A stretch of 64,000 nt of DNA from Exiguobacterium sp. 9-2 (GTDB lineage Bacteria; Bacillota; Bacilli; Exiguobacteriales; Exiguobacteriaceae): the NCBI RefSeq assembly GCF_036287235.1, contig NZ_CP142850.1, positions 2,695,336-2,759,335 on the forward strand, read 5' to 3'. This document shows positions 1 through 64,000 of the stretch, piece after piece. How positions within the stretch are numbered: position 1 is the stretch's first letter; the number at the start of each line of letters is the position of its first letter. The translations under genes were made by a program, and so were the position numbers. The notes under the pieces were generated by a model. It had not been told where the DNA came from and made no database searches. It saw only the letters and a list, made by a program, of their open reading frames with translations.

Positions 1-275
1 TGATCCACGAATGAATACGACCGGGACCGGTATCCTTTATCCTGCTTCGCCCAATTCGCTTTTTGCTTCAAGACCGTTGCACCATTCTTTTGTATTAGAT
101 GTTCCTTGTATGATGAACCGTAGACGACTTTTGCGATTTGTGTCAGTGTCAGTCCGAACTTCAACTTCCGATAATCGTTTAATGTTTGCTGTTCTTCTTT
201 TGATGCTGCCTGTCCTTCGAGTGTTCCGCTTATACAGAGGACACCAATCAGAAGGACACATAGGATACGTTTCAT
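1..275 (-). CDS. Partial exported protein, possible BLIP/SmpA-like fold (runs off left edge)
   Basis: The frame opens at ATG 275 on the minus strand and is still open at base 1, so only about 91 N-terminal residues are visible. They begin MKRILCVLLIGVLCISG, a typical signal peptide, followed by a charged mature part with the stretch KLKFGLTLTQIAKVVYG. That spacing resembles the first helix of small secreted SmpA/BLIP-like domains (DUF3862 type), but this is only a resemblance. The start lies 18 bases after the stop of the subtilase at 293-1852, with an AGG-rich ribosome site overlapping that stop, so the two are probably co-transcribed. Function is unknown; it could be a protease-associated secreted protein. 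Confidence 0.6.
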   Translation of the reverse strand, partial: MKRILCVLLIGVLCISGTLEGQAASKEEQQTLNDYRKLKFGLTLTQIAKVVYGSSYKEHLIQKNGATVLKQKANWAKQDKGYRSRSYSFVD

Positions 276-292
276 CGTTTAACCTACTTTCC

Positions 293-1852
293 TTATTTCA
301 CGAGCTGGACGGCGCGATCGGCATTCAAGCGCCCATACCCGTACGTCGTATCGCGACCTTTTTTGCCGAGGTCCTTCGCTGACTTACGAAGAATCGATTC
401 GACGTCCGTCACTTTGATACTTGGCTTCAAGCTATAGAGGACACTCGCTACACCCGCGACATGCGGTGTCGCCATCGATGTCCCGCTCCAGAAGATGGAT
501 TCGCCGTCTTGTAAGTAGCTCGCGATGTCTTGCCCTGGTGCGACGAGATCCAGTCCTTCGCCGTAGTTCGAGAACGATGCTCGTTTATCGAATCGATTCG
601 TCGCCCCGACTGAGAAAACATATTTCGAGCGTGCCGGATAGGACAGTTTTGGTGCACCTTCATTGCCAGTTGCTGCTGCGACGAAGATTCCTTTCTTACG
701 CGCTTCCGCTAGAGCATCTTCAATCGCTAAGGAAACGCCGCCACCACCAAGACTCAAGTTGATGACTTTTGCTTTTTGTTTCACAGCAAACAGAATGCCT
801 TTGGCGATATTCGAGTTCGAAGCGTAGTTATTGCGTGAGATGACTTTAATCGGAATAATGCTCGCCCGATCATTGATTCCCGTCATCCCGTAACCATTGT
901 TCGATGCTGCGGCAATGACACCGGCGACGTGTGTACCGTGTCCATGATCGTCATAAGCGAGCTGGCGCTTATGAACGAAATCGTATCCGAGATCCATCCG
1001 GACACGTCCAGCGAAATCCGCATAGGTCGGATTGATGCCCGTGTCGACGACCGCCACGCGAACGGTTGAACGTGATTTGTTGGCAATCCGCTTGACCATC
1101 GCGTGATAACCGATGTCCGCTCCCTTAACTCCTCCACGCTGCCCGGTGTTTTTTAATGCCCACTGGACGGACTGGAACGGATCGGTACTGAGTAACTTCA
1201 TCGGTTGATCGAGTTCGACGTACCGGACGCCCTTCGTTTGTTCAAGTTGGCGTTTCGCAGCTACGGCTTGAATGAAGCTGTTGTAGGAGAACTTCTCGAT
1301 TTGTAGCGTACTGTCGATCGTTTCATGATGAGCGGCGCGCGACGTCCGTGATAACGTGCTCGCTTTCGTCGCCCCGTTCAGACGGACGACGAGACTCGTC
1401 GCTCGTCCAGTTGTTGCCGATTTTGTCGCATATTCCCGAATTGGTTCGAGGCGTTCGAGCTTATAGGGAATCGTGAACGCCTTATTCTTCGCTCCCGTCA
1501 CTTCGATGTATTGTCGCCCACTCCACGTCAGTGGGAAAAAGAGTGTCTTTTTACTGTTCGCATACCGCGCATACGGATCTTTTTGTTTGTATTCCGTCTG
1601 CGACGTATAAACGGTCGCTTTTTTGGAAGCATCAAAGGCGAACTTCAAGTGTGTTCCACCTGACAGATACGTCTTCGTATCAAAATAGAACAACGCTTTC
1701 CCACTCGCGTCGAACTTTCCTTTGATATAGCCTTTTTTCGTTTTTGCTTCGATGGCTGGCACTTTTTTAGCCGTTGTCACCGCTTCCGTTGTATCCAACG
1801 TATATGTATTAAACGCACTCACGAGGAGAGCGCTGACGATGATCTTTTTCAT
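293..1852 (-). CDS. Secreted subtilisin-like serine protease (S8), copy 1
   Basis: The 519-residue protein has a short hydrophobic N-terminus, a beta-rich region of about 240 residues with no recognised domain, then a peptidase S8 domain. The catalytic triad is visible: Asp270 in VAVVDTGIN, His305 in HGHGTHVAG and Ser459 in SGTSMATPHVAG, with the oxyanion Asn in ATGNEG. It should be an exported endoprotease acting in the wall or medium. The start ATG 1852 has GAAGGAGTG upstream. It is a clear paralogue of the next gene (1990-3567) over its whole length, including the N-terminal region (shared PLTWSGRQY/PLSWSGRQY motif), so the pair arose by tandem duplication. The N-terminus is a poor signal peptide by eye; export is inferred from family. 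Confidence 0.92.
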   Translation of the reverse strand: MKKIIVSALLVSAFNTYTLDTTEAVTTAKKVPAIEAKTKKGYIKGKFDASGKALFYFDTKTYLSGGTHLKFAFDASKKATVYTSQTEYKQKDPYARYANSKKTLFFPLTWSGRQYIEVTGAKNKAFTIPYKLERLEPIREYATKSATTGRATSLVVRLNGATKASTLSRTSRAAHHETIDSTLQIEKFSYNSFIQAVAAKRQLEQTKGVRYVELDQPMKLLSTDPFQSVQWALKNTGQRGGVKGADIGYHAMVKRIANKSRSTVRVAVVDTGINPTYADFAGRVRMDLGYDFVHKRQLAYDDHGHGTHVAGVIAAASNNGYGMTGINDRASIIPIKVISRNNYASNSNIAKGILFAVKQKAKVINLSLGGGGVSLAIEDALAEARKKGIFVAAATGNEGAPKLSYPARSKYVFSVGATNRFDKRASFSNYGEGLDLVAPGQDIASYLQDGESIFWSGTSMATPHVAGVASVLYSLKPSIKVTDVESILRKSAKDLGKKGRDTTYGYGRLNADRAVQLVK

Positions 1853-1949
1853 ATGATTTCACTCCTTCATTCATGTATCCTTTTTCATTATAATGGAAAA
1901 AATTGATTTTTCTAGTTCTTTTTACCTCCATCAATCAATGAATGGACCG

Positions 1950-1983
1950 AAAAAAAGAAGCCCTGTCAGCACAGGACTTCTTT
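1950..1983 (-). terminator. Rho-independent terminator after subtilase copy 2
   Basis: Arms GAAG.CCTGT and ACAGG.CTTC enclose a CAGC loop; on the minus strand the stem is followed by a T-run. It lies directly downstream of the stop at 1990 and separates the two protease genes. Confidence 0.85.
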
Positions 1984-1989
1984 AATGAT

Positions 1990-3567
1990 TTAAGGAATCA
2001 GTTTGACGGCGCTATTGGCGTTCAACCGACCAGCACCATAGCTCGTATCATAGCCTTTTTTCCCAAGATCTTTTGCCGATTTCTTGAGGATGCTTTCGAC
2101 ACTGCTTGCCTTCAAAGACGGCTTCAAACTGATCAAGAGACTCGCGACACCAGCGACGTGTGGCGTCGCCATCGAGGTTCCGCTACCGTACAGCAACTCC
2201 CCATCCGCGAGGTAGCTTGGAATCGAGACACCCGGTGCGACAAGGTCGAGTCCCGTCCCGTAGTTCGAGAACGAGGCTTTCGTATCTTTTCGTCCTGTCG
2301 CCCCGACCGACAAGACATATTTCGAACGAGCCGGATAAGCAATCGTTCCACGCCCTTCGTTCCCGGAAGCTGCAACGATCAGGACATTCTTCTTGACTGC
2401 TGCTGCTAACGCCGACTCAATCGATTTCGAAGAGTAACTCCCACCGAGACTCATGTTGATGACCCGAGCACCTTGTTTCGTCGCATGCTGGATGCCTTTG
2501 ACGAGTCCTGACACTGAACCAGCGCCTGAGTCATCGAGGACCTTAATCGGAATCAACGTCGCCATCGGATTGATGCCTGTCATCCCATATGTGTTATTTC
2601 CACCCGCGGCAATGATTCCCGCGACATGTGAACCATGTCCGTTATCATCCCAGGCGCTCTTATCGCCATTGATGAAATCATAGCCGAGATCCATCCGGAT
2701 TTTGCCCGCGAAGTCGGCGTAACTCGGATTGATACCAGAATCAAGGACTGCGACTTTGGTTGCAGATAACTTTTTACCTTTGATCCGTTTTTGCATGGCG
2801 ACGAAACCGATATCCGCCCCTTTGAGACCTTTCTTTTGCCCCGTATTCTGCAGAGACCATTGATATTTCTGATAGGCATCGACTCCGAATGCTTGAATTG
2901 GTGCATCGAACTCCGCGAACGCGACAGCTGATGAGCGTTCGAATTTCTGTTGCGCTGCTTTCGCTTCTGCATAGGAAGCATAGACGAGTCGCTCGATTCG
3001 AAGCTCGGACGTGACCGACTCTACTTTTAAGGCGCCGAAGGCTTGCGCTCGCATTGCACCAGGACGCGTCTGCACAAGTAACGCCGGTTTGACTGCTTTG
3101 ACGGCAGCTGTCATCGATTCCTCGATGGGTTCATAACGTGAGATATAGGCAGGAACGGAGTAGCGGTCGCCCGGGTACCCTTCGAGCACTAAGTACTGTC
3201 GTCCACTCCAACTGAGCGGGAAGTAGAGCGTATCATCCGTGACTTGGTAATAGCGATTGTAGACCCGTCCCGCTTCCGCGTCCGCTTTGCTGGCGAACAT
3301 CGTCCCGTACGTGTTGTAATCAAGCTCGAACTCGAAGTGTGTACCTTTCGCGACAAAATCCTTCGCGTCAAAATACCAGACTGCTAATCCTTTTGAATCA
3401 AAGCGTCCGGTTAAGGCACTCCCCGCTTGTTTCGAGAAGGCTGGTACTTCTTTTGCTTTCGCCAATGTCGCAGGACGAATCGCCTCTTTTTTCTCGATCG
3501 CATTGACCGGTACCGTACTAAAGATCAAACCAAGTGCTAGACTCCCTGCTATCCATGTGCGCATCAT
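1990..3567 (-). CDS. Secreted subtilisin-like serine protease (S8), copy 2
   Basis: A 525-residue preproprotein starting at ATG 3567 (MMRTWIAGSLALGLIFSTVP), which has a good signal peptide and GGGAGG just upstream. The reading frame stays open further 5' into the neighbouring gene, but that part has no signal and overlaps gtfC, so the internal start is chosen. Catalytic residues are Asp276 (VAVLDSGIN), His311 (NGHGSHVAG) and Ser465 (SGTSMATPH). An N-terminal beta-rich region with PLSWSGRQY precedes the S8 domain, as in copy 1. Expected role is extracellular protein degradation. It has its own terminator, so it is probably transcribed separately from copy 1. Confidence 0.92.
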   Translation of the reverse strand: MMRTWIAGSLALGLIFSTVPVNAIEKKEAIRPATLAKAKEVPAFSKQAGSALTGRFDSKGLAVWYFDAKDFVAKGTHFEFELDYNTYGTMFASKADAEAGRVYNRYYQVTDDTLYFPLSWSGRQYLVLEGYPGDRYSVPAYISRYEPIEESMTAAVKAVKPALLVQTRPGAMRAQAFGALKVESVTSELRIERLVYASYAEAKAAQQKFERSSAVAFAEFDAPIQAFGVDAYQKYQWSLQNTGQKKGLKGADIGFVAMQKRIKGKKLSATKVAVLDSGINPSYADFAGKIRMDLGYDFINGDKSAWDDNGHGSHVAGIIAAGGNNTYGMTGINPMATLIPIKVLDDSGAGSVSGLVKGIQHATKQGARVINMSLGGSYSSKSIESALAAAVKKNVLIVAASGNEGRGTIAYPARSKYVLSVGATGRKDTKASFSNYGTGLDLVAPGVSIPSYLADGELLYGSGTSMATPHVAGVASLLISLKPSLKASSVESILKKSAKDLGKKGYDTSYGAGRLNANSAVKLIP

Positions 3568-3649
3568 CGTTCCTCCCTCTAGGTCTTTCTTACTAATACC
3601 CGGATTAGATGGAATTATGTGGAATATATTGAAACAGTGACGCAAATCA

Positions 3650-3680
3650 TAAAAAATACCACTCTCGTGTTGAGAGTGGC
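3650..3680 (-). terminator. Rho-independent terminator after gtfC-like gene
   Basis: Eight-base perfect stem CCACTCTC/GAGAGTGG with a five-base loop, followed on the minus strand by TATTTTTTATG. It starts 9 bases past the stop at 3689. Confidence 0.9.
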
Positions 3681-3688
3681 GCTTGATG

Positions 3689-6367
3689 TTACTTGACTGT
3701 GACTGTAAATGTTTTGACGACTTTATAGTTTCCAACTGTCGTGTACGTGACACGGATCGTCGTCTTGCCTGCTTTAATGCCTTTGACATTACCGCGTGAC
3801 GAGACTTGCGCGACTTTTTTGTTCGCAGATGTATACTGAACGGATTTGATTTTATCCGTTGCTGAAGTATAGGCAATCCGTGTCGTCTGGTTCTTCTTCA
3901 GTGTTGCTTTTGTTGCTTTCAGCGTGACACTGTTTGCTTTTGTTTCGATCGGCAAGACCGTCTTCAAGACAAAACCGTCTTTTAACGTAATCGTTGCTTC
4001 AACCGTCGTTTTCCCTGTTGCTTTACCTGTCAGGCGACTTTTTGAATCGACTGTCGCTTTTTTTGTATCGAGGACACGGTAGCGAGTCGAAGCGATTGCT
4101 GCTTTTGAGTTTGCGATCGTCGTTTTCAAGTTCAACGCTTTCCCTTGATAGACTGCACCGGCTTTGATCGTTGCGACTGGTGCTTTTGTTGCTTGCGGAA
4201 CGAAGACGCCGACGTAACCGTTCACTTCAGCCGTCTTGATCCCTTTGACTGGAACCGTCAAGATACCGTTCTTATCTGTAACGAGTTTCGTGTTCGTGAC
4301 ACCACTAGCATCGACGAAGACTTGGTTCGCGTGTGTTTTACCCATGTTGACTGGAATCGTCGTATTTAGACCTGCATTTTTCCCGATGACGGTCGCGACA
4401 CCCGTGTTCCGGTTCTTCCCGAAGCGAACGCTTGAGATCAAATCTTTCCCAGCTTCTTTTGATGTGTTCGATGTATGGTAAGCTACGAACTGTTTACCGT
4501 ACGCGTATTTTTTACGTACTTTTAAGAGATTCGTGATTTCGTCATAGTACGGTGTCGTTTTTGACATGTACGATGCATCGGTCTGGTAGAGATCACCGTA
4601 GTAGACGGTCGGAACTGTATTTTTGTTCGAAAGAAGGAACGCATACTGCGCAATGATGTTTTCCGTTGAGTATTTCTTCGTCGGACTAGCAAGCTCTTGA
4701 TTATAAATCGCAAGTGCCTTGGCTTCGTCTTTTTTGTTGTAGAGTCTCTCAAACGACTTCGGCTGATCCGTTTTACTGTACTGAGCACCCGCCTTGATGC
4801 CGTACATATCAAGCATGATTTGATTGACACGATTTTTCTCTTGGTCGTGGTTATTGACGAACGACCAGTTCGGTTGAACATCCGTCGCTCCATAACCTTC
4901 ACGATCGACGACTGAAAGTTTCGCAAGATCACGAAGTGGACGTTTTTGCGAAGTTTTTAGCGCCGAACGTAATGTGAAGTACAAATCAGAGTCCATGATG
5001 AGTTGTTCGTTGTTGTTTGCTTTCATGTACGAACGTTGAGATGCTTTATAGCTTTCGATATAGCTCAAGTAATCTTGTTTTCCGAAATGCGCTTTCGAGA
5101 TTTCTGCTTCTGCTTTTAGAATCGCTTTATCGTAGTGAGACGCCGCATCGATTCGGAATCCGTCAAACTTATACGTTTCAAGCATCCACTTCATCCAGTT
5201 CTTCTGTTCTTTGATGACTTCTGGGTTCGAGTTCGCGAGGTCAACGCCGACGAGGAATTCATCATTTCTTGCCATCGTGTTGTTGATCGTCTTCGTCGGC
5301 GTGCCCTTTTCGTCGACGAAGAGGAACTGATCTTCTGTGTCGATACCAGAGTTATCGTTTTGGAACGAACGTTCTTCTGAACCATAACCATATTCCGCTT
5401 TTGTATTCATGTATTGAGTTGTTAAGTCGGCAATTTTTTTATCTTCACTAGACGTCAACAAAGCTTCTTTTGATGCAAAACCATTCTTGAGCATGAACGG
5501 CAGATAACCTGTGTCTTTTGTATATTGCGTCAACATCGGTTTCCAGTTACCCTCTGAGACTTCATACCAGCCATCTGTCGCCAGATACGAATCGACCGTA
5601 TTGATATGTCCCGTTTTTGCCGCTTCAAGCAACCATTCTGGCAAGTAGTTATCTGCGTGATCGACACCAAAGAAACGATACGCTTTCCCGTCTTGGTCCG
5701 TCATGATCCGTCCAAGTCCCTGCCCTTGAAGAGATGTTCCGTTGAGATATGATTTGTTCCATTCTTTGATATAGCCGTATTTCGCTTGCCCCATACCGCC
5801 ACCTTTTGTGTAGGCGAGGTAAGGCGTCACAAGTGTCTTCGTCTGTTCGCCACCTGTGAATGGATTTGCGAATGGTTTACCTGAACCTGTCGCACGACGC
5901 ACGTAGACCGCTTCTCGTTGACTTAGACCAAGCATTTGGTTCGGTACGAGATCCATCTGGACTTTGATGTGATCGTCATGTAGCATGTCGACCATCATCT
6001 CGAGTTGTGTGGCTTTTCCGTATTTTGTCGGAATCGTATCGTCCGGTCCTTGCGGGAACTCACCGAGATCGTATCGATCGGCAATCGCATAGCCTTCTAA
6101 ATAACGAGCCATGTCAAATGAACGATAGGCAGGTGGAAGCCAGACATCCGTCACGCCCCATGTGTTCAATAAATCTCCTTTTTTCGCAAGCGTCCGGTAC
6201 ATGTTGCTTTCATACGGTTGGAAGAGGCTAAAGCTTTGGAAGATGACACGGTTGTCGAGTTTCTCACCTGCTGTGAATGCTTGTGCGCGTTCTGGTGCAT
6301 AAGTGAGTCCACTTGTTGCGACGACTGCTGCTAACAATCCAACAGATACTTTTTTCGTTCTTCTCAT
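3689..6367 (-). CDS. gtfC: GtfC-like 4,6-alpha-glucanotransferase (GH70, non-permuted) with Big_2 tail
   Basis: The 892-residue secreted enzyme has a signal peptide ending near AQA (residue 30), a GH13/GH70 catalytic region to about residue 720, and a C-terminal run of two bacterial Ig-like (Big_2) domains. Motifs appear in GH13 order, i.e. not circularly permuted: I MDLVPNQ, II GFRIDA (nucleophile Asp407), III YLSYIESY (acid/base Glu438) and IV NNHDQ (Asp508). Motif III IESY and the region around it match the GtfC branch of GH70, known from Exiguobacterium, rather than alpha-amylase. That branch cleaves alpha-1,4 glucans such as starch and rebuilds them with alpha-1,6 links. Big_2 domains suggest wall or glucan association. 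Simple amylase activity is the alternative. Confidence 0.85.
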   Translation of the reverse strand: MRRTKKVSVGLLAAVVATSGLTYAPERAQAFTAGEKLDNRVIFQSFSLFQPYESNMYRTLAKKGDLLNTWGVTDVWLPPAYRSFDMARYLEGYAIADRYDLGEFPQGPDDTIPTKYGKATQLEMMVDMLHDDHIKVQMDLVPNQMLGLSQREAVYVRRATGSGKPFANPFTGGEQTKTLVTPYLAYTKGGGMGQAKYGYIKEWNKSYLNGTSLQGQGLGRIMTDQDGKAYRFFGVDHADNYLPEWLLEAAKTGHINTVDSYLATDGWYEVSEGNWKPMLTQYTKDTGYLPFMLKNGFASKEALLTSSEDKKIADLTTQYMNTKAEYGYGSEERSFQNDNSGIDTEDQFLFVDEKGTPTKTINNTMARNDEFLVGVDLANSNPEVIKEQKNWMKWMLETYKFDGFRIDAASHYDKAILKAEAEISKAHFGKQDYLSYIESYKASQRSYMKANNNEQLIMDSDLYFTLRSALKTSQKRPLRDLAKLSVVDREGYGATDVQPNWSFVNNHDQEKNRVNQIMLDMYGIKAGAQYSKTDQPKSFERLYNKKDEAKALAIYNQELASPTKKYSTENIIAQYAFLLSNKNTVPTVYYGDLYQTDASYMSKTTPYYDEITNLLKVRKKYAYGKQFVAYHTSNTSKEAGKDLISSVRFGKNRNTGVATVIGKNAGLNTTIPVNMGKTHANQVFVDASGVTNTKLVTDKNGILTVPVKGIKTAEVNGYVGVFVPQATKAPVATIKAGAVYQGKALNLKTTIANSKAAIASTRYRVLDTKKATVDSKSRLTGKATGKTTVEATITLKDGFVLKTVLPIETKANSVTLKATKATLKKNQTTRIAYTSATDKIKSVQYTSANKKVAQVSSRGNVKGIKAGKTTIRVTYTTVGNYKVVKTFTVTVK

Positions 6368-6504
6368 GGATTAAATCTCCTTTATTTCTATATGTTTTTT
6401 AATATTTCCACCTGAATTTCCAAATAACATCACATAATTTAACATTTTATTACGATGAATATAAGCCTGATTTTTCAAATTAAGTAAATAGATTTTTCAA
6501 AATG

Positions 6505-6516
6505 CAATCGATTGCG
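6505..6516. promoter_or_regulatory. Palindrome GCAATCGATTGC, LacI-family-type operator candidate for gtfC
   Basis: A perfect 12-base palindrome with central CG lies about 140 bases upstream of the gtfC start, between the S-layer terminator and the A/T-rich gtfC promoter region. LacI/GalR-family sites (for example maltose regulators) have this form. Binding is inference. Confidence 0.35.
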
Positions 6517-6528
6517 CTAATTCCTCGA

Positions 6529-6563
6529 AAAAACCTCCTTCTACCGAAGTAGAAAGAGGTTCA
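6529..6563 (-). terminator. Rho-independent terminator after S-layer-like gene
   Basis: Stem AACCTC.TTCTAC / GTAGAA.GAGGTT with CGAA/TTCG loop, followed on the minus strand by TTTTTTC, immediately after the stop at 6570. Confidence 0.92.
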
Positions 6564-6569
6564 CATTCC

Positions 6570-9500
6570 TTAGTTCAATCCGAGAAGAACAGCTTTCTCG
6601 TAACCACCAGTCAAGACAGAGTTGTCATACGACTGAAGATCTTTGTTGACGACGATGACGTTCGACAACGTTTTCAGCGTACCAGCTGGGACTTTGATCT
6701 TCACGATGTCAAGTCCGTTCGATACGATGTCATCTGAGTCAGCAAGCGAAATCGTTGTTCCGACCGGAAGTGCTTTTCCGTTCAGGACATAATTCGCTGT
6801 ACTTGTCGCATCGTACATACCAGAGTACTGAACGCCCTCTGTGAATTTGATGCGAATGACATCTTTCTCGTTTTTCTCATTAGCAGTGACCTTAAGGATT
6901 TCAAATGGTGATAAGACTGGTGTTGGTGGTGTTTTCATGAGTTTGAAATCATGTGTCGCTGTCGCAACTGTGTTGCCGACATCATCCGAAAGTGATTTGA
7001 CGACGACTTTCCACTCTTCACCGTAACCTTCCATGTCAACAAGCTTTTGTAGATTCTCGTTTGCTGCGACGCGGAAGTTTTTGTCTGTTGTATCCGTGTA
7101 ATTAAGGACCGAACCATCGATTGTAACGATTTTTCCGTCTTTGTTTTTACCAATGAATTCAACAGTTGTCTTCGGAGGTAAGACTACACCATCACTATTA
7201 ATGAGTGGAGTGTTGTACTCATCGAGATCGCGGATTTTAACAGGCTCACTCATCATAACAACGAAATCATTACTTGGTGCTAAGCGATCAATCGTGTTAA
7301 TCTCAGCACTCTTCAGATCTGGTGAATTAAGAGGAGACCCATCATAGTTCAAATCAAGCACGAGTGCGTCATTTTTCTCTCCATTCGCTTCAGCCTGAAT
7401 CGCATCTTTCGCGAGTGTGATGCGGAATTTATCGTTGTAGTAGTTTTCTTTCGTGTTGACGGTATCATAGATTTCCGTCCAGTCCTTCATCAACTCGATG
7501 ACTGCTTCGCCCGTCTCTTTGTTATACGACGTGACGTCGACATATTTGCTGAAGTCTTCATATTTCTTCGTATTCGAGTTGTAACGCTCAAACTTCAATT
7601 CATTATCAAGCAATGCTAAGATGTTCGCTTTTTTAAGACCTTTACTGAACATGATACGGAATTGTTCAGGCGACTCAACTACAACACCAGCTGTCGGTTT
7701 AACCGTGTCTGCTGCAACAGTGAAGTCAAGGTTTTGAGTCGTACCGATATTCGTTTCATCAGAAAGCGCTGCATAGTCGTAAATGCTTGATACTTGAAGT
7801 GAGTGTTTACCCGCTGCGAAGTAACCTTGTTTAAGACCTGGATAGTTATCTTTTAAAGTGATTTTGACTGTATCGCGGCGATCAACACCCATTTTATTAT
7901 CAAATCCATAATGGAGGACGTCGAAGTACTTCTCGCCGTACTGACCGTCGATTTTGAAATCAGCCGTAGCAACAGATTCAGAGAATTTCACTTCGAGTTG
8001 ATTCAACCCTACAGCCTTAACAGAAGTGACTTCAGGCTGACGAGCATCTGTTAACTTGAAGCTTGCTTTTGATTTGACTTCTGTATCCGTGTTGCTCGTG
8101 ATTTTCGCTGTCAGCTTAACGACTGCGTTATCTTGGAGTGGTGTTTCTTTGTCCAAGATCAACTCGAATGCTTTTGGATTCGAAGGAACTGCTTTGACAC
8201 CGATGACACGTTTTGTTCCCTCGAATTGTTCGATTTGGATGTTATCGTTTGCGAGGTAATCTTCTTCATGAAGACCTTGCATGACTTTATCGAGTCCAAA
8301 TGATTTAAGAAGAAGTTCACGTGAGACGGCTTTATCGAGGAAGATCGTCACGCGATCTGCTTGGTTCGACTCAGCTGCAAGAACATTGATCATCTCAATT
8401 GGAGCAGGCGTCACAGCGATCGTGCTGAATTTGACTTTCGTTTCTCCAGCAATCTTACCGATTAGGTTTTTGTAATCGCCAGCTGCCGTTTCAATGATTT
8501 CTGCTTTGATGATTGCTTCGATATCTGTATTACTGAATTCAGACGTCAACAGAACCGTCGCTTTACCGTCCTGGATCGTGACACGATCTTTCGCGAGAGC
8601 ACCGAATGATGTCGACAATTTCAAGACGATATCATCTGCATTTTTATCGACTTCACCAGTCGATTTGTTTTTAAGAGCGAATGTCACTTCCGTGTTATCT
8701 GCTCCGTTCGCAACGATTGTCGAAGCTTTTGGTGATACTTCTAGCATCCAAATATCTTCAACACTTTGTGTCATGAAGCTGAGCGAACCGAGATCCTTCG
8801 CGACGCCACCGACCATGATCCCTTTCGCGTCAACTGAATAGTCTTTGCCATACTCGAGTCCTTCCACTTCAAGAACTGCTGATTTCTTGTCTGGGCTAAG
8901 TGTCGCGGATTTAACTGTCGCACCTGCGATTTTGAAGTTGTCTGCTGTGACAGAGTCAACGGCACGCGAGAATGAAACTTCGACTCTCTCTTTGCCGATT
9001 GCTTTTGCTGAAGCGAGGACTGTTTTTGCAATCGTGAAGTCCATCGGAGCTGATTTGACAGCGCCGACTTTGACGACATAGCTGTGTGTTCCTTCTGGAA
9101 TACCACCTTGCGATGCCATGAACTTCCCTTTCGAGAGCGTTCCTTTCGCTACGATTGGTGTAGCTGACATGTCTTTGCCTGGGTAGATCAAGAGTTCTGC
9201 CTTCGCGCCCACTGCTGGGTACATGACGTCTGCTTTGACTGAAAGCTTCTGATCATCAACGCTTCCCATGACGTTCGAGATGTTTGCTGCCTTAACTTCG
9301 TAGTTGATGTAACCTGTTACGACAGAGTTAGCACCTTTGTACGTGTAAGCTAATTTATATTTTCCTGCTTTTGAAGTCGATGGAGTTTTGAGGTTGAACT
9401 TGCTAATTGGGCGCTTGACGATGATACCTGATTTGTATTGAACGTTGATTGTGCTTGGCAATTGAACTTTTCCGCCAACAGCAACCGGTTCGAGGACTGG

Positions 9501-9869
9501 TTCGATGATATCTACGACATAGTTTTGAAGTTCGACTTTAAGAACTGCTTTCTTCGTCGTACCGGCTACCTTACCGTAGAGAACTTGGTATTTGTTGATG
9601 TATTTCTTTTCGAATTTGACAGAACCGCTCCACTTGACTGAGCGCATCTCATACTTGCCGTTTGAAAGTTTGACTTTGACTTTCGTCGGAAGCGTCAATT
9701 TCTTGACTGCGTATTTCGAACCACCTGCATGTTTCATCAAGATTGGAGAGATGTATTTAACCGAGACCTTCGATGCTGCATCAGCAGCAACCGGAGCTAC
9801 GACAGACGCCGTGACTGCAAGCGCAGCTGCAGCAGCGTACAATTTGTTCGTTTTCTTCGAATAACCCAT
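6570..9869 (-). CDS. S-layer-like surface protein with Ig-like repeats
   Basis: The 1099-residue exported protein has a signal peptide to about residue 32 (Ala-rich, ending AADAAS) and then only beta-sandwich modules. Two N-terminal copies resemble Big_4 (LPTKVKVKLSNGKY and LPSTINVQYKSG contexts, about residues 50-190). Several SbsA-type Ig-like modules follow (repeated V..VKA.G...LEV.FS pattern). No SLH motif, LPXTG motif or C-terminal membrane anchor is visible, so how it is held to the wall is unclear. It is Lys/Ala/Val-rich, uses a narrow codon set and has a strong GGAGG ribosome site, all typical of abundant surface proteins. Likely the S-layer or another major cell-wall protein; adhesin is the alternative. 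Confidence 0.75.
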   Translation of the reverse strand: MGYSKKTNKLYAAAAALAVTASVVAPVAADAASKVSVKYISPILMKHAGGSKYAVKKLTLPTKVKVKLSNGKYEMRSVKWSGSVKFEKKYINKYQVLYGKVAGTTKKAVLKVELQNYVVDIIEPVLEPVAVGGKVQLPSTINVQYKSGIIVKRPISKFNLKTPSTSKAGKYKLAYTYKGANSVVTGYINYEVKAANISNVMGSVDDQKLSVKADVMYPAVGAKAELLIYPGKDMSATPIVAKGTLSKGKFMASQGGIPEGTHSYVVKVGAVKSAPMDFTIAKTVLASAKAIGKERVEVSFSRAVDSVTADNFKIAGATVKSATLSPDKKSAVLEVEGLEYGKDYSVDAKGIMVGGVAKDLGSLSFMTQSVEDIWMLEVSPKASTIVANGADNTEVTFALKNKSTGEVDKNADDIVLKLSTSFGALAKDRVTIQDGKATVLLTSEFSNTDIEAIIKAEIIETAAGDYKNLIGKIAGETKVKFSTIAVTPAPIEMINVLAAESNQADRVTIFLDKAVSRELLLKSFGLDKVMQGLHEEDYLANDNIQIEQFEGTKRVIGVKAVPSNPKAFELILDKETPLQDNAVVKLTAKITSNTDTEVKSKASFKLTDARQPEVTSVKAVGLNQLEVKFSESVATADFKIDGQYGEKYFDVLHYGFDNKMGVDRRDTVKITLKDNYPGLKQGYFAAGKHSLQVSSIYDYAALSDETNIGTTQNLDFTVAADTVKPTAGVVVESPEQFRIMFSKGLKKANILALLDNELKFERYNSNTKKYEDFSKYVDVTSYNKETGEAVIELMKDWTEIYDTVNTKENYYNDKFRITLAKDAIQAEANGEKNDALVLDLNYDGSPLNSPDLKSAEINTIDRLAPSNDFVVMMSEPVKIRDLDEYNTPLINSDGVVLPPKTTVEFIGKNKDGKIVTIDGSVLNYTDTTDKNFRVAANENLQKLVDMEGYGEEWKVVVKSLSDDVGNTVATATHDFKLMKTPPTPVLSPFEILKVTANEKNEKDVIRIKFTEGVQYSGMYDATSTANYVLNGKALPVGTTISLADSDDIVSNGLDIVKIKVPAGTLKTLSNVIVVNKDLQSYDNSVLTGGYEKAVLLGLN

Positions 9870-9966
9870 GTTTACTATTCCTCCTCTTTTCTAACAAATC
9901 AAAAGCGAAAATCCCAATTTTAAATCTACAATATAAGTAAAATATAGCAATATTTTACTTTAAAGC

Positions 9967-9972
9967 AGTCAA
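9967..9972 (-). promoter_or_regulatory. Possible proximal -35 box (TTGACT) for S-layer-like gene
   Basis: TTGACT on the minus strand is followed 20 bases later by TATATT. The spacing is long for a housekeeping promoter, so this is weak. Confidence 0.25.
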
Positions 9973-10179
9973 AAAATTCTTTAGTCGTCTTAGGAGGAAT
10001 ACGTTCTGTTTCACGTGCGATCATTCGTCTATCATCAAGACGATCTATCCGTGATTCATATGTATCCGATTGGGATGAACTAAAGACACTGCCAAAACCG
10101 CTTCAAAAAGCCATTTTTATTGTAGATTCGTGCACACCACCGTTTCGTTTTTGAGAATCGGTAAGAATGCTACACGTCA

Positions 10180-10208
10180 AATATACAAAACTAGAAAAGA
10201 CGCCACAA
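10180..10208 (-). promoter_or_regulatory. Distal sigma-A promoter candidate for S-layer-like gene
   Basis: TTGTGG (10203-10208), 17-base spacer, TATATT (10180-10185) on the minus strand. If used it gives an untranslated leader of about 300 bases, as reported for several S-layer genes. Confidence 0.4.
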
Positions 10209-10302
10209 TAGATTTTTTGTAAAAAATAGGGGAATAGTAGTAAGATAAAATATATTTATATGGGCTGTGCATGGAAATTAATTTTTGGATTTACCCCTTT
10301 AA

Positions 10303-10316
10303 AGAAAACGCTTACA
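10303..10316. promoter_or_regulatory. cre-like site (CcpA)
   Basis: AGAAAACGCTTACA matches the catabolite-responsive consensus TGWAARCGYTWWCW in 13 of 14 positions. It lies upstream of the S-layer promoter candidates and downstream of the 10367 gene, so its target is uncertain. Confidence 0.4.
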
Positions 10317-10366
10317 TAGTATTAAGTTTTTGTCTTGTTTTCGTTTTACTAAAATAAAGTTTGGTT

Positions 10367-10777
10367 TCATGAAATGAAATGATCCGCTTTTTCGATTGCC
10401 CGAAGAAATGATTCACGATGTAGACGATGCACATCATCGGCCCACATCTCGATTTTTGATCCACGTCGTTTGAGTTCAATCGGTAATCCACGACCAATCC
10501 AATCAAGTTGACGTTGCAAGACATGACGCTTTCGTCCGTCCTGTCGCTCCGCTTCCGTAAACTGGCGCAAGTACTGGAGGACATAACCGAATCCAAACTC
10601 AATCGGAATCCGTAGCTCCGCTCCCTTGTCTCGTATCCGGATGATGCCCGCCCCGTAATGAATTGCCCGGAACAACTCCTCATTGATACGCTGATACCAG
10701 GTACCTTGCGTCAGACAATGCGGCTCTAGCGCTCCTTTTTTACCACTCGGTAAGACTGCGAAATAATCAATGACCAT
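10367..10777 (-). CDS. Hypothetical protein, 136 residues
   Basis: Start ATG 10777 is chosen because AAGGAG lies 7 bases upstream; a longer in-frame start (10798) has no such site. The protein (MVIDYFAVLPSGKKG...) is soluble, rich in Arg/His/Glu, with a Trp-Tyr-Gln motif (TWYQRINEEL) and several predicted helices. No family is recognised. It stands alone on the minus strand between the S-layer-like gene and a divergent small membrane protein. A terminator-like hairpin at 10797-10830 sits just before its ribosome site (see separate entry). Confidence 0.6.
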   Translation of the reverse strand: MVIDYFAVLPSGKKGALEPHCLTQGTWYQRINEELFRAIHYGAGIIRIRDKGAELRIPIEFGFGYVLQYLRQFTEAERQDGRKRHVLQRQLDWIGRGLPIELKRRGSKIEMWADDVHRLHRESFLRAIEKADHFIS

Positions 10778-10796
10778 TCGTCTGCTCCTTTTCATC

Positions 10797-10830
10797 AAAA
10801 AATAGGTGAGTCCGCGTGGGGCTCACTTAT
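10797..10830 (-). terminator. Terminator-like hairpin just 5' of the 10367-10777 gene
   Basis: On the minus strand GTGAG.CC ... GG.CTCAC forms a stem and is followed by CTATTTTTTG, then AAGGAG and the ATG. No minus-strand gene precedes it, so it may be an attenuator in the leader rather than the end of a transcript. Confidence 0.45.
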
Positions 10831-10947
10831 CATGACAGGTCAAATGGTTCGATTGTTCGAAACTGATCCGAATCATTTCACATCATTCAACATCGAAAAA
10901 GCTTTCCGAATACGCTATACTGGATTACGGGAATGGGAGGAATGCTC

Positions 10948-11193
10948 GTGGCTATCATTATCTTTTGCCTCGTCTGTCTCATTGCGTATCGGATCCGCAA
11001 GCTTCCCGAAGCACTACGGACGATTTTACTCATCCTCGGTTTACTCAGTGGATGGTTCGCGCTCTTTGAGATGATCGGCTTCATCGAAGCCAATCCGTAT
11101 CTGGCTGCAATCCCGATTGGACTGGGACTTGCTTACTGGTACTGGCAACGAAAAAAGAAACAAACAAACGACAAAACCCCTTCCGCCTCGTGA
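10948..11193 (+). CDS. Small membrane protein, two transmembrane segments
   Basis: GTG 10948 is the preferred start, as GGGAGG lies 7 bases before it; ATG 10933 in the same frame lacks a ribosome site. The 81-residue protein has one hydrophobic helix at the N-terminus (AIIIFCLVCLIAY), a second hydrophobic block (RTILLILGLLSGWFALF), a third short one (LAAIPIGLGLAYWYW) and a basic tail ending KKKQTNDKTPSAS. The family is not recognised. It has its own terminator at 11174-11205. Confidence 0.6.
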   Translation: MAIIIFCLVCLIAYRIRKLPEALRTILLILGLLSGWFALFEMIGFIEANPYLAAIPIGLGLAYWYWQRKKKQTNDKTPSAS

Positions 11194-11205
11194 AGTGGGT
11201 TTTTC
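11174..11205 (+). terminator. Terminator of small membrane protein gene
   Basis: ACCCCTTC / GAAGTGGGT stem followed by TTTTTC on the plus strand; overlaps the end of the coding frame. Confidence 0.65.
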
Positions 11206-11218
11206 TTGTAGCGAAACG

Positions 11219-11258
11219 AAAAAAGCGATGTCTCCTATATCGGGAACATCGCTTTTTG
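11219..11258. terminator. Bidirectional terminator between convergent genes
   Basis: AAGCGATGT / ACATCGCTT stem flanked by A-run and T-run, so it can act in both directions; the minus-strand HTH gene ends at 11262. Confidence 0.85.
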
Positions 11259-11261
11259 TCT

Positions 11262-11687
11262 TTACGATTGAACTTTCCGTTCAACCGCCGCAATTTTTTC
11301 TTCAATCTCTAGTAACTTCAGTTCATGCTCGAGTTCAAGACGACGTTTTTTCCGTTTCAGGCGATCGAGTTCTTCTGCGAGTGACTCTGTCGACGCTTCC
11401 GGTTTCGGTGGTGCCTGTTCCATCGATTGACGGAGTGGATCGAACAGGTTCGATTTTGCGAACTGCGCTGCTTCCGGTCCGAACATGTCTTGGATGAGCG
11501 GGAGAATCTTATTCATCGCTGTACCTGGAATTTGCGACTTCTGATCAACGAGACGTTTCAGTGCCAACTCATCGACAAGGTACCCTTTTCCGTCCTGTTC
11601 AGCATGTAATTCACCTGTCCGGATCCAGCGACGGACCGTTTCTTCTGAGACGCGTAACAATTCACTAATCTGTTTTGTCGTTAACAT
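11262..11687 (-). CDS. MerR/excisionase-type HTH protein with C-terminal coiled coil
   Basis: The 141-residue protein opens with MLTTKQISELLRVSEETVRRWIRTGEL, a MerR/excisionase-type winged HTH (about residues 1-50). It ends in a strongly charged heptad region (about residues 95-138, EELDRLKRKKRRLELEHELK) that should form a coiled coil and dimerise. No ligand-binding domain is seen. ATG 11687 is preferred over ATG 11693 because AGAGGG then lies 6 bases away rather than abutting. Its promoter holds a perfect palindrome between -35 and -10 (11720-11749), which suggests that it represses itself. Targets are unknown. Confidence 0.8.
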   Translation of the reverse strand: MLTTKQISELLRVSEETVRRWIRTGELHAEQDGKGYLVDELALKRLVDQKSQIPGTAMNKILPLIQDMFGPEAAQFAKSNLFDPLRQSMEQAPPKPEASTESLAEELDRLKRKKRRLELEHELKLLEIEEKIAAVERKVQS

Positions 11688-11719
11688 CGTCATCCCTCTT
11701 TCCTTTTAGTAATACCTTT

Positions 11720-11749
11720 ACTATACACACATGTGTGCGTGTGTGTCAA
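11720..11749 (-). promoter_or_regulatory. Strong promoter with palindromic operator in the spacer
   Basis: On the minus strand TTGACA (11744-11749), 18-base spacer and TATAGT (11720-11725). The spacer contains CACACATGTGTG (11726-11737), a perfect 12-base palindrome set in a TG/CA-rich tract that recurs at 11754-11761. A repressor bound there would block the polymerase; the HTH product is the obvious candidate. Confidence 0.7.
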
Positions 11750-11763
11750 AGAATACACACATC

Positions 11764-11793
11764 AAAAAAGAGACCTCCTTGTAGAAGGTCCCC
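11764..11793 (-). terminator. Terminator after LPQAG surface protein
   Basis: Minus-strand GACCTTCTACAAGGAGGTC hairpin followed by TCTTTTTTGATG, just past the stop at 11803. Confidence 0.75.
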
Positions 11794-11802
11794 CTGTAAT
11801 GA

Positions 11803-13404
11803 TTAAGCTCCACGACGAACGAGTAACCAAAGACCTACGACAGCAAGACCTGCTCCTGTTGCTGCATATGGGAATGGCTTGTCTTCCCCAGCTTGTGGTA
11901 ATGTTCCCGTTGCTGTTGTCGTCGACTGTTTTGCCGCAGCATCGACTGCTTTGACTGGCGTTTTTGTTGACGTTGGTGTTGGTTTTGGTTTTGGCGTCGG
12001 CTTCGCGACCGGTTCTACTTTCGCAATTTCTGCGAGCAAGATCGTACCGAGGCTACCTTCTTCGATCGTCACACCCGCTTCCGGTGATTTCCGCTCAAAG
12101 TACTTCAACAACTCATCGACCATTTCTTGTTCTTCTGGCGTCAAGGCTTCTTCATCGTTCGCCATCAATTTCATCGCTTTTGCTTGCTGAGCGAATGACT
12201 CATAATCTTCATACATTTCTTCATCCATATCCATCATTAAGTCATCCATGTCAAGGTGGTGCATCGCTTTGACCGTGTAGCCTTCTGCGACTTCCGTCTT
12301 AACTGTGTATGTTCCTGGATCGAGTTGGATCATCATTAGATCATCTTTCGAAATCTTCTCTTGATAGACGTCTTTTCCTGTGATTGCATCCGTCACCGTA
12401 TATGTCGCAGGAACTGTTCCTTCGTCATAATCTGGCTTTTGGTTGCCGTTCGCATCAAAGAAGTTGACGACAGCTAACCAATGCTCGAACATACCGTCAA
12501 GCTCTTCGTCGCCGTAGATTCCTGCATCAATCACTTCCGTTTGTCCTGCGACGAGACGGACTTTCTTCGTTCCCATGTCTTCGTCGACATCGGAATCGAT
12601 CGTCCGGTCGTCACCGACGTTTTGCTCGGAATAGAAGTAGTAACCCATATCATATCCGTCGACTTCCACTTCATACGTTCCTGGCTTCAAATTCTTGAAG
12701 CTGTATGTGCCGTTCTTCGTGTAGGCTTCATCGATGACATCTTCGTTCCGATTCATCAAAGAGACGAGGATATCATCGAGACGTGTTTCCTTCTCTTGAC
12801 GGATCCCGTCCTCGTTCTCATCGTACCAGATCGTTCCTTCGATCGTTGCCGTCGTCGGTGTTTCGACTGGTGTCGGTGTCGCGTCATCACCTGTCTCCGG
12901 TTTTTCGGTCGTTGGTTCTTCCGATGTCGGCTCTTCCTTGACCGGGTCTTCTTTCACAGGCTCTTCCGGTGTTGGTTCTTCCTTGACGGGTTCGTCTGTC
13001 GCTGGATCTTCTGTGACTGGCTCATCCGTCTTTGGTGTCTCTGTCGTCGGTTCGTCTGTCGTTGGTTCGTCTGTCGTCGGCTCATCTGGTGTAACGACTT
13101 TACCGAACTGGACGAGAACCGTCCGCTGTCCATCTGCTGAGACGACCTTGACGACAGGTGCCGTCTCTGCCGTGAACGTCACGACCGGTGTCTCTTCGAT
13201 GTTGACGTCTTTTCCTGTCACGCCCTCTTCAAAGACAAGTGCCGTCTCAGACGTGATATCGACGATGCCTGTGCCTTCAAACGTCAACGTATACGGACCT
13301 GTGCCCGTTCCTGTGACGTCCCACTCGACTGTTTCCGCATAGACCGGTAACTTCAGACCAAATGCAACAACGAGTGCCATCAAAAGTAAGCTAAGTTTTT
13401 TCAT
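11803..13404 (-). CDS. Sortase-anchored surface protein, Pro/Glu/Thr-rich, SdrD-B-like domain, LPQAG motif
   Basis: The 533-residue protein has a signal peptide (residues 1-23, ending VYA), a short beta domain, then a Pro-Glu-Thr-Asp repeat region (about residues 105-185; TDEP and KEEP units) that should act as an extended wall-spanning stalk. A SdrD-B/Cna-B-like module follows (about 188-300; GTIWYDENEDGIR, with Ca-type Asp/Glu spacing), then a second beta module and an acidic Met-rich helix region. The C-terminus is a cell-wall sorting signal: LPQAG (502-506), hydrophobic segment and RRGA. Ala replaces the usual Thr of LPXTG. It is probably attached to peptidoglycan by a sortase. Ligand unknown. 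Confidence 0.85.
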   Translation of the reverse strand: MKKLSLLLMALVVAFGLKLPVYAETVEWDVTGTGTGPYTLTFEGTGIVDITSETALVFEEGVTGKDVNIEETPVVTFTAETAPVVKVVSADGQRTVLVQFGKVVTPDEPTTDEPTTDEPTTETPKTDEPVTEDPATDEPVKEEPTPEEPVKEDPVKEEPTSEEPTTEKPETGDDATPTPVETPTTATIEGTIWYDENEDGIRQEKETRLDDILVSLMNRNEDVIDEAYTKNGTYSFKNLKPGTYEVEVDGYDMGYYFYSEQNVGDDRTIDSDVDEDMGTKKVRLVAGQTEVIDAGIYGDEELDGMFEHWLAVVNFFDANGNQKPDYDEGTVPATYTVTDAITGKDVYQEKISKDDLMMIQLDPGTYTVKTEVAEGYTVKAMHHLDMDDLMMDMDEEMYEDYESFAQQAKAMKLMANDEEALTPEEQEMVDELLKYFERKSPEAGVTIEEGSLGTILLAEIAKVEPVAKPTPKPKPTPTSTKTPVKAVDAAAKQSTTTATGTLPQAGEDKPFPYAATGAGLAVVGLWLLVRRGA

Positions 13405-13511
13405 AAGTGTATGTATGCTCCTATCTTGATTTATTATTACCTCCCTAAATAGTAAACAAATCAGCCAAAAATAACCAGAAGAAATCTTGAATTCCTGCTA
13501 TTTTTTTATAA

Positions 13512-13540
13512 TAAAAAAACCTCGTCCAAGGACAAGGTAT
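13512..13540 (-). terminator. Terminator after Cys-rich protein gene
   Basis: ACCT.GTCC / GGAC.AGGT stem with a T-run on the minus strand, overlapping the stop at 13540. Confidence 0.8.
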
Positions 13541-13854
13541 TAGATAAGCTGGCGACACGCTTCTGCACATTCCGTACATGCTTGCGCACAAGCTTGGCAG
13601 TGGTCATGATCGTGTTTGCTACATTCAGTCGCACATGCTTCACAGATTTCTTGGCATGCCTTTGCAAGGACCGCGACATTTGCGCTGTTTCGAGCGATCG
13701 CTTGCAGCAATAAGCTACAGATATCGGCACAATCGCGGTCGAGTCGAATACAATCTGACATATGTCCGACATGTTCCTCGTTCAGGCAGGCATCAAAACA
13801 ATGATTACAGGCGAGAATACAATCCGTCAGTCGTTGCTGTACTGCATGATCCAT
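13540..13854 (-). CDS. Cys-rich four-helix-bundle protein, Csp/DUF326 type copper storage
   Basis: ATG 13854 follows AAAGGAGG; a longer open frame upstream lacks support. The 104 residues contain 16 cysteines, mostly as CxxxC pairs along helices (CILACNHCFDAC, CQEICEACATEC, CQACAQACTEC) plus an HDHDHC stretch. This is the pattern of Csp3-like cytosolic copper-storage proteins, in which Cys residues line the core of a four-helix bundle and bind many Cu(I). No Tat or Sec signal is present, so it should be cytosolic. It stands as a single gene with its own terminator; no copper exporter is next to it. Function rests on family pattern. Confidence 0.85.
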   Translation of the reverse strand: MDHAVQQRLTDCILACNHCFDACLNEEHVGHMSDCIRLDRDCADICSLLLQAIARNSANVAVLAKACQEICEACATECSKHDHDHCQACAQACTECAEACRQLI

Positions 13855-13908
13855 ATTGATTCCTCCTTTGTATAGGTTTTGATTACCCTGATGACTTGAA
13901 ACAAAACA

Positions 13909-13956
13909 AAAATAAGACAGCATTTGGAGCAAAATGCTCACCCTGCTGTCTTATTT
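13909..13956 (-). terminator. Long terminator hairpin after lipoprotein gene
   Basis: AAATAAGACAGCA pairs with TGCTGTCTTATTT, with an inner TGGAGCA/TGCTCA stem; the minus strand then reads TTTTGTTTTG. The lipoprotein stop codon (13951) lies inside the hairpin. Confidence 0.85.
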
Positions 13957-14373
13957 AACGATCTCAAGCGGAATCTCGATCCCACGCCCTGCTCCTGCAT
14001 CAATGATGAGGACCGGAAGACGCTGGTCATCGAAGACTTCTTTTTCAATCGTCGTATCGGACGTATAGGTCCGGATTTCCCCCATCTTCTTTGCTTGGAA
14101 GGAGACGAACGGAAACGGAATCGATTGATTGGCGACATCGAGGCGGATATCGACCTGTTGGTCATCGAGACGAATGTCATTTGCTGTCCGGATGACGAGA
14201 CGCATCCGGTCATTTTCCGTCAGCGTGACCTGTGCGGAAATGTTCTCGGTCTGCCCCGCACGCTTAACGGGATCTACGATGACCGTCGGGGAAGCGGTCT
14301 TCGCTTGTTCCGCGCGCTGACAACCCGGAATGACAAGTAAGGAAATCGCAAGAGGGATCAGCCAGCGTTTCAT
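13951..14373 (-). CDS. Small lipoprotein-like exported protein
   Basis: The 140-residue protein begins MKRWLIPLAISLLVIPGCQRAEQ. The hydrophobic segment ending in Gly-Cys resembles a lipobox, although Pro at -2 is unusual. The mature part is beta-rich with alternating charged residues and no known motif. The start lies 8 bases past the fabZ stop, so it is the last gene of the epuA-fabZ operon. Function unknown; location at the outer membrane face is inferred from the lipobox. Confidence 0.65.
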   Translation of the reverse strand: MKRWLIPLAISLLVIPGCQRAEQAKTASPTVIVDPVKRAGQTENISAQVTLTENDRMRLVIRTANDIRLDDQQVDIRLDVANQSIPFPFVSFQAKKMGEIRTYTSDTTIEKEVFDDQRLPVLIIDAGAGRGIEIPLEIVK

Positions 14374-14380
14374 GTTGGCT

Positions 14381-14803
14381 TCACTTCATAGCAAACGTCA
14401 GTTCAGCGACACAGGCGACTTCCCCATCGACTGTGGCTGTGGCACGACCTTTACCGATTGGTCCACGGACCTTCGTCAATTCGACTTCGAGGCGGAGCTG
14501 ATCCCCGGGAACGACTTGACGTTTGAAGCGACATCCTTCAATTCCTGCGAAGAAGGCAAGCTTCCCTTGGTTTTCTTCCATCTTCAGCACAGCGAAGGCA
14601 CCAACTTGTGCGAGTGCTTCGACGATCAAGACGCCAGGCATGACATTGTATTCTGGGAAATGGCCATTGAAGAATTCTTCGTTCGCCGTCACGTTCTTGA
14701 TTCCAACGGCACGTTTTCCCTCTTCGACTTCTAAAATGCGGTCAACGAGTAAAAACGGATACCGGTGCGGAATGACTTCCTTGATTTGTTCGATTGTATA
14801 CAT
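14381..14803 (-). CDS. fabZ: 3-hydroxyacyl-ACP dehydratase FabZ
   Basis: The 140-residue hot-dog enzyme dehydrates (3R)-hydroxyacyl-ACP to trans-2-enoyl-ACP in fatty acid synthesis, in the cytosol. The length is normal. The catalytic pair is visible: His48 in NGHFPEY and Glu62 in VEALAQVG, with [13 protein letters not shown] near the start. It lies between an EpuA-like membrane protein and a lipoprotein. In Bacillus the homologue (ywpB) also lies downstream of mbl-flhO-flhP, so this is a conserved location. A FapR-type box in front of the operon (15170-15186) points to malonyl-CoA-responsive control. Confidence 0.96.
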
Positions 14804-14831
14804 ATTCGACAGCTCCCATCACTGATTAAAA

Positions 14832-15125
14832 TTAAGATTTCATCCAAAAATCGGTGATGCGGGTCCATGTGTCGAGCTTTAACACATCCATTGCCTCGCC
14901 ACCACCAAACGTCGCATAACCCACCATTGCACCGACGATCAGTGCTACGACGATGAGAACGAGAACGATCAGTACGCGTACGATGATCGGAACTCGGCGT
15001 GTCGAGTACGCACGAAAACGTCGCTCTGATTTGTGCTCTGGATTGCCGGTTTCCTGGTTCGAAGGCTGTTGCTTCTTCAGGCGTTCACGCGTTGGCTGAT
15101 CCGTGCCTGTTTGGTTTTGTACCAT
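14832..15125 (-). CDS. EpuA-like small membrane protein (often labelled RNA polymerase subunit beta-like)
   Basis: ATG 15125 is preferred (AAGGTG 6 bases upstream), giving 97 residues; ATG 15134 is an in-frame alternative. The N-terminal half is polar and basic. A single transmembrane helix follows at about residues 48-72 (IIVRVLIVLVLIVVALIVG), and then GYATFGGGEAMDVLKLDTWTRITDFW, the signature of the EpuA family (PF11772), whose database name 'RNA polymerase subunit beta' is misleading. The gene is first in the operon with fabZ. Function unknown. Confidence 0.75.
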   Translation of the reverse strand: MVQNQTGTDQPTRERLKKQQPSNQETGNPEHKSERRFRAYSTRRVPIIVRVLIVLVLIVVALIVGAMVGYATFGGGEAMDVLKLDTWTRITDFWMKS

Positions 15126-15158
15126 CTTGATCACCTTTCATTGATTCAGTCTGAGAAC

Positions 15159-15187
15159 AGTATAGCATATTAGTACCTGGTATTAAA
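15159..15187 (-). promoter_or_regulatory. Promoter of the epuA-fabZ operon overlapping the FapR box
   Basis: Minus-strand extended -10 TGCTATACT (TATACT at 15159-15164) with a weak -35 (TTTAAT, 15182-15187, 17-base spacer). The FapR-like palindrome fills the spacer. Confidence 0.6.
15170..15186. promoter_or_regulatory. FapR-type operator
   Basis: TTAGTACCTGGTATTAA is a 17-base near-palindrome. It differs at only two positions from the TTAGTACCTGATACTAA form known for FapR, the malonyl-CoA-sensing repressor of lipid synthesis genes. It sits between -35 and -10 of the operon that contains fabZ. Confidence 0.75.
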
Positions 15188-15529
15188 TAGTTCCAAATTC
15201 GCTACAAAACGTGTTCCGCAATTAGTGTAACACGACCAGACAGGCAATTTCTCTAAAAAATTTTAGTTTATGTATATAAGGAAGCAGAAAAACAGTTTCC
15301 CACGATCTGCGGTTTTTTGCGATTTTTTTAAATCCAAAATGAACTGCTCGGCGTAAGCTTTCCAGAACGACGCAACAACGGTCCACCGGATGGCATGAAA
15401 CATCACTTCGACAGTCTTTTGAAAAAATAAAACTTTATGCAATCCAAATCGACCAGTGATGCGTAAGCTATTCAGAACAGGCAAGAAACACCTACCAAAT
15501 AAACCAAAAAATGAGAGGAATGATTTCAG
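15188..15529. other. Leader region of the MPNTG protein with two imperfect direct repeats
   Basis: Two related segments of about 48 bases, near 15330-15378 and 15439-15488, share AATCCAAA, then GCGTAAGCT and CAGAAC in the same order and spacing, roughly two thirds identical. No coding function is evident. They lie directly upstream of the gene at 15530. Confidence 0.5.
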
Positions 15530-16900
15530 ATGAAACACACGAAAAAATTCGCAGCATCAGCAATGGCAGCAGCACTCGTACTACCAGGAACGGCAGCATT
15601 CGCTTCCGGTGGCGGAGAAGACATGAAACAAGATGCACCGAAAAACGTCACGGTCAAAACGAAAGCCGCTGACCTTCGTGCCACACTCGATCAATTACTC
15701 TCTGAGCACTTCGTTCTTGCCGTCATGGACATGAAGAAACAATATGACGGTTCAAAAGACGCACAGTACTACGAAGCAGCACTTAAACAAAACGCACTCG
15801 ACATGACACCAGCAATCGCTTCTGTCTACGGTGACGAAGGCGCGAAACAATTCGAGAAAATCTTCGTTGCTCACAACAAATATACGACTGACCTCGTCAA
15901 AGCCGTAAAAGCGGACGACCAAGACGGTATCAACGCTTCGAAGAAAGAAACAGAAGAGTTCGTACAAGATCTCTCAAGCTTCCTCGATACAGCAACGGAA
16001 GGTAAACTCCCGAAAGCAGCAGCTGAAGAAGTCCTTCGTGCTCATGAGGCAGACGTCTACAAGACTTTCCAACAATACGCAGCGGGTGACTACGAAGGAT
16101 CGTACAACACGTTCCGCGAAGGATACAGCCGTATGTATGACATCTCAAAAGCACTCTCTGTTGCGATCACAACACAGATGCCTGAGAAATTCGACAACAC
16201 GAAAGCTGACTCAAAAGCAGCAGATCTTCGTTCAACACTCAACAGCCTCGCCGCTGAACACGTCGCACTTGCAAACCTCAGCATGACAGCTGGTGTGGAT
16301 AAAGCAAAAGACTACGATGCAGCAAACTGGGCTGAAGACATGCACACAGCTGACTTCAAAGCAGCCATCAAATCGATCTACGGTCAAGCCGGTGCCGATC
16401 AATTCGAACAAGTTTGGACGAAAAACCACATCGAAGCCCAAGCGAACCTCGTCACAGCAGCTGTCAATGACGATAAGAAATTGATGGGTGACGCGCAAGA
16501 CATGCTCAAAATGTTCTCGAACGACTTCGGTGCATTCCTTGGTGCGGCTACAGAAGAAAACCTTCCAACAAAAGCAGCACAAGAAGCCGTATCCGGTCAC
16601 GAGACGTACGTCCAAGACACATTCATGCAGTATGTGGAAGGCGACTACAAAGGTTCTGTCGACACATTCCGTGAGTCTTACGCTTACATGTACGGCGTAG
16701 GAGCTAACCTCGGTGATGCCATCGTCAAACAATCACCAGAGAAATTCATGGATGGTACGCCAGGATCAATGCCGAACACAGGTAACGGTGGTATGAGCGA
16801 TAACAACAATACAGCTGCAACAACTGGTGCGATCGCAGTATTCGGTCTTGCACTCGGAGCAGTTGGTCTTGTCCTCGCACGTAAACGTCAAAACGCCTAA
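15530..16900 (+). CDS. Two-repeat helical surface protein with MPNTG sorting signal
   Basis: The 456-residue protein has a signal peptide (to about residue 26), two homologous helical repeats of about 165 residues (about 45-215 and 226-400) and a C-terminal sorting signal: MPNTG (414-418), Gly/Asn linker, hydrophobic helix and RKRQNA. Each repeat starts AADLR.TL...L..EH..LA and carries conserved His at matching places (EHFVLA/EHVALA, HNKY/HIEA, HEADVY/HETYVQ), suggesting a metal- or cofactor-binding helical bundle. The next gene encodes a sortase, its probable partner. Codon use is very biased (highly expressed type). Similar proteins are sometimes labelled copper amine oxidase, which the sequence does not support. 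Confidence 0.8.
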   Translation: MKHTKKFAASAMAAALVLPGTAAFASGGGEDMKQDAPKNVTVKTKAADLRATLDQLLSEHFVLAVMDMKKQYDGSKDAQYYEAALKQNALDMTPAIASVYGDEGAKQFEKIFVAHNKYTTDLVKAVKADDQDGINASKKETEEFVQDLSSFLDTATEGKLPKAAAEEVLRAHEADVYKTFQQYAAGDYEGSYNTFREGYSRMYDISKALSVAITTQMPEKFDNTKADSKAADLRSTLNSLAAEHVALANLSMTAGVDKAKDYDAANWAEDMHTADFKAAIKSIYGQAGADQFEQVWTKNHIEAQANLVTAAVNDDKKLMGDAQDMLKMFSNDFGAFLGAATEENLPTKAAQEAVSGHETYVQDTFMQYVEGDYKGSVDTFRESYAYMYGVGANLGDAIVKQSPEKFMDGTPGSMPNTGNGGMSDNNNTAATTGAIAVFGLALGAVGLVLARKRQNA

Positions 16901-16918
16901 GAAATTGGGTATACTCCA

Positions 16919-16951
16919 TAACAGGATAGCGATCCGCTATCCTGTTTTTTT
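16919..16951 (+). terminator. Terminator between MPNTG protein and sortase genes
   Basis: ACAGGATAGC / GCTATCCTGT perfect stem with GATC loop and TTTTTTT. It may let a minority of transcripts continue into the sortase gene. Confidence 0.92.
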
Positions 16952-16993
16952 ACATAGAGGGAACACCTTCTCTCGGAAAGGAGCTACGCGCAC

Positions 16994-17926
16994 ATGAAAC
17001 GTTGGTTATTACCGGCGAGCATCCTCTTGATGGTCGCATCGGTCGGAACATTGCTGTTCCTCTTGTTCGGTCAATCAAAGCCGGACACATCGAACATCAC
17101 GCAAGGTGATGCTAAAACAGAATCCGCGGCCTCTTCCGAGACGAAGGAAGATCCGCTCAAGCCGTCAGAAATCTTTAAGAAGGAGTTCAAGGATCTCTCG
17201 ACTCCGGAGGTCGAGCTCCCAAAACAACTCTTCATTCCGAAACATGACATCAAGACGAAGGTCGAACAAGTCGGACTCGATCAAGACGGCGCCATGGCAA
17301 CACCTAAAAATGAACAACAAGCCGGCTGGTATAAGTTCGGTCCGCGTCCGGGTGATGTCGGGAACGCCGTCATTGACGGGCATACCGATACGAAGACCGG
17401 TCCAGCTATCTTCTATAAACTGCATGAACTAAAAAAGGGCGATCCGGTCGAAGTGACGGACGCTTCCGGGCGTAAGCTCGTCTTTCGTGTCAAAGAGCTC
17501 ATCCAGTACGATCACTTAAAAGCACCACTCAAAAAAATCTTCGGTCCAGCTGATACGCGGAATTTGAACTTAATCACGTGTATCGGAACATACGATGAGA
17601 ATCAAGGAACGTATGATAACCGCCTCGTCGTTTTCACGGAATTAGACGAAAAGGCATCAGATCCCGTCAAGACACCACCAAAACCTGTGACGAATATTCG
17701 GGTTAGCGGTGGATTCATCAACTGGTATGCCTCAACAGATGAGGATGTCGTCAAATACAACATCTATCAAGAGAAGGACGGAAAACGCAAAAAACTCGGT
17801 ACAACGGAATCAATCGAGCGTAAAGCATTCCCGCTCCCTAAAGATGCAACAGGTCGTTTCGTCATCACGGCAGTCAGTAAAGCCGGAATCGAATCAGAGG
17901 ATGCGTTCAGCGCCGTCCAAAAATGA
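16994..17926 (+). CDS. Sortase (class F/D-like) with C-terminal FN3-like domain
   Basis: The 310-residue membrane-anchored transpeptidase has a transmembrane helix at residues 4-26, a polar linker, and a sortase barrel at about 75-216. The triad is visible: His130 in VIDGHTD, Cys196 in LNLITCIG and Arg210 in YDNRLVVFTEL. After the barrel comes a segment (about 229-308; PVTNIRVSGGFINWYAS, ending FVITAVSKAGIESE) that reads like a fibronectin type III domain; this extension is unusual for sortases. It should cleave sorting signals at the wall. The gene just upstream encodes an MPNTG protein, the likely substrate. GGAAAGGAG precedes the start. Confidence 0.88.
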   Translation: MKRWLLPASILLMVASVGTLLFLLFGQSKPDTSNITQGDAKTESAASSETKEDPLKPSEIFKKEFKDLSTPEVELPKQLFIPKHDIKTKVEQVGLDQDGAMATPKNEQQAGWYKFGPRPGDVGNAVIDGHTDTKTGPAIFYKLHELKKGDPVEVTDASGRKLVFRVKELIQYDHLKAPLKKIFGPADTRNLNLITCIGTYDENQGTYDNRLVVFTELDEKASDPVKTPPKPVTNIRVSGGFINWYASTDEDVVKYNIYQEKDGKRKKLGTTESIERKAFPLPKDATGRFVITAVSKAGIESEDAFSAVQK

Positions 17927-17932
17927 TAGCAG

Positions 17933-17971
17933 AGCAGGAACCAACGGATGATTTGGTTCCTGCTTTACTTT
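17933..17971 (+). terminator. Terminator after sortase gene
   Basis: AGCAGGAACCAA / TTGGTTCCTGCT perfect stem, followed by TTACTTTT. Confidence 0.92.
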
Positions 17972-18094
17972 TATCTACTACACTTCAAGTTCGTTCACTC
18001 GTTCAGAAGCATTGAAGAAGACATGCATCGCCTTGTTTTGACCCGGTTCTTTCCTGCGCATGCCATTTTTTTAGGAGGATTGCTTCAAAAAACG

Positions 18095-18130
18095 CAAAAA
18101 AGACCTCTGAGCAGCTGCTCGGAGGTCTAG
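18095..18130 (-). terminator. Terminator after winged-helix gene
   Basis: AGACCTC.GAGCA / TGCTC.GAGGTCT stem; on the minus strand followed by TTTTTTGCG. It lies just past the stop at 18142. Confidence 0.9.
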
Positions 18131-18141
18131 AATCCTGCTGT

Positions 18142-18465
18142 TTAATATCGGATGTGCTGTTTACTCCACCGGATCGATTCCGTGAATTGTCGAACGAGGT
18201 CTTCTGCCGGTGCCGTCAAATAATAGGCCAGTCCATGCACTTTTTCAGACATCTGCTGGATGACGAGTCCGTCTTCAATCAGCTCCTGCAGTTGCTCGAG
18301 GATTTGCCCGTGTGACTGATCAATTCGTTGCTCGAGTTCCCCGATCGTCAACGCTCCATCACGCAAGAGATAAATGATGCTCGACTTCAAACTGTTCTCG
18401 AAGTTGTGTTGAAATTTTTGCAACGCCAGTAGATCGGCTTGTTCTTCGGTATGACGTGAATCCAT
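18142..18465 (-). CDS. Winged-helix (HxlR/MarR-like) DNA-binding protein
   Basis: The 107 residues form one winged-helix domain. The stretch SSIIYLLRDGALTIGELEQRIDQSHGQILEQLQELIEDGLV matches the helix-turn-helix layout of HxlR/ArsR-type regulators, and GLAYYLT would be the wing. There is no effector domain and only an N-terminal helix for dimerisation. GAAGGGGG precedes ATG 18465. It sits 66 bases downstream of the AI-2E family permease stop... on the same strand, so co-transcription with 18532-19689 is possible. Its targets are unknown. Confidence 0.75.
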   Translation of the reverse strand: MDSRHTEEQADLLALQKFQHNFENSLKSSIIYLLRDGALTIGELEQRIDQSHGQILEQLQELIEDGLVIQQMSEKVHGLAYYLTAPAEDLVRQFTESIRWSKQHIRY

Positions 18466-18531
18466 CTGATTCTTGCCCCCTTCTCTTAGCTACCTCTTCA
18501 GTATGACGCACTTTTACATGAATTTCAAAAC

Positions 18532-19689
18532 TCAATCGCGCTCAGTGATGATCGTATCGAACGTCTTTTCTTCCTCCGTGATGACCATCTTCTTCTGCGA
18601 TCGGAGGTGATAGAGACGACGGATGTTTAGAATGACGACCTTCATGACAGCGTAGAACGGTACACCTAGCAAGACTCCGAAGAAACCAGCGATGTTCCCC
18701 GCGACAAGCAAGACGATGATGATCGTCAACGGATGGACATCGAGTGTCTTCCCTTGCACGAGTGGTGACATGATGTGCGAATCGATCTGTTGCGCGACCG
18801 TCATGACGATGATCGCATAAATCGCAAGGATCGGATCCTGGATGAACCCGACGATCAGTGCTGGAATGACACCGAGGACCGGACCGAGAAACGGAATGAT
18901 GTTCGTCAGTGTCGCAAACAAGGCGAGTAACAACGCATAATCAATTCCGATGATGAGATATCCGATATAGGCGATGACCCCGACACCGATACTGACGATG
19001 ACTTGCCCGCGGATGTAGCTCATGATCGTCACGTGGACGTCCCCGAGGATTTTTTGCGTTTCCTTATGGTACTCATACGGCATCAGCTTAACGAGATTGC
19101 CTTTAAGCTTATCGCCGTCAAGCAGCATATAGATCAACATGATCGGAATGATGATGATCGTCACGACCGCTGTCGTCAGGACACTGACGAACCCACCGAC
19201 ACCCGTACCGATGTTCTTCAGGAACGTCGATGCATATTCCGAGATGTTCCCTGAGAACTTATTGAACAAGTTATCTGGTCCTGATAGGAAGCGTGAAAAG
19301 GCTGCACTGTTTTCGAGTTGGTCCCGGACGTCAATCAATTGACGCTGGAACTGTGTCGCGAGCGTCGGTATCGAATTGACGAACTGTGTGACCTGCTCCG
19401 ACAACATCGGACCAAAGATGAAGCCGAGTGTCGTTAAAATACCAATTAAACCGACGAGCACGATTAAGACAGCAGGTCGCCGCTTCATCTTTTTCTCGAG
19501 CAACTCGACGATTGGCAACAGGACATAGTAGAGAATCCCAGCGATTGCAAGGGGTGGTACGACCATTTGAAGCAGAATTGCGATCGGTCGGAACAAGAAC
19601 GTAACATGATCGCCAATCCAGACGATGATGAGCAATGTCATGACCCACCATGCGAATCGATACCATTTGTTTTCAAACATTTTTTGCAT
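18532..19689 (-). CDS. AI-2E/PerM family membrane permease
   Basis: The 385-residue polytopic membrane protein has paired N-terminal helices, a central amphipathic soluble part (SEQVTQFVNSIPTLATQFQRQL) and a C-terminal bundle with LFATLTNIIPFLGPVLGVIPA and HPLTIIIVLLVAGNIAGFFGVLLGVP, the signatures of the AI-2E family transporter (PF01594). Members have been linked to AI-2 export, Na+/H+ antiport or unknown cargo, so the substrate cannot be given. The start ATG 19689 has only a weak ribosome site (AAGTGG). It is divergent from the sensor kinase at 19940. Confidence 0.88.
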   Translation of the reverse strand: MQKMFENKWYRFAWWVMTLLIIVWIGDHVTFLFRPIAILLQMVVPPLAIAGILYYVLLPIVELLEKKMKRRPAVLIVLVGLIGILTTLGFIFGPMLSEQVTQFVNSIPTLATQFQRQLIDVRDQLENSAAFSRFLSGPDNLFNKFSGNISEYASTFLKNIGTGVGGFVSVLTTAVVTIIIIPIMLIYMLLDGDKLKGNLVKLMPYEYHKETQKILGDVHVTIMSYIRGQVIVSIGVGVIAYIGYLIIGIDYALLLALFATLTNIIPFLGPVLGVIPALIVGFIQDPILAIYAIIVMTVAQQIDSHIMSPLVQGKTLDVHPLTIIIVLLVAGNIAGFFGVLLGVPFYAVMKVVILNIRRLYHLRSQKKMVITEEEKTFDTIITERD

Positions 19690-19799
19690 CTAACCACTTC
19701 CCTACTTAAAATGATGAAGTTCAATATCTTCTATGGTTTTTCCTTAAAACATTGCTTCTTAATCCTTATTCTTAAAAAATGTATCATTTAATATCAATT

Positions 19800-19822
19800 A
19801 ACAAATATATGATATATTTGTT
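19800..19822. promoter_or_regulatory. Perfect inverted repeat in divergent intergenic region
   Basis: AACAAATATA TGA TATATTTGTT: ten-base arms and a three-base centre, between the divergent permease and kinase genes. Suits a dimeric regulator; identity unknown. Confidence 0.45.
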
Positions 19823-19939
19823 TTAGTGGTTTTTGCAGATTCAAATTTGCCGAGACCTTTAAAACTACGTAAGATGAATATATTCGGCATTTAAGCAATC
19901 TTTTTCATACATGTAAAACAGAATACGGAGGATACCCCA

Positions 19940-22480
19940 GTGAAATGGATTAATCGTACCATCGGTCGTCAATTGATGTTCGCCTTCTATATGGTGTTCG
20001 TCGCGCTTAGCATCACGTCTGCGATCGTCTATTTCTATACGGAACAGAAGATCGATCAAGCCAATGCAACATTTGATGATTTACGTGAACGGCGGACGAA
20101 TGCGAATGCACTCGCTAACGAATGGACCGTCGCGCAAAGTAACGTCAAATCCTACTTATTGACTGGCTCACAGCAAACGTTCGATGCCGTCAAGACCAAT
20201 CAACAGGAGATCAATCGTCTGACGACGTGGTTCGAAAAGTATGCAATTTATGAGCAAGGGAAAGAATATGCGACAGCGACTCGTCGCATTTATGACGATT
20301 ATTTCGGCACATCTCTTCCACTTCTCAACGAATACGTCGAAGGAAAAAAGGACGGGAAGATCAATGAAGACTTTGTGACTCCTGACACGCTCGCTGCTCT
20401 TTCCAACGGGAAAGACTTGTTCACCAAAAATGGGACGTTACGCGGATCGGTCAGCTTATCAGAAGCAGACGTCGACATGACACGGATTGATACGTTGCTT
20501 TCAGATTATCTGACGTTGATCGAAAAGAAGGAAGTGGACGCGAAAAACGATCTTTTAAGTGAGATGCGTGTCGCGCAGTTCATCTGGCTGTCGAATCTCG
20601 TCGTCTTGATTCTCGTCCTCTTATCTCTCGTTCGCCCATTCATCAGCCGCGTCACGAAACAGGTCAATACGCTATCCCACGACAGTGCGCTACTTGCATC
20701 AGGGGAAGACATCCAAGCAATTCCGTTACCGAAACGTAAGGACGAATTGCATACGCTAACGGCATCGTTCAATCAGATGGCGGCTTCGATCGCGGATAAC
20801 AAGGTCCATATGCTCGCGAAGAACGAAGAACTCCAAGCGCAACAGGAAGAACTCGTCGCGCAGCAAGAAGAATTGCAAGCGCAGCAGGAAGAACTCGAGG
20901 AAGCACTTGATATCACGCTTCGGAGCGAACAACACCTCAAGTATCGTAACGAACTGACTGAGACGCTTGCATCCCGTGAGACACTAACGGCTTATCCGGA
21001 AATCATCGAGAAACTCGTCTCGATCACGCATTCTGAAATCGGTGCCCTCTTGTTCCTCGATCAACAGGAAGTCCGCTCGACGATCGATTACGGGATGACA
21101 GAAGAGATGGTCGGTCGTCTCGTCTCTGATGATCAGTCACTCCTGCACCGGGCACGTCTTCTGAAGCGTCCTGTGCACTCATCGAAACAGGTAGCGCACG
21201 AAAGCCCGCTTCCGTACCCGTACTATATGTATGAAGTCGCGGTTCCGGTCCTTGATCCGTCAAAAGAGCATATGATCGCCTGCATCTATCTCGTTCGTTA
21301 TCGTGATGCCTTCACGACCGAGCAGATGAGCGACATCTTGTCGTTCTCGCATCAATTGTCGCTCTCCCTCCTACGGATGGGGATCTATGAAGAAATGATT
21401 CGCGAGAAGAACAAGACGACGCAACTATTGAACTCGATTCGGGAAGCTGTCGTCTACATCGAACATGAGACGGATGAGTTGCTCGTCAACGAACCCCTCA
21501 TGACGTTGTTTCCGGAAGTCCCGACAACGTTCGAAGACGAAGAACGCTCTGCCTTCGAACAAGCGATGCAGGCACTCGCTGACATCATTGACGAACCGGC
21601 AGCGTTCGAACGTTACATTGAACAGATCGTCGAACTCGATTTACCGAAAGACAGCTTGATCGTCTCGATCCGCAAGCATAGTACTTACATCCAGATCTAC
21701 GCTGAGAAAATCGAGGTCGATGGCCTGTGGGTCGGTACGATGCTCGTTCTCCGCGACGTGACGAAAGAAACGGAAGCCGAGCGGATGAAGGAAGAGTTCG
21801 TCTCGACCGTCTCGCATGAGTTACGGACACCGCTCTCTTCGATCTATGGCTTCACGGAGCTGATGCTCAACAAACGGTTCGAGGAGGAACGGCAACGGAA
21901 GTACCTCCAAACGATCCACTCCGAGACTGGTCGCCTGACGACACTCGTCAACGACTTCCTCGACGTCCAGCGCATGGAGTCGAGTGAACACCGTTATGAG
22001 ATGACGACGTTTGATGTCGTCGAACTCGCTCAGGACTTGATCGAGTTCTATGATGTCTCGCATGAGACGCATACGATTGATTTTGAGGCCCGTGGACCGA
22101 TCATGATCGACGGGGATGCGGAAAAGATGAAACAGTTGCTGAACAACCTGCTCAGCAACGCCGTTAAGTACTCGCCGAGCGGTGGTACAGTCTTGATACG
22201 GATTACAAATGAACTTGGTTTCGCTCAAATCCGTATCCAAGATGAAGGCATCGGGATTCCGCAAGATGCCCTTCCAAAATTGTTCGATAAGTTCTATCGT
22301 GTCGATAACTCCGAGACACGCAAAATTGGCGGAACCGGTCTTGGTTTATCAATCTGTAAGGAGATCGTCAAGCACCACAACGGAACGATTGATGTCGAAT
22401 CTGTCGTTGGTGTCGGATCGACCTTTACGATTCGTTTCCCAATCGCCGTCATCTCGACCATCCTCACGTATGAAGATTAA
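19940..22480 (+). CDS. Membrane sensor histidine kinase with HAMP, GAF and PAS-like input
   Basis: The 846-residue kinase has TM1 (about 12-34), an extracytoplasmic helical CHASE3-like region, TM2 (about 212-230), HAMP, and a coiled coil made of EELQAQQEELVAQQ repeats. A GAF-like domain (about 335-480) and a PAS-like segment (about 495-600) follow, then HisKA with phospho-acceptor His626 in VSHELRTPL and HATPase_c with N, G1 and G2 boxes (NNLLSNAVKYSPSGG, DEGIGIP, GGTGLGLS). No response regulator is adjacent, so it is an orphan kinase; its partner and signal cannot be read. The start ATG follows ATACGGAGGATACCCCA. A terminator follows the stop. Confidence 0.92.
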   Translation: MKWINRTIGRQLMFAFYMVFVALSITSAIVYFYTEQKIDQANATFDDLRERRTNANALANEWTVAQSNVKSYLLTGSQQTFDAVKTNQQEINRLTTWFEKYAIYEQGKEYATATRRIYDDYFGTSLPLLNEYVEGKKDGKINEDFVTPDTLAALSNGKDLFTKNGTLRGSVSLSEADVDMTRIDTLLSDYLTLIEKKEVDAKNDLLSEMRVAQFIWLSNLVVLILVLLSLVRPFISRVTKQVNTLSHDSALLASGEDIQAIPLPKRKDELHTLTASFNQMAASIADNKVHMLAKNEELQAQQEELVAQQEELQAQQEELEEALDITLRSEQHLKYRNELTETLASRETLTAYPEIIEKLVSITHSEIGALLFLDQQEVRSTIDYGMTEEMVGRLVSDDQSLLHRARLLKRPVHSSKQVAHESPLPYPYYMYEVAVPVLDPSKEHMIACIYLVRYRDAFTTEQMSDILSFSHQLSLSLLRMGIYEEMIREKNKTTQLLNSIREAVVYIEHETDELLVNEPLMTLFPEVPTTFEDEERSAFEQAMQALADIIDEPAAFERYIEQIVELDLPKDSLIVSIRKHSTYIQIYAEKIEVDGLWVGTMLVLRDVTKETEAERMKEEFVSTVSHELRTPLSSIYGFTELMLNKRFEEERQRKYLQTIHSETGRLTTLVNDFLDVQRMESSEHRYEMTTFDVVELAQDLIEFYDVSHETHTIDFEARGPIMIDGDAEKMKQLLNNLLSNAVKYSPSGGTVLIRITNELGFAQIRIQDEGIGIPQDALPKLFDKFYRVDNSETRKIGGTGLGLSICKEIVKHHNGTIDVESVVGVGSTFTIRFPIAVISTILTYED

Positions 22481-22486
22481 TCACGC

Positions 22487-22518
22487 GACCGTTCACATCA
22501 TGTGGACGGTCTTTTTTT
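22487..22518 (+). terminator. Terminator after sensor kinase gene
   Basis: GACCGT.CACAT / ATGTG.ACGGTC stem followed by TTTTTTTC. Confidence 0.92.
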
Positions 22519-22579
22519 CGTTAGATTTGGCGAAGCGCGGGGTATAGTCAAAAGCGCATCATGATAAGGAGGAATCGAC

Positions 22580-23428
22580 ATGCAACTCGGATGGATTGGC
22601 TTAGGACATATGGGTGTACCGATGGCAAAACGTTTAATTGATGGCGGTCATGATTTGCTCGTCTATAACCGGACGTATGAAAAGACTGCTCCGTTGACAG
22701 AATTAGGAGCAACAGCTGTCAAAGAAATACAGGACGTGGTACGTCAGAGCGACATTCTCTTCGTCATGTTAGCGGACGGACCTGCCGTCGCGTCCGTTCT
22801 CGAAAGTATCCAAGAGAACCTCACAGGTAAGACGATCGTTAACTTAAGTACAATCTCACCGGAAGAAACGAAGGAGATGGCTCGTCTCGTCGAAAAGAAT
22901 GACGGCACGTATCTGGAATCGCCTGTCTCGGGCTCCGTTCCGGTCGCAGAAAACGGTCAGCTCGTCCTGCTTGCCGGTGGTGACGCGAACGTCGTCGCGA
23001 CTTGTCAGCCGTATCTCGAGCTACTTGGCAAGGAAACGATTCATTTTGGACCACATGGCTCAGGCAGTGCGGCGAAGCTCGCCATCAATTTATTGCTCGC
23101 AGTCGTCGGTCAAGGAGTAGCGGAAACATTGCTGCTTGGGGAAGGTGCCGGGCTCGAGAAAGAGAAGCTGATCCAGATGATCAGTGCTTCCGGGATGAAC
23201 ACTCCGCTCTTCAGTGGTAAACGTGACATGTACCGGAAGAACGACTTCCCGTCTGCTTTCCCGCTCCGCCTGATGGCAAAGGATCTCGGACTGATTACGG
23301 CAGAAGCGAGACGCCAACAGCTTGAGCTACCACTTGCGCAAGCAACGGACGCTAGCTACACTGATGCGAAACCCGCTTACGGCGACGCGGACATGGCTGC
23401 GATCTATCTTGCGTTACAGGAAAAATAA
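22580..23428 (+). CDS. NAD(P)-dependent beta-hydroxyacid dehydrogenase (HIBADH family)
   Basis: The 282-residue cytosolic oxidoreductase begins with the Rossmann motif WIGLGHMGVPMAKRL. It has the substrate-binding signature YLESPVSGSVPVAENGQL and the catalytic Lys in GSAAKLAINLLL, as in 3-hydroxyisobutyrate, tartronate-semialdehyde and glyoxylate reductases. The exact substrate cannot be set from sequence. The length is normal. AAGGAGG precedes ATG 22580. It is a single gene between terminators, with no linked pathway genes. Confidence 0.88.
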   Translation: MQLGWIGLGHMGVPMAKRLIDGGHDLLVYNRTYEKTAPLTELGATAVKEIQDVVRQSDILFVMLADGPAVASVLESIQENLTGKTIVNLSTISPEETKEMARLVEKNDGTYLESPVSGSVPVAENGQLVLLAGGDANVVATCQPYLELLGKETIHFGPHGSGSAAKLAINLLLAVVGQGVAETLLLGEGAGLEKEKLIQMISASGMNTPLFSGKRDMYRKNDFPSAFPLRLMAKDLGLITAEARRQQLELPLAQATDASYTDAKPAYGDADMAAIYLALQEK

Positions 23429-23430
23429 TG

Positions 23431-23470
23431 AAAAGGGTGATACCTCTCTTGCGAGAAGCGTCACCCTTTT
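23431..23470. terminator. Bidirectional terminator between convergent genes
   Basis: AAAAGGGTGA / TCACCCTTTT arms with a long inner loop; flanked by A and T runs, between the dehydrogenase and flhP. Confidence 0.75.
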
Positions 23471-23478
23471 GTGATGTT

Positions 23479-24261
23479 TTATTTCAGTGACGTGACGATC
23501 CCCATCATCTGATCACTCGTCATCAACGCTTTCGAGTTAAACTGATACGCCCGCTGGAGCTGCGTCAAGTTCGTCATCTCAAGCGCCATATCGACGTTCG
23601 ATGTCTCAAGCCGACCGACCGTCAACGGATTCCCTGTCGCATTCTGGTATTGTCCGGTTGCTGTGAACAAGCCACCCCCGACTTCCGTCAGCTCTCCGTA
23701 GTTCGGGATGTTCGCGACACCCACTCGAGCGAGGACACGACGATCCCCGTTTAAGATGCCGGTGATGTTGCCGTCCTTGTTCAGTTCAATCTCGGTCGCG
23801 TTCGCCGGTAAGACGATTGGATCATTCGCCTGGTTGATGACGGAGCGCCCGGCATCGTCCGTCAACAGAATTTGTCCGTTCGCTTGCGGCGACAACTGGA
23901 AGTTTCCGTCCCGCGTAAACTTCGTCACGCCATCCGTATCGATGACACCGAAGAAATGGTGCGGGTTTCCGAGTGCCGCATCGAGTTTTCGATCCGTCGT
24001 CCGGAATGTTCCGACGCCAAAACGTGTCGCTTCGTTCGCGACATAACCACCAACGCCGAGTCGAAGACCCTCTGGCGTCGTCAAGGGACCTGGTGTGAAG
24101 CCTGTCGCTTGGTTATTGATGTTACGGACGAGCAGTTCATTGAACTGAGCATCCCGCCGTTTATAGCCGTTCGTATCCACATTGGCAAGGTTTTGCCCGG
24201 TCGTATCAAGCTGTTTTTGCAGTTGTCCCATCGTACTTGCGGATGTATAGATTGATTGCAT
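23479..24261 (-). CDS. flhP: Flagellar hook-basal body protein FlhP (FlgG family)
   Basis: The 260-residue rod/hook family protein has the N-terminal signature ASTMGQLQKQLDTTGQNLANVDTNGYKR and a C-terminal motif SNVDMALEMTNLTQLQRAYQFN shared by axial flagellar components. A central FlgG-type beta region carries the hypervariable part. It is assembled in the distal rod or hook base through the flagellar export apparatus. ATG 24261 is favoured over ATG 24264 by the spacing to AGGAGG. It follows flhO closely (10-12 bases), as in B. subtilis flhOP next to mbl. Confidence 0.93.
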   Translation of the reverse strand: MQSIYTSASTMGQLQKQLDTTGQNLANVDTNGYKRRDAQFNELLVRNINNQATGFTPGPLTTPEGLRLGVGGYVANEATRFGVGTFRTTDRKLDAALGNPHHFFGVIDTDGVTKFTRDGNFQLSPQANGQILLTDDAGRSVINQANDPIVLPANATEIELNKDGNITGILNGDRRVLARVGVANIPNYGELTEVGGGLFTATGQYQNATGNPLTVGRLETSNVDMALEMTNLTQLQRAYQFNSKALMTSDQMMGIVTSLK

Positions 24262-24273
24262 CATATCCTCCTA

Positions 24274-25062
24274 TTAGCGAACGCGTCCGATTTCGGAAAC
24301 AGCTTTTTCCGCTGTCCGGTCGTACGCTTGAATGACTTTTTGATTGGCTTCGAACTGACGCAGACCAGCATTCATCTCCGCCATCGTCTGTTCAATCTCG
24401 ACATTTCCGAGTTCGAGTACACCTTGATCGACTCGGACGTTTCCGGCATTCAATGGATTGGTTGACCGGAATAGACCATTCCCTGTCCGTTCGAGCGTCT
24501 CCGGTTGATCCGTTACGACGAGACCGAGATTGCCGATCGCTTGACCATTTCCATCCGTGACGGCTCCGTCCGCATCGACTTTGAAGTCCTCATTGACGAC
24601 GTCGAGTGGTTGCCCGTTCGTATCAAGAACGAGATCATTCTCTGTCGTCCGGAGTAGACCGTCTTGTCCGACGGCAAACTGTCCGTTCGTCGTATAAAGC
24701 GTCTCTTCCTCTTCTGTCAACGGATCCCGGTGACGAATCGTGAACAGCGGTGCTCCTTCAAGTGAACTGATTTGCAGATCGGTCGCATTGCCTGTCTCCG
24801 TGATCGAACCTTGCGTGAAGTTCGGGGTCGCTGCCTGCATGAAGACACCGGTCGCGAGTTTCCCGACCGTCGCGACTCCTCGCACACCCGTCCGTTCATT
24901 GTTTGCTGTCTGCTGGATCAGCATCTCCGGAAACGTCCGGAGTGACGCTTGATCAGCGCGGAAGCCCGGCGTCCGCGCATTCGCCAAGTTGTTACTGAGC
25001 ATTTCCTGTTGACGTTGTAATGCCTGCATCGCATTCGACGCCGTGTACATTCCTCGTAGCAT
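24274..25062 (-). CDS. flhO: Flagellar hook-basal body protein FlhO (FlgF/FlgG family)
   Basis: The 262-residue paralogue of FlhP has N-terminal MYTASNAMQALQRQQEMLSNNLANARTPGFRAD and C-terminal LGNVEIEQTMAEMNAGLRQFEANQKVIQAYD, both axial-protein signatures. It belongs to the rod of the flagellar basal body. GAGGAG lies 8 bases before ATG 25062. A sigma-D-like promoter (25109-25135) precedes it, which fits late flagellar expression. It forms a two-gene operon with flhP and keeps the B. subtilis location near mbl, though an MFS gene and a secreted-protein gene now lie between. Confidence 0.93.
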   Translation of the reverse strand: MLRGMYTASNAMQALQRQQEMLSNNLANARTPGFRADQASLRTFPEMLIQQTANNERTGVRGVATVGKLATGVFMQAATPNFTQGSITETGNATDLQISSLEGAPLFTIRHRDPLTEEEETLYTTNGQFAVGQDGLLRTTENDLVLDTNGQPLDVVNEDFKVDADGAVTDGNGQAIGNLGLVVTDQPETLERTGNGLFRSTNPLNAGNVRVDQGVLELGNVEIEQTMAEMNAGLRQFEANQKVIQAYDRTAEKAVSEIGRVR

Positions 25063-25108
25063 GCGTTCATCTCCTCATTGACTTCATGTTCAATTCTTTC
25101 CTTTCAGT

Positions 25109-25135
25109 ATATCGGTCGACCGAATAGGAATTATG
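25109..25135 (-). promoter_or_regulatory. Sigma-D-like flagellar promoter for flhOP
   Basis: On the minus strand ACCGATAT (25109-25116) matches the sigma-D -10 box GCCGATAT except for the first base. CATA/ATAA about 15 bases upstream is a partial match to the TAAA -35. It lies 47 bases before flhO. Confidence 0.6.
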
Positions 25136-25230
25136 AGCTTTTTTGAACAAAACGGTAATATCCAGCAGAGATGCATCGAAAGACCTACCTCAATTCCATA
25201 ATCCGCTTTTCAATAGTTTGTATATTAAAA

Positions 25231-25275
25231 ATTGACAAATATTGTTATACTTTAGATACTAATCTAAAGATACCT
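25231..25275 (+). promoter_or_regulatory. Plus-strand promoter with inverted-repeat operator
   Basis: TTGACA, 17-base spacer, GATACT, with the perfect inverted repeat TTTAGAT-ACTA-ATCTAAA covering the -10 region (about 25250-25268). MarR-type regulators use sites of this form. Downstream there is only a 9-codon frame and the convergent terminator, so what it transcribes is unclear. Confidence 0.45.
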
Positions 25276-25287
25276 AAGGTGAATCTT

Positions 25288-25317
25288 ATGAAAAAAGCTT
25301 CCGTTCCCCAAACATAG
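25288..25317 (+). CDS. Possible 9-residue peptide frame (MKKASVPQT), doubtful
   Basis: ATG 25288 follows AAGGTGAATCTT and the promoter at about 25231-25275, and ends TAG. It overlaps the terminator stem of the opposite strand, so the codons may simply reflect that hairpin. Listed because a promoter points at it. Confidence 0.15.
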   Translation: MKKASVPQT

Positions 25318-25335
25318 TCTAGGAAATGGAAGCTT
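25290..25335 (-). terminator. Terminator after MFS gene
   Basis: AAGCTTCC / GGAAGCTT with an inner GTTCC/GGAA-type stem; the minus strand continues TTTTTTC. Begins 5 bases past the stop at 25340. Confidence 0.8.
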
Positions 25336-25339
25336 CTCA

Positions 25340-26539
25340 TTAGTTATTCGGATTTTTCTTCAAGACAGCCGTTTGTGATCGTTCTAGCACCGCATTCGTG
25401 ATGACGATCAAGCCAGTAAAGAGGAACAGCGCTTCAAAACCAAAGTGACCGGCAATCTGTCCACCTGCGAGTGGTCCCATGAAGTTCCCCATGAACTGCG
25501 CGGACTGGTTATATCCAAAGATCCGTCCCGATGCATTCGCTGGCGTATTCTTCCGTAACAAGGTTTGAACAGATGGCAGCAGTGCTGCTGTCGCAAAACC
25601 GATTCCCATCCGTAAGACGATCAATTGACTTGTATCCGTGACGAATGCTTGCGGAATCAAGAAAGCTGCAAAGACGAGTAATGCAAAGAATAAGACACGC
25701 TCAGCGCCAATCTTATCGGATAGACGACCCAGCCGTTGTGCAGCGATCAGTGCCGCAATCCCTGGTGCCGAGGCAACAATCCCAGATAACAAGGCGAGTC
25801 GTTCGGTACCTGGACTGAGTTCCCGGACATACAGCGACAGAATTGGACTAATCGATTGTGCCGCGAACTGAATCAGGAACGTCGTCAAGAAGAGACTTAA
25901 AATAAGCTCCGGATGGCGAAGTGACTGGATGATTTCTTTCGCAGACGCCATCTTTTTGACTTCCAGTGGGACGAATTCTTCTTTGACGAAGAAGTAGGTC
26001 ACGAGGAAGGTCATGAAGAGCGGAACGCTCGTAAAGAGAAAAACGGGTCGAAGCCCAACAACGTCGGCGAGGAATCCTCCGATAAGAGGTCCTAGCAATC
26101 CACCGGCAATCCCGCCGGTCGACAGGGTGCCGAGCGCCCAGCCACTTTTCTCTTTTGGGGTTTGGGAAGCAATCATTGTAATCCCGGCTGAGATGAATCC
26201 GGATACGGCTCCCATGACAAGACGTAGGAATACGAGTTGATAGACGTCTTGAACGAAACTGATTAAGAACATGACGATCGACATACCAAGACTTGCTCGG
26301 AGTAGCATGAGCTTACGCCCTTTTCGATCGGCAAGACGTCCCCAAATGGGTGAGACGATCGCAGCGACGAGGAAGGTTGCACCAAAGGCGATACCAGACC
26401 AGGTCGTAATATCTTGTCGGCTGTCGACACCGAGTTCTTCAATGAATAAAGGCAAAAACGGTAATACAAGACTGAGGGCGGCAGCGGTCAAAAAACTACC
26501 GAACCAGACGACTACTAAATTTCTTTTCCACAATGGCAT
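25340..26539 (-). CDS. MFS multidrug-type exporter (MdtG/YitG-like)
   Basis: The 399-residue protein has 12 predicted transmembrane helices. Motif A appears in loop 2-3 (GRLADRKGRKLMLL) and again in the second half (GRLSDKIGAERVLF), with the antiporter motif C region GGIAGGLLGPLIGG, all typical of 12-TM drug:H+ antiporters of the DHA1 type. ATG 26539 is chosen because AAAAGGAAGTG precedes it; the frame is open further 5' but that part overlaps the divergent gene's promoter and is not membrane-like. Substrate unknown. It interrupts the otherwise conserved mbl-flhO neighbourhood. Confidence 0.88.
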   Translation of the reverse strand: MPLWKRNLVVVWFGSFLTAAALSLVLPFLPLFIEELGVDSRQDITTWSGIAFGATFLVAAIVSPIWGRLADRKGRKLMLLRASLGMSIVMFLISFVQDVYQLVFLRLVMGAVSGFISAGITMIASQTPKEKSGWALGTLSTGGIAGGLLGPLIGGFLADVVGLRPVFLFTSVPLFMTFLVTYFFVKEEFVPLEVKKMASAKEIIQSLRHPELILSLFLTTFLIQFAAQSISPILSLYVRELSPGTERLALLSGIVASAPGIAALIAAQRLGRLSDKIGAERVLFFALLVFAAFLIPQAFVTDTSQLIVLRMGIGFATAALLPSVQTLLRKNTPANASGRIFGYNQSAQFMGNFMGPLAGGQIAGHFGFEALFLFTGLIVITNAVLERSQTAVLKKNPNN

Positions 26540-26719
26540 TGTGGCATCACTTCCTTTTATTTGACAAATCGCTTCAATACAACAACTTTTAATATACACT
26601 TCACATTGTGAAATGTCTAGGATTTGAACTGTCAAAGTGTAGAACAGGACCTTTGATGCATATAAGTGAATGCGCAACGACCGATAGTAAGGTAATCCAC
26701 ACGAAGGAGTGAAATTGAA

Positions 26720-27589
26720 ATGAAACGCTTTTTGATTGGCGTAGTCTGCCTGTCGTTGCTTCAATTCGGACTACCGCTCAAGAGTTCAGCTGCCGTTTCC
26801 GTCACTCGTCACACGGTCATCTGGACCATCCCAGAGGTCAAATCCATTTCAACGAAGATCAATCAGCTGGCAAACAGACAGATGAAACGTGTCTATCTGC
26901 ATGTCGCTGTCGAGGGTGACCGTACTCTCTACCGAACATTCGTTGAAAAAGCGCATGCTGTCGGCATCGAAGTGTACTTTCTATTCGGACAGCCGCGCTG
27001 GATCACAAACGAAGGAACGACAGCTCGACCAAACGTTGAAGATCCACTCGCCTGGATCTCGACCTATCAGCAGGAGACGATCAGTCATCCGGACGGCATC
27101 AGTGTCGATCTCGAACCGTACGCCTTACCGGAATGGGAGACGGACCAGCCAGGAGTCATCGCCTCCTACGAACGCATCTTACTCGCCTTCCGCGAAAAAG
27201 CATCTGCTGAAGGATTACCGCTGCAACTGTTCCTCCCGTTCTGGTTCCATACCGTACAGGATGCAGGTGGGCGTTCCATCAGCGAATGGGCGATGGATCT
27301 CGCTGACGAAGTCACATTGATGAGTTACCGGACCGTTTACGGTGGCGGCAACGGACTTGGCGCCATCACGATGACGGATGCATTGTATGCGGCGAGTAAC
27401 GGATATCGTTTATCGTATGCTATTGAATTCACGGAGCTTCCGGAAACACCAGACATTACGTTCTACGGCAAAACACGGACGCAACTAAATCAGCTCGTTA
27501 ATCAGACGATGGCAAGTTCGTTGCCACCAAGTGCCATTGTCTATCATGATTTTGAAGCCTACCAGACTTTCATGCGTAGTACGCAGTAA
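26720..27589 (+). CDS. Secreted protein, possible TIM-barrel glycosidase-like, unknown function
   Basis: The 289-residue protein has a signal peptide (MKRFLIGVVCLSLLQFGLPLKSSA) and a compact mature domain of barrel size. Alternating strands such as RVYLHVAVEGD, VEVYFLF-like segments, HPDGISVDLEPYALPEW, LQLFLPFWFH and ADEVTLMSYRTVYGG, and finally SAIVYHDFEAY, resemble the strand ends of a TIM barrel. The VDLEP and HDFEAY carboxylates would sit where GH18-like or related enzymes keep catalytic residues. No specific family is recognised, so activity is inference. AAGGAGTG precedes the start. It is divergent from the MFS gene; repeat copy A follows. Confidence 0.65.
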   Translation: MKRFLIGVVCLSLLQFGLPLKSSAAVSVTRHTVIWTIPEVKSISTKINQLANRQMKRVYLHVAVEGDRTLYRTFVEKAHAVGIEVYFLFGQPRWITNEGTTARPNVEDPLAWISTYQQETISHPDGISVDLEPYALPEWETDQPGVIASYERILLAFREKASAEGLPLQLFLPFWFHTVQDAGGRSISEWAMDLADEVTLMSYRTVYGGGNGLGAITMTDALYAASNGYRLSYAIEFTELPETPDITFYGKTRTQLNQLVNQTMASSLPPSAIVYHDFEAYQTFMRSTQ

Positions 27590-27612
27590 GTCATCTTTAT
27601 GCCCCTTTGCTT

Positions 27613-27735
27613 TTCATCCGCTTTCCTCAGGCGAGACACAAGCCAGTCTTCACTGTTCGTATAACAGTGAACCCGGGTCTTGTTTGTCTCTGACAGCGCA
27701 AAAATTTGCGCTTTTTCCTGTAGGAGTCGGATGAA
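27613..27735 (-). repeat. Structured intergenic repeat, copy A
   Basis: Read on the minus strand: outer arm TTCATCCG, skeleton ACTCCTACAGGAAAA, hairpin 1 (GCGCAAA/TTTGCGC), GTCAGAGACA, an inner stem (TTCACTGT/ACAGTGAA), TGTCTCGCCTGAGGAAAG and closing arm CGGATGAA. The outer arms are fully complementary, and GAGACA pairs with TGTCTC. Confidence 0.8.
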
Positions 27736-27800
27736 GCACAAGGAGGCACATAATCATTTAGTACCATGACATTATGGACTAAGCATTATGTTTAAAACAA

Positions 27801-27844
27801 GGGGAGTCCAGTTTCCGATACGTACTTCGGAAACCGGACTCCCT
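27801..27844. terminator. Strong bidirectional hairpin, terminator-like
   Basis: GGGAGTCC.GTTTCCGA / TCGGAAAC.GGACTCCC stem; T-richer sequence follows on the minus strand. It may end mbl or 26720 transcripts. Confidence 0.5.
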
Positions 27845-27869
27845 ATTGGTTTGATTCATATCGAACGAA

Positions 27870-28005
27870 CTTGTCCATTCTCGACTCCTGCAGGAAAAGA
27901 AAGTGCAAGCAGCACTTTCGTCAGGGATAGGTAAGACCCGACAACTCGCATGAAATGCGCGCTGTCGCGGCTTACCTCCCGCCTGTGGAAAGCGAGAAGG
28001 ACAAG
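27870..28005 (+). repeat. Structured intergenic repeat, copy B
   Basis: Outer arms CTTGTCC.TTCTCG and CGAGAA.GGACAAG pair over 13 bases. Skeleton ACTCCTGCAGGAAAA, hairpin 1 AAAGTGC/GCACTTT, GTCAGGGA, long inner stem GGTAAG/CTTACC with CGACA/TGTCG and GCAT/ATGC, then CTCCCGCCTGTGGAAAG. Confidence 0.8.
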
Positions 28006-28063
28006 ACGGTCGTTATAGGAATGAATTTTTACGAAAAATCATATCCTTTACGCTGACACGCTC

Positions 28064-29044
28064 TTACTTACCAAGATTGTCGAGCATGATCCCTGTACCG
28101 CGTGCGACACATAACATCGGATCTTCTGCAATCAGAACCGGTAGGCCGAGTTCTTTTGCAAGTAACTGGTCGATTCCGTCAAGAAGTGCGCCCCCACCCG
28201 TCAGGATGATGCCACGGTCGATGATGTCCGCTGCAAGCTCTGGTGGTGTCTTCTCGAGCACGCGCTTCGTTGCTTCGACGATCTCCATCGCTGCTTCTGC
28301 AAGTGCATCATGCATCTCTTCTGATGTCACCGTGATGTTGTGCGGTAAGCCCGTCACGAGATTACGTCCGCGAATATCCATCTGTTCACGACGTCCGTCT
28401 TCTGAGACCGTCGCGACCGTCGTCTTGACGGCTTGTGCTGTTCGTTCCCCGATGATCAACTTATGCGTATCCTTGATCGAGCGGATGATGTCGTGATCAA
28501 ACCGGTCACCTGCGACTTTGATCGTTTCACCACAAACGATATCACCCATTGAAAGTACGGCAACATCCGTCGTTCCGCCACCGATATCAATGACCATGTG
28601 CCCTGCTGGCATCCAAATGTCCATACCGGCACCGACTGCTGCGACCTTCGGCTCGACTTCGAGGAAGACCGTCTTCGCGCCTGATTTTTCACCAGCTTGG
28701 CGAATCGCTTTTGCTTCGACCGTTGTGATGCTTGCTGGTGTACAAATCAACATGCGGACTCCACCGAACATCTTACGGACCTCAATCTTATCGATGAAAT
28801 GGCGTAGCATCGCTTCTGTCATTTCGAAATCAGCAATGACGCCGTCTTGAAGCGGTCGAATGGCCACGATGTTTCCCGGTGTTCGGCCCACCATCAAGTG
28901 TGCTTCTGTCCCTACCGCATGAATCTTGCCTGTCGCCTTATCGATCGCGACGACCGATGGCTCATCGAGGACAATGCCTCTACCTTTTACATGAATGACG
29001 ACATTCGCCGTCCCTAAGTCGATTCCGATATCTCTTGAAAACAT
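28064..29044 (-). CDS. mbl: Rod-shape actin homologue Mbl/MreB
   Basis: The 326-residue bacterial actin forms membrane-associated filaments that direct lateral wall synthesis. Actin-fold phosphate loops are visible: DIGIDLGTANVVIH near the start and VIDIGGGTTDVAVLS in the middle, with LTGGGALL for the adenosine motif. AAAGGAG lies before ATG 29044. It sits between murA (upstream) and flhOP (downstream), the position of mbl in B. subtilis, which is why Mbl is preferred over MreB or MreBH. The intervening sporulation genes of Bacillus are missing. Confidence 0.92.
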   Translation of the reverse strand: MFSRDIGIDLGTANVVIHVKGRGIVLDEPSVVAIDKATGKIHAVGTEAHLMVGRTPGNIVAIRPLQDGVIADFEMTEAMLRHFIDKIEVRKMFGGVRMLICTPASITTVEAKAIRQAGEKSGAKTVFLEVEPKVAAVGAGMDIWMPAGHMVIDIGGGTTDVAVLSMGDIVCGETIKVAGDRFDHDIIRSIKDTHKLIIGERTAQAVKTTVATVSEDGRREQMDIRGRNLVTGLPHNITVTSEEMHDALAEAAMEIVEATKRVLEKTPPELAADIIDRGIILTGGGALLDGIDQLLAKELGLPVLIAEDPMLCVARGTGIMLDNLGK

Positions 29045-29213
29045 CTCGTGTGCTCTCCTTTACCCACTGGCTATTCTTCCAAAATATAGAACGTCGTTTG
29101 GACGTCTAACCCATTTATGTATACATACCTTTCAATTCTAGCATATGCCTCATCGTGAAACGACTTTCTTTTTCGGCTTTTCTGATTTCATTGTCATCTT
29201 TTTGAAAAGACGA

Positions 29214-29252
29214 CAAAAAGAGCATCCTCCCGGAAACGAGAGAATGCTCTTG
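29214..29252 (-). terminator. Terminator after murA
   Basis: AAGAGCAT.CTC / GAG.ATGCTCTT stem; followed on the minus strand by TTTTTGTCG. Confidence 0.88.
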
Positions 29253-29261
29253 AATGAGTGC

Positions 29262-30566
29262 TTAAAGTTTTGTTGCAGCTGTTTCTTCAACGACTGCCGC
29301 TTCTTCTGTCACACGTTCTACGTCTGCACCAAGTGCTTGTAACTTCAAGTGGAAGTCGACGTATCCACGGTCGATGTGGTGAAGTGCGCCAACGCGCGTT
29401 TCGCCTTCAGCGATCAATCCTGCTGTGACGAGTGCCGCACCTGAGCGAAGGTCTGTTGAGAGCACTTCTGCACCTTGTAATTGAACGCCACCATTGATGA
29501 TCGATGAACGACCTTCGATTTTGATGTCCGCGTTCATACGACGGAATTCTTCAACGTGCATGAAGCGGTTCTCGAAAACAGTTTCTGTGATGACCGATGT
29601 GCCACCTGCTTTGAGAACAAGCGCCATCATTTGTGCTTGAACGTCTGTCGGGAACCCTGGGTGTGGCATCGTCTTGACGTCGACTGCTTCGAGTTTCGCT
29701 GGACCGACGACACGGAGACCTTCTTCTGTATCCGTGATCTTAACGCCCATCTCTTCCATCTTCGAGATGAGTGGACGAAGGTGTTCACGTTCTGCACCGA
29801 TGACTTCGACGTCACCTTCTGTGATTGCTGCTGCGATCATGAACGTACCTGCTTCAATCCGGTCCGGAATGACGTAGTGTGTTGCACCATGTAACTTCTC
29901 GACGCCTTCGATGCGGATCGTTTCTGTACCTGCACCGCGGACTTTTGCGCCCATTGCGTTCAAGAAGTTCGCAAGATCAACGATTTCTGGTTCTTTTGCG
30001 ACGTTCTCAATCACTGTCGTTCCTTCTGCGAGTGTCGCAGCCATCATGATGTTTTCTGTCGCACCGACTGATGGGAAGTCGAGGTAGATTTTCGCACCTT
30101 TGAGACGACCGTCAACATGTGCTTCAACGAATCCGTTTCCGATGATCGTCTTCGCGCCCATCGCTTCGAAGCCTTTTAAGTGAAGATCGATTGGACGTGA
30201 ACCAATCGCACAGCCACCTGGCATCGCGACACGTGCGCGACCGAGACGTGCAAGTAATGGACCCATGACGAGGATCGAAGCCCGCATCTTACGGACGTAT
30301 TCGAGTGGCGCTTCATCTTTAAGATTCGGTTCGGCATTGACCGTCACCGTGTTTGCTTCAGCGTCGAACTCGACTTCCGCATTCAAGTTGCGTAAGACGT
30401 TATTGATTGTATAGACGTCTGCTAGACGTGGTACGTTTTGAAGAACCGATTGGCCCTCTGATGCAAGCAATGTCGCGACGAGTGTTTTTAAGACCGCGTT
30501 CTTTGCACCTTCTACTTTGACTGTTCCAGCTAATTTACGTCCGCCACGGACAACGATTTTTTCCAT
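29262..30566 (-). CDS. murA: UDP-N-acetylglucosamine 1-carboxyvinyltransferase MurA
   Basis: The 434-residue enzyme transfers enolpyruvate from PEP to UDP-GlcNAc, the first committed step of peptidoglycan synthesis, in the cytosol. The PEP-binding/catalytic Cys119 lies in [15 protein letters not shown], and the N-terminal [10 protein letters not shown] (Lys22-Asn23) motif is present. The length is normal. ATG 30566 has GGAGTAGGGAGA upstream; the longer open frame adds an unrelated N-terminus. Position downstream of the atp operon and the ywzB homologue corresponds to B. subtilis murAA. The target of fosfomycin; Cys is retained, so the intrinsic resistance substitution is absent. Confidence 0.95.
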
Positions 30567-30817
30567 TCTCCCTACTCCTCTGCTTCGTTTCTGTTCTAGT
30601 ATGTTCAATTCGTGATTGGTGAGGATCATAGTTGGAATTCAACGAATGTTAGAAAAGAAACTTCCCTATAGTTGATCTCTTACTCCAAAGCCAATACGAC
30701 GTTTCGATTGTAATGTTAGATGATTGCTAAATGACTGTGTTCCTTCATTGAAAGAGCAGTGTCCTGTTCCATGTTAAAACAAATTACCATTTCAGGGTTT
30801 ACAATGCAGTTACAAGT

Positions 30818-31051
30818 TCACCCAATTAAAAACTGAAGACGCTGTGCAAAACCGGCATAATCCAATAAAAAGCGAGCGACGATCGATCCGAGTGCAATGG
30901 CTAGAATCGTTCGCAAGGCTACCGCATGCGGTCCTTTAGGATGTTGCAGGATTTTCTCCCATTTGACTGGTAATAAGGACCACCAAGCGAGTAGAATCGC
31001 TACGATGTAGACCAGCATACTAACTAACGCACTCACACCAATAGATGTCAC
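30818..31051 (-). CDS. DUF1146 family small membrane protein (YwzB-like)
   Basis: The 77-residue protein has two transmembrane helices (VSMLVYIVAILLAWWSLL and VALRTILAIALGSIVARFLLDY) separated by KWEKILQHPKGP. The W-x-LLP.KW.K core and the location between atpC and murA match the DUF1146/YwzB family. Function unknown. The ribosome site before ATG 31051 is weak (AAAGTG). The intergenic stretch to murA (30567-30817) shows no terminator and no other gene. Confidence 0.8.
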   Translation of the reverse strand: MTSIGVSALVSMLVYIVAILLAWWSLLPVKWEKILQHPKGPHAVALRTILAIALGSIVARFLLDYAGFAQRLQFLIG

Positions 31052-31368
31052 TTTCGTTGCACCTCTTCTTCATAGTTTCTCCAACTTTACTATGATTTCA
31101 TAAAATGAATGATTGCGCAAACAAAAAAGAACACGCTGAATTAATTTTAGCGTATAAAATATATTTATTGAAGATAAATTTAGTCTTCCAAAGAAAAAAT
31201 GTTGAAGAAATTGTGAAGACGAGGCATATAATGTACTTTTACATTTTTACGGCGTTTTAAACCTGTATCGTTCTCCCTCTTGCGAAAACGTTTGTCTTTA
31301 GAAAAATCATTGACGTATCGTACAAAAAAAGACCCGATTCCGCAAAGGAATTCGGGTCTTTGGTCGAA
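31052..31368. other. Intergenic region between atpC and ywzB homologue
   Basis: 317 bases with the atp terminator at its right end. Otherwise A/T-rich without a supported gene. A plus-strand TATAAT at about 31231 has TTGAAG 19 bases upstream, too long a spacer to call a promoter. Confidence 0.5.
31322..31356 (-). terminator. Terminator of the atp operon
   Basis: AAAGACCCGA.TTCC / GGAA.TCGGGTCTTT stem; T-run follows on the minus strand. Confidence 0.92.
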
Positions 31369-31782
31369 TCAATCGCGACCGTAGTCTTTCAAGCTGAGAC
31401 GGTTAACTGCTCGTTTCAGTGAAAGTTCAGCACGCTTGAATTCGAGTTCTGATAATTTCGTGTCCTGGAGACGACGTTCTGCACGAACCTTCGCAGCTGC
31501 AGCACGGTCATAGTCGACCTTGTCTGCTTGCTCCGCAGTTTCCGCAAGAACCGTTACAGTATCCTGGCGCACTTCCATAAAGCCACCGCTGATAGCGATC
31601 AACGTGCGTCCGCCATCTTCGTGGCGCAACTTCAAGATGCTGATATCGAGTGGTGTCACGAGTGGGACGTGGTGCGGGAGAACCCCGATCTCACCAGAAA
31701 TCGTCTTCGCAACGACCATACGGATATCGCCATCATACACTTCGCCATCCGGGGTGACGATATTGACATGAAGTGTGTTCAT
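31369..31782 (-). CDS. atpC: ATP synthase F1 epsilon subunit AtpC
   Basis: The 137-residue central-stalk subunit, with an N-terminal beta sandwich ([37 protein letters not shown]) and a C-terminal two-helix domain (from about residue 88) that can inhibit ATP hydrolysis. It is the last gene of the operon, 26 bases after atpD, with AAGGGGGA before the ATG. Length is normal for Bacillales. Confidence 0.96.
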
Positions 31783-31808
31783 CTCAAGTCCCCCTTATGC
31801 TTTGTCAC

Positions 31809-33242
<1,434 letters not shown>

Positions 33243-33263
33243 CTATCGTTACGCCAGTCGGGA

Positions 33264-34121
<858 letters not shown>

Positions 34122-34157
34122 TCACCACCTTGTTAGTATCAAGAGCGTTCCGCCGGA

Positions 34158-36218
<2,061 letters not shown>

Positions 36219-36219
<1 letters not shown>

Positions 36220-36752
36220 TAGTTCGTGCCCTTAGTATCAGCAAGGAATTGATCGACGAGTGCCTTTTGAGCGGCTTCGTCCGTCGCAAGCTGTGTTTTC
36301 ATGACGTGGCGTGCTGCAGCGATTGCTTGAAGAGCGACATCGTTCTTCAAAGCAGCTTGTGCTTCAGCGCGTTCACGTTCGATCGCACGGCGAGCTTCTT
36401 CCTTACTCATTTCGGATTCAAGACGTGCCTGCTCCATCGCACGTGCTTGCTCTGCTTCTGCCTGACGGCGTGATGCTTCTAAAAGGTCGCGTGCTTCCGT
36501 ACGCGCCTTGTTTAATTCTTCGCGTTGTTGTTCTACGTAGACTTCAGCGTCTTTACGGCTCTTTTCAGCCGAGTTGATCTCGCTAGCCACATGCTCTTCC
36601 CGCGCTTTCATCATGTTGACGAGCGGGCCCCATGCGAATTTCTTCAAGAGGATGAGGAGCAAGAGGAAAACGACGATCGTGACGATCATGTTGGCGATAA
36701 GAGGCTTACTTGCTTCCGCAACGCCCTCTGCCGCAAGATACGTTAGATTCAT
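36219..36752 (-). CDS. atpF: ATP synthase Fo b subunit AtpF
   Basis: The 177-residue protein has one N-terminal transmembrane helix (LIANMIVTIVVFLLLLILL, about 16-34) and then a long right-handed coiled coil rich in Glu/Arg/Ala that forms the peripheral stalk. ATG 36752 (MNLTYLAAEGV) has GAGGGGAG upstream; the frame extends further 5' without support. An intergenic hairpin (36800-36815) separates it from atpE. Confidence 0.95.
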
Positions 36753-36799
36753 TCGATTACACTCCCCTCGTGGTTGGTTCAACTTCAATATCTACATAA

Positions 36800-36815
36800 G
36801 GGAGCCTAAGCTCCC
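36800..36815 (-). other. Short hairpin between atpE and atpF
   Basis: GGGAGC CTAA GCTCCC, a perfect six-base stem with no T-run. It could protect or punctuate the polycistronic RNA after atpE, whose product is needed in many copies. Confidence 0.5.
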
Positions 36816-36879
36816 GTGACGGTTCACTCAAACGTTGAACGAATAGCGCCCTATGTAGTCCGTTCTCGTTAATCGTGGA

Positions 36880-37167
<288 letters not shown>

Positions 37168-37911
37168 TTAATGGTCGTGCGCTGCCTTATGTCCGATGTA
37201 AACCATCGTCAGGATAAGGAAGATGTACGCTTGGATACCACCGATGAAGAGTGAGAATCCTTGCCAGATCAACATCGGGATACCCGAGATGATCGCGCCT
37301 AGTGGTCCGAGGAATTGGAAATCGTTCGTACCAGAGACGATACCGATCGAAAGAATGATTCCGATCATGATTTCACCAGCGAAGATGTTTCCGTAAAGAC
37401 GAAGACCGAGTGTCAACGTGTTTGCAAACTCCTCGATGATGGTAATGATAAACATCGGCGTCATGAATGTTTTCGCATAAGCGCCGAAGCCGCGCATCTT
37501 CACACCGTAGTAATGGCTCATGACTACTACCATAGATGAAAGTGCCAGTGTCACGTAAGGATCTGCAGTTGGTGAGTTGAACCAAATGTAGTGTCCCGTC
37601 ACGACGTTGAATGGGAGACCCATGATGTTGGACACAAGGATGAACAGGAATAATGTCATTCCGAACGTAAGGAAGCGACCCCCTGTTTTCCAGTCCATCG
37701 TGCTGCTGATGATTCCGCGAACGAATTCGAGGAACATCTCCATCACGTTTTGAGCACCGGTTGGCTTCATCACAAGACGTCGCGTACCGGCCACGGCAAT
37801 CAAGAAGACGAGAGCAGCAGCAATCAATACTGTGATCAAGTTCGTCCAGCTACCGTACAGAACGAAGTCACCCCAGAGTGGGATTTCGTAAAGTGGCATT
37901 TCGTGGTTCAT
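37168..37911 (-). CDS. atpB: ATP synthase Fo a subunit AtpB
   Basis: The 247-residue stator channel protein has several transmembrane helices. The essential Arg is in the TLGLRLYGNIFAGE helix, and FLILTMVYIGHKAAHDH ends the protein. ATG 37911 is preferred because AGAGGTGA lies 8 bases upstream; GTG 37923 would overlap atpI by GTGA and is the alternative. Follows atpI directly. Confidence 0.96.
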   Translation of the reverse strand: MNHEMPLYEIPLWGDFVLYGSWTNLITVLIAAALVFLIAVAGTRRLVMKPTGAQNVMEMFLEFVRGIISSTMDWKTGGRFLTFGMTLFLFILVSNIMGLPFNVVTGHYIWFNSPTADPYVTLALSSMVVVMSHYYGVKMRGFGAYAKTFMTPMFIITIIEEFANTLTLGLRLYGNIFAGEIMIGIILSIGIVSGTNDFQFLGPLGAIISGIPMLIWQGFSLFIGGIQAYIFLILTMVYIGHKAAHDH

Positions 37912-37919
37912 TTGACTAT

Positions 37920-38306
37920 TCACCTCTTTTCCCGCTTGAGTTCGTGAGTCAAGAACTCACAAAATTGTATGACGTGGCCGGCGAGAAGGCCTATTACCAC
38001 CGCAGTTAATGACAATTCAGTTTGATATTTCAAACCGATCATCACACAAAGTACCGCGACCGCCATGCGTGAAACGGTCCCACGAGACATCGGCTTACGC
38101 CCCGTCTCGATTACACGATACATCCGATCGACGCTGAGTCGTTGAAGCGTCAAGATCAGAAAGCTGCCAGTTCCACCAAGCGCCAGTCCATAAATGACCG
38201 GTTCACTCGGGCGTCCAATGAGCAGCAGGACAGCCAGGATCCCGTAAAAGAGTCCAAACCATCGTAAGTACGCACGATACAACGCATCTTGAAGGATGAT
38301 GTTCAT
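37920..38306 (-). CDS. atpI: ATP synthase-associated membrane protein AtpI
   Basis: The 128-residue protein has four predicted transmembrane helices and belongs to the ATP synthase I family (PF03899). It assists c-ring assembly and possibly Mg2+ supply in relatives. ATG 38306 has AGGGGAGAAGAC upstream and overlaps the atpZ stop (ATGA). A longer frame to 38570 exists only because atpZ is read out of frame there. Confidence 0.88.
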   Translation of the reverse strand: MNIILQDALYRAYLRWFGLFYGILAVLLLIGRPSEPVIYGLALGGTGSFLILTLQRLSVDRMYRVIETGRKPMSRGTVSRMAVAVLCVMIGLKYQTELSLTAVVIGLLAGHVIQFCEFLTHELKREKR

Positions 38307-38521
38307 GTCTTCTCCCCTAACAAGTGCCTGATCATGGCGATCATGCAAAGAATGCCGATGAAAATCCCGATGAACACGGCGAACGTCGCACCCATTTTTT
38401 CCCACCATTGTTGTTGTTCCCCATAGTTCCCAACCAAAAAGCCAATGACGATCGGTGCAGCCAGTGCCGTCGAAATTTGCGAGGCCATGACCATACTCTT
38501 CGCGAGCCCACTTTGGCGCAC
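38303..38521 (-). CDS. atpZ: AtpZ-like small membrane protein, first gene of the atp operon
   Basis: GTG 38521 is chosen: AGGGGG lies 9 bases before it and the resulting 72 residues match the AtpZ family (PF09527) size. It has two transmembrane helices (ISTALAAPIVIGFLVGNYG and GATFAVFIGIFIGILCMIAMI). The open frame upstream contains no better start. With AtpI it is thought to form a Mg2+/Ca2+ conduit in other Bacillales. Overlaps atpI by four bases. Confidence 0.82.
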   Translation of the reverse strand: MRQSGLAKSMVMASQISTALAAPIVIGFLVGNYGEQQQWWEKMGATFAVFIGIFIGILCMIAMIRHLLGEKT

Positions 38522-38595
38522 TAGAGACGACCCCCTTTTTTCCCAATTGTGAGTTCTTTTTCTTTCCCACAATTTGCGGATTTTCATACTAGTCA

Positions 38596-38625
38596 AGAAT
38601 ACAATGAAGCAGCTTTCATAGTCAA
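38596..38625 (-). promoter_or_regulatory. Promoter of the atp operon
   Basis: Minus strand: TTGACT (38620-38625), 18-base spacer, TATTCT (38596-38601), about 75 bases before atpZ. Confidence 0.65.
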
Positions 38626-38745
38626 ATGAATTCACAATAAAAACAGAGCCGAAAAACCTATACATATCAACGATTGATAAGGTTTTCACAGATGTCATTC
38701 GTGCAAGTCATTTCACGAAGATGTGAAGAAAATATGTAGTGCTAT

Positions 38746-38787
38746 CAACGGTTAAAGAGATTGTTCATATGGTGAACAAAACCGTTG
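38746..38787. other. Long two-step hairpin upstream of atp promoter
   Basis: CAACGGTT ... TTGTTCA TATGG TGAACAA ... AACCGTTG: two perfect stems separated by a seven-base bulge on one side only. No T-run, so not a terminator. Confidence 0.55.
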
Positions 38788-39134
38788 AACAGTAACGTTA
38801 TATCGTGCCCATTAAAGCGAAACAAGACCTCTAAAATTGATTTGTGTCGATTTTGTGAAAAAACATTTTTTGTTCACAATTGAAAACGCTTCCGAATCGG
38901 GACATAAAAACAGCTCTGACATCTGTTTGTAACAATACATTTCAGCGATTTCCATTTTTTCAATCGTGCGGTACGTCACAGCTTGAATCGTCATCGTTTC
39001 CTTTCCAGTTTCAAGGTCATCTGGTTTTACATTTTCTAAACAAATGGGCTGATTTTAGTGGAAATGGTAAGATTTAAAGATATTATCCTCCTAAATCAAC
39101 TATTGCGATTACACGAAATTCAAGACATAACAAA

Positions 39135-39279
39135 GAATCGCTCACATCACGCGACTCCTACAGGAAAAAGCACGAGTTTTCGTGCTGTCAGAGACAAGTG
39201 AGATCCGACTCCTCGTCTAAAGACGAAGGAGGCGCGGCTCACGTCTCGCTTGAGGAAAGCAAGTGAATGCAAGCGATTC
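39135..39279 (+). repeat. Structured intergenic repeat, copy C
   Basis: Outer arms GAATCGCT / AGCGATTC and CAC/GTG. Skeleton CGACTCCTACAGGAAAA, hairpin 1 AGCACGA/TCGTGCT, GTCAGAGAC, inner stems GTGAG/CTCAC and CTCC.CGTC/GACG.GGAG, then GTCTCGCTTGAGGAAAGC. It lies just past the mnaA stop. Confidence 0.8.
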
Positions 39280-39294
39280 GAGGATGATCGTTTT

Positions 39295-40428
39295 TTATTG
39301 CGTGAGTAACGGTGCCGGTGCTTCTCCTTGACCGAAGTGATGCAGAATCGCTTGGACGATGCGTTCGGACGCGTGACCGTCTCCATACGGGTTTGAAGCA
39401 TGCGCCATCTCCTGATAAAGTGTTTTGTTCGTCAAGAGTTCTGTTGCCATCTGATAGATCGTCTCTTCTTCCGTTCCGGCAAGCTTCAACGTTCCGGCAG
39501 TAATCCCTTCCGGACGTTCCGTCGTATCGCGTAAGACAAGAACAGGAACACCGAGTGATGGTGCTTCTTCTTGTACGCCACCCGAGTCAGTTAAGATCAA
39601 ATGGGCACGGCTCGCGAAGTTATGAAAATCGAAGACGTCGAGTGGAGCAATCAACGAAATCCGATCATGCCCTTCAAAAACCTTCTTCGCTGCTTCTTGA
39701 ACGACTGGATTGAGGTGGACCGGATAGACGACGTGCGTCTCCGGGAACGCATCGACGAGGCGACGAATCGCCCGGAACATTTGGTGCATTTTCTCGCCTT
39801 GGTTCTCACGACGGTGCGCTGTCATCAAGATCAACTTCCGGTCCCCGACCGTCTCGAGCATCGGGTGGACGTAATCCGATTGGACGGTCGTTTGCAGGGC
39901 ATCAATTGCCGTGTTTCCTGTAATGTAAACACCGGCGTGACGATTTTCGGATGCGAGATTCGCTGCCGCTTGCGCGGTCGGAGCGAAATGTAAGTCCGCG
40001 AGCGTCGACGTCAACTGACGATTGACCTCTTCCGGGAACGGAGAGTACTTATTATAGGTCCGCAGTCCCGCCTCGACGTGACCGACCGCGATCTGATTGT
40101 AATAGGCAGCCAGGCTTCCAACGAACGTCGTCGTCGTATCCCCATGGACGAGGACGAGATCCGGTTTGATGTCCTTCATGATGGCATCAAGTCCTTCAAG
40201 ACCACGCGTCGTAATGTCGACGAGTGTTTGACGTTGTTTCATGATATTCAAATCATGATCCGGTTCGATCTCAAACAGATCGAGCACTTGATCAAGCATC
40301 TCCCGGTGCTGGGCAGTGATCGTAACATGAACATCAAAAGCAGGGTGTTGCTTTAGGGCGTTGACGAGCGGTGCCATCTTGATGGCTTCCGGTCGTGTCC
40401 CGAAAATCGGCATGACTGTAATCGGCAT
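39295..40428 (-). CDS. mnaA: UDP-N-acetylglucosamine 2-epimerase (non-hydrolysing)
   Basis: The 377-residue cytosolic enzyme interconverts UDP-GlcNAc and UDP-ManNAc, the precursor for teichoic acid linkage units and other wall glycans. Signatures: MPIFGTRPEAIKMAPL at the start, HVEAGLRT, FPEEVNR, MTAHRREN and LTDSGGVQEEAPSLG near the C-terminus. ATG 40428 has AAGGAGGAAG upstream; the frame is open beyond but is not family-like. Lies between upp and the atp operon. No clear own terminator; repeat copy C follows. Confidence 0.94.
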   Translation of the reverse strand: MPITVMPIFGTRPEAIKMAPLVNALKQHPAFDVHVTITAQHREMLDQVLDLFEIEPDHDLNIMKQRQTLVDITTRGLEGLDAIMKDIKPDLVLVHGDTTTTFVGSLAAYYNQIAVGHVEAGLRTYNKYSPFPEEVNRQLTSTLADLHFAPTAQAAANLASENRHAGVYITGNTAIDALQTTVQSDYVHPMLETVGDRKLILMTAHRRENQGEKMHQMFRAIRRLVDAFPETHVVYPVHLNPVVQEAAKKVFEGHDRISLIAPLDVFDFHNFASRAHLILTDSGGVQEEAPSLGVPVLVLRDTTERPEGITAGTLKLAGTEEETIYQMATELLTNKTLYQEMAHASNPYGDGHASERIVQAILHHFGQGEAPAPLLTQ

Positions 40429-40502
40429 GGTGACTTCCTCCTTTTTTCCTTTTTTCATTAAAGCATATTTCAGCAATCTTGCGCAGTTTACGAAATAGCA
40501 AC

Positions 40503-40538
40503 GAAAAGACCGCAGATCATCGTCTGCGGTCTTTTCGT
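40503..40538. terminator. Bidirectional terminator after upp
   Basis: GAAAAGACCGCAGA / TCTGCGGTCTTTTC perfect stem, flanked by A/T runs. Confidence 0.92.
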
Positions 40539-40553
40539 ATATCTTGCTGTTTT

Positions 40554-41183
40554 TTACTTCGTTCCGAAGAGACGGTCTCCTGCATCACCGAGTCCTGGGA
40601 CGATGTATCCGTGGTCGTTCAACTTCTCGTCGAGTGCCGCGAGATAGATGTCGACGTCTGGGTGTTCTTCTTGAACGCGTTTAACGCCTTCAGGTGCTGC
40701 ACAGAGACATGCGAGCTTGATGCTCTTCGCCCCTTGTTTCTTTAAGGAGGAGATGGCGTCTGCCGCCGAACCACCTGTCGCAAGCATCGGGTCAACGACG
40801 ACGAAATCACGTTCTGCGACGTCTGTTGGGAGCTTGAGGTAGTATTCCGTTGGCTCGAGTGTCTCCGGATCACGGTACAAACCGATGTGACCGACTTTGA
40901 CGTTCGGCATCATGCGGAGCATGCCGTCGACCATACCGAGACCGGCGCGGAGAATCGGGACGATCCCGAGTTTCTTGCCTTCGATCATCTTTTGCGTCGT
41001 CTTCGTGACCGGTGTCTCGATCGCGACATCTGTGAGTGGAAGGTCACGTGTGATTTCATATGCCATCAATGAAGCCACCTCGTCGACAAGTTCCCGGAAT
41101 TGTTTCGTTCCTGTTTCGACTTTACGCATGATCGTCATCTTGTGCTGAATCAATGGGTGATCAAATACATGTACTTTACTCAT
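40554..41183 (-). CDS. upp: Uracil phosphoribosyltransferase
   Basis: The 209-residue salvage enzyme makes UMP from uracil and PRPP. The length equals the B. subtilis enzyme when started at ATG 41183 ([15 protein letters not shown]), with AGGAG 9 bases upstream; ATG 41192 abuts the ribosome site. The PRPP loop [16 protein letters not shown] and the uracil-binding [13 protein letters not shown] are complete. In B. subtilis upp lies between glyA and atpI; here heme-stress genes and a TPR-like gene have come between glyA and upp. Confidence 0.97.
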
Positions 41184-41255
41184 TGTTTGCATCTCCTCTC
41201 CATTCTCTTTTCGCATTGTACTCTATAAGCGTACTGCTTGGGAACTGTTTTTTCG

Positions 41256-42224
41256 TCAATTCCCGAGCGTACTCTTACCCGATAGAATCGCTTTTGCCGC
41301 ATAAGACCATTCATTTTCCGGTTGTTTCGCGAGTTCTTGTAAGGTCGCTCGATAGTCGCCTTTTTTATATTTTTGTTCATAGACGGCTTGCATCCAAAGG
41401 ACATCACTTATGTAACCGGACTTCGGAAAATCTTCCCGATAGGCGATGTAATCCGCTTGTGTCGTGTTTTTCAACTTTCCGGCCGCAATCAACTTATAAA
41501 AGCGTGCCATGCCTGCTGTCTCTTTGTTCGTCAAGACGGATCCGTTCAAGACACTGTCTGCTCGTTTGTAGTCCTTCGCCTGAACGGCAGCGACCCCTTG
41601 CTCGAGCGCTTCTTTCGCAGACACTTTCAGCTCCTGTGTTTCCGTTTTCGTTTTCTTCTTCTCTGGCTTGATCGCTTTCGCCCTCTCTTGCTCCCTTGCC
41701 AATTGTTCGTTTTTTTCTTTTAACTGTTCGACTTCTGTTTGTAGCGCTGCGAGTTGTTGCTCGACCTCTGTCTGTTTCGTCGCGACCGGTGTTGCCGGTT
41801 CATCGTCCAACTGTGTCCAGATCAGACCGAGACAAACGACAGCTACAGCTCCACCGAGCCACCACGGATTTAGTTTTCCGAGTCGCTTCCAGTTTTTCAG
41901 CTGTGGATGATTCTGAACGGTCATAGGAAACGATGCTAGCCGTTTCTGAACAAGACGTTTCCCGCCTGCTTTTCCTGCGATCGCTAGGCGGTAACGATAA
42001 ACCTCTGCCGGCATCGGTAACGTCTTCCACTGTTCAAAACGAGCATCCGCTTGTTCATAAAATCCGGCCTGTTGCATGATGACGATTGCTTTGAAATCTT
42101 CGAGCATCCGTTGATATTCCCGGCGCTCGTGGCTTTTATGTGTAAACCATTCCGTTAGTCGTTCAGTCTGAATGGCTTGTAATTCGCTTTGAATCAAGGT
42201 TGTTAAATTCACATTTATTTCCAC
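41256..42224 (-). CDS. Single-pass membrane protein with coiled coil and TPR-like C-terminus, unknown
   Basis: The 322-residue protein has a cytosolic N-terminal helical domain (about 1-118), one transmembrane helix (WWLGGAVAVVCLGLIW, about 122-138), a coiled coil (EVEQQLAALQTEVEQLKEKNEQLAREQ) and a basic Lys-rich linker. The C-terminal helical-repeat region (from about 205; ALEQGVAAVQAKDYKRADSVLNG, and another ...YEQKYKKGDYRATLQEL) reads like TPR. No enzyme motif. It probably scaffolds something outside or at the membrane, but this is inference. It lies 72 bases upstream of upp on the same strand, with no terminator visible between. Confidence 0.7.
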   Translation of the reverse strand: MEINVNLTTLIQSELQAIQTERLTEWFTHKSHERREYQRMLEDFKAIVIMQQAGFYEQADARFEQWKTLPMPAEVYRYRLAIAGKAGGKRLVQKRLASFPMTVQNHPQLKNWKRLGKLNPWWLGGAVAVVCLGLIWTQLDDEPATPVATKQTEVEQQLAALQTEVEQLKEKNEQLAREQERAKAIKPEKKKTKTETQELKVSAKEALEQGVAAVQAKDYKRADSVLNGSVLTNKETAGMARFYKLIAAGKLKNTTQADYIAYREDFPKSGYISDVLWMQAVYEQKYKKGDYRATLQELAKQPENEWSYAAKAILSGKSTLGN

Positions 42225-42307
42225 CCTTATCTTTTTTTACTACGGTTAAGTATATCAAAGATAACGCTTCCGCAAATGGTCCGTTTCCCCTATCTTCGTG
42301 ACGAATC

Positions 42308-42360
42308 AACAAAAAACCCTTTTGTTTTCACATGCACTGAGGCACGAAAACAAAAGGGGA
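42308..42360 (-). terminator. Terminator after hrtA
   Basis: CCCTTTTGTTTTC / GAAAACAAAAGGG arms; T-run on the minus strand (TTTTTTGTTG). Confidence 0.88.
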
Positions 42361-42366
42361 ACTCGT

Positions 42367-43035
42367 TTAACTATGAGAATAGGACCGGGATGCTGTCGCT
42401 TCCGTAATCCGTCCGTCTTCAATTCGCCAAATCCGGTCACAGACATCTAGCATCCGTTCGTCATGGGTGATGACGATGACGGTCTTGTTCGCATCATGCG
42501 CTTGCTGTTGCAATAACTCCATCACCCGGCGTCCATTTGGGTAATCGAGACTCGCCGTAGGTTCATCCGCGAGTACAAGTCGTGGGTCATTGACGAAAGC
42601 CCGGGCAATTGCGACACGTTGACGTTCCCCACCCGATAAGGCGTGCGGCAAATGGTCTTTCCGGTGCTCGAGTCCGAACACAGCGAGTGCCGCCGTCGCG
42701 TCAACCGATCGACCGGCTTCCTTCGCGACTAGCTCCAGTTGCTCACCTGCCGTCAAAAACGGCACGAGATGCGATTCTTGAAAGATGAATCCGACTTCTT
42801 CGAGACGTAAGCGACGGCGTTCTTCGTCCACTGCTTCACTAACACACGTATGATCAAAGTAGACGGCACCATTCGTTGGTGTCTGTAACAATCCAAGCAG
42901 CTGGAGCAGTGTACTTTTCCCACTACCGCTCGGTCCGACGAGAGCAATTAACTCGCCCGCTTCTGCTTGTAAGTTAATGTCATGCAGCACCGTCATCTCA
43001 CCATAACTTTGCTCAATCTGTTCTAATCGAATCAT
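42367..43035 (-). CDS. hrtA: Heme-efflux ABC transporter ATPase HrtA
   Basis: The 222-residue ATPase has Walker A GPSGSGKST, Q-loop GFIFQESHLVPFLT, signature LSGGERQRVAIARAF, Walker B LVLADEPTASLD and switch His in VITHDERML. GFIFQ.SHLVP and the size match HrtA. With HrtB it relieves heme toxicity. ATG 43035 overlaps the hrtB stop by ATGA, with GGGAGG upstream. MacB-type alternatives are less likely given the linked hssRS. Confidence 0.88.
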   Translation of the reverse strand: MIRLEQIEQSYGEMTVLHDINLQAEAGELIALVGPSGSGKSTLLQLLGLLQTPTNGAVYFDHTCVSEAVDEERRRLRLEEVGFIFQESHLVPFLTAGEQLELVAKEAGRSVDATAALAVFGLEHRKDHLPHALSGGERQRVAIARAFVNDPRLVLADEPTASLDYPNGRRVMELLQQQAHDANKTVIVITHDERMLDVCDRIWRIEDGRITEATASRSYSHS

Positions 43036-44060
43036 CCGTTCATTCCTCCCATCGCATCTGCCGCCTCGAGTTTCTTGACCATCCGTAACGGAACGAGCGC
43101 ACCGAGGATCGCCGTCACGAGTAGAATACCGCCGTACATCAGACTCGTCGACCATTCAAATCGGAAGGGAAGATCCGGCGGCAGGAAACGACTCGTCAGA
43201 TAGGTGATGGCGACACTGACACCAAAGGCAAGACTCGTCAGTATGACGACTTGAACGAGCAGACTCGCACCCATCGTCCGTGTCCGGATACCGATTGCCT
43301 TTAAGACACCAAGCTGTTTCATCTTCTGCATCGTCAAAATATAGAAGAAGGCTGTCAGAATCAATGCTCCGATGACGACGAGCGCGACCCGCATCATTTG
43401 AAAGGAGTTTTGTTCTGCCGCATAACCCGGAACGTTCTCGACAACCGTTTGTTTCGAAAAGAGCGCTTGATCCGTTTGCAACGACTGACCGATGTACGCC
43501 GATACGTATGACGTGCCCATTTTCGATTGCCACGCTTGCCACGATTCATCCGTCATCCAGAGAACGGGTGCATGACTATAACGACCGTCCGTTACTGTAC
43601 CGGCAATCTGGAACGTCTCCTTCGTTCGAAAATCTGTGATCGTATCGCCGACGCGCGTTCCGCGTTGCTCCGCATACGCAGCATCAACAAGTACCTCCCC
43701 TTTTTGCAACGATTGCAGCTGTTTGGGACCATATTTCGTAGTCTGTGGTAACGCAAAGACCGTTACGTCGTCCTTCGTTTTATTCTTCTTCTCAAGCACC
43801 ATGTTCTGGACACCGAGTGCTTCCGCGCCCTTTGGTGTCTCATCCGCCTGTAAGAATGAACGGGTCAGCTGCCCTTCTGCATCTTTACTTAGCGCAAACT
43901 GTTCGACCGGCAGATTACGGACGGCTGCCCCATTGTCATAAGCTAGTCCATCTGCAAGACCAGTGATCATCAAGATCAATAAGACGAGCAACATCGTCAC
44001 AATCGTCATCCAACTGAATCGCCCTTTCATCCGGACGAGTTCTTTCCATCCTAGTTTCAT
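43032..44060 (-). CDS. hrtB: Heme-efflux ABC transporter permease HrtB
   Basis: The 342-residue MacB/FtsX-type permease has one N-terminal TM (WMTIVTMLLVLLILMITGLADGLA), an extracellular domain of about 190 residues and three C-terminal TMs (FFYILTMQKMKQLGVLKAIGIRT between them). MKL.WKE....K.R at the start, YAAEQ.....M and QK..QLGVLKAIGI agree with S. aureus HrtB. It extracts heme from the membrane. Expression should depend on HssR, whose direct repeat lies just upstream (44110-44129). Its ribosome site is partly inside a hairpin (44073-44093). Confidence 0.88.
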   Translation of the reverse strand: MKLGWKELVRMKGRFSWMTIVTMLLVLLILMITGLADGLAYDNGAAVRNLPVEQFALSKDAEGQLTRSFLQADETPKGAEALGVQNMVLEKKNKTKDDVTVFALPQTTKYGPKQLQSLQKGEVLVDAAYAEQRGTRVGDTITDFRTKETFQIAGTVTDGRYSHAPVLWMTDESWQAWQSKMGTSYVSAYIGQSLQTDQALFSKQTVVENVPGYAAEQNSFQMMRVALVVIGALILTAFFYILTMQKMKQLGVLKAIGIRTRTMGASLLVQVVILTSLAFGVSVAITYLTSRFLPPDLPFRFEWSTSLMYGGILLVTAILGALVPLRMVKKLEAADAMGGMNG

Positions 44061-44072
44061 TGTGTGATCCCT

Positions 44073-44093
44073 CCTGTATGTTCGCTACAGGAT
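44073..44093 (-). other. Hairpin covering part of the hrtB ribosome site
   Basis: TCCTGTA / TACAGGA perfect seven-base stem with a seven-base loop; AGGAGG of hrtB (44071-44076) overlaps its 3' arm. It could lower translation in uninduced cells. Confidence 0.45.
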
Positions 44094-44096
44094 TGA

Positions 44097-44129
44097 TGAT
44101 ACAGCCGCAATATGAACGGAACATGAACG
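44097..44129 (-). promoter_or_regulatory. HssR direct repeat and promoter of hrtBA
   Basis: On the minus strand GTTCATGTT-CC-GTTCATATT (44110-44129) differs at one base from the HssR direct repeat GTTCATATT-N2-GTTCATATT reported for Gram-positive hrt promoters. TATCAT (44097-44102) follows as -10, so the repeat overlaps the -35 region, as expected for activation by HssR. Confidence 0.85.
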
Positions 44130-44135
44130 CAGGTG

Positions 44136-45491
44136 TCACGCGCGTAAAAAAGTTAACGTTACGGTTAGACCCGATGAAGCGGACGACAAGCTCGCATCCC
44201 CGCCGAGTTGACGCATCGTCTCTTTGACAATCGCTAAACCAAGACCCGTTCCGCGCGTCGTCCGGGATGCATCGCCTTGATAAAAGCGTTCGAAGGCATG
44301 TTTCATCTGTTCATCAGTCATACCTGGTCCTTCATCCTTGATTCGGATGATGATCTGATCCGCTTGTTCCTCTGCTTGAATCTGGATCGTCGCTCCGTCT
44401 TTTGAGACCGAGACAGCGTTTCGGATGACATTTTGGAAGACATGTTCCAAAGCACTGGCATCTGCTTGAATCTGTAGTGCTGTCGAGACGTCGAGTGCAA
44501 CCGCAATCCCTTGCTCATCCAGCTGGAAGGCAAGTGTCGTGAGTGTCGCCTCAAGAGTCGTCCGCAGATTAAGTGCTTGTCGTTTGAAGCGTCGTCCTTC
44601 ATCGAGCTTCGCTAAGATCAACAGTTGACGCGTCAGCTCCGACATTCGCTCCGCCTCTTGACGGATGACCGTCCGTTTCCTGACGTCTTCTCCCGTCACA
44701 TCGAGTTGTCCCGCGTAACCAGCAATCGTCGTCAGCGGCGACTGGAATTCATGCGAGACGTTCGCAACGAATCGGCGCCGTTCCGTATCAGACGCTTCGA
44801 CTGCCGTTGCCATTTCGTCAAACCGCCGGGACAGCTCACCAATTTCATCGCGTGCCTTCGTTCCGACGCGGATTCCGTAGTCACCGTCTGCCATCTGTTC
44901 CGTCGCTTTTGTCAGGCGCCGGATCGGACGAACGAGATAGCGGATTGAAAAGACAAGCAAAAGAAAACTGATCACGACAAGCAGTCCAAGGAACAGACCG
45001 ACGAACAGATGCAACTCACGGATCTGACGACTCAAGTCCGGTCGGACGAAGATCGCGTCCGTGCCTTGCGCCGTCTTGACCGACGTGCCGTACGTATTGA
45101 TGACTTCATTATCAAACAGACCAAGCAAGAAGAGATGGAACGGATATTCACGCATTCCGTAATACGGTTGACCACTCTTCACTTGCTCGACGACCCGATT
45201 CGAGAGCGCTTCATCACGAAACGTGTTTCCATACCGCTCGATTCCGTCGTCCGAGCGCACATACAGTTGAAAGCCGGTCGCTTGTAACATCCGGTAAAAC
45301 GACTCCGTCTTTCCGTCCCCGTGCGTTTCATAATAATCGATCGCCGTCTCGACCGCTTCCTCGACTTTTTGGCTGTAGCTGTCCTGCCAGAACGAATAGT
45401 AAGCGATGTTACTGATTAAAAGCGCGAGGAGTGCCGACACGAGTAAGACGACGCAGACGAGTCCGACGATTTTCGTATAGAGCGATCTCAT
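44136..45491 (-). CDS. hssS: Heme-sensing histidine kinase HssS
   Basis: The 451-residue kinase has TM1 (about 8-30), an extracytoplasmic sensor (about 31-160), TM2 (about 163-185), HAMP, HisKA with His247 in NVSHEFQSPLTT and HATPase_c (DEGPGMT, GTGLGLAIV). The sensor stretch YGMREYPFHLFLLGLFDNEV, followed by AIFVRPDL just before TM2, closely follows S. aureus HssS. It senses membrane heme and phosphorylates HssR. Start ATG 45491 overlaps the hssR stop by four bases. Confidence 0.88.
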   Translation of the reverse strand: MRSLYTKIVGLVCVVLLVSALLALLISNIAYYSFWQDSYSQKVEEAVETAIDYYETHGDGKTESFYRMLQATGFQLYVRSDDGIERYGNTFRDEALSNRVVEQVKSGQPYYGMREYPFHLFLLGLFDNEVINTYGTSVKTAQGTDAIFVRPDLSRQIRELHLFVGLFLGLLVVISFLLLVFSIRYLVRPIRRLTKATEQMADGDYGIRVGTKARDEIGELSRRFDEMATAVEASDTERRRFVANVSHEFQSPLTTIAGYAGQLDVTGEDVRKRTVIRQEAERMSELTRQLLILAKLDEGRRFKRQALNLRTTLEATLTTLAFQLDEQGIAVALDVSTALQIQADASALEHVFQNVIRNAVSVSKDGATIQIQAEEQADQIIIRIKDEGPGMTDEQMKHAFERFYQGDASRTTRGTGLGLAIVKETMRQLGGDASLSSASSGLTVTLTFLRA

Positions 45492-46156
45492 GCGTCGACC
45501 TCCAACCGGTAACCGAGACCGCGGACCGTCTCAATCTTTACCTGATTCGTCTCCTTTAAGCGTCCACGGAGGCGTTTAATGTGAACATCAATCGTCCGGT
45601 CATCCCCCATGAAATCGAGTCCCCAAACGTGTTCGATCAACTCCTCGCGGCTGAAGACCCGTCCCGGGAAACTCGCCAACTGATGCAACAATTCGAATTC
45701 ACGTCGCGGGAGTGTCCACTCGGTCGACTGAATCGTCACGAGCTGACTACGTTTATCGATCGTGACATCTCCAAGATGCAAAACAGGTTGCGCCGCTTTT
45801 TGATAGCGCCGAGCCACAGCGTGGAGGCGAAATACTAATTCTTCCGGATCAAACGGTTTTGTGATGTAATCATCGGCACCTGCTGCGAAACCGTCCCGTT
45901 TATCTGTCAGCTCCCCGAGTGCCGTCAGCATCAAGATCGGGATGTCCCCGTGTTGCCGTAATTGCTCGCATAAGACGAGACCGGTCTGTCCGGGGAGCAG
46001 GACATCGAGTACAGCTGCTTCGAACGTCATCGTCTCGATCCAAGCAAGCGCTTCGTTTCCGTCTGCTGTCGCTCGGATGGAATGCCCGTCGGCTTGTAAC
46101 GTTGACACGACAAGGGCTTGGATATGAGGATCATCTTCTGCGACTAGAATATACAT
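45488..46156 (-). CDS. hssR: Heme-response regulator HssR (OmpR family)
   Basis: The 222-residue regulator has a receiver domain (acidic EDDP at 7-10, phospho-acceptor Asp51 in VLDVLLPG, Lys of YITKPF) and a C-terminal winged helix (RREFELLHQLASFPGRVFSREELIEHVWG, DDRTIDVHIKRLRGRL, TVRGLGYRLE). It activates hrtBA through the direct repeat at 44110-44129. GGAGGAGTACG precedes ATG 46156. It starts 77 bases after the glyA stop, beyond the glyA terminator. Confidence 0.88.
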   Translation of the reverse strand: MYILVAEDDPHIQALVVSTLQADGHSIRATADGNEALAWIETMTFEAAVLDVLLPGQTGLVLCEQLRQHGDIPILMLTALGELTDKRDGFAAGADDYITKPFDPEELVFRLHAVARRYQKAAQPVLHLGDVTIDKRSQLVTIQSTEWTLPRREFELLHQLASFPGRVFSREELIEHVWGLDFMGDDRTIDVHIKRLRGRLKETNQVKIETVRGLGYRLEVDA

Positions 46157-46181
46157 CGTACTCCTCCTTTTTTAGACAAAC

Positions 46182-46229
46182 AAAAAAATCCCCTTCCCCC
46201 TTCTCAAAATGAAAAGGATGAAGGGGATG
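46182..46229 (-). terminator. Terminator after glyA
   Basis: ATCCCCTTC / GAAGGGGAT arms; minus strand continues TTTTTTTGTTTG. Confidence 0.85.
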
Positions 46230-46233
46230 ACGA

Positions 46234-47493
46234 TCATCCGCGCTCTGGGTAGAGTGGGAAACGACCTGTCAAAGCAACGACACGCTCACGTGCTTGTGCG
46301 AGAACGTCTGCTTCTTCTGGGTGGTTCAACACGAGTTCGATCAACTCTGCGATTTCTTTCATCTCAGCTTCCTTGAATCCGCGAGATGTCATCGCTGCCG
46401 TTCCGATCCGGATACCGCTCGTGACGAACGGGCTCGCTGGGTCGAACGGAATTGTGTTCTTGTTGACCGTAATGCCAGCTTCGTCAAGCGCATGCTCGGC
46501 GAGTTTACCTGTGATACCGAGTGGTTGCAAGTCAACGAGGAGCAAGTGATTGTCTGTTCCGCCTGAAACGATCCGGAGTCCACGATTCGTCAATTCCTCA
46601 CCGAGTACTTTGGCGTTCGTGACGACTTGACCGATGTAGTCCTTGAACTCTGGTGCAAGGGCTTCACCAAATGCAACAGCTTTCGCGGCGATGACATGCA
46701 TGAGTGGACCACCTTGGATCCCTGGGAAGATTGCTTTATCAATCGCTTTCGCATGCTCTTCTTTACAGAGAATCATCCCACCACGTGGACCACGCAACGT
46801 CTTATGCGTCGTCGTCGTGACGAAGTGTGCATGCTCGACTGGGTTCGGATGTTGACCTGCTGCGACGAGTCCAGCGATGTGTGCCATGTCGACCATCAAG
46901 TAAGCACCGACGCTGTCTGCGATTTCACGGAACCGCTTGAAGTCGATGACGCGCGGATACGCCGATGCGCCCGCTACGATTAATTTTGGTTTGTGCTCTT
47001 CTGCTAATTTCGCGACGACGTCGTAGTCAATCATTTCTGTCTCTTGATCGACACCGTATTCCACGAAGTTGTACTGGACACCGGAGAAATTGACGGGACT
47101 ACCGTGCGTCAGATGGCCACCGTGCGATAGGTTCATCCCGAGGACCGTATCGCCCTGTTCGAGAATCGTGAAGTAGACCGCCATGTTCGCTTGTGCACCG
47201 GAGTGCGGCTGCACGTTCGCGTGCTCTGCCCCGAAGATTTCCTTCGCGCGGTCGCGTGCGAGATTCTCAGCGAGATCGACATACTCACAGCCACCATAAT
47301 AACGACGACCTGGGTAACCTTCTGCGTACTTGTTCGTTAAGACGCTGCCTTGTGCTTCCATGACAGCTTGCGAGACGAAGTTCTCGGATGCGATCAATTC
47401 GATGTTATCCCGTTGACGACCTAGTTCCTGGCGCATTGCCGAAAAGAGTGCCTCATCTTGTTGTTTCAGATACGTAAGCGGTGTTTGTTCCAT
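46234..47493 (-). CDS. glyA: Serine hydroxymethyltransferase
   Basis: The 419-residue PLP enzyme interconverts serine and glycine while loading tetrahydrofolate with a one-carbon unit, in the cytosol. The PLP-Lys lies in [39 protein letters not shown] and HSGAQAN are also intact. Length is normal. GGGGGAA precedes the ATG. In the B. subtilis order it follows ywlG and precedes upp, as here apart from the inserted hss-hrt block. Confidence 0.98.
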
Positions 47494-47570
47494 CTGAATT
47501 CCCCCATTTCATTTCGATAAACCTATCTTAACACGAATGTTTCCTTCCCGGCATCCCCCAAAACAACATC

Positions 47571-47600
47571 AAAAAAGCAAGGGGTGCGCAACCCCTTGCA
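47571..47600 (-). terminator. Terminator after ywlG
   Basis: GCAAGGGG / CCCCTTGC stem around TGCGCA, followed by TTTTTTG on the minus strand. Confidence 0.9.
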
Positions 47601-47604
47601 TGAA

Positions 47605-48144
47605 TTATTCGTATTTAGCACGTGCCCCACCGATTAATTTTGGTCGTGTCACGGCTGCCGTCACGTGTGCCTCACCGATTTCCTTATGCGGCAAGCGCAC
47701 TGGAATCGCAACAGCTTTCAAGTGCATCCCGATGAATGTATCACCGATATCGATTCCGGCATCAGCCTGAATCGCTTCGACGACGACAGGTGCCGAGAAG
47801 CGCTGGTACGCAGCACTCGCCATCGATCCACCTGCTTCTGGAACGGGAACGACCGTCACCGGATCAAGCCCGAGACGTTCGGCCGTTTGCCGCTCAAGTG
47901 TCAGCGCTCGGTTGATATGCTCACAGCCTTGGAAGGCGAGATCGACTTGATGCGATCGACGAAAGGCATCGAAGACATCGAACAAGGCGTCCGCCACTTC
48001 TGGTGAACCTGCCTTGCCGATTTGTTTGCCAATCACTTCACTTGTCGAACAGCCGATCACGAGCAATTTTCCTTTTAAGGAAAATCGTTCATCCAGAGCG
48101 TTCAGTGTTTCTTCTAAATCGTGCTGGATGCGTGTCACGTCCAT
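47605..48144 (-). CDS. ywlG: YwlG family protein (UPF0340/TIGR01440)
   Basis: The 179-residue cytosolic protein is conserved in Firmicutes between rpiB and glyA; biochemical function is not established. Conserved parts include LLVIGCSTSEVIGKQIGKAGS, LAFQGCEHINRALTLER and GIDIGDTFIGMHL. The N-terminal fold looks like a small alpha/beta nucleotide-type domain. ATG 48144 shares a base with the rpiB stop (TAATG), and GAGGTGA precedes it. Confidence 0.9.
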   Translation of the reverse strand: MDVTRIQHDLEETLNALDERFSLKGKLLVIGCSTSEVIGKQIGKAGSPEVADALFDVFDAFRRSHQVDLAFQGCEHINRALTLERQTAERLGLDPVTVVPVPEAGGSMASAAYQRFSAPVVVEAIQADAGIDIGDTFIGMHLKAVAIPVRLPHKEIGEAHVTAAVTRPKLIGGARAKYE

Positions 48145-48584
48145 TACTTCACCTCATAATCCGAGATTTTGCAAACGCGGTTCTCATGACGTCCACCTTC
48201 GAATTCCGTCTCAAGCCAAAGCTGTGCGATCTCACGAGCTAGTCCTGGACCGATAACGCGTTCGCCCATCGTCAAGATGTTCGAGTTGTTGTGCTGCCGC
48301 GTCGCTTTCGCGCTGAACGTATCATGGACGAGCGCTGCTCGGATGCCCTTGACCTTGTTCGCTGCGATACCGATCCCAATGCCTGTGCCACAAATCAAGA
48401 TGCCACGGTCAAACTCTCCGTTCGCGACTGCCTCCGCGACTGGAAGCGCGACATCCGGATAATCGATCGAGTCGGACGAATGCGTACCGAAGTCCGTATA
48501 GTCGATGCCGAGCTCTTGTAGGAGATCGTTGATTTCTGCCTTTAACTTAAAACCGCCATGATCCGCGCCGATTGCTACTTTCAT
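48144..48584 (-). CDS. rpiB: Ribose-5-phosphate isomerase B
   Basis: The 146-residue enzyme of the pentose phosphate pathway interconverts ribose 5-phosphate and ribulose 5-phosphate. Signatures: IGADHGGFKLK, GTHSSDSIDYPD, the catalytic Cys in GILICGTGIGIGIAANK, and HDTFSAKATRQHNNSN. The LacAB subfamily alternative (galactose-6-phosphate isomerase) is unlikely given the ywlE-ywlG context. GGGGGAATAG precedes the ATG. Confidence 0.95.
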   Translation of the reverse strand: MKVAIGADHGGFKLKAEINDLLQELGIDYTDFGTHSSDSIDYPDVALPVAEAVANGEFDRGILICGTGIGIGIAANKVKGIRAALVHDTFSAKATRQHNNSNILTMGERVIGPGLAREIAQLWLETEFEGGRHENRVCKISDYEVK

Positions 48585-48589
48585 CTTTA

Positions 48590-49105
48590 CTATTCCCCCG
48601 TTTGTTTAGGTTGTTTTTTCGGAAGCTTCCGTGTGTCCGGAGTTTTTCTTCCGTTTCCGTTCTGCGTTAATTTTAACACAAGACGATTGACGAGGGGTTC
48701 GAGTTCATTACGTACTTGGCGATAGACGTTCATCGATCCGCCGTACGGATCGTTGATATCCCGTTCAAGCCCAGTCACATATTCGTACAAGGTGAACGTC
48801 CGTTCCTTCAGTTCCGGATAGCGTTCACCGACTTCCTGCTTGTGCTGACGCGTCATCGTCAAGATGATGTCAGACCAGCGTCCGAGTACATCATCAAAGA
48901 CTTGCGTATAGTGCTCGAGTTCGATGCCGCGTTCGCGTAACACTTGTAGTGCGTTCTCGGACGCATCGAATCCTTGCATCGAACGTAGTCCTGCTGAACG
49001 GACATCGAATTCCTGATCAGCGACTTTCGAGCGTAGTAACGCCATCGCCATCGGGCTACGGCATGTATTTCCTGTACAGATGAATAAAACGCGACGTGTG
49101 CTCAT
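48590..49105 (-). CDS. ywlE: Protein-arginine phosphatase YwlE (LMW-PTP family)
   Basis: The 171-residue protein starts at ATG 49105, after AAGGAGG. The P-loop CTGNTCRSPMAMAL (nucleophile Cys10) carries Thr at position 11 of the loop context, the residue that makes YwlE specific for phospho-arginine over phospho-tyrosine. The general acid Asp is in DINDPYGG. It reverses McsB-type arginine phosphorylation. The C-terminal basic tail (about residues 150-171, GRKTPDTRKLPKKQPKQTG) is an extension beyond the B. subtilis protein. Confidence 0.9.
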   Translation of the reverse strand: MSTRRVLFICTGNTCRSPMAMALLRSKVADQEFDVRSAGLRSMQGFDASENALQVLRERGIELEHYTQVFDDVLGRWSDIILTMTRQHKQEVGERYPELKERTFTLYEYVTGLERDINDPYGGSMNVYRQVRNELEPLVNRLVLKLTQNGNGRKTPDTRKLPKKQPKQTGE

Positions 49106-49122
49106 CTCCGTATCCTCCTTCT

Positions 49123-50121
49123 TCAAGGGCGAATGACCCGACCACCTGCTGCTTTATGGAGGCGGTTGCGGACCGCAAGCCCCACCCCTTCTTCTGATAG
49201 GTCTCGTACAAAAATCTGATCCACCGTCGTCTGATCAAATCGCCGTAAACAATCGTAAAGACGTTGTGCCGCCGTCTCCATCGAATTACCAAGGGAGCAG
49301 CGAACATCTGCGTCGACGTCCTCTCCATCGAACAGGAGAACGCCCGTCTTGTGTCCGGTTTGTCGTGCATCATCGATGAGTTGCTGTAAGAATGAAAGAT
49401 CCCCTTCGACGACGGACAGTGTCGCTTCCGGCGCATAATGGGTATATTTCATCCCGGGTGCCTTCGGTGTAACATCTTTCATCGATAAGGCAGGATCGAG
49501 TGTGACAGGACCGATGATTGCCTCGACTTGTTCGCGTGTCACGCCACCCGGTCGTAAAATCGCCGGTGGCGTCATCGTACAATCGATGACAGTCGATTCG
49601 ACCCCGATGCCCGTCTCCCCTCCATCGACGATCGCAGCGATGCGTCCCGAGAGGTCATGTGCGACATGCGCAGATGACGTCGGTGAAGGTTTTCCAGAAC
49701 GGTTGGCACTCGGTGCTGCGAGACCCAGCCCTGTCGCTTCAATCAATTGAAGCGCGAGCGGATGATCTGGCATCCGTAATCCAATCGTATCTAGTCCTGC
49801 TGTGACGAGTGTGGATGCGGTGCCGTTCGATTCGAGGATGATCGTCAAGGCTCCTGGCCAAAACGCCTCCATCAAACGTGTTGCAACATCGGGAATGTGC
49901 GTGACGAACTGATGTGCCTGTTCTACGGATGCGACATGGACAATCAGTGGATTGTCGGAAGGTCGACCCTTCGCGGCGAAGATTCGCCGAACAGCCGCTT
50001 CGTTCGTTGCGTCCCCTGCGAGACCATAGACGGTCTCGGTCGGCATCGCCACGACCTCTCCTTCCTGCAATAACCGAACTGCTTCATCCATTGTCTGTAA
50101 ATCAATCATTTCCGTCTTCAC
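49123..50121 (-). CDS. tsaC: Threonylcarbamoyl-AMP synthase (YwlC/Sua5 type)
   Basis: The 332-residue enzyme makes threonylcarbamoyl-AMP from Thr, bicarbonate and ATP for the t6A37 base of ANN-decoding tRNAs. The YrdC domain (about 20-210; PTETVYGLAGDA, KGRPSDNPLIVH, SANRSGKPSPT) is followed by a Sua5 domain (from about 230), so it is the long form. GTG 50121 overlaps the prmC stop (GTGA) and has AAAGGA upstream; ATG 50109 is the alternative. Confidence 0.93.
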   Translation of the reverse strand: MKTEMIDLQTMDEAVRLLQEGEVVAMPTETVYGLAGDATNEAAVRRIFAAKGRPSDNPLIVHVASVEQAHQFVTHIPDVATRLMEAFWPGALTIILESNGTASTLVTAGLDTIGLRMPDHPLALQLIEATGLGLAAPSANRSGKPSPTSSAHVAHDLSGRIAAIVDGGETGIGVESTVIDCTMTPPAILRPGGVTREQVEAIIGPVTLDPALSMKDVTPKAPGMKYTHYAPEATLSVVEGDLSFLQQLIDDARQTGHKTGVLLFDGEDVDADVRCSLGNSMETAAQRLYDCLRRFDQTTVDQIFVRDLSEEGVGLAVRNRLHKAAGGRVIRP

Positions 50122-50966
50122 GCTGTACAATCCTTTCGTTCCGCATACACGATACGGTCTTTACCGTTTATATCTTTTAAAATACCCGTTTCCGCACTTG
50201 GATAACGTTCTTTTAACATCATTTGCACTTCTGGTCCTTGATTGTGTCCAATTTCAAACGCAATCAGTCGGAAATCGTCGCGTAGAACCCGTCCGCTCTC
50301 CTCGACGAGACGTCGGTAAAAGACGAGACCGTCTTTTCCACCAAACAGAGCGAGATGCGGTTCATGGTCGAATACGACCTCACTGAGCAATTCTTCTTCC
50401 TCAATATAAGGAGGGTTCGAGACGAGCACCCGCACGGAATCGTCCGCAAGTGGTGCCAGTAGATCCCCTTCGAGAAACGTCACGTCCCCACCAAGCGTCG
50501 CTTGATTCTGCTTCGCGACCGCAATCGCGGCTGGTGAAATATCGACGGTCGTGACCGGTTGCTCGAGTTCGAGCGCGAGTGTGATTCCGATCGCCCCACT
50601 ACCAGTTCCGATGTCGACGATCTGTCCCGCGGTGAACGACTCACGTTTGAGGCGCTCCGTCACGAAGACGATCAACTCTTCCGTTTCTGGTCGCGGAATC
50701 AAGACATCTGGTGTGACGCTGAAGTTCCGTCCATAAAACGGCTGATAGCCGATTAAATGTTGCACGGGCACACCGTGAACATGGGCGAGCAAGTATTCAC
50801 TGAATCGTAAATCCTGCTCCGGCGTCAATTCATCTGACAGACGGACGAGGAGTCCCGTCCGGTCGACTTCTAAGACGTGCATGAGTAACCATTCGGCACT
50901 CGAACCCTCGCGTCCTGCTTGTTCCATCATCGTTTTTGCTTCATTTAGACGTTTTGCGATCCGCAT
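50118..50966 (-). CDS. prmC: Release factor glutamine methyltransferase PrmC
   Basis: The 282-residue SAM-dependent enzyme methylates the Gln of the GGQ motif in release factors. N-terminal helical RF-binding domain; motif I VDIGTGSGAIGITLA and the catalytic NPPYIEEEE are present. ATG 50966 shares a base with the prfA stop (TGATG), so it is translationally coupled to its substrate's gene. Confidence 0.96.
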   Translation of the reverse strand: MRIAKRLNEAKTMMEQAGREGSSAEWLLMHVLEVDRTGLLVRLSDELTPEQDLRFSEYLLAHVHGVPVQHLIGYQPFYGRNFSVTPDVLIPRPETEELIVFVTERLKRESFTAGQIVDIGTGSGAIGITLALELEQPVTTVDISPAAIAVAKQNQATLGGDVTFLEGDLLAPLADDSVRVLVSNPPYIEEEELLSEVVFDHEPHLALFGGKDGLVFYRRLVEESGRVLRDDFRLIAFEIGHNQGPEVQMMLKERYPSAETGILKDINGKDRIVYAERKDCTA

Positions 50967-52024
50967 CAGTTTGCCGCCTCCGATGCCCGTGCTTGATACT
51001 CCATGACGAGCGTATCAATGACCTCATCCATCTCTCCTTGGAGGATCCGGTCGAGCTTCTGGATCGTCAAACCGATTCGGTGGTCCGTCACTCGGTTTTG
51101 TGCGAAATTATACGTCCGGATCCGTTCTGAACGGTCACCTGTACCGACAGCCGACTTCCGTTTTTCATCATACTCCGCCTGCTGCTCGCGTTGAATCTTA
51201 TCGTAGACACGTGCGCGCAAGACCTTCATCGCTTTTTCCTTGTTCTTGATCTGCGACTTCTCGTCCTGACAACTGGCGACGATTCCCGTCGGCACGTGTG
51301 TGACACGGACAGCGGACTGTGTCGTATTGACGGACTGTCCGCCCGGTCCACTCGATGTGAATGTATCAACCCGGACATCCTTATCGTGGATTTCGACTTC
51401 AACGTCTTCTGCTTCCGGTAACACGGCGACCGTTGCGGTCGATGTATGGATCCGTCCGCCGGATTCTGTGGACGGAACACGTTGGACACGATGTGCTCCG
51501 TTCTCGTATTTTAACTTCGAGTAGGCACCCGTTCCTTTAACTATAAAGATAATTTCCTTATAACCGCCAAGCTCCGTATAGCTCGCGTCGATGATTTCGA
51601 TCTTCCAGTTCTGTTTCTCAGCGAACTTCGAGTACATCTTAAAGAGATCACCAGCAAATAAGGCTGCCTCGTCTCCTCCCGCTGCGCCGCGGATTTCGAC
51701 GATGACGTTCTTGTCGTCATTCGGGTCCTTCGGTAGCAGTAAGGCTTTCAGTTTCGCTTCGAGCTCTTTGATCTCCGGCTCAAGCATCGCGACTTCTTCC
51801 TTCGCAAGGTCGCGCATCTCCGGATCCGTCAACATTTGGCGTGCCTCTTGATAGGCTTCCATCTTCTCGCGATAGACGCGATAGGTCTCGACGGTCGGTG
51901 CAAGTTGCGACTGCTCTTTTGAGACCTCGCGCAATTGATTCGTATCATTAATGATGGCTGGATCAGCCAACATATCATTCAGTTTTTCATAACGGTCCTC
52001 TAAGGCACTCAATCGATCCAACAT
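50966..52024 (-). CDS. prfA: Peptide chain release factor RF1
   Basis: The 352-residue factor reads UAA and UAG. GGQ lies in [18 protein letters not shown], and the anticodon-like PxT-type tripeptide is in STESGGRIH-neighbouring domain 2 (RVPSTES); the RF1 domain order is standard. First gene of the prfA-prmC-tsaC-ywlE-rpiB-ywlG cluster. In Bacillus spoIIR follows prmC; it is absent here. Confidence 0.96.
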
Positions 52025-52110
52025 CTCGGGTCATCCTTCCTGCGATTCTTCTGACGTCAGTATAGCAAATATTGCGATCGATGGCGTCATCGTCTTCTTG
52101 AAAAGAGGCA

Positions 52111-52139
52111 TTGACAGACAGGTTTTGAATTCCTATAAT
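52111..52139 (+). promoter_or_regulatory. Consensus sigma-A promoter of the ytrA-like operon
   Basis: TTGACA (52111-52116), 17-base spacer, TATAAT (52134-52139): both hexamers perfect. Such a strong promoter fits one kept silent by the repressor it encodes. Confidence 0.92.
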
Positions 52140-52141
52140 TG

Positions 52142-52164
52142 GTGTATTAATTGAATTAGTACAC
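52142..52164. promoter_or_regulatory. YtrA-type operator
   Basis: GTGTA-N13-TACAC with TAATT/AATTA inside, a 23-base near-palindrome starting two bases after the -10 box. It matches the half-site spacing of YtrA operators in B. subtilis (GTGTA-N13-type). Confidence 0.75.
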
Positions 52165-52180
52165 TTAAGGAGGTGAAGAA

Positions 52181-52549
52181 ATGTTCACCGTCGATCCAAA
52201 AAGTCCGTTACCGATCTATGAGCAACTGGTCGCTCAAATCATCCGCTCGATTGCCCGTGGTCTACTCCGCTCTGGCGAACAGATGCCATCCGTCCGTGAA
52301 CTTGCTGGTACACTCCTTGTCAATCCGAACACTGTCTCCCGCGCCTATCAGGAACTCGAGAGCCGCAACTTCATCGTCACGATGCGCGGCAAAGGCTCCT
52401 TCATCTCAGATATTCCACTTCATGAAGTCAAGAAAGCCGCCATTCAAGATCCACTCATTCGTCTTTGTTCCGTCGCCGACGAACTCTCCATTTCAAACGA
52501 AGAACTCTATCAACTCATCTTACACATTAGGGAGGATTCCTCATGTTGA
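52181..52549 (+). CDS. GntR/YtrA-family transcriptional repressor
   Basis: The 122-residue protein has an N-terminal GntR winged HTH (YEQLVAQIIRSIARGLLRSGEQMPSVRELAGTLLVNPNTVSRAYQELE) and only a short helical tail, the YtrA layout. It should repress its own operon; relatives respond to cell-envelope antibiotics. AAGGAGGTG precedes the ATG. Its stop overlaps the next ATG by seven bases. Confidence 0.9.
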   Translation: MFTVDPKSPLPIYEQLVAQIIRSIARGLLRSGEQMPSVRELAGTLLVNPNTVSRAYQELESRNFIVTMRGKGSFISDIPLHEVKKAAIQDPLIRLCSVADELSISNEELYQLILHIREDSSC

Positions 52550-53409
52550 CCGTTTCTCATCTAACGAAACAAATTGACCGTACCATGATTTATGAAAATG
52601 CATCCTTTACTCTACCAGCAGGAACGATTACTGCGTTGATCGGGCGTAATGGTGCCGGAAAAACGACATTACTGAAAACACTTGTCGGTGCTCTTGAGCC
52701 AACGCGCGGAAAAGTTGAATGGAATGGCGAGTCGATCCACCACGTCCCGAAGACACGCGAGCACCTTTTCCTCGTTCCGGATTCTGTTTCCGTCTATCGC
52801 CAGATGACACTCGCCGAACTGATCAACTTCTACAATGCGTTCTATCCGAACTTCGAGAAAACGTACATCGAAAACTATTGTCGTTCGTCAAACCTCGATC
52901 GCGGACGTCGCGTGACGTCATTATCCAAAGGACAAGCTCAGTTGTTCCTTCTTCAACTTGCGTTCGCGACGAATGCTCCGGTCCTCTTACTGGATGAACC
53001 AACAGACGGACTCGATCGAATCAACAAACGAGATTATCTGAAACAGCTCGTATCATTGCTTGCGGAGCGCCAAACTGCCGTCTTGATTGCCTCACACCAA
53101 CTCGAAGAGCTTGATTCACTCGCTGACCGTGTCATGACGATCGAAAAGCATCTCGTCCGTGAACCAAAGGCACTCGACGACGCCAAAGCCAGCATGCAGA
53201 AATGGCAAGTCGTCTATGAGGACGTTCCGGAATTGTCACATGCTGATCTTCACGTCTTATCCCAAACAGGTCGGGTCGTGACATTGCTCGTCTTATCCGA
53301 TGCAGGCGCGCAGTATCTTGAAACGACGAACCCCTTGTTAAAAGATGCTTTGCCAGTGCAGATGGAAGATTACTTCTTAGGGACATTCGGAGGGAAACGA
53401 CATGGTTAA
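52543..53409 (+). CDS. ABC transporter ATPase, YtrB/BcrA-like
   Basis: The 288-residue ATPase has Walker A GRNGAGKTT, signature SLSKGQAQ (SKGQ in place of SGGQ), Walker B VLLLDEPTDGLD and switch His in ASHQLEEL, with a C-terminal beta extension. Pairs with the permease whose start lies within its last codons. Substrate unknown; probably antibiotic or lipid-intermediate export or sensing, from the YtrA-like regulator. Confidence 0.9.
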   Translation: MLTVSHLTKQIDRTMIYENASFTLPAGTITALIGRNGAGKTTLLKTLVGALEPTRGKVEWNGESIHHVPKTREHLFLVPDSVSVYRQMTLAELINFYNAFYPNFEKTYIENYCRSSNLDRGRRVTSLSKGQAQLFLLQLAFATNAPVLLLDEPTDGLDRINKRDYLKQLVSLLAERQTAVLIASHQLEELDSLADRVMTIEKHLVREPKALDDAKASMQKWQVVYEDVPELSHADLHVLSQTGRVVTLLVLSDAGAQYLETTNPLLKDALPVQMEDYFLGTFGGKRHG

Positions 53410-54379
53410 GCAATTGATCCGTTATCATATCAAACAAGGCATCTGGCCGCTCGCTTGTTTCATTCTGCTTGCGATCTTCAGCTATGGGTTCGGCAGTTAT
53501 ACCGTCATCAATGAGTTCGAGAATTACGAGGCCTCTCAGCAACCTGCTCTACTCAACACCGTACTCGTCAGTCCCTTTTTCGCCGGATTCGCAGCGATTC
53601 TCATTGCTGTCTTCGCGATCCTGATGCTCGGTTCCGAGCGCGGGAGTGGTCGCAGCCTGATTTTGCACGCGTTACCGTTTCCGAAGGTCTGGTTGTTCTG
53701 GATCAAATGGGCGATTGGCGTCGTAACACTGATCTTGTTTCCGATCATCGGCTTCTTCGTCAGCTGGTTGTTGCTGCAAGCGTTCGGCGGTATCAATCCG
53801 TTTGATTACGTCACGTGGTCGTCACTCTTCCAAGATTTTGGTCTTTTCCTTCTATTTGATGTGACGATTTTGACGATCTTCTTATTCGCCGGAACAATCG
53901 CTGGTGATATCATCGGACAACTGTTGCTCGGCACGTTCTTCTTGTTCTTGAACTACTTCACGTATTTCAGCATCTACGCTGTCGCCCTGCTCGGTTTCGG
54001 TGTGACCTACGAGGAGTTAGACAAGCCGACAAGTTTCCTGATGACGATCACGACACCCTTCGCACTCTTTTTCGAAAGTAATGTCGATCTGAATCTAACA
54101 TATCCCGTCTTGTTCTGTTTAGCTTTGACGATTGCCTTACTCTTCTTTGGTAGCCGTCTATATATCCGCGGAGCGAACGAACGACTCGGTCGGTTCACCA
54201 TTTTCCCAAAACTACATCCAGCACTGATCATCACGTTCTCGATCTACACGACGATCCTGCTCGCAGGAATCATTGGTCTGATTTCGTCCGAGAACCAGTT
54301 CCTGTACTGGCTCGCGATCGTCATTCTCGCATGGCCGACGTTCAGTTCCTACCGTCGGATGATCGGGTGGAGTCGCTAA
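53402..54379 (+). CDS. ABC-2 type transporter permease
   Basis: The 325-residue protein has about seven transmembrane helices and no large soluble domain. It begins MVKQLIRYHIKQGIWPLACFILLAIF. It forms the membrane part for the ATPase at 52543, overlapping it by eight bases. AGGGAAACG lies before the ATG. A terminator follows the stop. No specific substrate can be assigned. Confidence 0.82.
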   Translation: MVKQLIRYHIKQGIWPLACFILLAIFSYGFGSYTVINEFENYEASQQPALLNTVLVSPFFAGFAAILIAVFAILMLGSERGSGRSLILHALPFPKVWLFWIKWAIGVVTLILFPIIGFFVSWLLLQAFGGINPFDYVTWSSLFQDFGLFLLFDVTILTIFLFAGTIAGDIIGQLLLGTFFLFLNYFTYFSIYAVALLGFGVTYEELDKPTSFLMTITTPFALFFESNVDLNLTYPVLFCLALTIALLFFGSRLYIRGANERLGRFTIFPKLHPALIITFSIYTTILLAGIIGLISSENQFLYWLAIVILAWPTFSSYRRMIGWSR

Positions 54380-54389
54380 TCTATACACA

Positions 54390-54432
54390 AGTAGCCCTTC
54401 TGAGATGATTTTTCAGAAGGGCTACTCGTTTG
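54390..54432 (+). terminator. Terminator after ABC operon
   Basis: AGTAGCCCTTCTGA / TCAGAAGGGCTACT stem followed by CGTTTGTC; the T-run is short. Confidence 0.82.
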
Positions 54433-54442
54433 TCATCGTTTC

Positions 54443-54458
54443 TTCACAAACCTTTACA
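54443..54458 (+). promoter_or_regulatory. Possible PhoP half-box pair before alkaline phosphatase
   Basis: TTCACA-AACC-TTTACA resembles two TTAACA-type PhoP repeats about 10 bases apart, 90 bases before the phosphatase gene. A full box has four repeats, so this is weak. Confidence 0.3.
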
Positions 54459-54548
54459 GACGGTCCATATGGATTTCATATTTTCTGCGTAAGGTTGTGT
54501 TTGTAGGTCGTAGCACCATAACCCATTACCTTTCGAGGAGGAATCCCT

Positions 54549-55907
54549 ATGAAACTAAAACGTCTGATCCCGATTTTTGCCTTATCGACCCTTTCCCTGA
54601 GTACGATGATTTCGATGCCGGAAGCCGAAGCGAAAGCCAAACATACTCACTCACCCGAAATCCGGAACGTCATCTTCCTGATTGGTGACGGCATGGGTGT
54701 CTCATACACGTCTGCACACCGTTACTTAAAGAACGATCCTTCGACGACGACGGCTGAAAAAACAGCCTTTGATCCCTATCTCGTCGGTCAACAGATGACA
54801 TATCCGGAAGATGCGAAGGAGAATATCACCGATTCCGCCTCTGCCGCGACAGCGATGTCCTCTGGTGTGAAGACGTACAATGCAGCGATTGCGGTCGATA
54901 ATGATAAATCGGAAGTCAAGACCGTCCTTGAAGCAGCCAAAGAACGTGGCAAGTCAACGGGACTCGTCGCGACATCGGAAATCACGCATGCAACACCTGC
55001 CTCATTCGGTGCGCATGACGAAAGTCGTAAAAACATGAATGCGATTGCAGATGACTATTTCAAAGAACGTGTGAACGGCAAACATAAGATTGATGTCATG
55101 CTCGGGGGTGGGAAATCGAACTTCGTCCGTCCAGACGTCGATTTGACGAAAGCGTTCAAGAAAGATGGCTATAGCTATGTCACTGACCTCAATCAGCTGC
55201 AAGCAGATAAAAATAAACAAGTGCTCGGATTGTTCGCAGACGGTGGATTACCTAAACGAATCGATCGCGAAAACTCAGTCCCGTCACTTGCTCAAATGAC
55301 GAACGCCGCAATCAAGCGACTTGATTCGAATAAAAAAGGATTCTTCCTGATGGTCGAAGGCAGTCAAATTGACTGGGCAGGACACGACAATGATATCGTC
55401 GGTGCGATGAGTGAGATGGAAGATTTCGAACGTGCTTTTAAAGCCGCGATCGCTTTCGCGAAGAAAGATAAGCATACACTCGTCGTCGCAACAGCCGACC
55501 ACTCGACTGGCGGTTACTCGATTGGTGCAGATGGCATTTACAACTGGTTCGCTGAGCCAATCAAAGCAGCGAAGAAGACACCTGACTTCATGGCGCAGCA
55601 AATCGTCGAAGGCGCGGACGTACGGAAAACGTTAATGAAGTACATCGACCAAGACAAACTCGCCTTGACGGATCAAGAAATCGACAGCGTCTCTCGCGCT
55701 GCTGAATCGAAAACATTACTCGACATCGATAATGCCATCGAAGAGATCTTCAACGAACGCTCGCATACGGGCTGGACGACAGGTGGTCATACGGGTGAAG
55801 ACGTACCCGTCTATGCGTTCGGTCCTGCGAAAGACCGATTCGCTGGTCAAGTCGATAACACGGATCACGCCAAAATCATCTTCGATCTGTTGAAGGCGAA
55901 GAAATAA
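54549..55907 (+). CDS. phoA: Secreted alkaline phosphatase
   Basis: The 452-residue metalloenzyme has a signal peptide (to about residue 28, ending AEA). It releases phosphate from monoesters outside the cell. Metal and active-site motifs are visible: Asp47 in LIGDGMGVS, nucleophile Ser96 in TDSASAATAM, EITHATPASF, VEGSQIDWAGHDND, ATADHSTGGY and the C-terminal HTGEDVPVYAFGP. AGGAGGAAT precedes the ATG. A lipoprotein gene follows after 11 bases, so the two form an operon. Confidence 0.95.
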   Translation: MKLKRLIPIFALSTLSLSTMISMPEAEAKAKHTHSPEIRNVIFLIGDGMGVSYTSAHRYLKNDPSTTTAEKTAFDPYLVGQQMTYPEDAKENITDSASAATAMSSGVKTYNAAIAVDNDKSEVKTVLEAAKERGKSTGLVATSEITHATPASFGAHDESRKNMNAIADDYFKERVNGKHKIDVMLGGGKSNFVRPDVDLTKAFKKDGYSYVTDLNQLQADKNKQVLGLFADGGLPKRIDRENSVPSLAQMTNAAIKRLDSNKKGFFLMVEGSQIDWAGHDNDIVGAMSEMEDFERAFKAAIAFAKKDKHTLVVATADHSTGGYSIGADGIYNWFAEPIKAAKKTPDFMAQQIVEGADVRKTLMKYIDQDKLALTDQEIDSVSRAAESKTLLDIDNAIEEIFNERSHTGWTTGGHTGEDVPVYAFGPAKDRFAGQVDNTDHAKIIFDLLKAKK

Positions 55908-55918
55908 GGAGACGTCTC

Positions 55919-56566
55919 ATGAAACAGATCCTTGCTACTTTGATGCTTGGGACAGTGCTCGCTGGTTGTAGCACTTCCGCATCACAAGACACACCGAAAG
56001 AACCATCGTCTGCGAAACAAGAGCAGCCGGTACTGCTTGAAAAAACAAGCGCCTATGTCCCGAACCCACAACTTCCAGATGATCGTCAGCTGACGAAAAT
56101 CGATCAAACCGTGACGGACGACAAAGGCGACCTGACGTTAAAACAGTTCAAACCAGTGAATGAAACGCGGAAGATTGGTCCAATCAAGATGACGATCGAA
56201 GAAATCAAAGTCTTTCACGCCCGTCCAAGCTACGGCATGATCGATTTCTTCCATGGTTATACGCACGATGAGTCCTTTGATCTGATTAAGATACGTGTCA
56301 CGATCACAAACACGAGTGACGCACCCGTCACCTTTAATCCCGTTGCTCATTTCAAACTGGATGACGAAGCGGAAAAGACACTTGAAGACGATGTCTATCT
56401 CGAATCCCTGGCGAAGACATATGCTCCGTCTGAAACTCATAGTGGTAACTTTGGATTCATCTTGGAACGCCCGGTCACATCAATCGAACTCTTGACAAGT
56501 GACGTACTCGATGAAAAACAAGCGGTCCTCCAAAAGGGTACGACGTATTCGACATCCCTTCGTTAA
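55919..56566 (+). CDS. Lipoprotein with DUF4352-like beta domain
   Basis: The 215-residue protein has a clear lipobox (GTVLAGCS, Cys17) and a linker rich in Gln/Pro/Lys. From about residue 75 it has a beta-sandwich (GPIKMTIEEIKVFH, DLIKIRVTITNTSDAPVTFNP) of the type found in DUF4352-like surface lipoproteins. It would sit on the outer face of the membrane. AAGGAGAC precedes the ATG, and it follows the phosphatase by 11 bases. Any role in phosphate metabolism is inference from the operon. Confidence 0.8.
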   Translation: MKQILATLMLGTVLAGCSTSASQDTPKEPSSAKQEQPVLLEKTSAYVPNPQLPDDRQLTKIDQTVTDDKGDLTLKQFKPVNETRKIGPIKMTIEEIKVFHARPSYGMIDFFHGYTHDESFDLIKIRVTITNTSDAPVTFNPVAHFKLDDEAEKTLEDDVYLESLAKTYAPSETHSGNFGFILERPVTSIELLTSDVLDEKQAVLQKGTTYSTSLR

Positions 56567-56579
56567 CTACCCTTCACAC

Positions 56580-56636
56580 TTTTGCGCTCCATCTGTTTTC
56601 CGGTTGTACCCGGACCATAGGTGGAGCTATTTTGAT
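56580..56636 (+). terminator. Terminator after phosphatase-lipoprotein operon
   Basis: GCTCCA.C ... TCCGG / CCGGA ... G.TGGAGC nested stems followed by TATTTTG. Confidence 0.7.
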
Positions 56637-56694
56637 GCCTGTATTCGTTCCATGCTACACTAAAAGCACTATTTGAGTGCAAAGGACGGATTGT

Positions 56695-57402
56695 ATGCCG
56701 AAATACTTAACCATTTATCATCAACTCGCACAACGGATTCAAGAAGGAACGCTTCCAGCTGACATGAAATTACCTTCTGAGACAGAATTGATGCATGAAT
56801 TCGAGGCGAGTCGTGGAACGGTCCGAAAAGCGATCGATGCGCTGCAAGAGAAAGGCTTCGTCCGCAAACACCAAGGAAAGGGTGTCTTCGTTCTGTCGCA
56901 AGAAGCGATCGAGTTTCAGTTCAACGGAATCGTCAGCTTTTCGGAGGCGCATCGCCGGATGGGTCGACATGCTGTCGAGACGGATGTGCTATCATGCGAA
57001 GTGCTCTCCGCCTCTCCTGAGCTCGCTTCGTTATTGCATGTGGCACAAGGAACAGACGTAACCCGTATTGAGCGGATTCGTCAGATTGATGGCGAACGCG
57101 TCATCCGTGACATTAATCATTTCGTAACCGCACTTGTGCCCGACCTAACCGCTGACATTGCTAAAGGGTCCATCTATCATTACATCGAAGAGACACTCGG
57201 ACGGCAGATCAGCTATGCGAAACGAAAGATTGAAGCGCGCCCTGCGACACGGGAAGACCAAGAACGACTTGATCTTCACGACATGACACACGTCATCGTC
57301 GTCACGAACGATACGTACTTCTATGAAGGACAACATTTCGAGCGAACGGAATCACGTCACCGCCTCGATAAATTTCAATTCACCGATATCGCACGGCGTT
57401 GA
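56695..57402 (+). CDS. treR: Trehalose operon repressor TreR (GntR/UTRA)
   Basis: The 235-residue repressor starts at ATG 56695 (AAGGACGG upstream). N-terminal winged HTH (YHQLAQRIQEGTLPADMKLPSETELMHEFEASRGTVRKAIDALQ) and C-terminal UTRA effector domain (from about residue 85), which in TreR binds trehalose 6-phosphate. It lies just before treP-treC, and two matching operators lie between. In Bacillus treR is the third gene of treP-treA-treR; here it comes first and is separately terminated. Confidence 0.9.
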   Translation: MPKYLTIYHQLAQRIQEGTLPADMKLPSETELMHEFEASRGTVRKAIDALQEKGFVRKHQGKGVFVLSQEAIEFQFNGIVSFSEAHRRMGRHAVETDVLSCEVLSASPELASLLHVAQGTDVTRIERIRQIDGERVIRDINHFVTALVPDLTADIAKGSIYHYIEETLGRQISYAKRKIEARPATREDQERLDLHDMTHVIVVTNDTYFYEGQHFERTESRHRLDKFQFTDIARR

Positions 57403-57417
57403 ATAGATGATGATCCA

Positions 57418-57453
57418 TGAGGGAATCCGTACATAACGGGTTCTCTCTTTTTT
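57418..57453 (+). terminator. Terminator after treR
   Basis: GAGGGAATCCGT / ACGGGTTCTCTC stem (one mismatch) followed by TTTTTT. Confidence 0.85.
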
Positions 57454-57462
57454 AAACATTTC

Positions 57463-57505
57463 AACTTATCTATATAAGTTCTTGACCAACTTATATAGAT
57501 AAGTT
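57463..57505. promoter_or_regulatory. Two mirrored TreR-type operators
   Basis: AACTTATCTATATAAGTT (57463-57480) and its exact reverse complement AACTTATATAGATAAGTT (57488-57505), seven bases apart. Each is itself a near-palindrome. The second fills the spacer of the treP promoter. Confidence 0.85.
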
Positions 57506-57510
57506 AAGAT
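57482..57510 (+). promoter_or_regulatory. Promoter of treP-treC
   Basis: TTGACC (57482-57487), 17-base spacer (the second operator), TAAGAT (57505-57510). Confidence 0.7.
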
Positions 57511-57525
57511 AAGTGTGCGCAGATA

Positions 57526-57539
57526 AGAAAACGTTTTCA
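57526..57539. promoter_or_regulatory. cre site (CcpA) downstream of treP promoter
   Basis: AGAAAACGTTTTCA matches TGWAARCGYTWWCW in 13 of 14 positions and lies just past the transcription start, where CcpA-HPr(Ser-P) would block transcription. Confidence 0.75.
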
Positions 57540-57584
57540 TTTCAAAAGTGGTCGAGTACGTCACTTCCAAAAAGGAGCATCGAG

Positions 57585-59024
57585 ATGAAACCAAACTATC
57601 GTCAGATTGCAGAGCAAATCATTGAGAAAATCGGAGGCAAGGAGAACGTTGAGCAGGCAGCTCACTGTGTCACCCGTCTTCGCTTAACGCTTAAAAATCA
57701 AGAGCTTGTCGACCAAGAAGCCTTACTTGAAGTTCCGCTCGTCAAAGGCGCGTTCTTGAACGCAGGCGTCTATCAAATCGTCATTGGTGCCGGTGATGTC
57801 GACCGGGTCTATGCTGAATTCATTCAACTGACTGGTTTGCAGGCGACAACGATTGCAGATGTTAAATCGTCAGGAGCGGCGAAAATGAACCCGTTCCAAA
57901 AGTTGATCAAAGTCTTTTCCGACGTCTTCATGCCCATCATCCCGGCGATCATCGTCGCTGGTCTCTTAATGGGGATCAATAACCTGTTTGGTATCGAATT
58001 CGGTGGCAAGACGATGATTGATCGTTATCCGAATCTACAAGGATTATGGGACCTGATCAATATGATGGCAAATACCGCTTTCGTCTTCCTCCCGGCACTC
58101 GTCGGCTGGTCGGCAACGAAACGCTTCGGTGGAAGTGAGATCCTCGGAATCGTCATGGGTCTAATGCTTGTTCACCCTGATCTCTTAAACGCTTGGAATT
58201 ACGGACAGAGCGCTTTAAAAGGTGAAATTCCGACGTTCAACATCCTCGGTCTGTTTGAAATCGAAAAAGTCGGCTATCAAGGACAAATTCTCCCGGTGCT
58301 CGCAGCCGCTTATGTCCTTAGTACGATTGAACGCTGGCTCAAAAAACGCGTACCGAACGCCATCCAATTACTCGTCGTACCGATTACGACGATCACATTA
58401 ACGGGCTTCCTTGCCCTTGCCGTCATCGGACCGGTCACACGTCAAGTCGGTGACTGGATCACGATTGGTGTCGTCAATACGTTCGAAGCTGTTCCGTTAC
58501 TCGGTGCCTTATTATTCGGTGCACTCTACGCACCGCTCGTCATCACCGGCATGCATCACATGTTCATCGCCGTCGACTTACAGTTGATCGGACAAAGCGG
58601 AACGACGTTTATCTGGCCGATGATCGCGATCTCGAACATCGCCCAAGGTTCAGCAACGCTTGCGATGCTTTTCCTCGCGAAAAACGTCAACGATAAGAAC
58701 ATGGCGTCGACGTCGGCCCTATCCGCTTACTTTGGGATCACGGAACCAGCGATGTTCGGGGTTAATCTTCGATTCAAATATCCGTTTTATGCGGCACTCG
58801 TCGGATCAGCAATCGCGTCTGCCTTCATCGCAGTCAGCGGTGTCCTTGCTCCTGCAATCGGTGTCGGTGGCTTACCTGCTTTCATCTCGATCGTACCCGG
58901 GTCGATTCTATCGTTCATTGTCGGCATGGTAATCGCAATTATCGTTCCTATTGCCTGTACGTTCCTGTTCCACTGTGTCTCAACGAAACGCGCAAAAAAA
59001 GCCGCACTGAACAAAGCGGCGTAA
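57585..59024 (+). CDS. treP: Trehalose PTS permease EIIBC
   Basis: The 479-residue protein has an N-terminal EIIB domain (phosphorylated Cys28 in AAHCVTRLRLTL) and a C-terminal ten-helix EIIC domain (from about residue 110; GMHHMFIAVDLQLIG, SAYFGITEPAMFGVNLR). No EIIA domain is present, so it must borrow one (in Bacillus the glucose EIIA). It imports trehalose as trehalose 6-phosphate. ATG 57585 has AAAAAGGAGC upstream; the open frame before it covers the promoter and operators. Confidence 0.93.
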   Translation: MKPNYRQIAEQIIEKIGGKENVEQAAHCVTRLRLTLKNQELVDQEALLEVPLVKGAFLNAGVYQIVIGAGDVDRVYAEFIQLTGLQATTIADVKSSGAAKMNPFQKLIKVFSDVFMPIIPAIIVAGLLMGINNLFGIEFGGKTMIDRYPNLQGLWDLINMMANTAFVFLPALVGWSATKRFGGSEILGIVMGLMLVHPDLLNAWNYGQSALKGEIPTFNILGLFEIEKVGYQGQILPVLAAAYVLSTIERWLKKRVPNAIQLLVVPITTITLTGFLALAVIGPVTRQVGDWITIGVVNTFEAVPLLGALLFGALYAPLVITGMHHMFIAVDLQLIGQSGTTFIWPMIAISNIAQGSATLAMLFLAKNVNDKNMASTSALSAYFGITEPAMFGVNLRFKYPFYAALVGSAIASAFIAVSGVLAPAIGVGGLPAFISIVPGSILSFIVGMVIAIIVPIACTFLFHCVSTKRAKKAALNKAA

Positions 59025-59045
59025 TTTCAGAAAGGTGTGTATCTG

Positions 59046-60686
59046 ATGATCACGACAACCGATTGGCGCAAATCCGCCGTTTATCAAATCTATCCGAAGA
59101 GTTTTTATAGTCCGGAGGGCAAAGCGACCGGTACGTTGCGCGGGGTCACGGCCAAACTCGATTATCTGGCGGATCTTGGTGTCGATTACCTGTGGTTGAC
59201 GCCGGTCTATGCCTCACCGCAAAACGATAATGGATATGATGTCAGTGACTATTACGCGATCGATCCCTCGTATGGAACGATGGATGATTTCGAGACGTTA
59301 CTCGCAGAAACAAAACGACGTGGTCTGTCAGTCATGATGGATATCGTCGTCAATCACTGCTCGACGTCACACGCTTGGTTCGAAGAAGGACGTCATCCGG
59401 ACAGTCCCTATCATGACTACTTCATTTGGCGCGAGACACCGAACGACTGGGTATCGAAGTTCGGCGGTCCTGCTTGGTCATTCGATGAGGTAGCTGGTAA
59501 GTATTACTTGCACCTGTTCGACAAGACGCAAGCGGACCTGAACTGGGAAAATCCCCGACTCCGGGAAGACGTTTACGCGATGATGCGCTTTTGGCGCGAT
59601 AAAGGGGTCAGCGGCTTCCGACTCGACGTCATTAACTTGATCTCGAAGACGCCAGGGCTTCCCAATGATCCCGAGGGAGACGGACGTGCGTACTATACGG
59701 ACGGACCAAACATTCATGACTACTTGCAAGAGATGAACGCAGCCGTTTTTGCCGGACACGATCTCTTGACGGTCGGTGAGATGTCGTCGACGTCGCTTGA
59801 ACATTGTCTTCAATATTCTTCGCTCGAAAATCAAGAACTGAAGATGACGTTCAACTTCCATCACTTGAAGGTCGATTATCCGAACGGTGAGAAATGGACG
59901 GCTGCACCGTTTGACTTCAAGCAGTTGAAACAAATTTTCTCCGACTGGCAAACTGGCATGAACGGACAAGCATGGAACGCGATTTTTTGGTGTAACCATG
60001 ACCAACCCCGCGTCGTCAGCCGGTTTGGTGACGACGTCGCGTATCGTGTCGAGAGTGCAAAGATGCTCGCGACAACGCTTCATGGCTTGCAAGGTACACC
60101 GTATATTTACCAAGGAGAAGAGATCGGAATGCCGAATCCGGACTTCACGAATCTGTCCGACTACCGTGATGTCGAGACATTGAATGCCTATCAAGAAGCA
60201 CGGACCAACGGCGTATCGGAAGAAGCAATTCTCGCTGCGATCCGTCAAAAATCGCGCGATAACGCGCGGACACCGATGCCTTGGTCGGACGCCGTCAACG
60301 GTGGCTTTAGTACAAGTGAACCATGGATTCCGGTCTCGCCGACGTATGATCAGATCAATGTCAAGGCTGCTGTCGCAGACCCTGATTCGGTCTATCATCA
60401 TTACAAACGGTTGATTCAACTCCGCAAACAGTATGACGTGCTCACGGACGGTTCATACCGGCTGTTGACACCGGACGATCCATCACTCTGGGCGTACGAA
60501 CGCGCAACGAGTGAAGAAGAATTACTCGTCGTCTCGAATTTCTACGGAACGGACACTACGTTTACGTTACCTCATGACGGATCGGACTATACGGTGTTGC
60601 TTCATAATTATCAGCAGATGCAGACAGAGGGGTACACTTTAACGTTACGACCTTATGAATCACTGATGCTTTATCGTAAAAAGTGA
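59046..60686 (+). CDS. treC: Trehalose-6-phosphate hydrolase (GH13)
   Basis: The 546-residue cytosolic enzyme splits trehalose 6-phosphate into glucose and glucose 6-phosphate. GH13 residues: Asp194 in SGFRLDVINLISK (nucleophile), Glu245 in TVGEMSS and Asp319 in WCNHDQPR. ATG 59046 has AAAGGTG 8 bases upstream, 21 bases after the treP stop. Oligo-1,6-glucosidase is the structural alternative, but linkage to treP settles the choice. B. subtilis calls this gene treA. Confidence 0.94.
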   Translation: MITTTDWRKSAVYQIYPKSFYSPEGKATGTLRGVTAKLDYLADLGVDYLWLTPVYASPQNDNGYDVSDYYAIDPSYGTMDDFETLLAETKRRGLSVMMDIVVNHCSTSHAWFEEGRHPDSPYHDYFIWRETPNDWVSKFGGPAWSFDEVAGKYYLHLFDKTQADLNWENPRLREDVYAMMRFWRDKGVSGFRLDVINLISKTPGLPNDPEGDGRAYYTDGPNIHDYLQEMNAAVFAGHDLLTVGEMSSTSLEHCLQYSSLENQELKMTFNFHHLKVDYPNGEKWTAAPFDFKQLKQIFSDWQTGMNGQAWNAIFWCNHDQPRVVSRFGDDVAYRVESAKMLATTLHGLQGTPYIYQGEEIGMPNPDFTNLSDYRDVETLNAYQEARTNGVSEEAILAAIRQKSRDNARTPMPWSDAVNGGFSTSEPWIPVSPTYDQINVKAAVADPDSVYHHYKRLIQLRKQYDVLTDGSYRLLTPDDPSLWAYERATSEEELLVVSNFYGTDTTFTLPHDGSDYTVLLHNYQQMQTEGYTLTLRPYESLMLYRKK

Positions 60687-60709
60687 TTGAATGAGACGGA
60701 GCACATGCA

Positions 60710-60763
60710 AAAAAGAGGAGGTTGGTTTCCAAGGGATACCCTGGAAACCAATCTTCTCTTTTG
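60710..60763 (+). terminator. Terminator after treP-treC
   Basis: TTGGTTTCCA / TGGAAACCAA stem within a larger AAAAGAG...CTCTTTT pairing; T-run follows. Confidence 0.9.
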
Positions 60764-60792
60764 TTGAATAAATATAGAATGTGAATGCCTAT

Positions 60793-60851
60793 TCCTCGAC
60801 TCCTACAGGAAAAGAAAGCATGGTACATGCTTTTGTCAGGGAAAGCGAGGA
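60793..60851 (+). repeat. Structured intergenic repeat, copy D (short form)
   Basis: Outer arms TCCTCG / CGAGGA; skeleton ACTCCTACAGGAAAA, hairpin 1 AAAGCATG/CATGCTTT, GTCAGGGAAAGC. The inner long stem of copies A-C is missing cleanly, leaving one compact hairpin. Confidence 0.75.
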
Positions 60852-60923
60852 TGGCAGAGTCATTCGTTTTCAAAAATGATTTTTAAGCACTAGTTCCTTC
60901 CGAGTCTTTCATTTTCGCATGTT

Positions 60924-62282
60924 CTACGAAACTTTCCGATTCGCTTCTTCTCGTCTCAACTGTTCGCGGAACAGTCTTGTCTCAGCAATGACGACACCGG
61001 ACAATCCAATCAAACCGATTAAGTTCGGAATCGCCATCAATCCATTAAAGACATCGGAAATCGCCCAGACCATGTTCAAGTTCGTCGTCATCGCACCCGC
61101 TCCGGCGACTAAGACGAACAGGATACGGTATGGGAGGATCGATTTTTGACCGAATAGATAATAGATTGATTTTTCGCCATAATACGACCAGCCAAGAACA
61201 GTCGAATAAGCAAACATGACGAGTCCAATCGTGACGATGTATTTTCCGGCAGGACCGAGGAAGACCTCGAAGCTTGCTGTCGTCAATTCAACGCCTTGTA
61301 ACTTCGTATCAAGTTGTCCTCCCATGACGAGCGTCAAACCTGTGATCGAACAGACGACCAATGTATCTAAAAACACCTGCGTCATCGAAACGAGCGCTTG
61401 ACGTCCTGGGAAGTCCGTTTTCGCTGCAGCGGCTGCAATCGGTGCTGAACCAAGACCCGCTTCATTTGAGAAGACACCACGCGCGACACCATAACGAATC
61501 GCCGCCCCGATCGCGCCACCCGTAATTGCTTCGCTTGAGAACGTGCTGCTGAAGATCGTCGAAATCGCACCTGGAATCAAGTCATAGTTCATGACGAGAA
61601 TCAGTAATCCACTTCCAACATAGAAGAAAATCATAAACGGAACAAACAAACTGACAACTTTTCCGATTGATTTGACCCCACCAAGAATGACGACGCCTGT
61701 CAGTACCATCAATACGATCCCCGTCACGTAAAGTGGCACATCGAACGTTGATTTCATCGCGAGGGCGACCGAATTCGTCTGGACCCCGTTCCCGATCCCG
61801 AACGCAGCGATTGAAGCGAATGCGGCAAACAAGACACCCAGCCATTTCTGCTTCAGCCCACGCTCGAGATAATACATTGGCCCCCCTGCCATCTGTCCAT
61901 TTTCATCAACGACACGGTACTTGACGGCAAGGATTGCTTCCGCATACTTCGTCGCCATCCCGAATAGACCGGACAACCACATCCAAACGATCGCACCCGG
62001 TCCGCCGAGGACGACGGCGGTTGCGACACCAACGATATTCCCCGTACCGACGGTCGCAGCCAGTGCCGTCATCAATGCTTGAAAGTGACTGATGTCGCCT
62101 TCCGACTTATCGTCCTGATGCTTTGAAAACGCGAGCTTCAGCGCATACGGTAGTTTGGTAATTTGAATGAATCCTAAGCGAATCGTCAAGTAAATCCCCG
62201 TACCGACCAACAGAATAAGTAACGGTGGTCCCCAAACAAGATTGGACACCGTACTGATCCAGTCACTAAATGAATTTCCCAT
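60924..62282 (-). CDS. Sodium:alanine/glycine symporter (AGCS family)
   Basis: The 452-residue membrane protein has about 11 transmembrane helices. Family signatures: ALAATVGTGNIVGVATAV, GGPGAIVWMWLSGLFGMATKYAE, GGPMYYLERGL and RYGVARGVFSNEAGLGSAP. It takes up Ala or Gly with Na+ (or H+); which amino acid cannot be told (AlsT-like). AAAGGGAGG precedes ATG 62282. It is convergent with treC, with repeat copy D between, and has no clear terminator of its own. Confidence 0.92.
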   Translation of the reverse strand: MGNSFSDWISTVSNLVWGPPLLILLVGTGIYLTIRLGFIQITKLPYALKLAFSKHQDDKSEGDISHFQALMTALAATVGTGNIVGVATAVVLGGPGAIVWMWLSGLFGMATKYAEAILAVKYRVVDENGQMAGGPMYYLERGLKQKWLGVLFAAFASIAAFGIGNGVQTNSVALAMKSTFDVPLYVTGIVLMVLTGVVILGGVKSIGKVVSLFVPFMIFFYVGSGLLILVMNYDLIPGAISTIFSSTFSSEAITGGAIGAAIRYGVARGVFSNEAGLGSAPIAAAAAKTDFPGRQALVSMTQVFLDTLVVCSITGLTLVMGGQLDTKLQGVELTTASFEVFLGPAGKYIVTIGLVMFAYSTVLGWSYYGEKSIYYLFGQKSILPYRILFVLVAGAGAMTTNLNMVWAISDVFNGLMAIPNLIGLIGLSGVVIAETRLFREQLRREEANRKVS

Positions 62283-62480
62283 TCGTGTTACCTCCCTTTA
62301 TGAAATATGTAGTTCTTTACCATTTTTTCAGAATTTACTGATAATTGTCAAACTATTTTTTTATGAAACTATTTTGATACCTATTCATTTCAATAATATG
62401 AAGGAGATAGTCGTGATTCATACTTCACCGTCTCGGAACAACTGACGAAATCGTGAAATTTAATAATCAATAGGCTAAGA
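62283..62480. other. Intergenic A/T-rich region upstream of the AGCS gene
   Basis: Contains the AGCS leader on the minus strand. On the plus strand AAGGAG before GTG 62413 opens a frame of only 11 codons, perhaps the broken start of the pseudogene that follows. Confidence 0.4.
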
Positions 62481-62850
62481 ATAACGGAGCAACGATCACG
62501 GATACCGTTAACACAGCACACATCCTCCTGTTCACTACGATCGTTGTCATTGGAGTGTTCAGTGGAATCTTTATTATCTTGATTTTATAATCGATCTTCG
62601 GTCCTCTTCGCCAACTGCAGGCAAAACCTACGAACTTGCCACTCAAGACGATCGAACATTTGAATGCCGCGTCCGGTGGGGTGCTGTCCTTCATCGATAC
62701 GAAAGTCGTCAATGACAATGATTTATTCGAAGCTATCTCGATTCAATACTAGGATGACGCTCAAGCATTCCGCGATATGCACGAACAGATTTCCGTCAGT
62801 CAAAAACAGACGGAAGCACTAAAAGAAGTTCTTCGTCAGTTCCAAGTTTC
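62481..62850 (+). pseudogene. Decayed membrane sensor/chemoreceptor-like gene
   Basis: One plus-strand frame reads NNGATITDTV, a transmembrane-like stretch (LLFTTIVVIGVFSGIFII), a stop, then SIFGPLRQLQ (as at the TM2-HAMP junction of chemoreceptors and kinases), further protein-like text, a second stop, and MHEQISVSQKQTEALKEVL. Two in-frame stops and the lack of a start, catalytic or signalling domain mark it as a remnant. The parent family is inferred only from the TM-PLRQL junction and the coiled-coil-like tail. Confidence 0.6.
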
Positions 62851-62888
62851 AAAAAAGTCCCCTCATCTTCATGGAAGAGAGGGGACTT
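62850..62888 (-). terminator. Terminator after lipoprotein gene
   Basis: AAGTCCCCTC / GAGGGGACTT stem; TTTTTTG follows on the minus strand. Confidence 0.9.
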
Positions 62889-62894
62889 CGATGT

Positions 62895-63716
62895 TTATTG
62901 TGCTGCACCTGTGAGCGGTTGTGCATCTTTTGCTTCCGCAGGTAATTTGATTTCGCTGATCTCATTGAATTTTGAGAACGTCGACTCGTTCTTCATATTG
63001 AACTCGGTATCTTTTTCAATCGCAAACACCATGTCCATATCGAGTGATTTCGGATAGAATGTTTTCGCATCATACGTCATCGTGTAATTCATTTTCTTGT
63101 AATCGATGCTGTCCATCGCATCTTTCATCTGTGCCATCTGTCCTGTCTGCTCGAGCGAATCCTTCATGAATGCTTTGAGGTCGTCCCCTTTTAGTTTGAC
63201 GTCGATTTGATAAACGTCACCCTCTTTTTTGGCGGTCCAGTTGTCTTTGTACTTTTTCAGTAGCTTGAGATTTTGATCCGTCGATGCCGATGACTCCATC
63301 GCCTCAACCATATCACCTAGCTCCGAGACATCTTGAACGAGCCATTGTCCGTTTTGCGATAGATACATCTTATCGTCGACGATATAGCTCTCGATCGACA
63401 TGTCCTTACCGTCCTGTGGATTTTTCATCGTCATCGTTTGATGCATCGTAAGCGGCTTCTGGATGATATCGGCTGATACCTTCTGATCTACTGCCATCTC
63501 ACCTGCTTTTGAATTGACTGTCCCCTCCATGTGGAACGATTTAATATCTTTTTGAGCGGCTGTCGCTTTATTCAGTAATTCTGTATTCGAGAGTTCCCCC
63601 GACTTCGTCGAACCAGACCCACTGCCACTACCCGAATCTGTCTGCCCATCTTGACATCCAGCTAGTCCAATCGATGCTGCGACGATCCCAGCTGCTACCC
63701 ACCTTGTTTTCTTCAT
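62895..63716 (-). CDS. Lipoprotein, DUF6612/LppX-like fold
   Basis: The 273-residue protein starts at ATG 63716 (GGAGG 8 bases upstream; ATG 63722 is too close). Lipobox IGLAGC, then a Gly/Ser linker (SGSGSGSGST) and a beta-rich domain (SFHMEGTV, KMYLSQNGQWL, TMTYDAKTFYPKSLDMDMVF) that resembles DUF6612-type and LppX/LprG-like half-barrels. Such folds hold lipids in mycobacteria, but binding here is unknown. It would be tethered to the outer membrane face. Single gene with own terminator. Confidence 0.82.
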   Translation of the reverse strand: MKKTRWVAAGIVAASIGLAGCQDGQTDSGSGSGSGSTKSGELSNTELLNKATAAQKDIKSFHMEGTVNSKAGEMAVDQKVSADIIQKPLTMHQTMTMKNPQDGKDMSIESYIVDDKMYLSQNGQWLVQDVSELGDMVEAMESSASTDQNLKLLKKYKDNWTAKKEGDVYQIDVKLKGDDLKAFMKDSLEQTGQMAQMKDAMDSIDYKKMNYTMTYDAKTFYPKSLDMDMVFAIEKDTEFNMKNESTFSKFNEISEIKLPAEAKDAQPLTGAAQ

Positions 63717-63884
63717 ATTCATTTCCTCCTTTATACGCGTTACCCTGATTTACGAAAAACATTGGAAAATGTTTCAAAGTTTCTTTATTACCTCATTACC
63801 GTTCTTCTTCAAAACAAATCCTCATATTTCAAATCTACTATTCTTTTTTTGAAATTTGATTTATCACCTGCAAAATGTCCACAA

Positions 63885-63922
63885 AAAAAATAGGATGACG
63901 GAAACTTCCGTCACCCTATCCT
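63885..63922 (-). terminator. Terminator after ribH
   Basis: ATAGG.TGACGGAA / TTCCGTCA.CCTAT stem followed on the minus strand by TTTTTTTT. Confidence 0.92.
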
Positions 63923-63929
63923 TATTTCG

Positions 63930-64000
63930 TTAGATCGTGCGTAAAAGATTCGCCATCTCAATCGCGGAAACGGCAGCTTCGTAGCCTTTATTTCCAGCTT
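63930..64000 (-). CDS. ribH: Partial 6,7-dimethyl-8-ribityllumazine synthase RibH (C-terminus)
   Basis: Only the last 23 codons are visible, reading AGNKGYEAAVSAIEMANLLRTI and stop. This is the conserved C-terminal helix of RibH, the penultimate enzyme of riboflavin synthesis (B. subtilis ends GNKG..AAVSAIEMANL). The gene enters from the right edge on the minus strand and is probably the last of a rib operon, since a terminator follows. Confidence 0.88.
   Translation of the reverse strand, partial: AGNKGYEAAVSAIEMANLLRTI

Follow-up and report, generated by a model that had tools for sequence, protein, structure and literature searches.

The 64,000-nucleotide stretch of Exiguobacterium sp. 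9-2 DNA analyzed here (the window) contains four copies, A to D, of a folded intergenic element, all of which we found where a reading made from the sequence alone had placed them. Copy A lies on the minus strand and copies B, C, and D lie on the plus strand. A shared 15-mer, ACTCCTRCAGGAAAA, matches four times in the window without a mismatch (up to two were permitted; shuffle mean 0.13), and, with one mismatch permitted, 23 times genome-wide versus 2 for the reversed control. The copies and their surroundings are listed below, with bit scores from R1, a covariance model of the element.

27609 to 27739, minus strand: copy A, complete, GTCAGAGA type, with a three-way junction (R1 99.1 bits, and sequence)
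27872 to 28004, plus strand: copy B, complete, GTCAGGGA type (R1 132.3 bits)
39142 to 39271, plus strand: copy C, complete (R1 95.0 bits)
60787 to 60857, plus strand: copy D, decayed, without the inner stem (R1 34.0 bits)
27695 to 27712, plus strand: hairpin 1 of copy A, followed in the plus-strand reading by TTTTCC; passes a simple terminator scan
27899 to 27919, minus strand: hairpin 1 of copy B, followed in the minus-strand reading by TTTTCC; passes a simple terminator scan
27929 to 27977, plus strand: inner stem of copy B
27802 to 27843, minus strand: terminator-like hairpin of 17 pairs between A and B, serving the minus-strand gene
60713 to 60763, no strand assigned: terminator-like hairpin 5' of copy D, limits set by eye
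26720 to 27589, plus strand: left neighbor gene of A, ORF of 289 aa
28064 to 29044, minus strand: right neighbor gene of B, ORF of 326 aa, which from its sequence we take to be MreB-like
39295 to 40476, minus strand: right neighbor gene of C, ORF of 393 aa, presumably UDP-GlcNAc 2-epimerase-like, likewise as read from its sequence

The outer arms described by the sequence-only reading are present in A to D, with pairing that runs further outward than it had quoted; hairpin 1 is paired in all four copies and the long inner stem in A to C, as it had also held. Its statement that three copies stand between convergent genes is borne out as well, with A and B sharing one convergent region and D occupying another. 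Copy C is in a co-directional setting, directly after the stop of the right-hand gene; its outer arms, GAATCGCT/AGCGATTC, extend over 39135-39279, and its orthologs in five other genomes (G011, G016, G001, G003, and G007) have identical outermost arms. The 3' end of copy A points toward the stop at 27589 of the left-hand gene, and that of copy B toward the stop of the minus-strand gene ending at 28064. Copy D is a decayed copy, as its ortholog in G017 is longer. One weak promoter-like site was found near A and B, compared with 0.8 expected.

Model R1 was built from 13 well-formed copies, with the structure set by hand; these were taken from 23 pattern loci, 5 of which had no recognizable 3' end, leaving 18 from which the 13 were used. 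In the genome of the window, R1 finds 25 copies (weakest E = 5.5e-6; 150 of 922 candidates scored), and the covariance-model search proposed by the earlier reading also returned matches across the genus and across Bacilli. All 19 genomes of the genus match, between 13 and 133 times with 150 candidates scored in each, as do 45 of 299 genomes and 13 of 118 genera sampled from the class Bacilli, where 11 candidates were scored per genome. The matches across the class fall in families f1, f3, f9, f10, f11, f41, f47, and f51, so that the repeat family has relatives in seven families of Bacilli besides its own. In 15 genomes picked for having a match, the number of matches was 3-21 in every case. 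A long gapped pattern run over a sequence collection was too strict, returning 4 stretches from Salibacterium salarium and Ornithinibacillus gellani. Among 72,556 plasmid records, 14 match a form of the element from another family, most over 56-82% of the query and 2 over at least 80% of it; these come from Priestia, Peribacillus, Bacillus, Paenibacillus, and Niallia. Plasmids gave no match to copy B or to the inverted-repeat unit described below, and phages and viral contigs gave none to the other-family form or to one exact 20-mer.

Copy number and placement vary within the genus. Two genomes, G008 and G015, hold 103 and 133 matches versus 13-52 in the others, and both contain multiple subfamilies with different arms. 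In the window's own genome, 16 of the 25 copies cluster within G000:C1:2347406-2782716, or 14% of the genome, and 8 of the 9 copies outside this interval are of the inverted-repeat-unit type.

The core unit of the element can be written 5'-(outer arm) ACTCCTRCRGGAAAA ... GGAAAGC (outer arm)-3'. It contains a core stem, TCCT-R-CAGG/CCTG-N-GGA, and an inner stem whose bulge, AGACCC...GGCT, is conserved. Distant copies share a layout in which a variable outer stem is followed, typically, by ACTCCTGCGGGAAAA or something close to it; the inner stem, with GAGACCC...GGCTC, comes next, and CCCGCGGAAAGC and the second outer arm complete the element. Hairpin 1 is absent from 38 of 39 other-genus rows and is an extra feature of the Exiguobacterium copies. 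The core stem itself occurs as CAGG/CCTG, TGGG/CCCA, and CGGG/CCCG.

The claim that selection acts on a fold had been based on four copies, and it is now backed by strong covariation in three comparisons. In an alignment of 69 matches (65 distinct) from the window's genome and the genus, which was fitted to the structure and contains R1's own sequences, two-sided changes occur in 46 of 50 pairs, 89.7% of cells pair, and the covariation score is 0.513, compared with 0.196 for shuffled and 0.069-0.111 for slid partners. For 39 other-genus matches, none of them in R1 yet aligned by fitting to it (33 of the 40 other-genus loci were entered), 88% of cells are paired, and the score is 0.396 versus 0.107 shuffled and at most 0.068 slid. 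The third comparison is free of any alignment: in 96 distinct 8-nt outer-arm pairs, from copies picked for a paired core stem and not for paired arms, 76% of cells are Watson-Crick versus 41% when shuffled, and the highest of 500 shuffles reached 46%. The unpaired motif GGAAAG and the bulge AGACCC are also conserved across families. The fold is therefore real, and its outer arms, core stem, and inner stem stay paired through two-sided changes.

If the element served as a cruciform, or in some other strand-symmetric role, then G-U and A-C variants of its pairs would be expected in equal numbers. At six sets of orthologous copies, however, Watson-Crick pairs alternate with G-U in 31 columns and with A-C in 8 (p = 3e-4), in an alignment fitted with a model that itself tolerates G-U. 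This suggests that selection acts on one single strand, 5'-ACTCC...GGAAAG-3'. Two further counts speak against such a bias: in 27 inverted-repeat units of the youngest subfamily it is not significant, with 20 G-U versus 14 A-C (p = 0.39), and an unbiased count of the outer arms gives 16 versus 7 (p = 0.09), which replaces an earlier 17:5 that relied on a G-U-favoring filter. A tally of 39:21 was obtained on the A2 alignment, which was fitted to the structure. Among 52 non-redundant copies, the plus strand folds at a lower energy than the complement in 41 when RNA parameters are used and in 44 when DNA parameters are used. Since DNA parameters give the same preference, single-stranded DNA fits as well, and the strand preference is compatible with RNA and single-stranded DNA alike.

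Convergent gene ends are the preferred position of the copies. Based on simple ORF calls by length, in which a few copies overlap a called ORF, convergent genes flank 17 of the 25 own copies; the two co-directional settings account for 5 and 3, and no copy lies between divergent genes. For comparison, 5 of the window's intergenic regions measuring 60 bp or more, 33 in all, are convergent. The resulting p = 3.7e-9 assumes independent copies and is too small, given that its background is one window of 64 kb in which A, B, and D themselves lie and that paired copies share regions. Across 29 genus loci, several of them orthologous, 22 are convergent, 5 and 2 co-directional, and none divergent; in other genera, where 3 of 40 loci were too short and were omitted, the 37 loci comprise 15 convergent, 9 and 10 co-directional, and 3 divergent cases. 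Orientation relative to co-directional genes was considered as an informative feature and dropped, with counts of 5:3, 5:2, and 9:10. A cis-regulatory RNA would be looked for at a constant place upstream of one kind of gene, which does not fit the copies: they lie at gene 3' ends and, in the 25 own and 29 genus loci, never between divergent genes.

The 3' end of the element mostly faces a nearby stop codon. In 20 of the 25 own copies it lies 12-79 bp from the stop of an opposing gene. Stop distances were compared for 15 of the 17 convergent own cases (all but L042 and L043, a pair spaced far apart), and each time the 3' end was closer to a stop than the 5' end; the same holds for 19 of 22 convergent genus copies, the exceptions being L065, L073, and L076. 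On the 5' side, a terminator is often seen by eye in the extra space (uncounted). Where neighboring copies lie on opposite strands, all 24 distinct pairs found by motif search over every locus collected point outward and none inward, with 5 tandem pairs besides; orthologs are unmerged in this count (for example L049, L051, L054, L068, and L069), and, since pairs within G226 (L097, L110) and within G284 (L096, L106) are alike, there are perhaps 15 independent sites as judged by eye. A narrower count on R1 hits gave 16 outward, 4 tandem, and no inward pairs. The similar outward-facing pairs of G226 and G284 each occur at two places per genome, and an outward-facing pair may move as one composite unit. 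Tandem copies at L064, L105, L127, and L138 are spaced ~210-280 bp from start to start.

Position and strand together raise two ways in which the fold could act within transcripts. First, the strand 5'-ACTCC...GGAAAG-3' could act as RNA. Lying past a terminator and ahead of the opposing gene's 3' end, it would fold in read-through transcripts and form a second barrier against antisense transcription, through pausing, cleavage, or termination, and it would have spread because it is useful. The 31:8 excess of G-U, the better folding of the plus strand, the nearest stop on the 3' side, the frequent terminator on the 5' side, and the outward-facing pairs all suit this account. However, three of the 22 genus cases break the distance rule, the 31:8 count comes from an alignment model that accepts G-U, and the excess is not significant in the young units and has p = 0.09 on the outer arms. 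Moreover, DNA parameters favor the same strand, copies are frequently lost or decayed, and in other genera only 15 of 37 sites are convergent. We consider this account unlikely. Second, the complementary strand could act, with the element lying between a stop codon and the terminator, and hairpin 1 with TTTTCC providing a terminator or an mRNA-protecting 3' end. Some REP sequences protect mRNA 3' ends in this way. Here, the terminator scan flags hairpin 1 of A and B, with its T-run, in the sense of the mRNA (3 sites versus 0.6 in shuffled sequence), the opposing gene's stop is 12-79 bp away in most own copies, and a hairpin of -5 kcal/mol or lower lies beside the run in 124 of 126 copies by a lenient test run without shuffles. 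But the balance of G-U and A-C points to the other strand, a run of at least 4 is found in just 58 of the 126 copies, and the T-run is short and then followed by CC. We consider a role for this strand very unlikely.

Comparison of orthologous regions with and without a copy, which the sequence-only reading had suggested, shows both gain and loss. At the A/B site, 13 of the 19 genus genomes could be compared. Four of the 13 (G018, G014, G004, and G012) have just 63-95 nt with one hairpin; in G005, the inverted-repeat unit replaces the inner part of the hairpin that G014 has; G001, G002, G003, and G011 have one A-like element in opposite orientation and with different arms; a further element type, behind another terminator, is found in G009 and G013; and both A and B are present in the window's genome and G016. 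At the C site, the same copy occurs in the five genomes named above, with internal deletions in G010 and G017 and a different element in G002. At the D site, a longer copy is present in G017 and a shortened one in the window's genome, G011, and G016, while G003, G007, and G010 have small remnants only, across the terminator as judged by eye; no copy was marked in the other genomes compared, and G006 could not be placed. Thus the family is mobile or exchangeable: an orthologous site may lack a copy or hold one, and the copy may be decayed or turned around. Some of this variation could stem from homologous recombination that swaps entire intergenic regions, because the A/B region as a whole (27590-28060) is unlike that of the same-species genome G011 even though the flanking gene ends are ~98% identical.

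Insertion is seen most directly in the youngest subfamily, whose core lies within a unit of ~240 bp that has inverted ends, GGGGCTGACTCA...TGAGTCAGCC. At one site (site 2), five genomes, namely the window's own, G016, G002, G003, and G010, show the hairpin CGACGG...CCGTCG with a T-run after it (one base is changed in G003), and G007 has a similar hairpin with a different sequence after it. In G011, a 241-bp unit, GCTGACTC...GAGTCAGC, stands in the exact place of this hairpin, with the flanks and the T-run retained. Terminator replacement by the unit is shown in this one polarized case. About 20 bp were lost, which is unusual for a transposon. A second site (site 1) measures 228 bp in G011 versus 7 in the window's genome. 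Two further insertions in the G011 comparison could not be aligned, nor could own copies L007 and L020; own copy L003 is common to both genomes. The 14-base end of the unit was counted 36 times across 8 genomes. Of 30 end loci that were fetched, 22 have the core motif ~100 nt further along, and the other end was also recognized in 15 of these 22; end-to-end spacing in the loci compared peaks at 200-250 bp, with few longer. In locus L283 (G016), a unit is apparently interrupted by another insertion within its core motif.

These comparisons also clarify an earlier concern, that the arms might be target-site sequence unrelated to the element. This is correct for the outermost flanks of the inverted-repeat unit, which are remains of the target terminator. 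The arms adjoining the core, in contrast, are part of the element, because subfamilies carry them along at different places. A target-site duplication was not seen by eye in the few sites available, namely two filled/empty pairs between G011 and the window's genome and the pair G005/G014. The transposase domain Y1_Tnp (PF01797) is present in 9 of the 19 genus genomes and absent from the window's genome, from G011, the genome with recent insertions, and from G015, the genome with the most copies. It is therefore not needed for the family in Exiguobacterium.

The variation between sites raises a further possibility, that the arms are not under selection at all. Palindromes at terminators are likely places for template switching during replication, and recopying of arms at such quasi-palindromes would mimic covariation in inert repeats; the copies at the A/B site, with similar cores but different orientations and arms, could be read in this way. 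Covariation is also found in separate helices inside the element, however, and neither the conservation of unpaired GGAAAG and AGACCC across families nor the wobble asymmetry at orthologous sites would follow from recopying. Unselected arms are, in our view, highly improbable.

Based upon the whole of these data, we think it probable that A to D are non-autonomous, mobile, small interspersed elements of Bacilli, inserted at intrinsic terminators and possessing a strand-specific fold, much like BOX and RUP. Such an element would sit at intrinsic terminators, in Exiguobacterium mostly between convergent genes, and one of its strands would fold into an outer stem, a core stem, and an inner stem, with hairpin 1 added in Exiguobacterium. 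Its youngest form, the ~240-bp unit, would displace the terminator hairpin and reuse the old T-run. The fold may be needed for movement of the element or for its tolerance by the host, movement might depend on an enzyme encoded elsewhere, and a terminator could be a harmless place for insertion if the unit brings its own hairpins. The earlier suggestion of mobile palindromic elements or a structured RNA is thereby supported in part: gain and loss of copies agree with mobility and covariation with a structure, while the fold itself fits RNA or single-stranded DNA.

A cellular RNA would likewise fit with the conservation of unpaired letters and with the bias toward one strand. An RNA role of the fold, as a read-through barrier or as a 3'-UTR or terminator, is the next-best account, and it is possible that such a role followed domestication of a mobile element. 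Both ideas are joined in the view of the family as a mobile terminator module of Bacilli that replaces native hairpins and, by means of its plus-strand RNA, shields convergent genes from antisense read-through. This would account for the place after a terminator, the outward-facing pairs, and the G-U bias of the plus strand; as a complete explanation, we regard it as decidedly unlikely.

Small mobile repeats with a similar distribution are known. The accessible text of PMC3049150 describes BOX, RUP, and SPRITE of Streptococcus pneumoniae as over-represented between convergent genes, which is taken there as evidence for mobile parasites, and SPRITE as resembling a terminator. The present family is likewise multi-copy, small, interspersed, intergenic and non-coding, folded, and enriched between convergent genes. 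It differs from these elements, as far as that text describes them, in sequence and fold, in its two-sided covariation across families of Bacilli, and in having a unit that displaces a terminator hairpin. MITEs provide a second comparison: the elements are short and non-autonomous, vary in copy number, and leave filled and empty sites, and terminal inverted repeats are found, in the ~240-bp unit only. Unlike MITEs, the other Exiguobacterium copies have no fixed inverted ends, no target-site duplication was seen at the sites compared, and no partner insertion sequence was found among the loci compared, a few of which have longer end-to-end spacings, or in whole-genome searches for Y1_Tnp. REP/REPIN sequences and BIMEs are similarly extragenic, palindromic, and located at gene 3' ends, and the outward-facing pairs recall paired REPs. 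The fold is longer and more complex, however, and a REP system with a RAYT was rejected for the genus, given the three genomes named above in which Y1_Tnp is missing. Group IIC introns insert at intrinsic terminators in a specific orientation, but the element is far shorter, and the stretches scanned had no Rfam match. Integron attC sites, considered for their conserved pairing and variable arms, were dropped in view of the typical ends of attC sites.

No Rfam 15 family (4227 families, gathering thresholds) matches the window or 20 other-genera loci, and a permissive search of 27560-28060 returned 7 hits to microRNA or lncRNA models, all far below threshold. The Bacillaceae form of the repeat has probably been seen before by readers of such genomes. 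Literature searches by sequence string or topic listed no paper naming the repeat within the part of the literature covered, and a prior description is possible, for example in supplementary family lists. The accessible text of four papers (PMC12306157, PMC8632094, PMC1590033, and PMC3756968) contained nothing that could be matched to the family. Genome-wide ncRNA surveys use the term mobile/repeat sequence candidates (MRSC) for multi-copy structured motifs with no fixed gene context (PMC11109978, PMC6429828), and the family would be filed there; MRSC-65-2, in the accessible parts of these surveys, differs in being a single long stem with UYCCGG. The accessible part of PMC2267715 describes Bhal-1, a stem-loop repeat of 74 bp present in 36 copies in the Bacillaceae genome of Bacillus halodurans; judging from this description, it may belong to the present family. 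In the resources searched, then, the family has no named counterpart, and it is possible that Bhal-1 or the MRSC lists, seen in part, contain it.

Four features are unusual: pairing that stays strict from one family of Bacilli to the next, a probable preference for one strand, pairs of copies that face outward, and a hairpin-bearing unit that takes over the place of a terminator hairpin. The family provides a test case for whether the folds of small repeats are kept for a host RNA or for movement of the element. Its filled and empty sites supply strain pairs for measuring read-through at a plain terminator and at an element, and a named model would stop copies from being misread as spurious genes or new small RNAs.

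The forms outside the genus include some further variants. A minimal 59-nt form, ACTCCTGCAGG...GAGACTACAGGCTC...CCTGCGGAAAG, occurs in family f10, in a genome of ~2.5 Mb (L102:1501-1584 and L117:1501-1584). Several other-family copies (L090, L095, L105, L108, and others) have ends of the type GTTGATT...AATCAAC or similar, and carry AGCGGAA at both outer sides, as a direct repeat within an inverted layout. This is possibly a protein or GA-pair motif.
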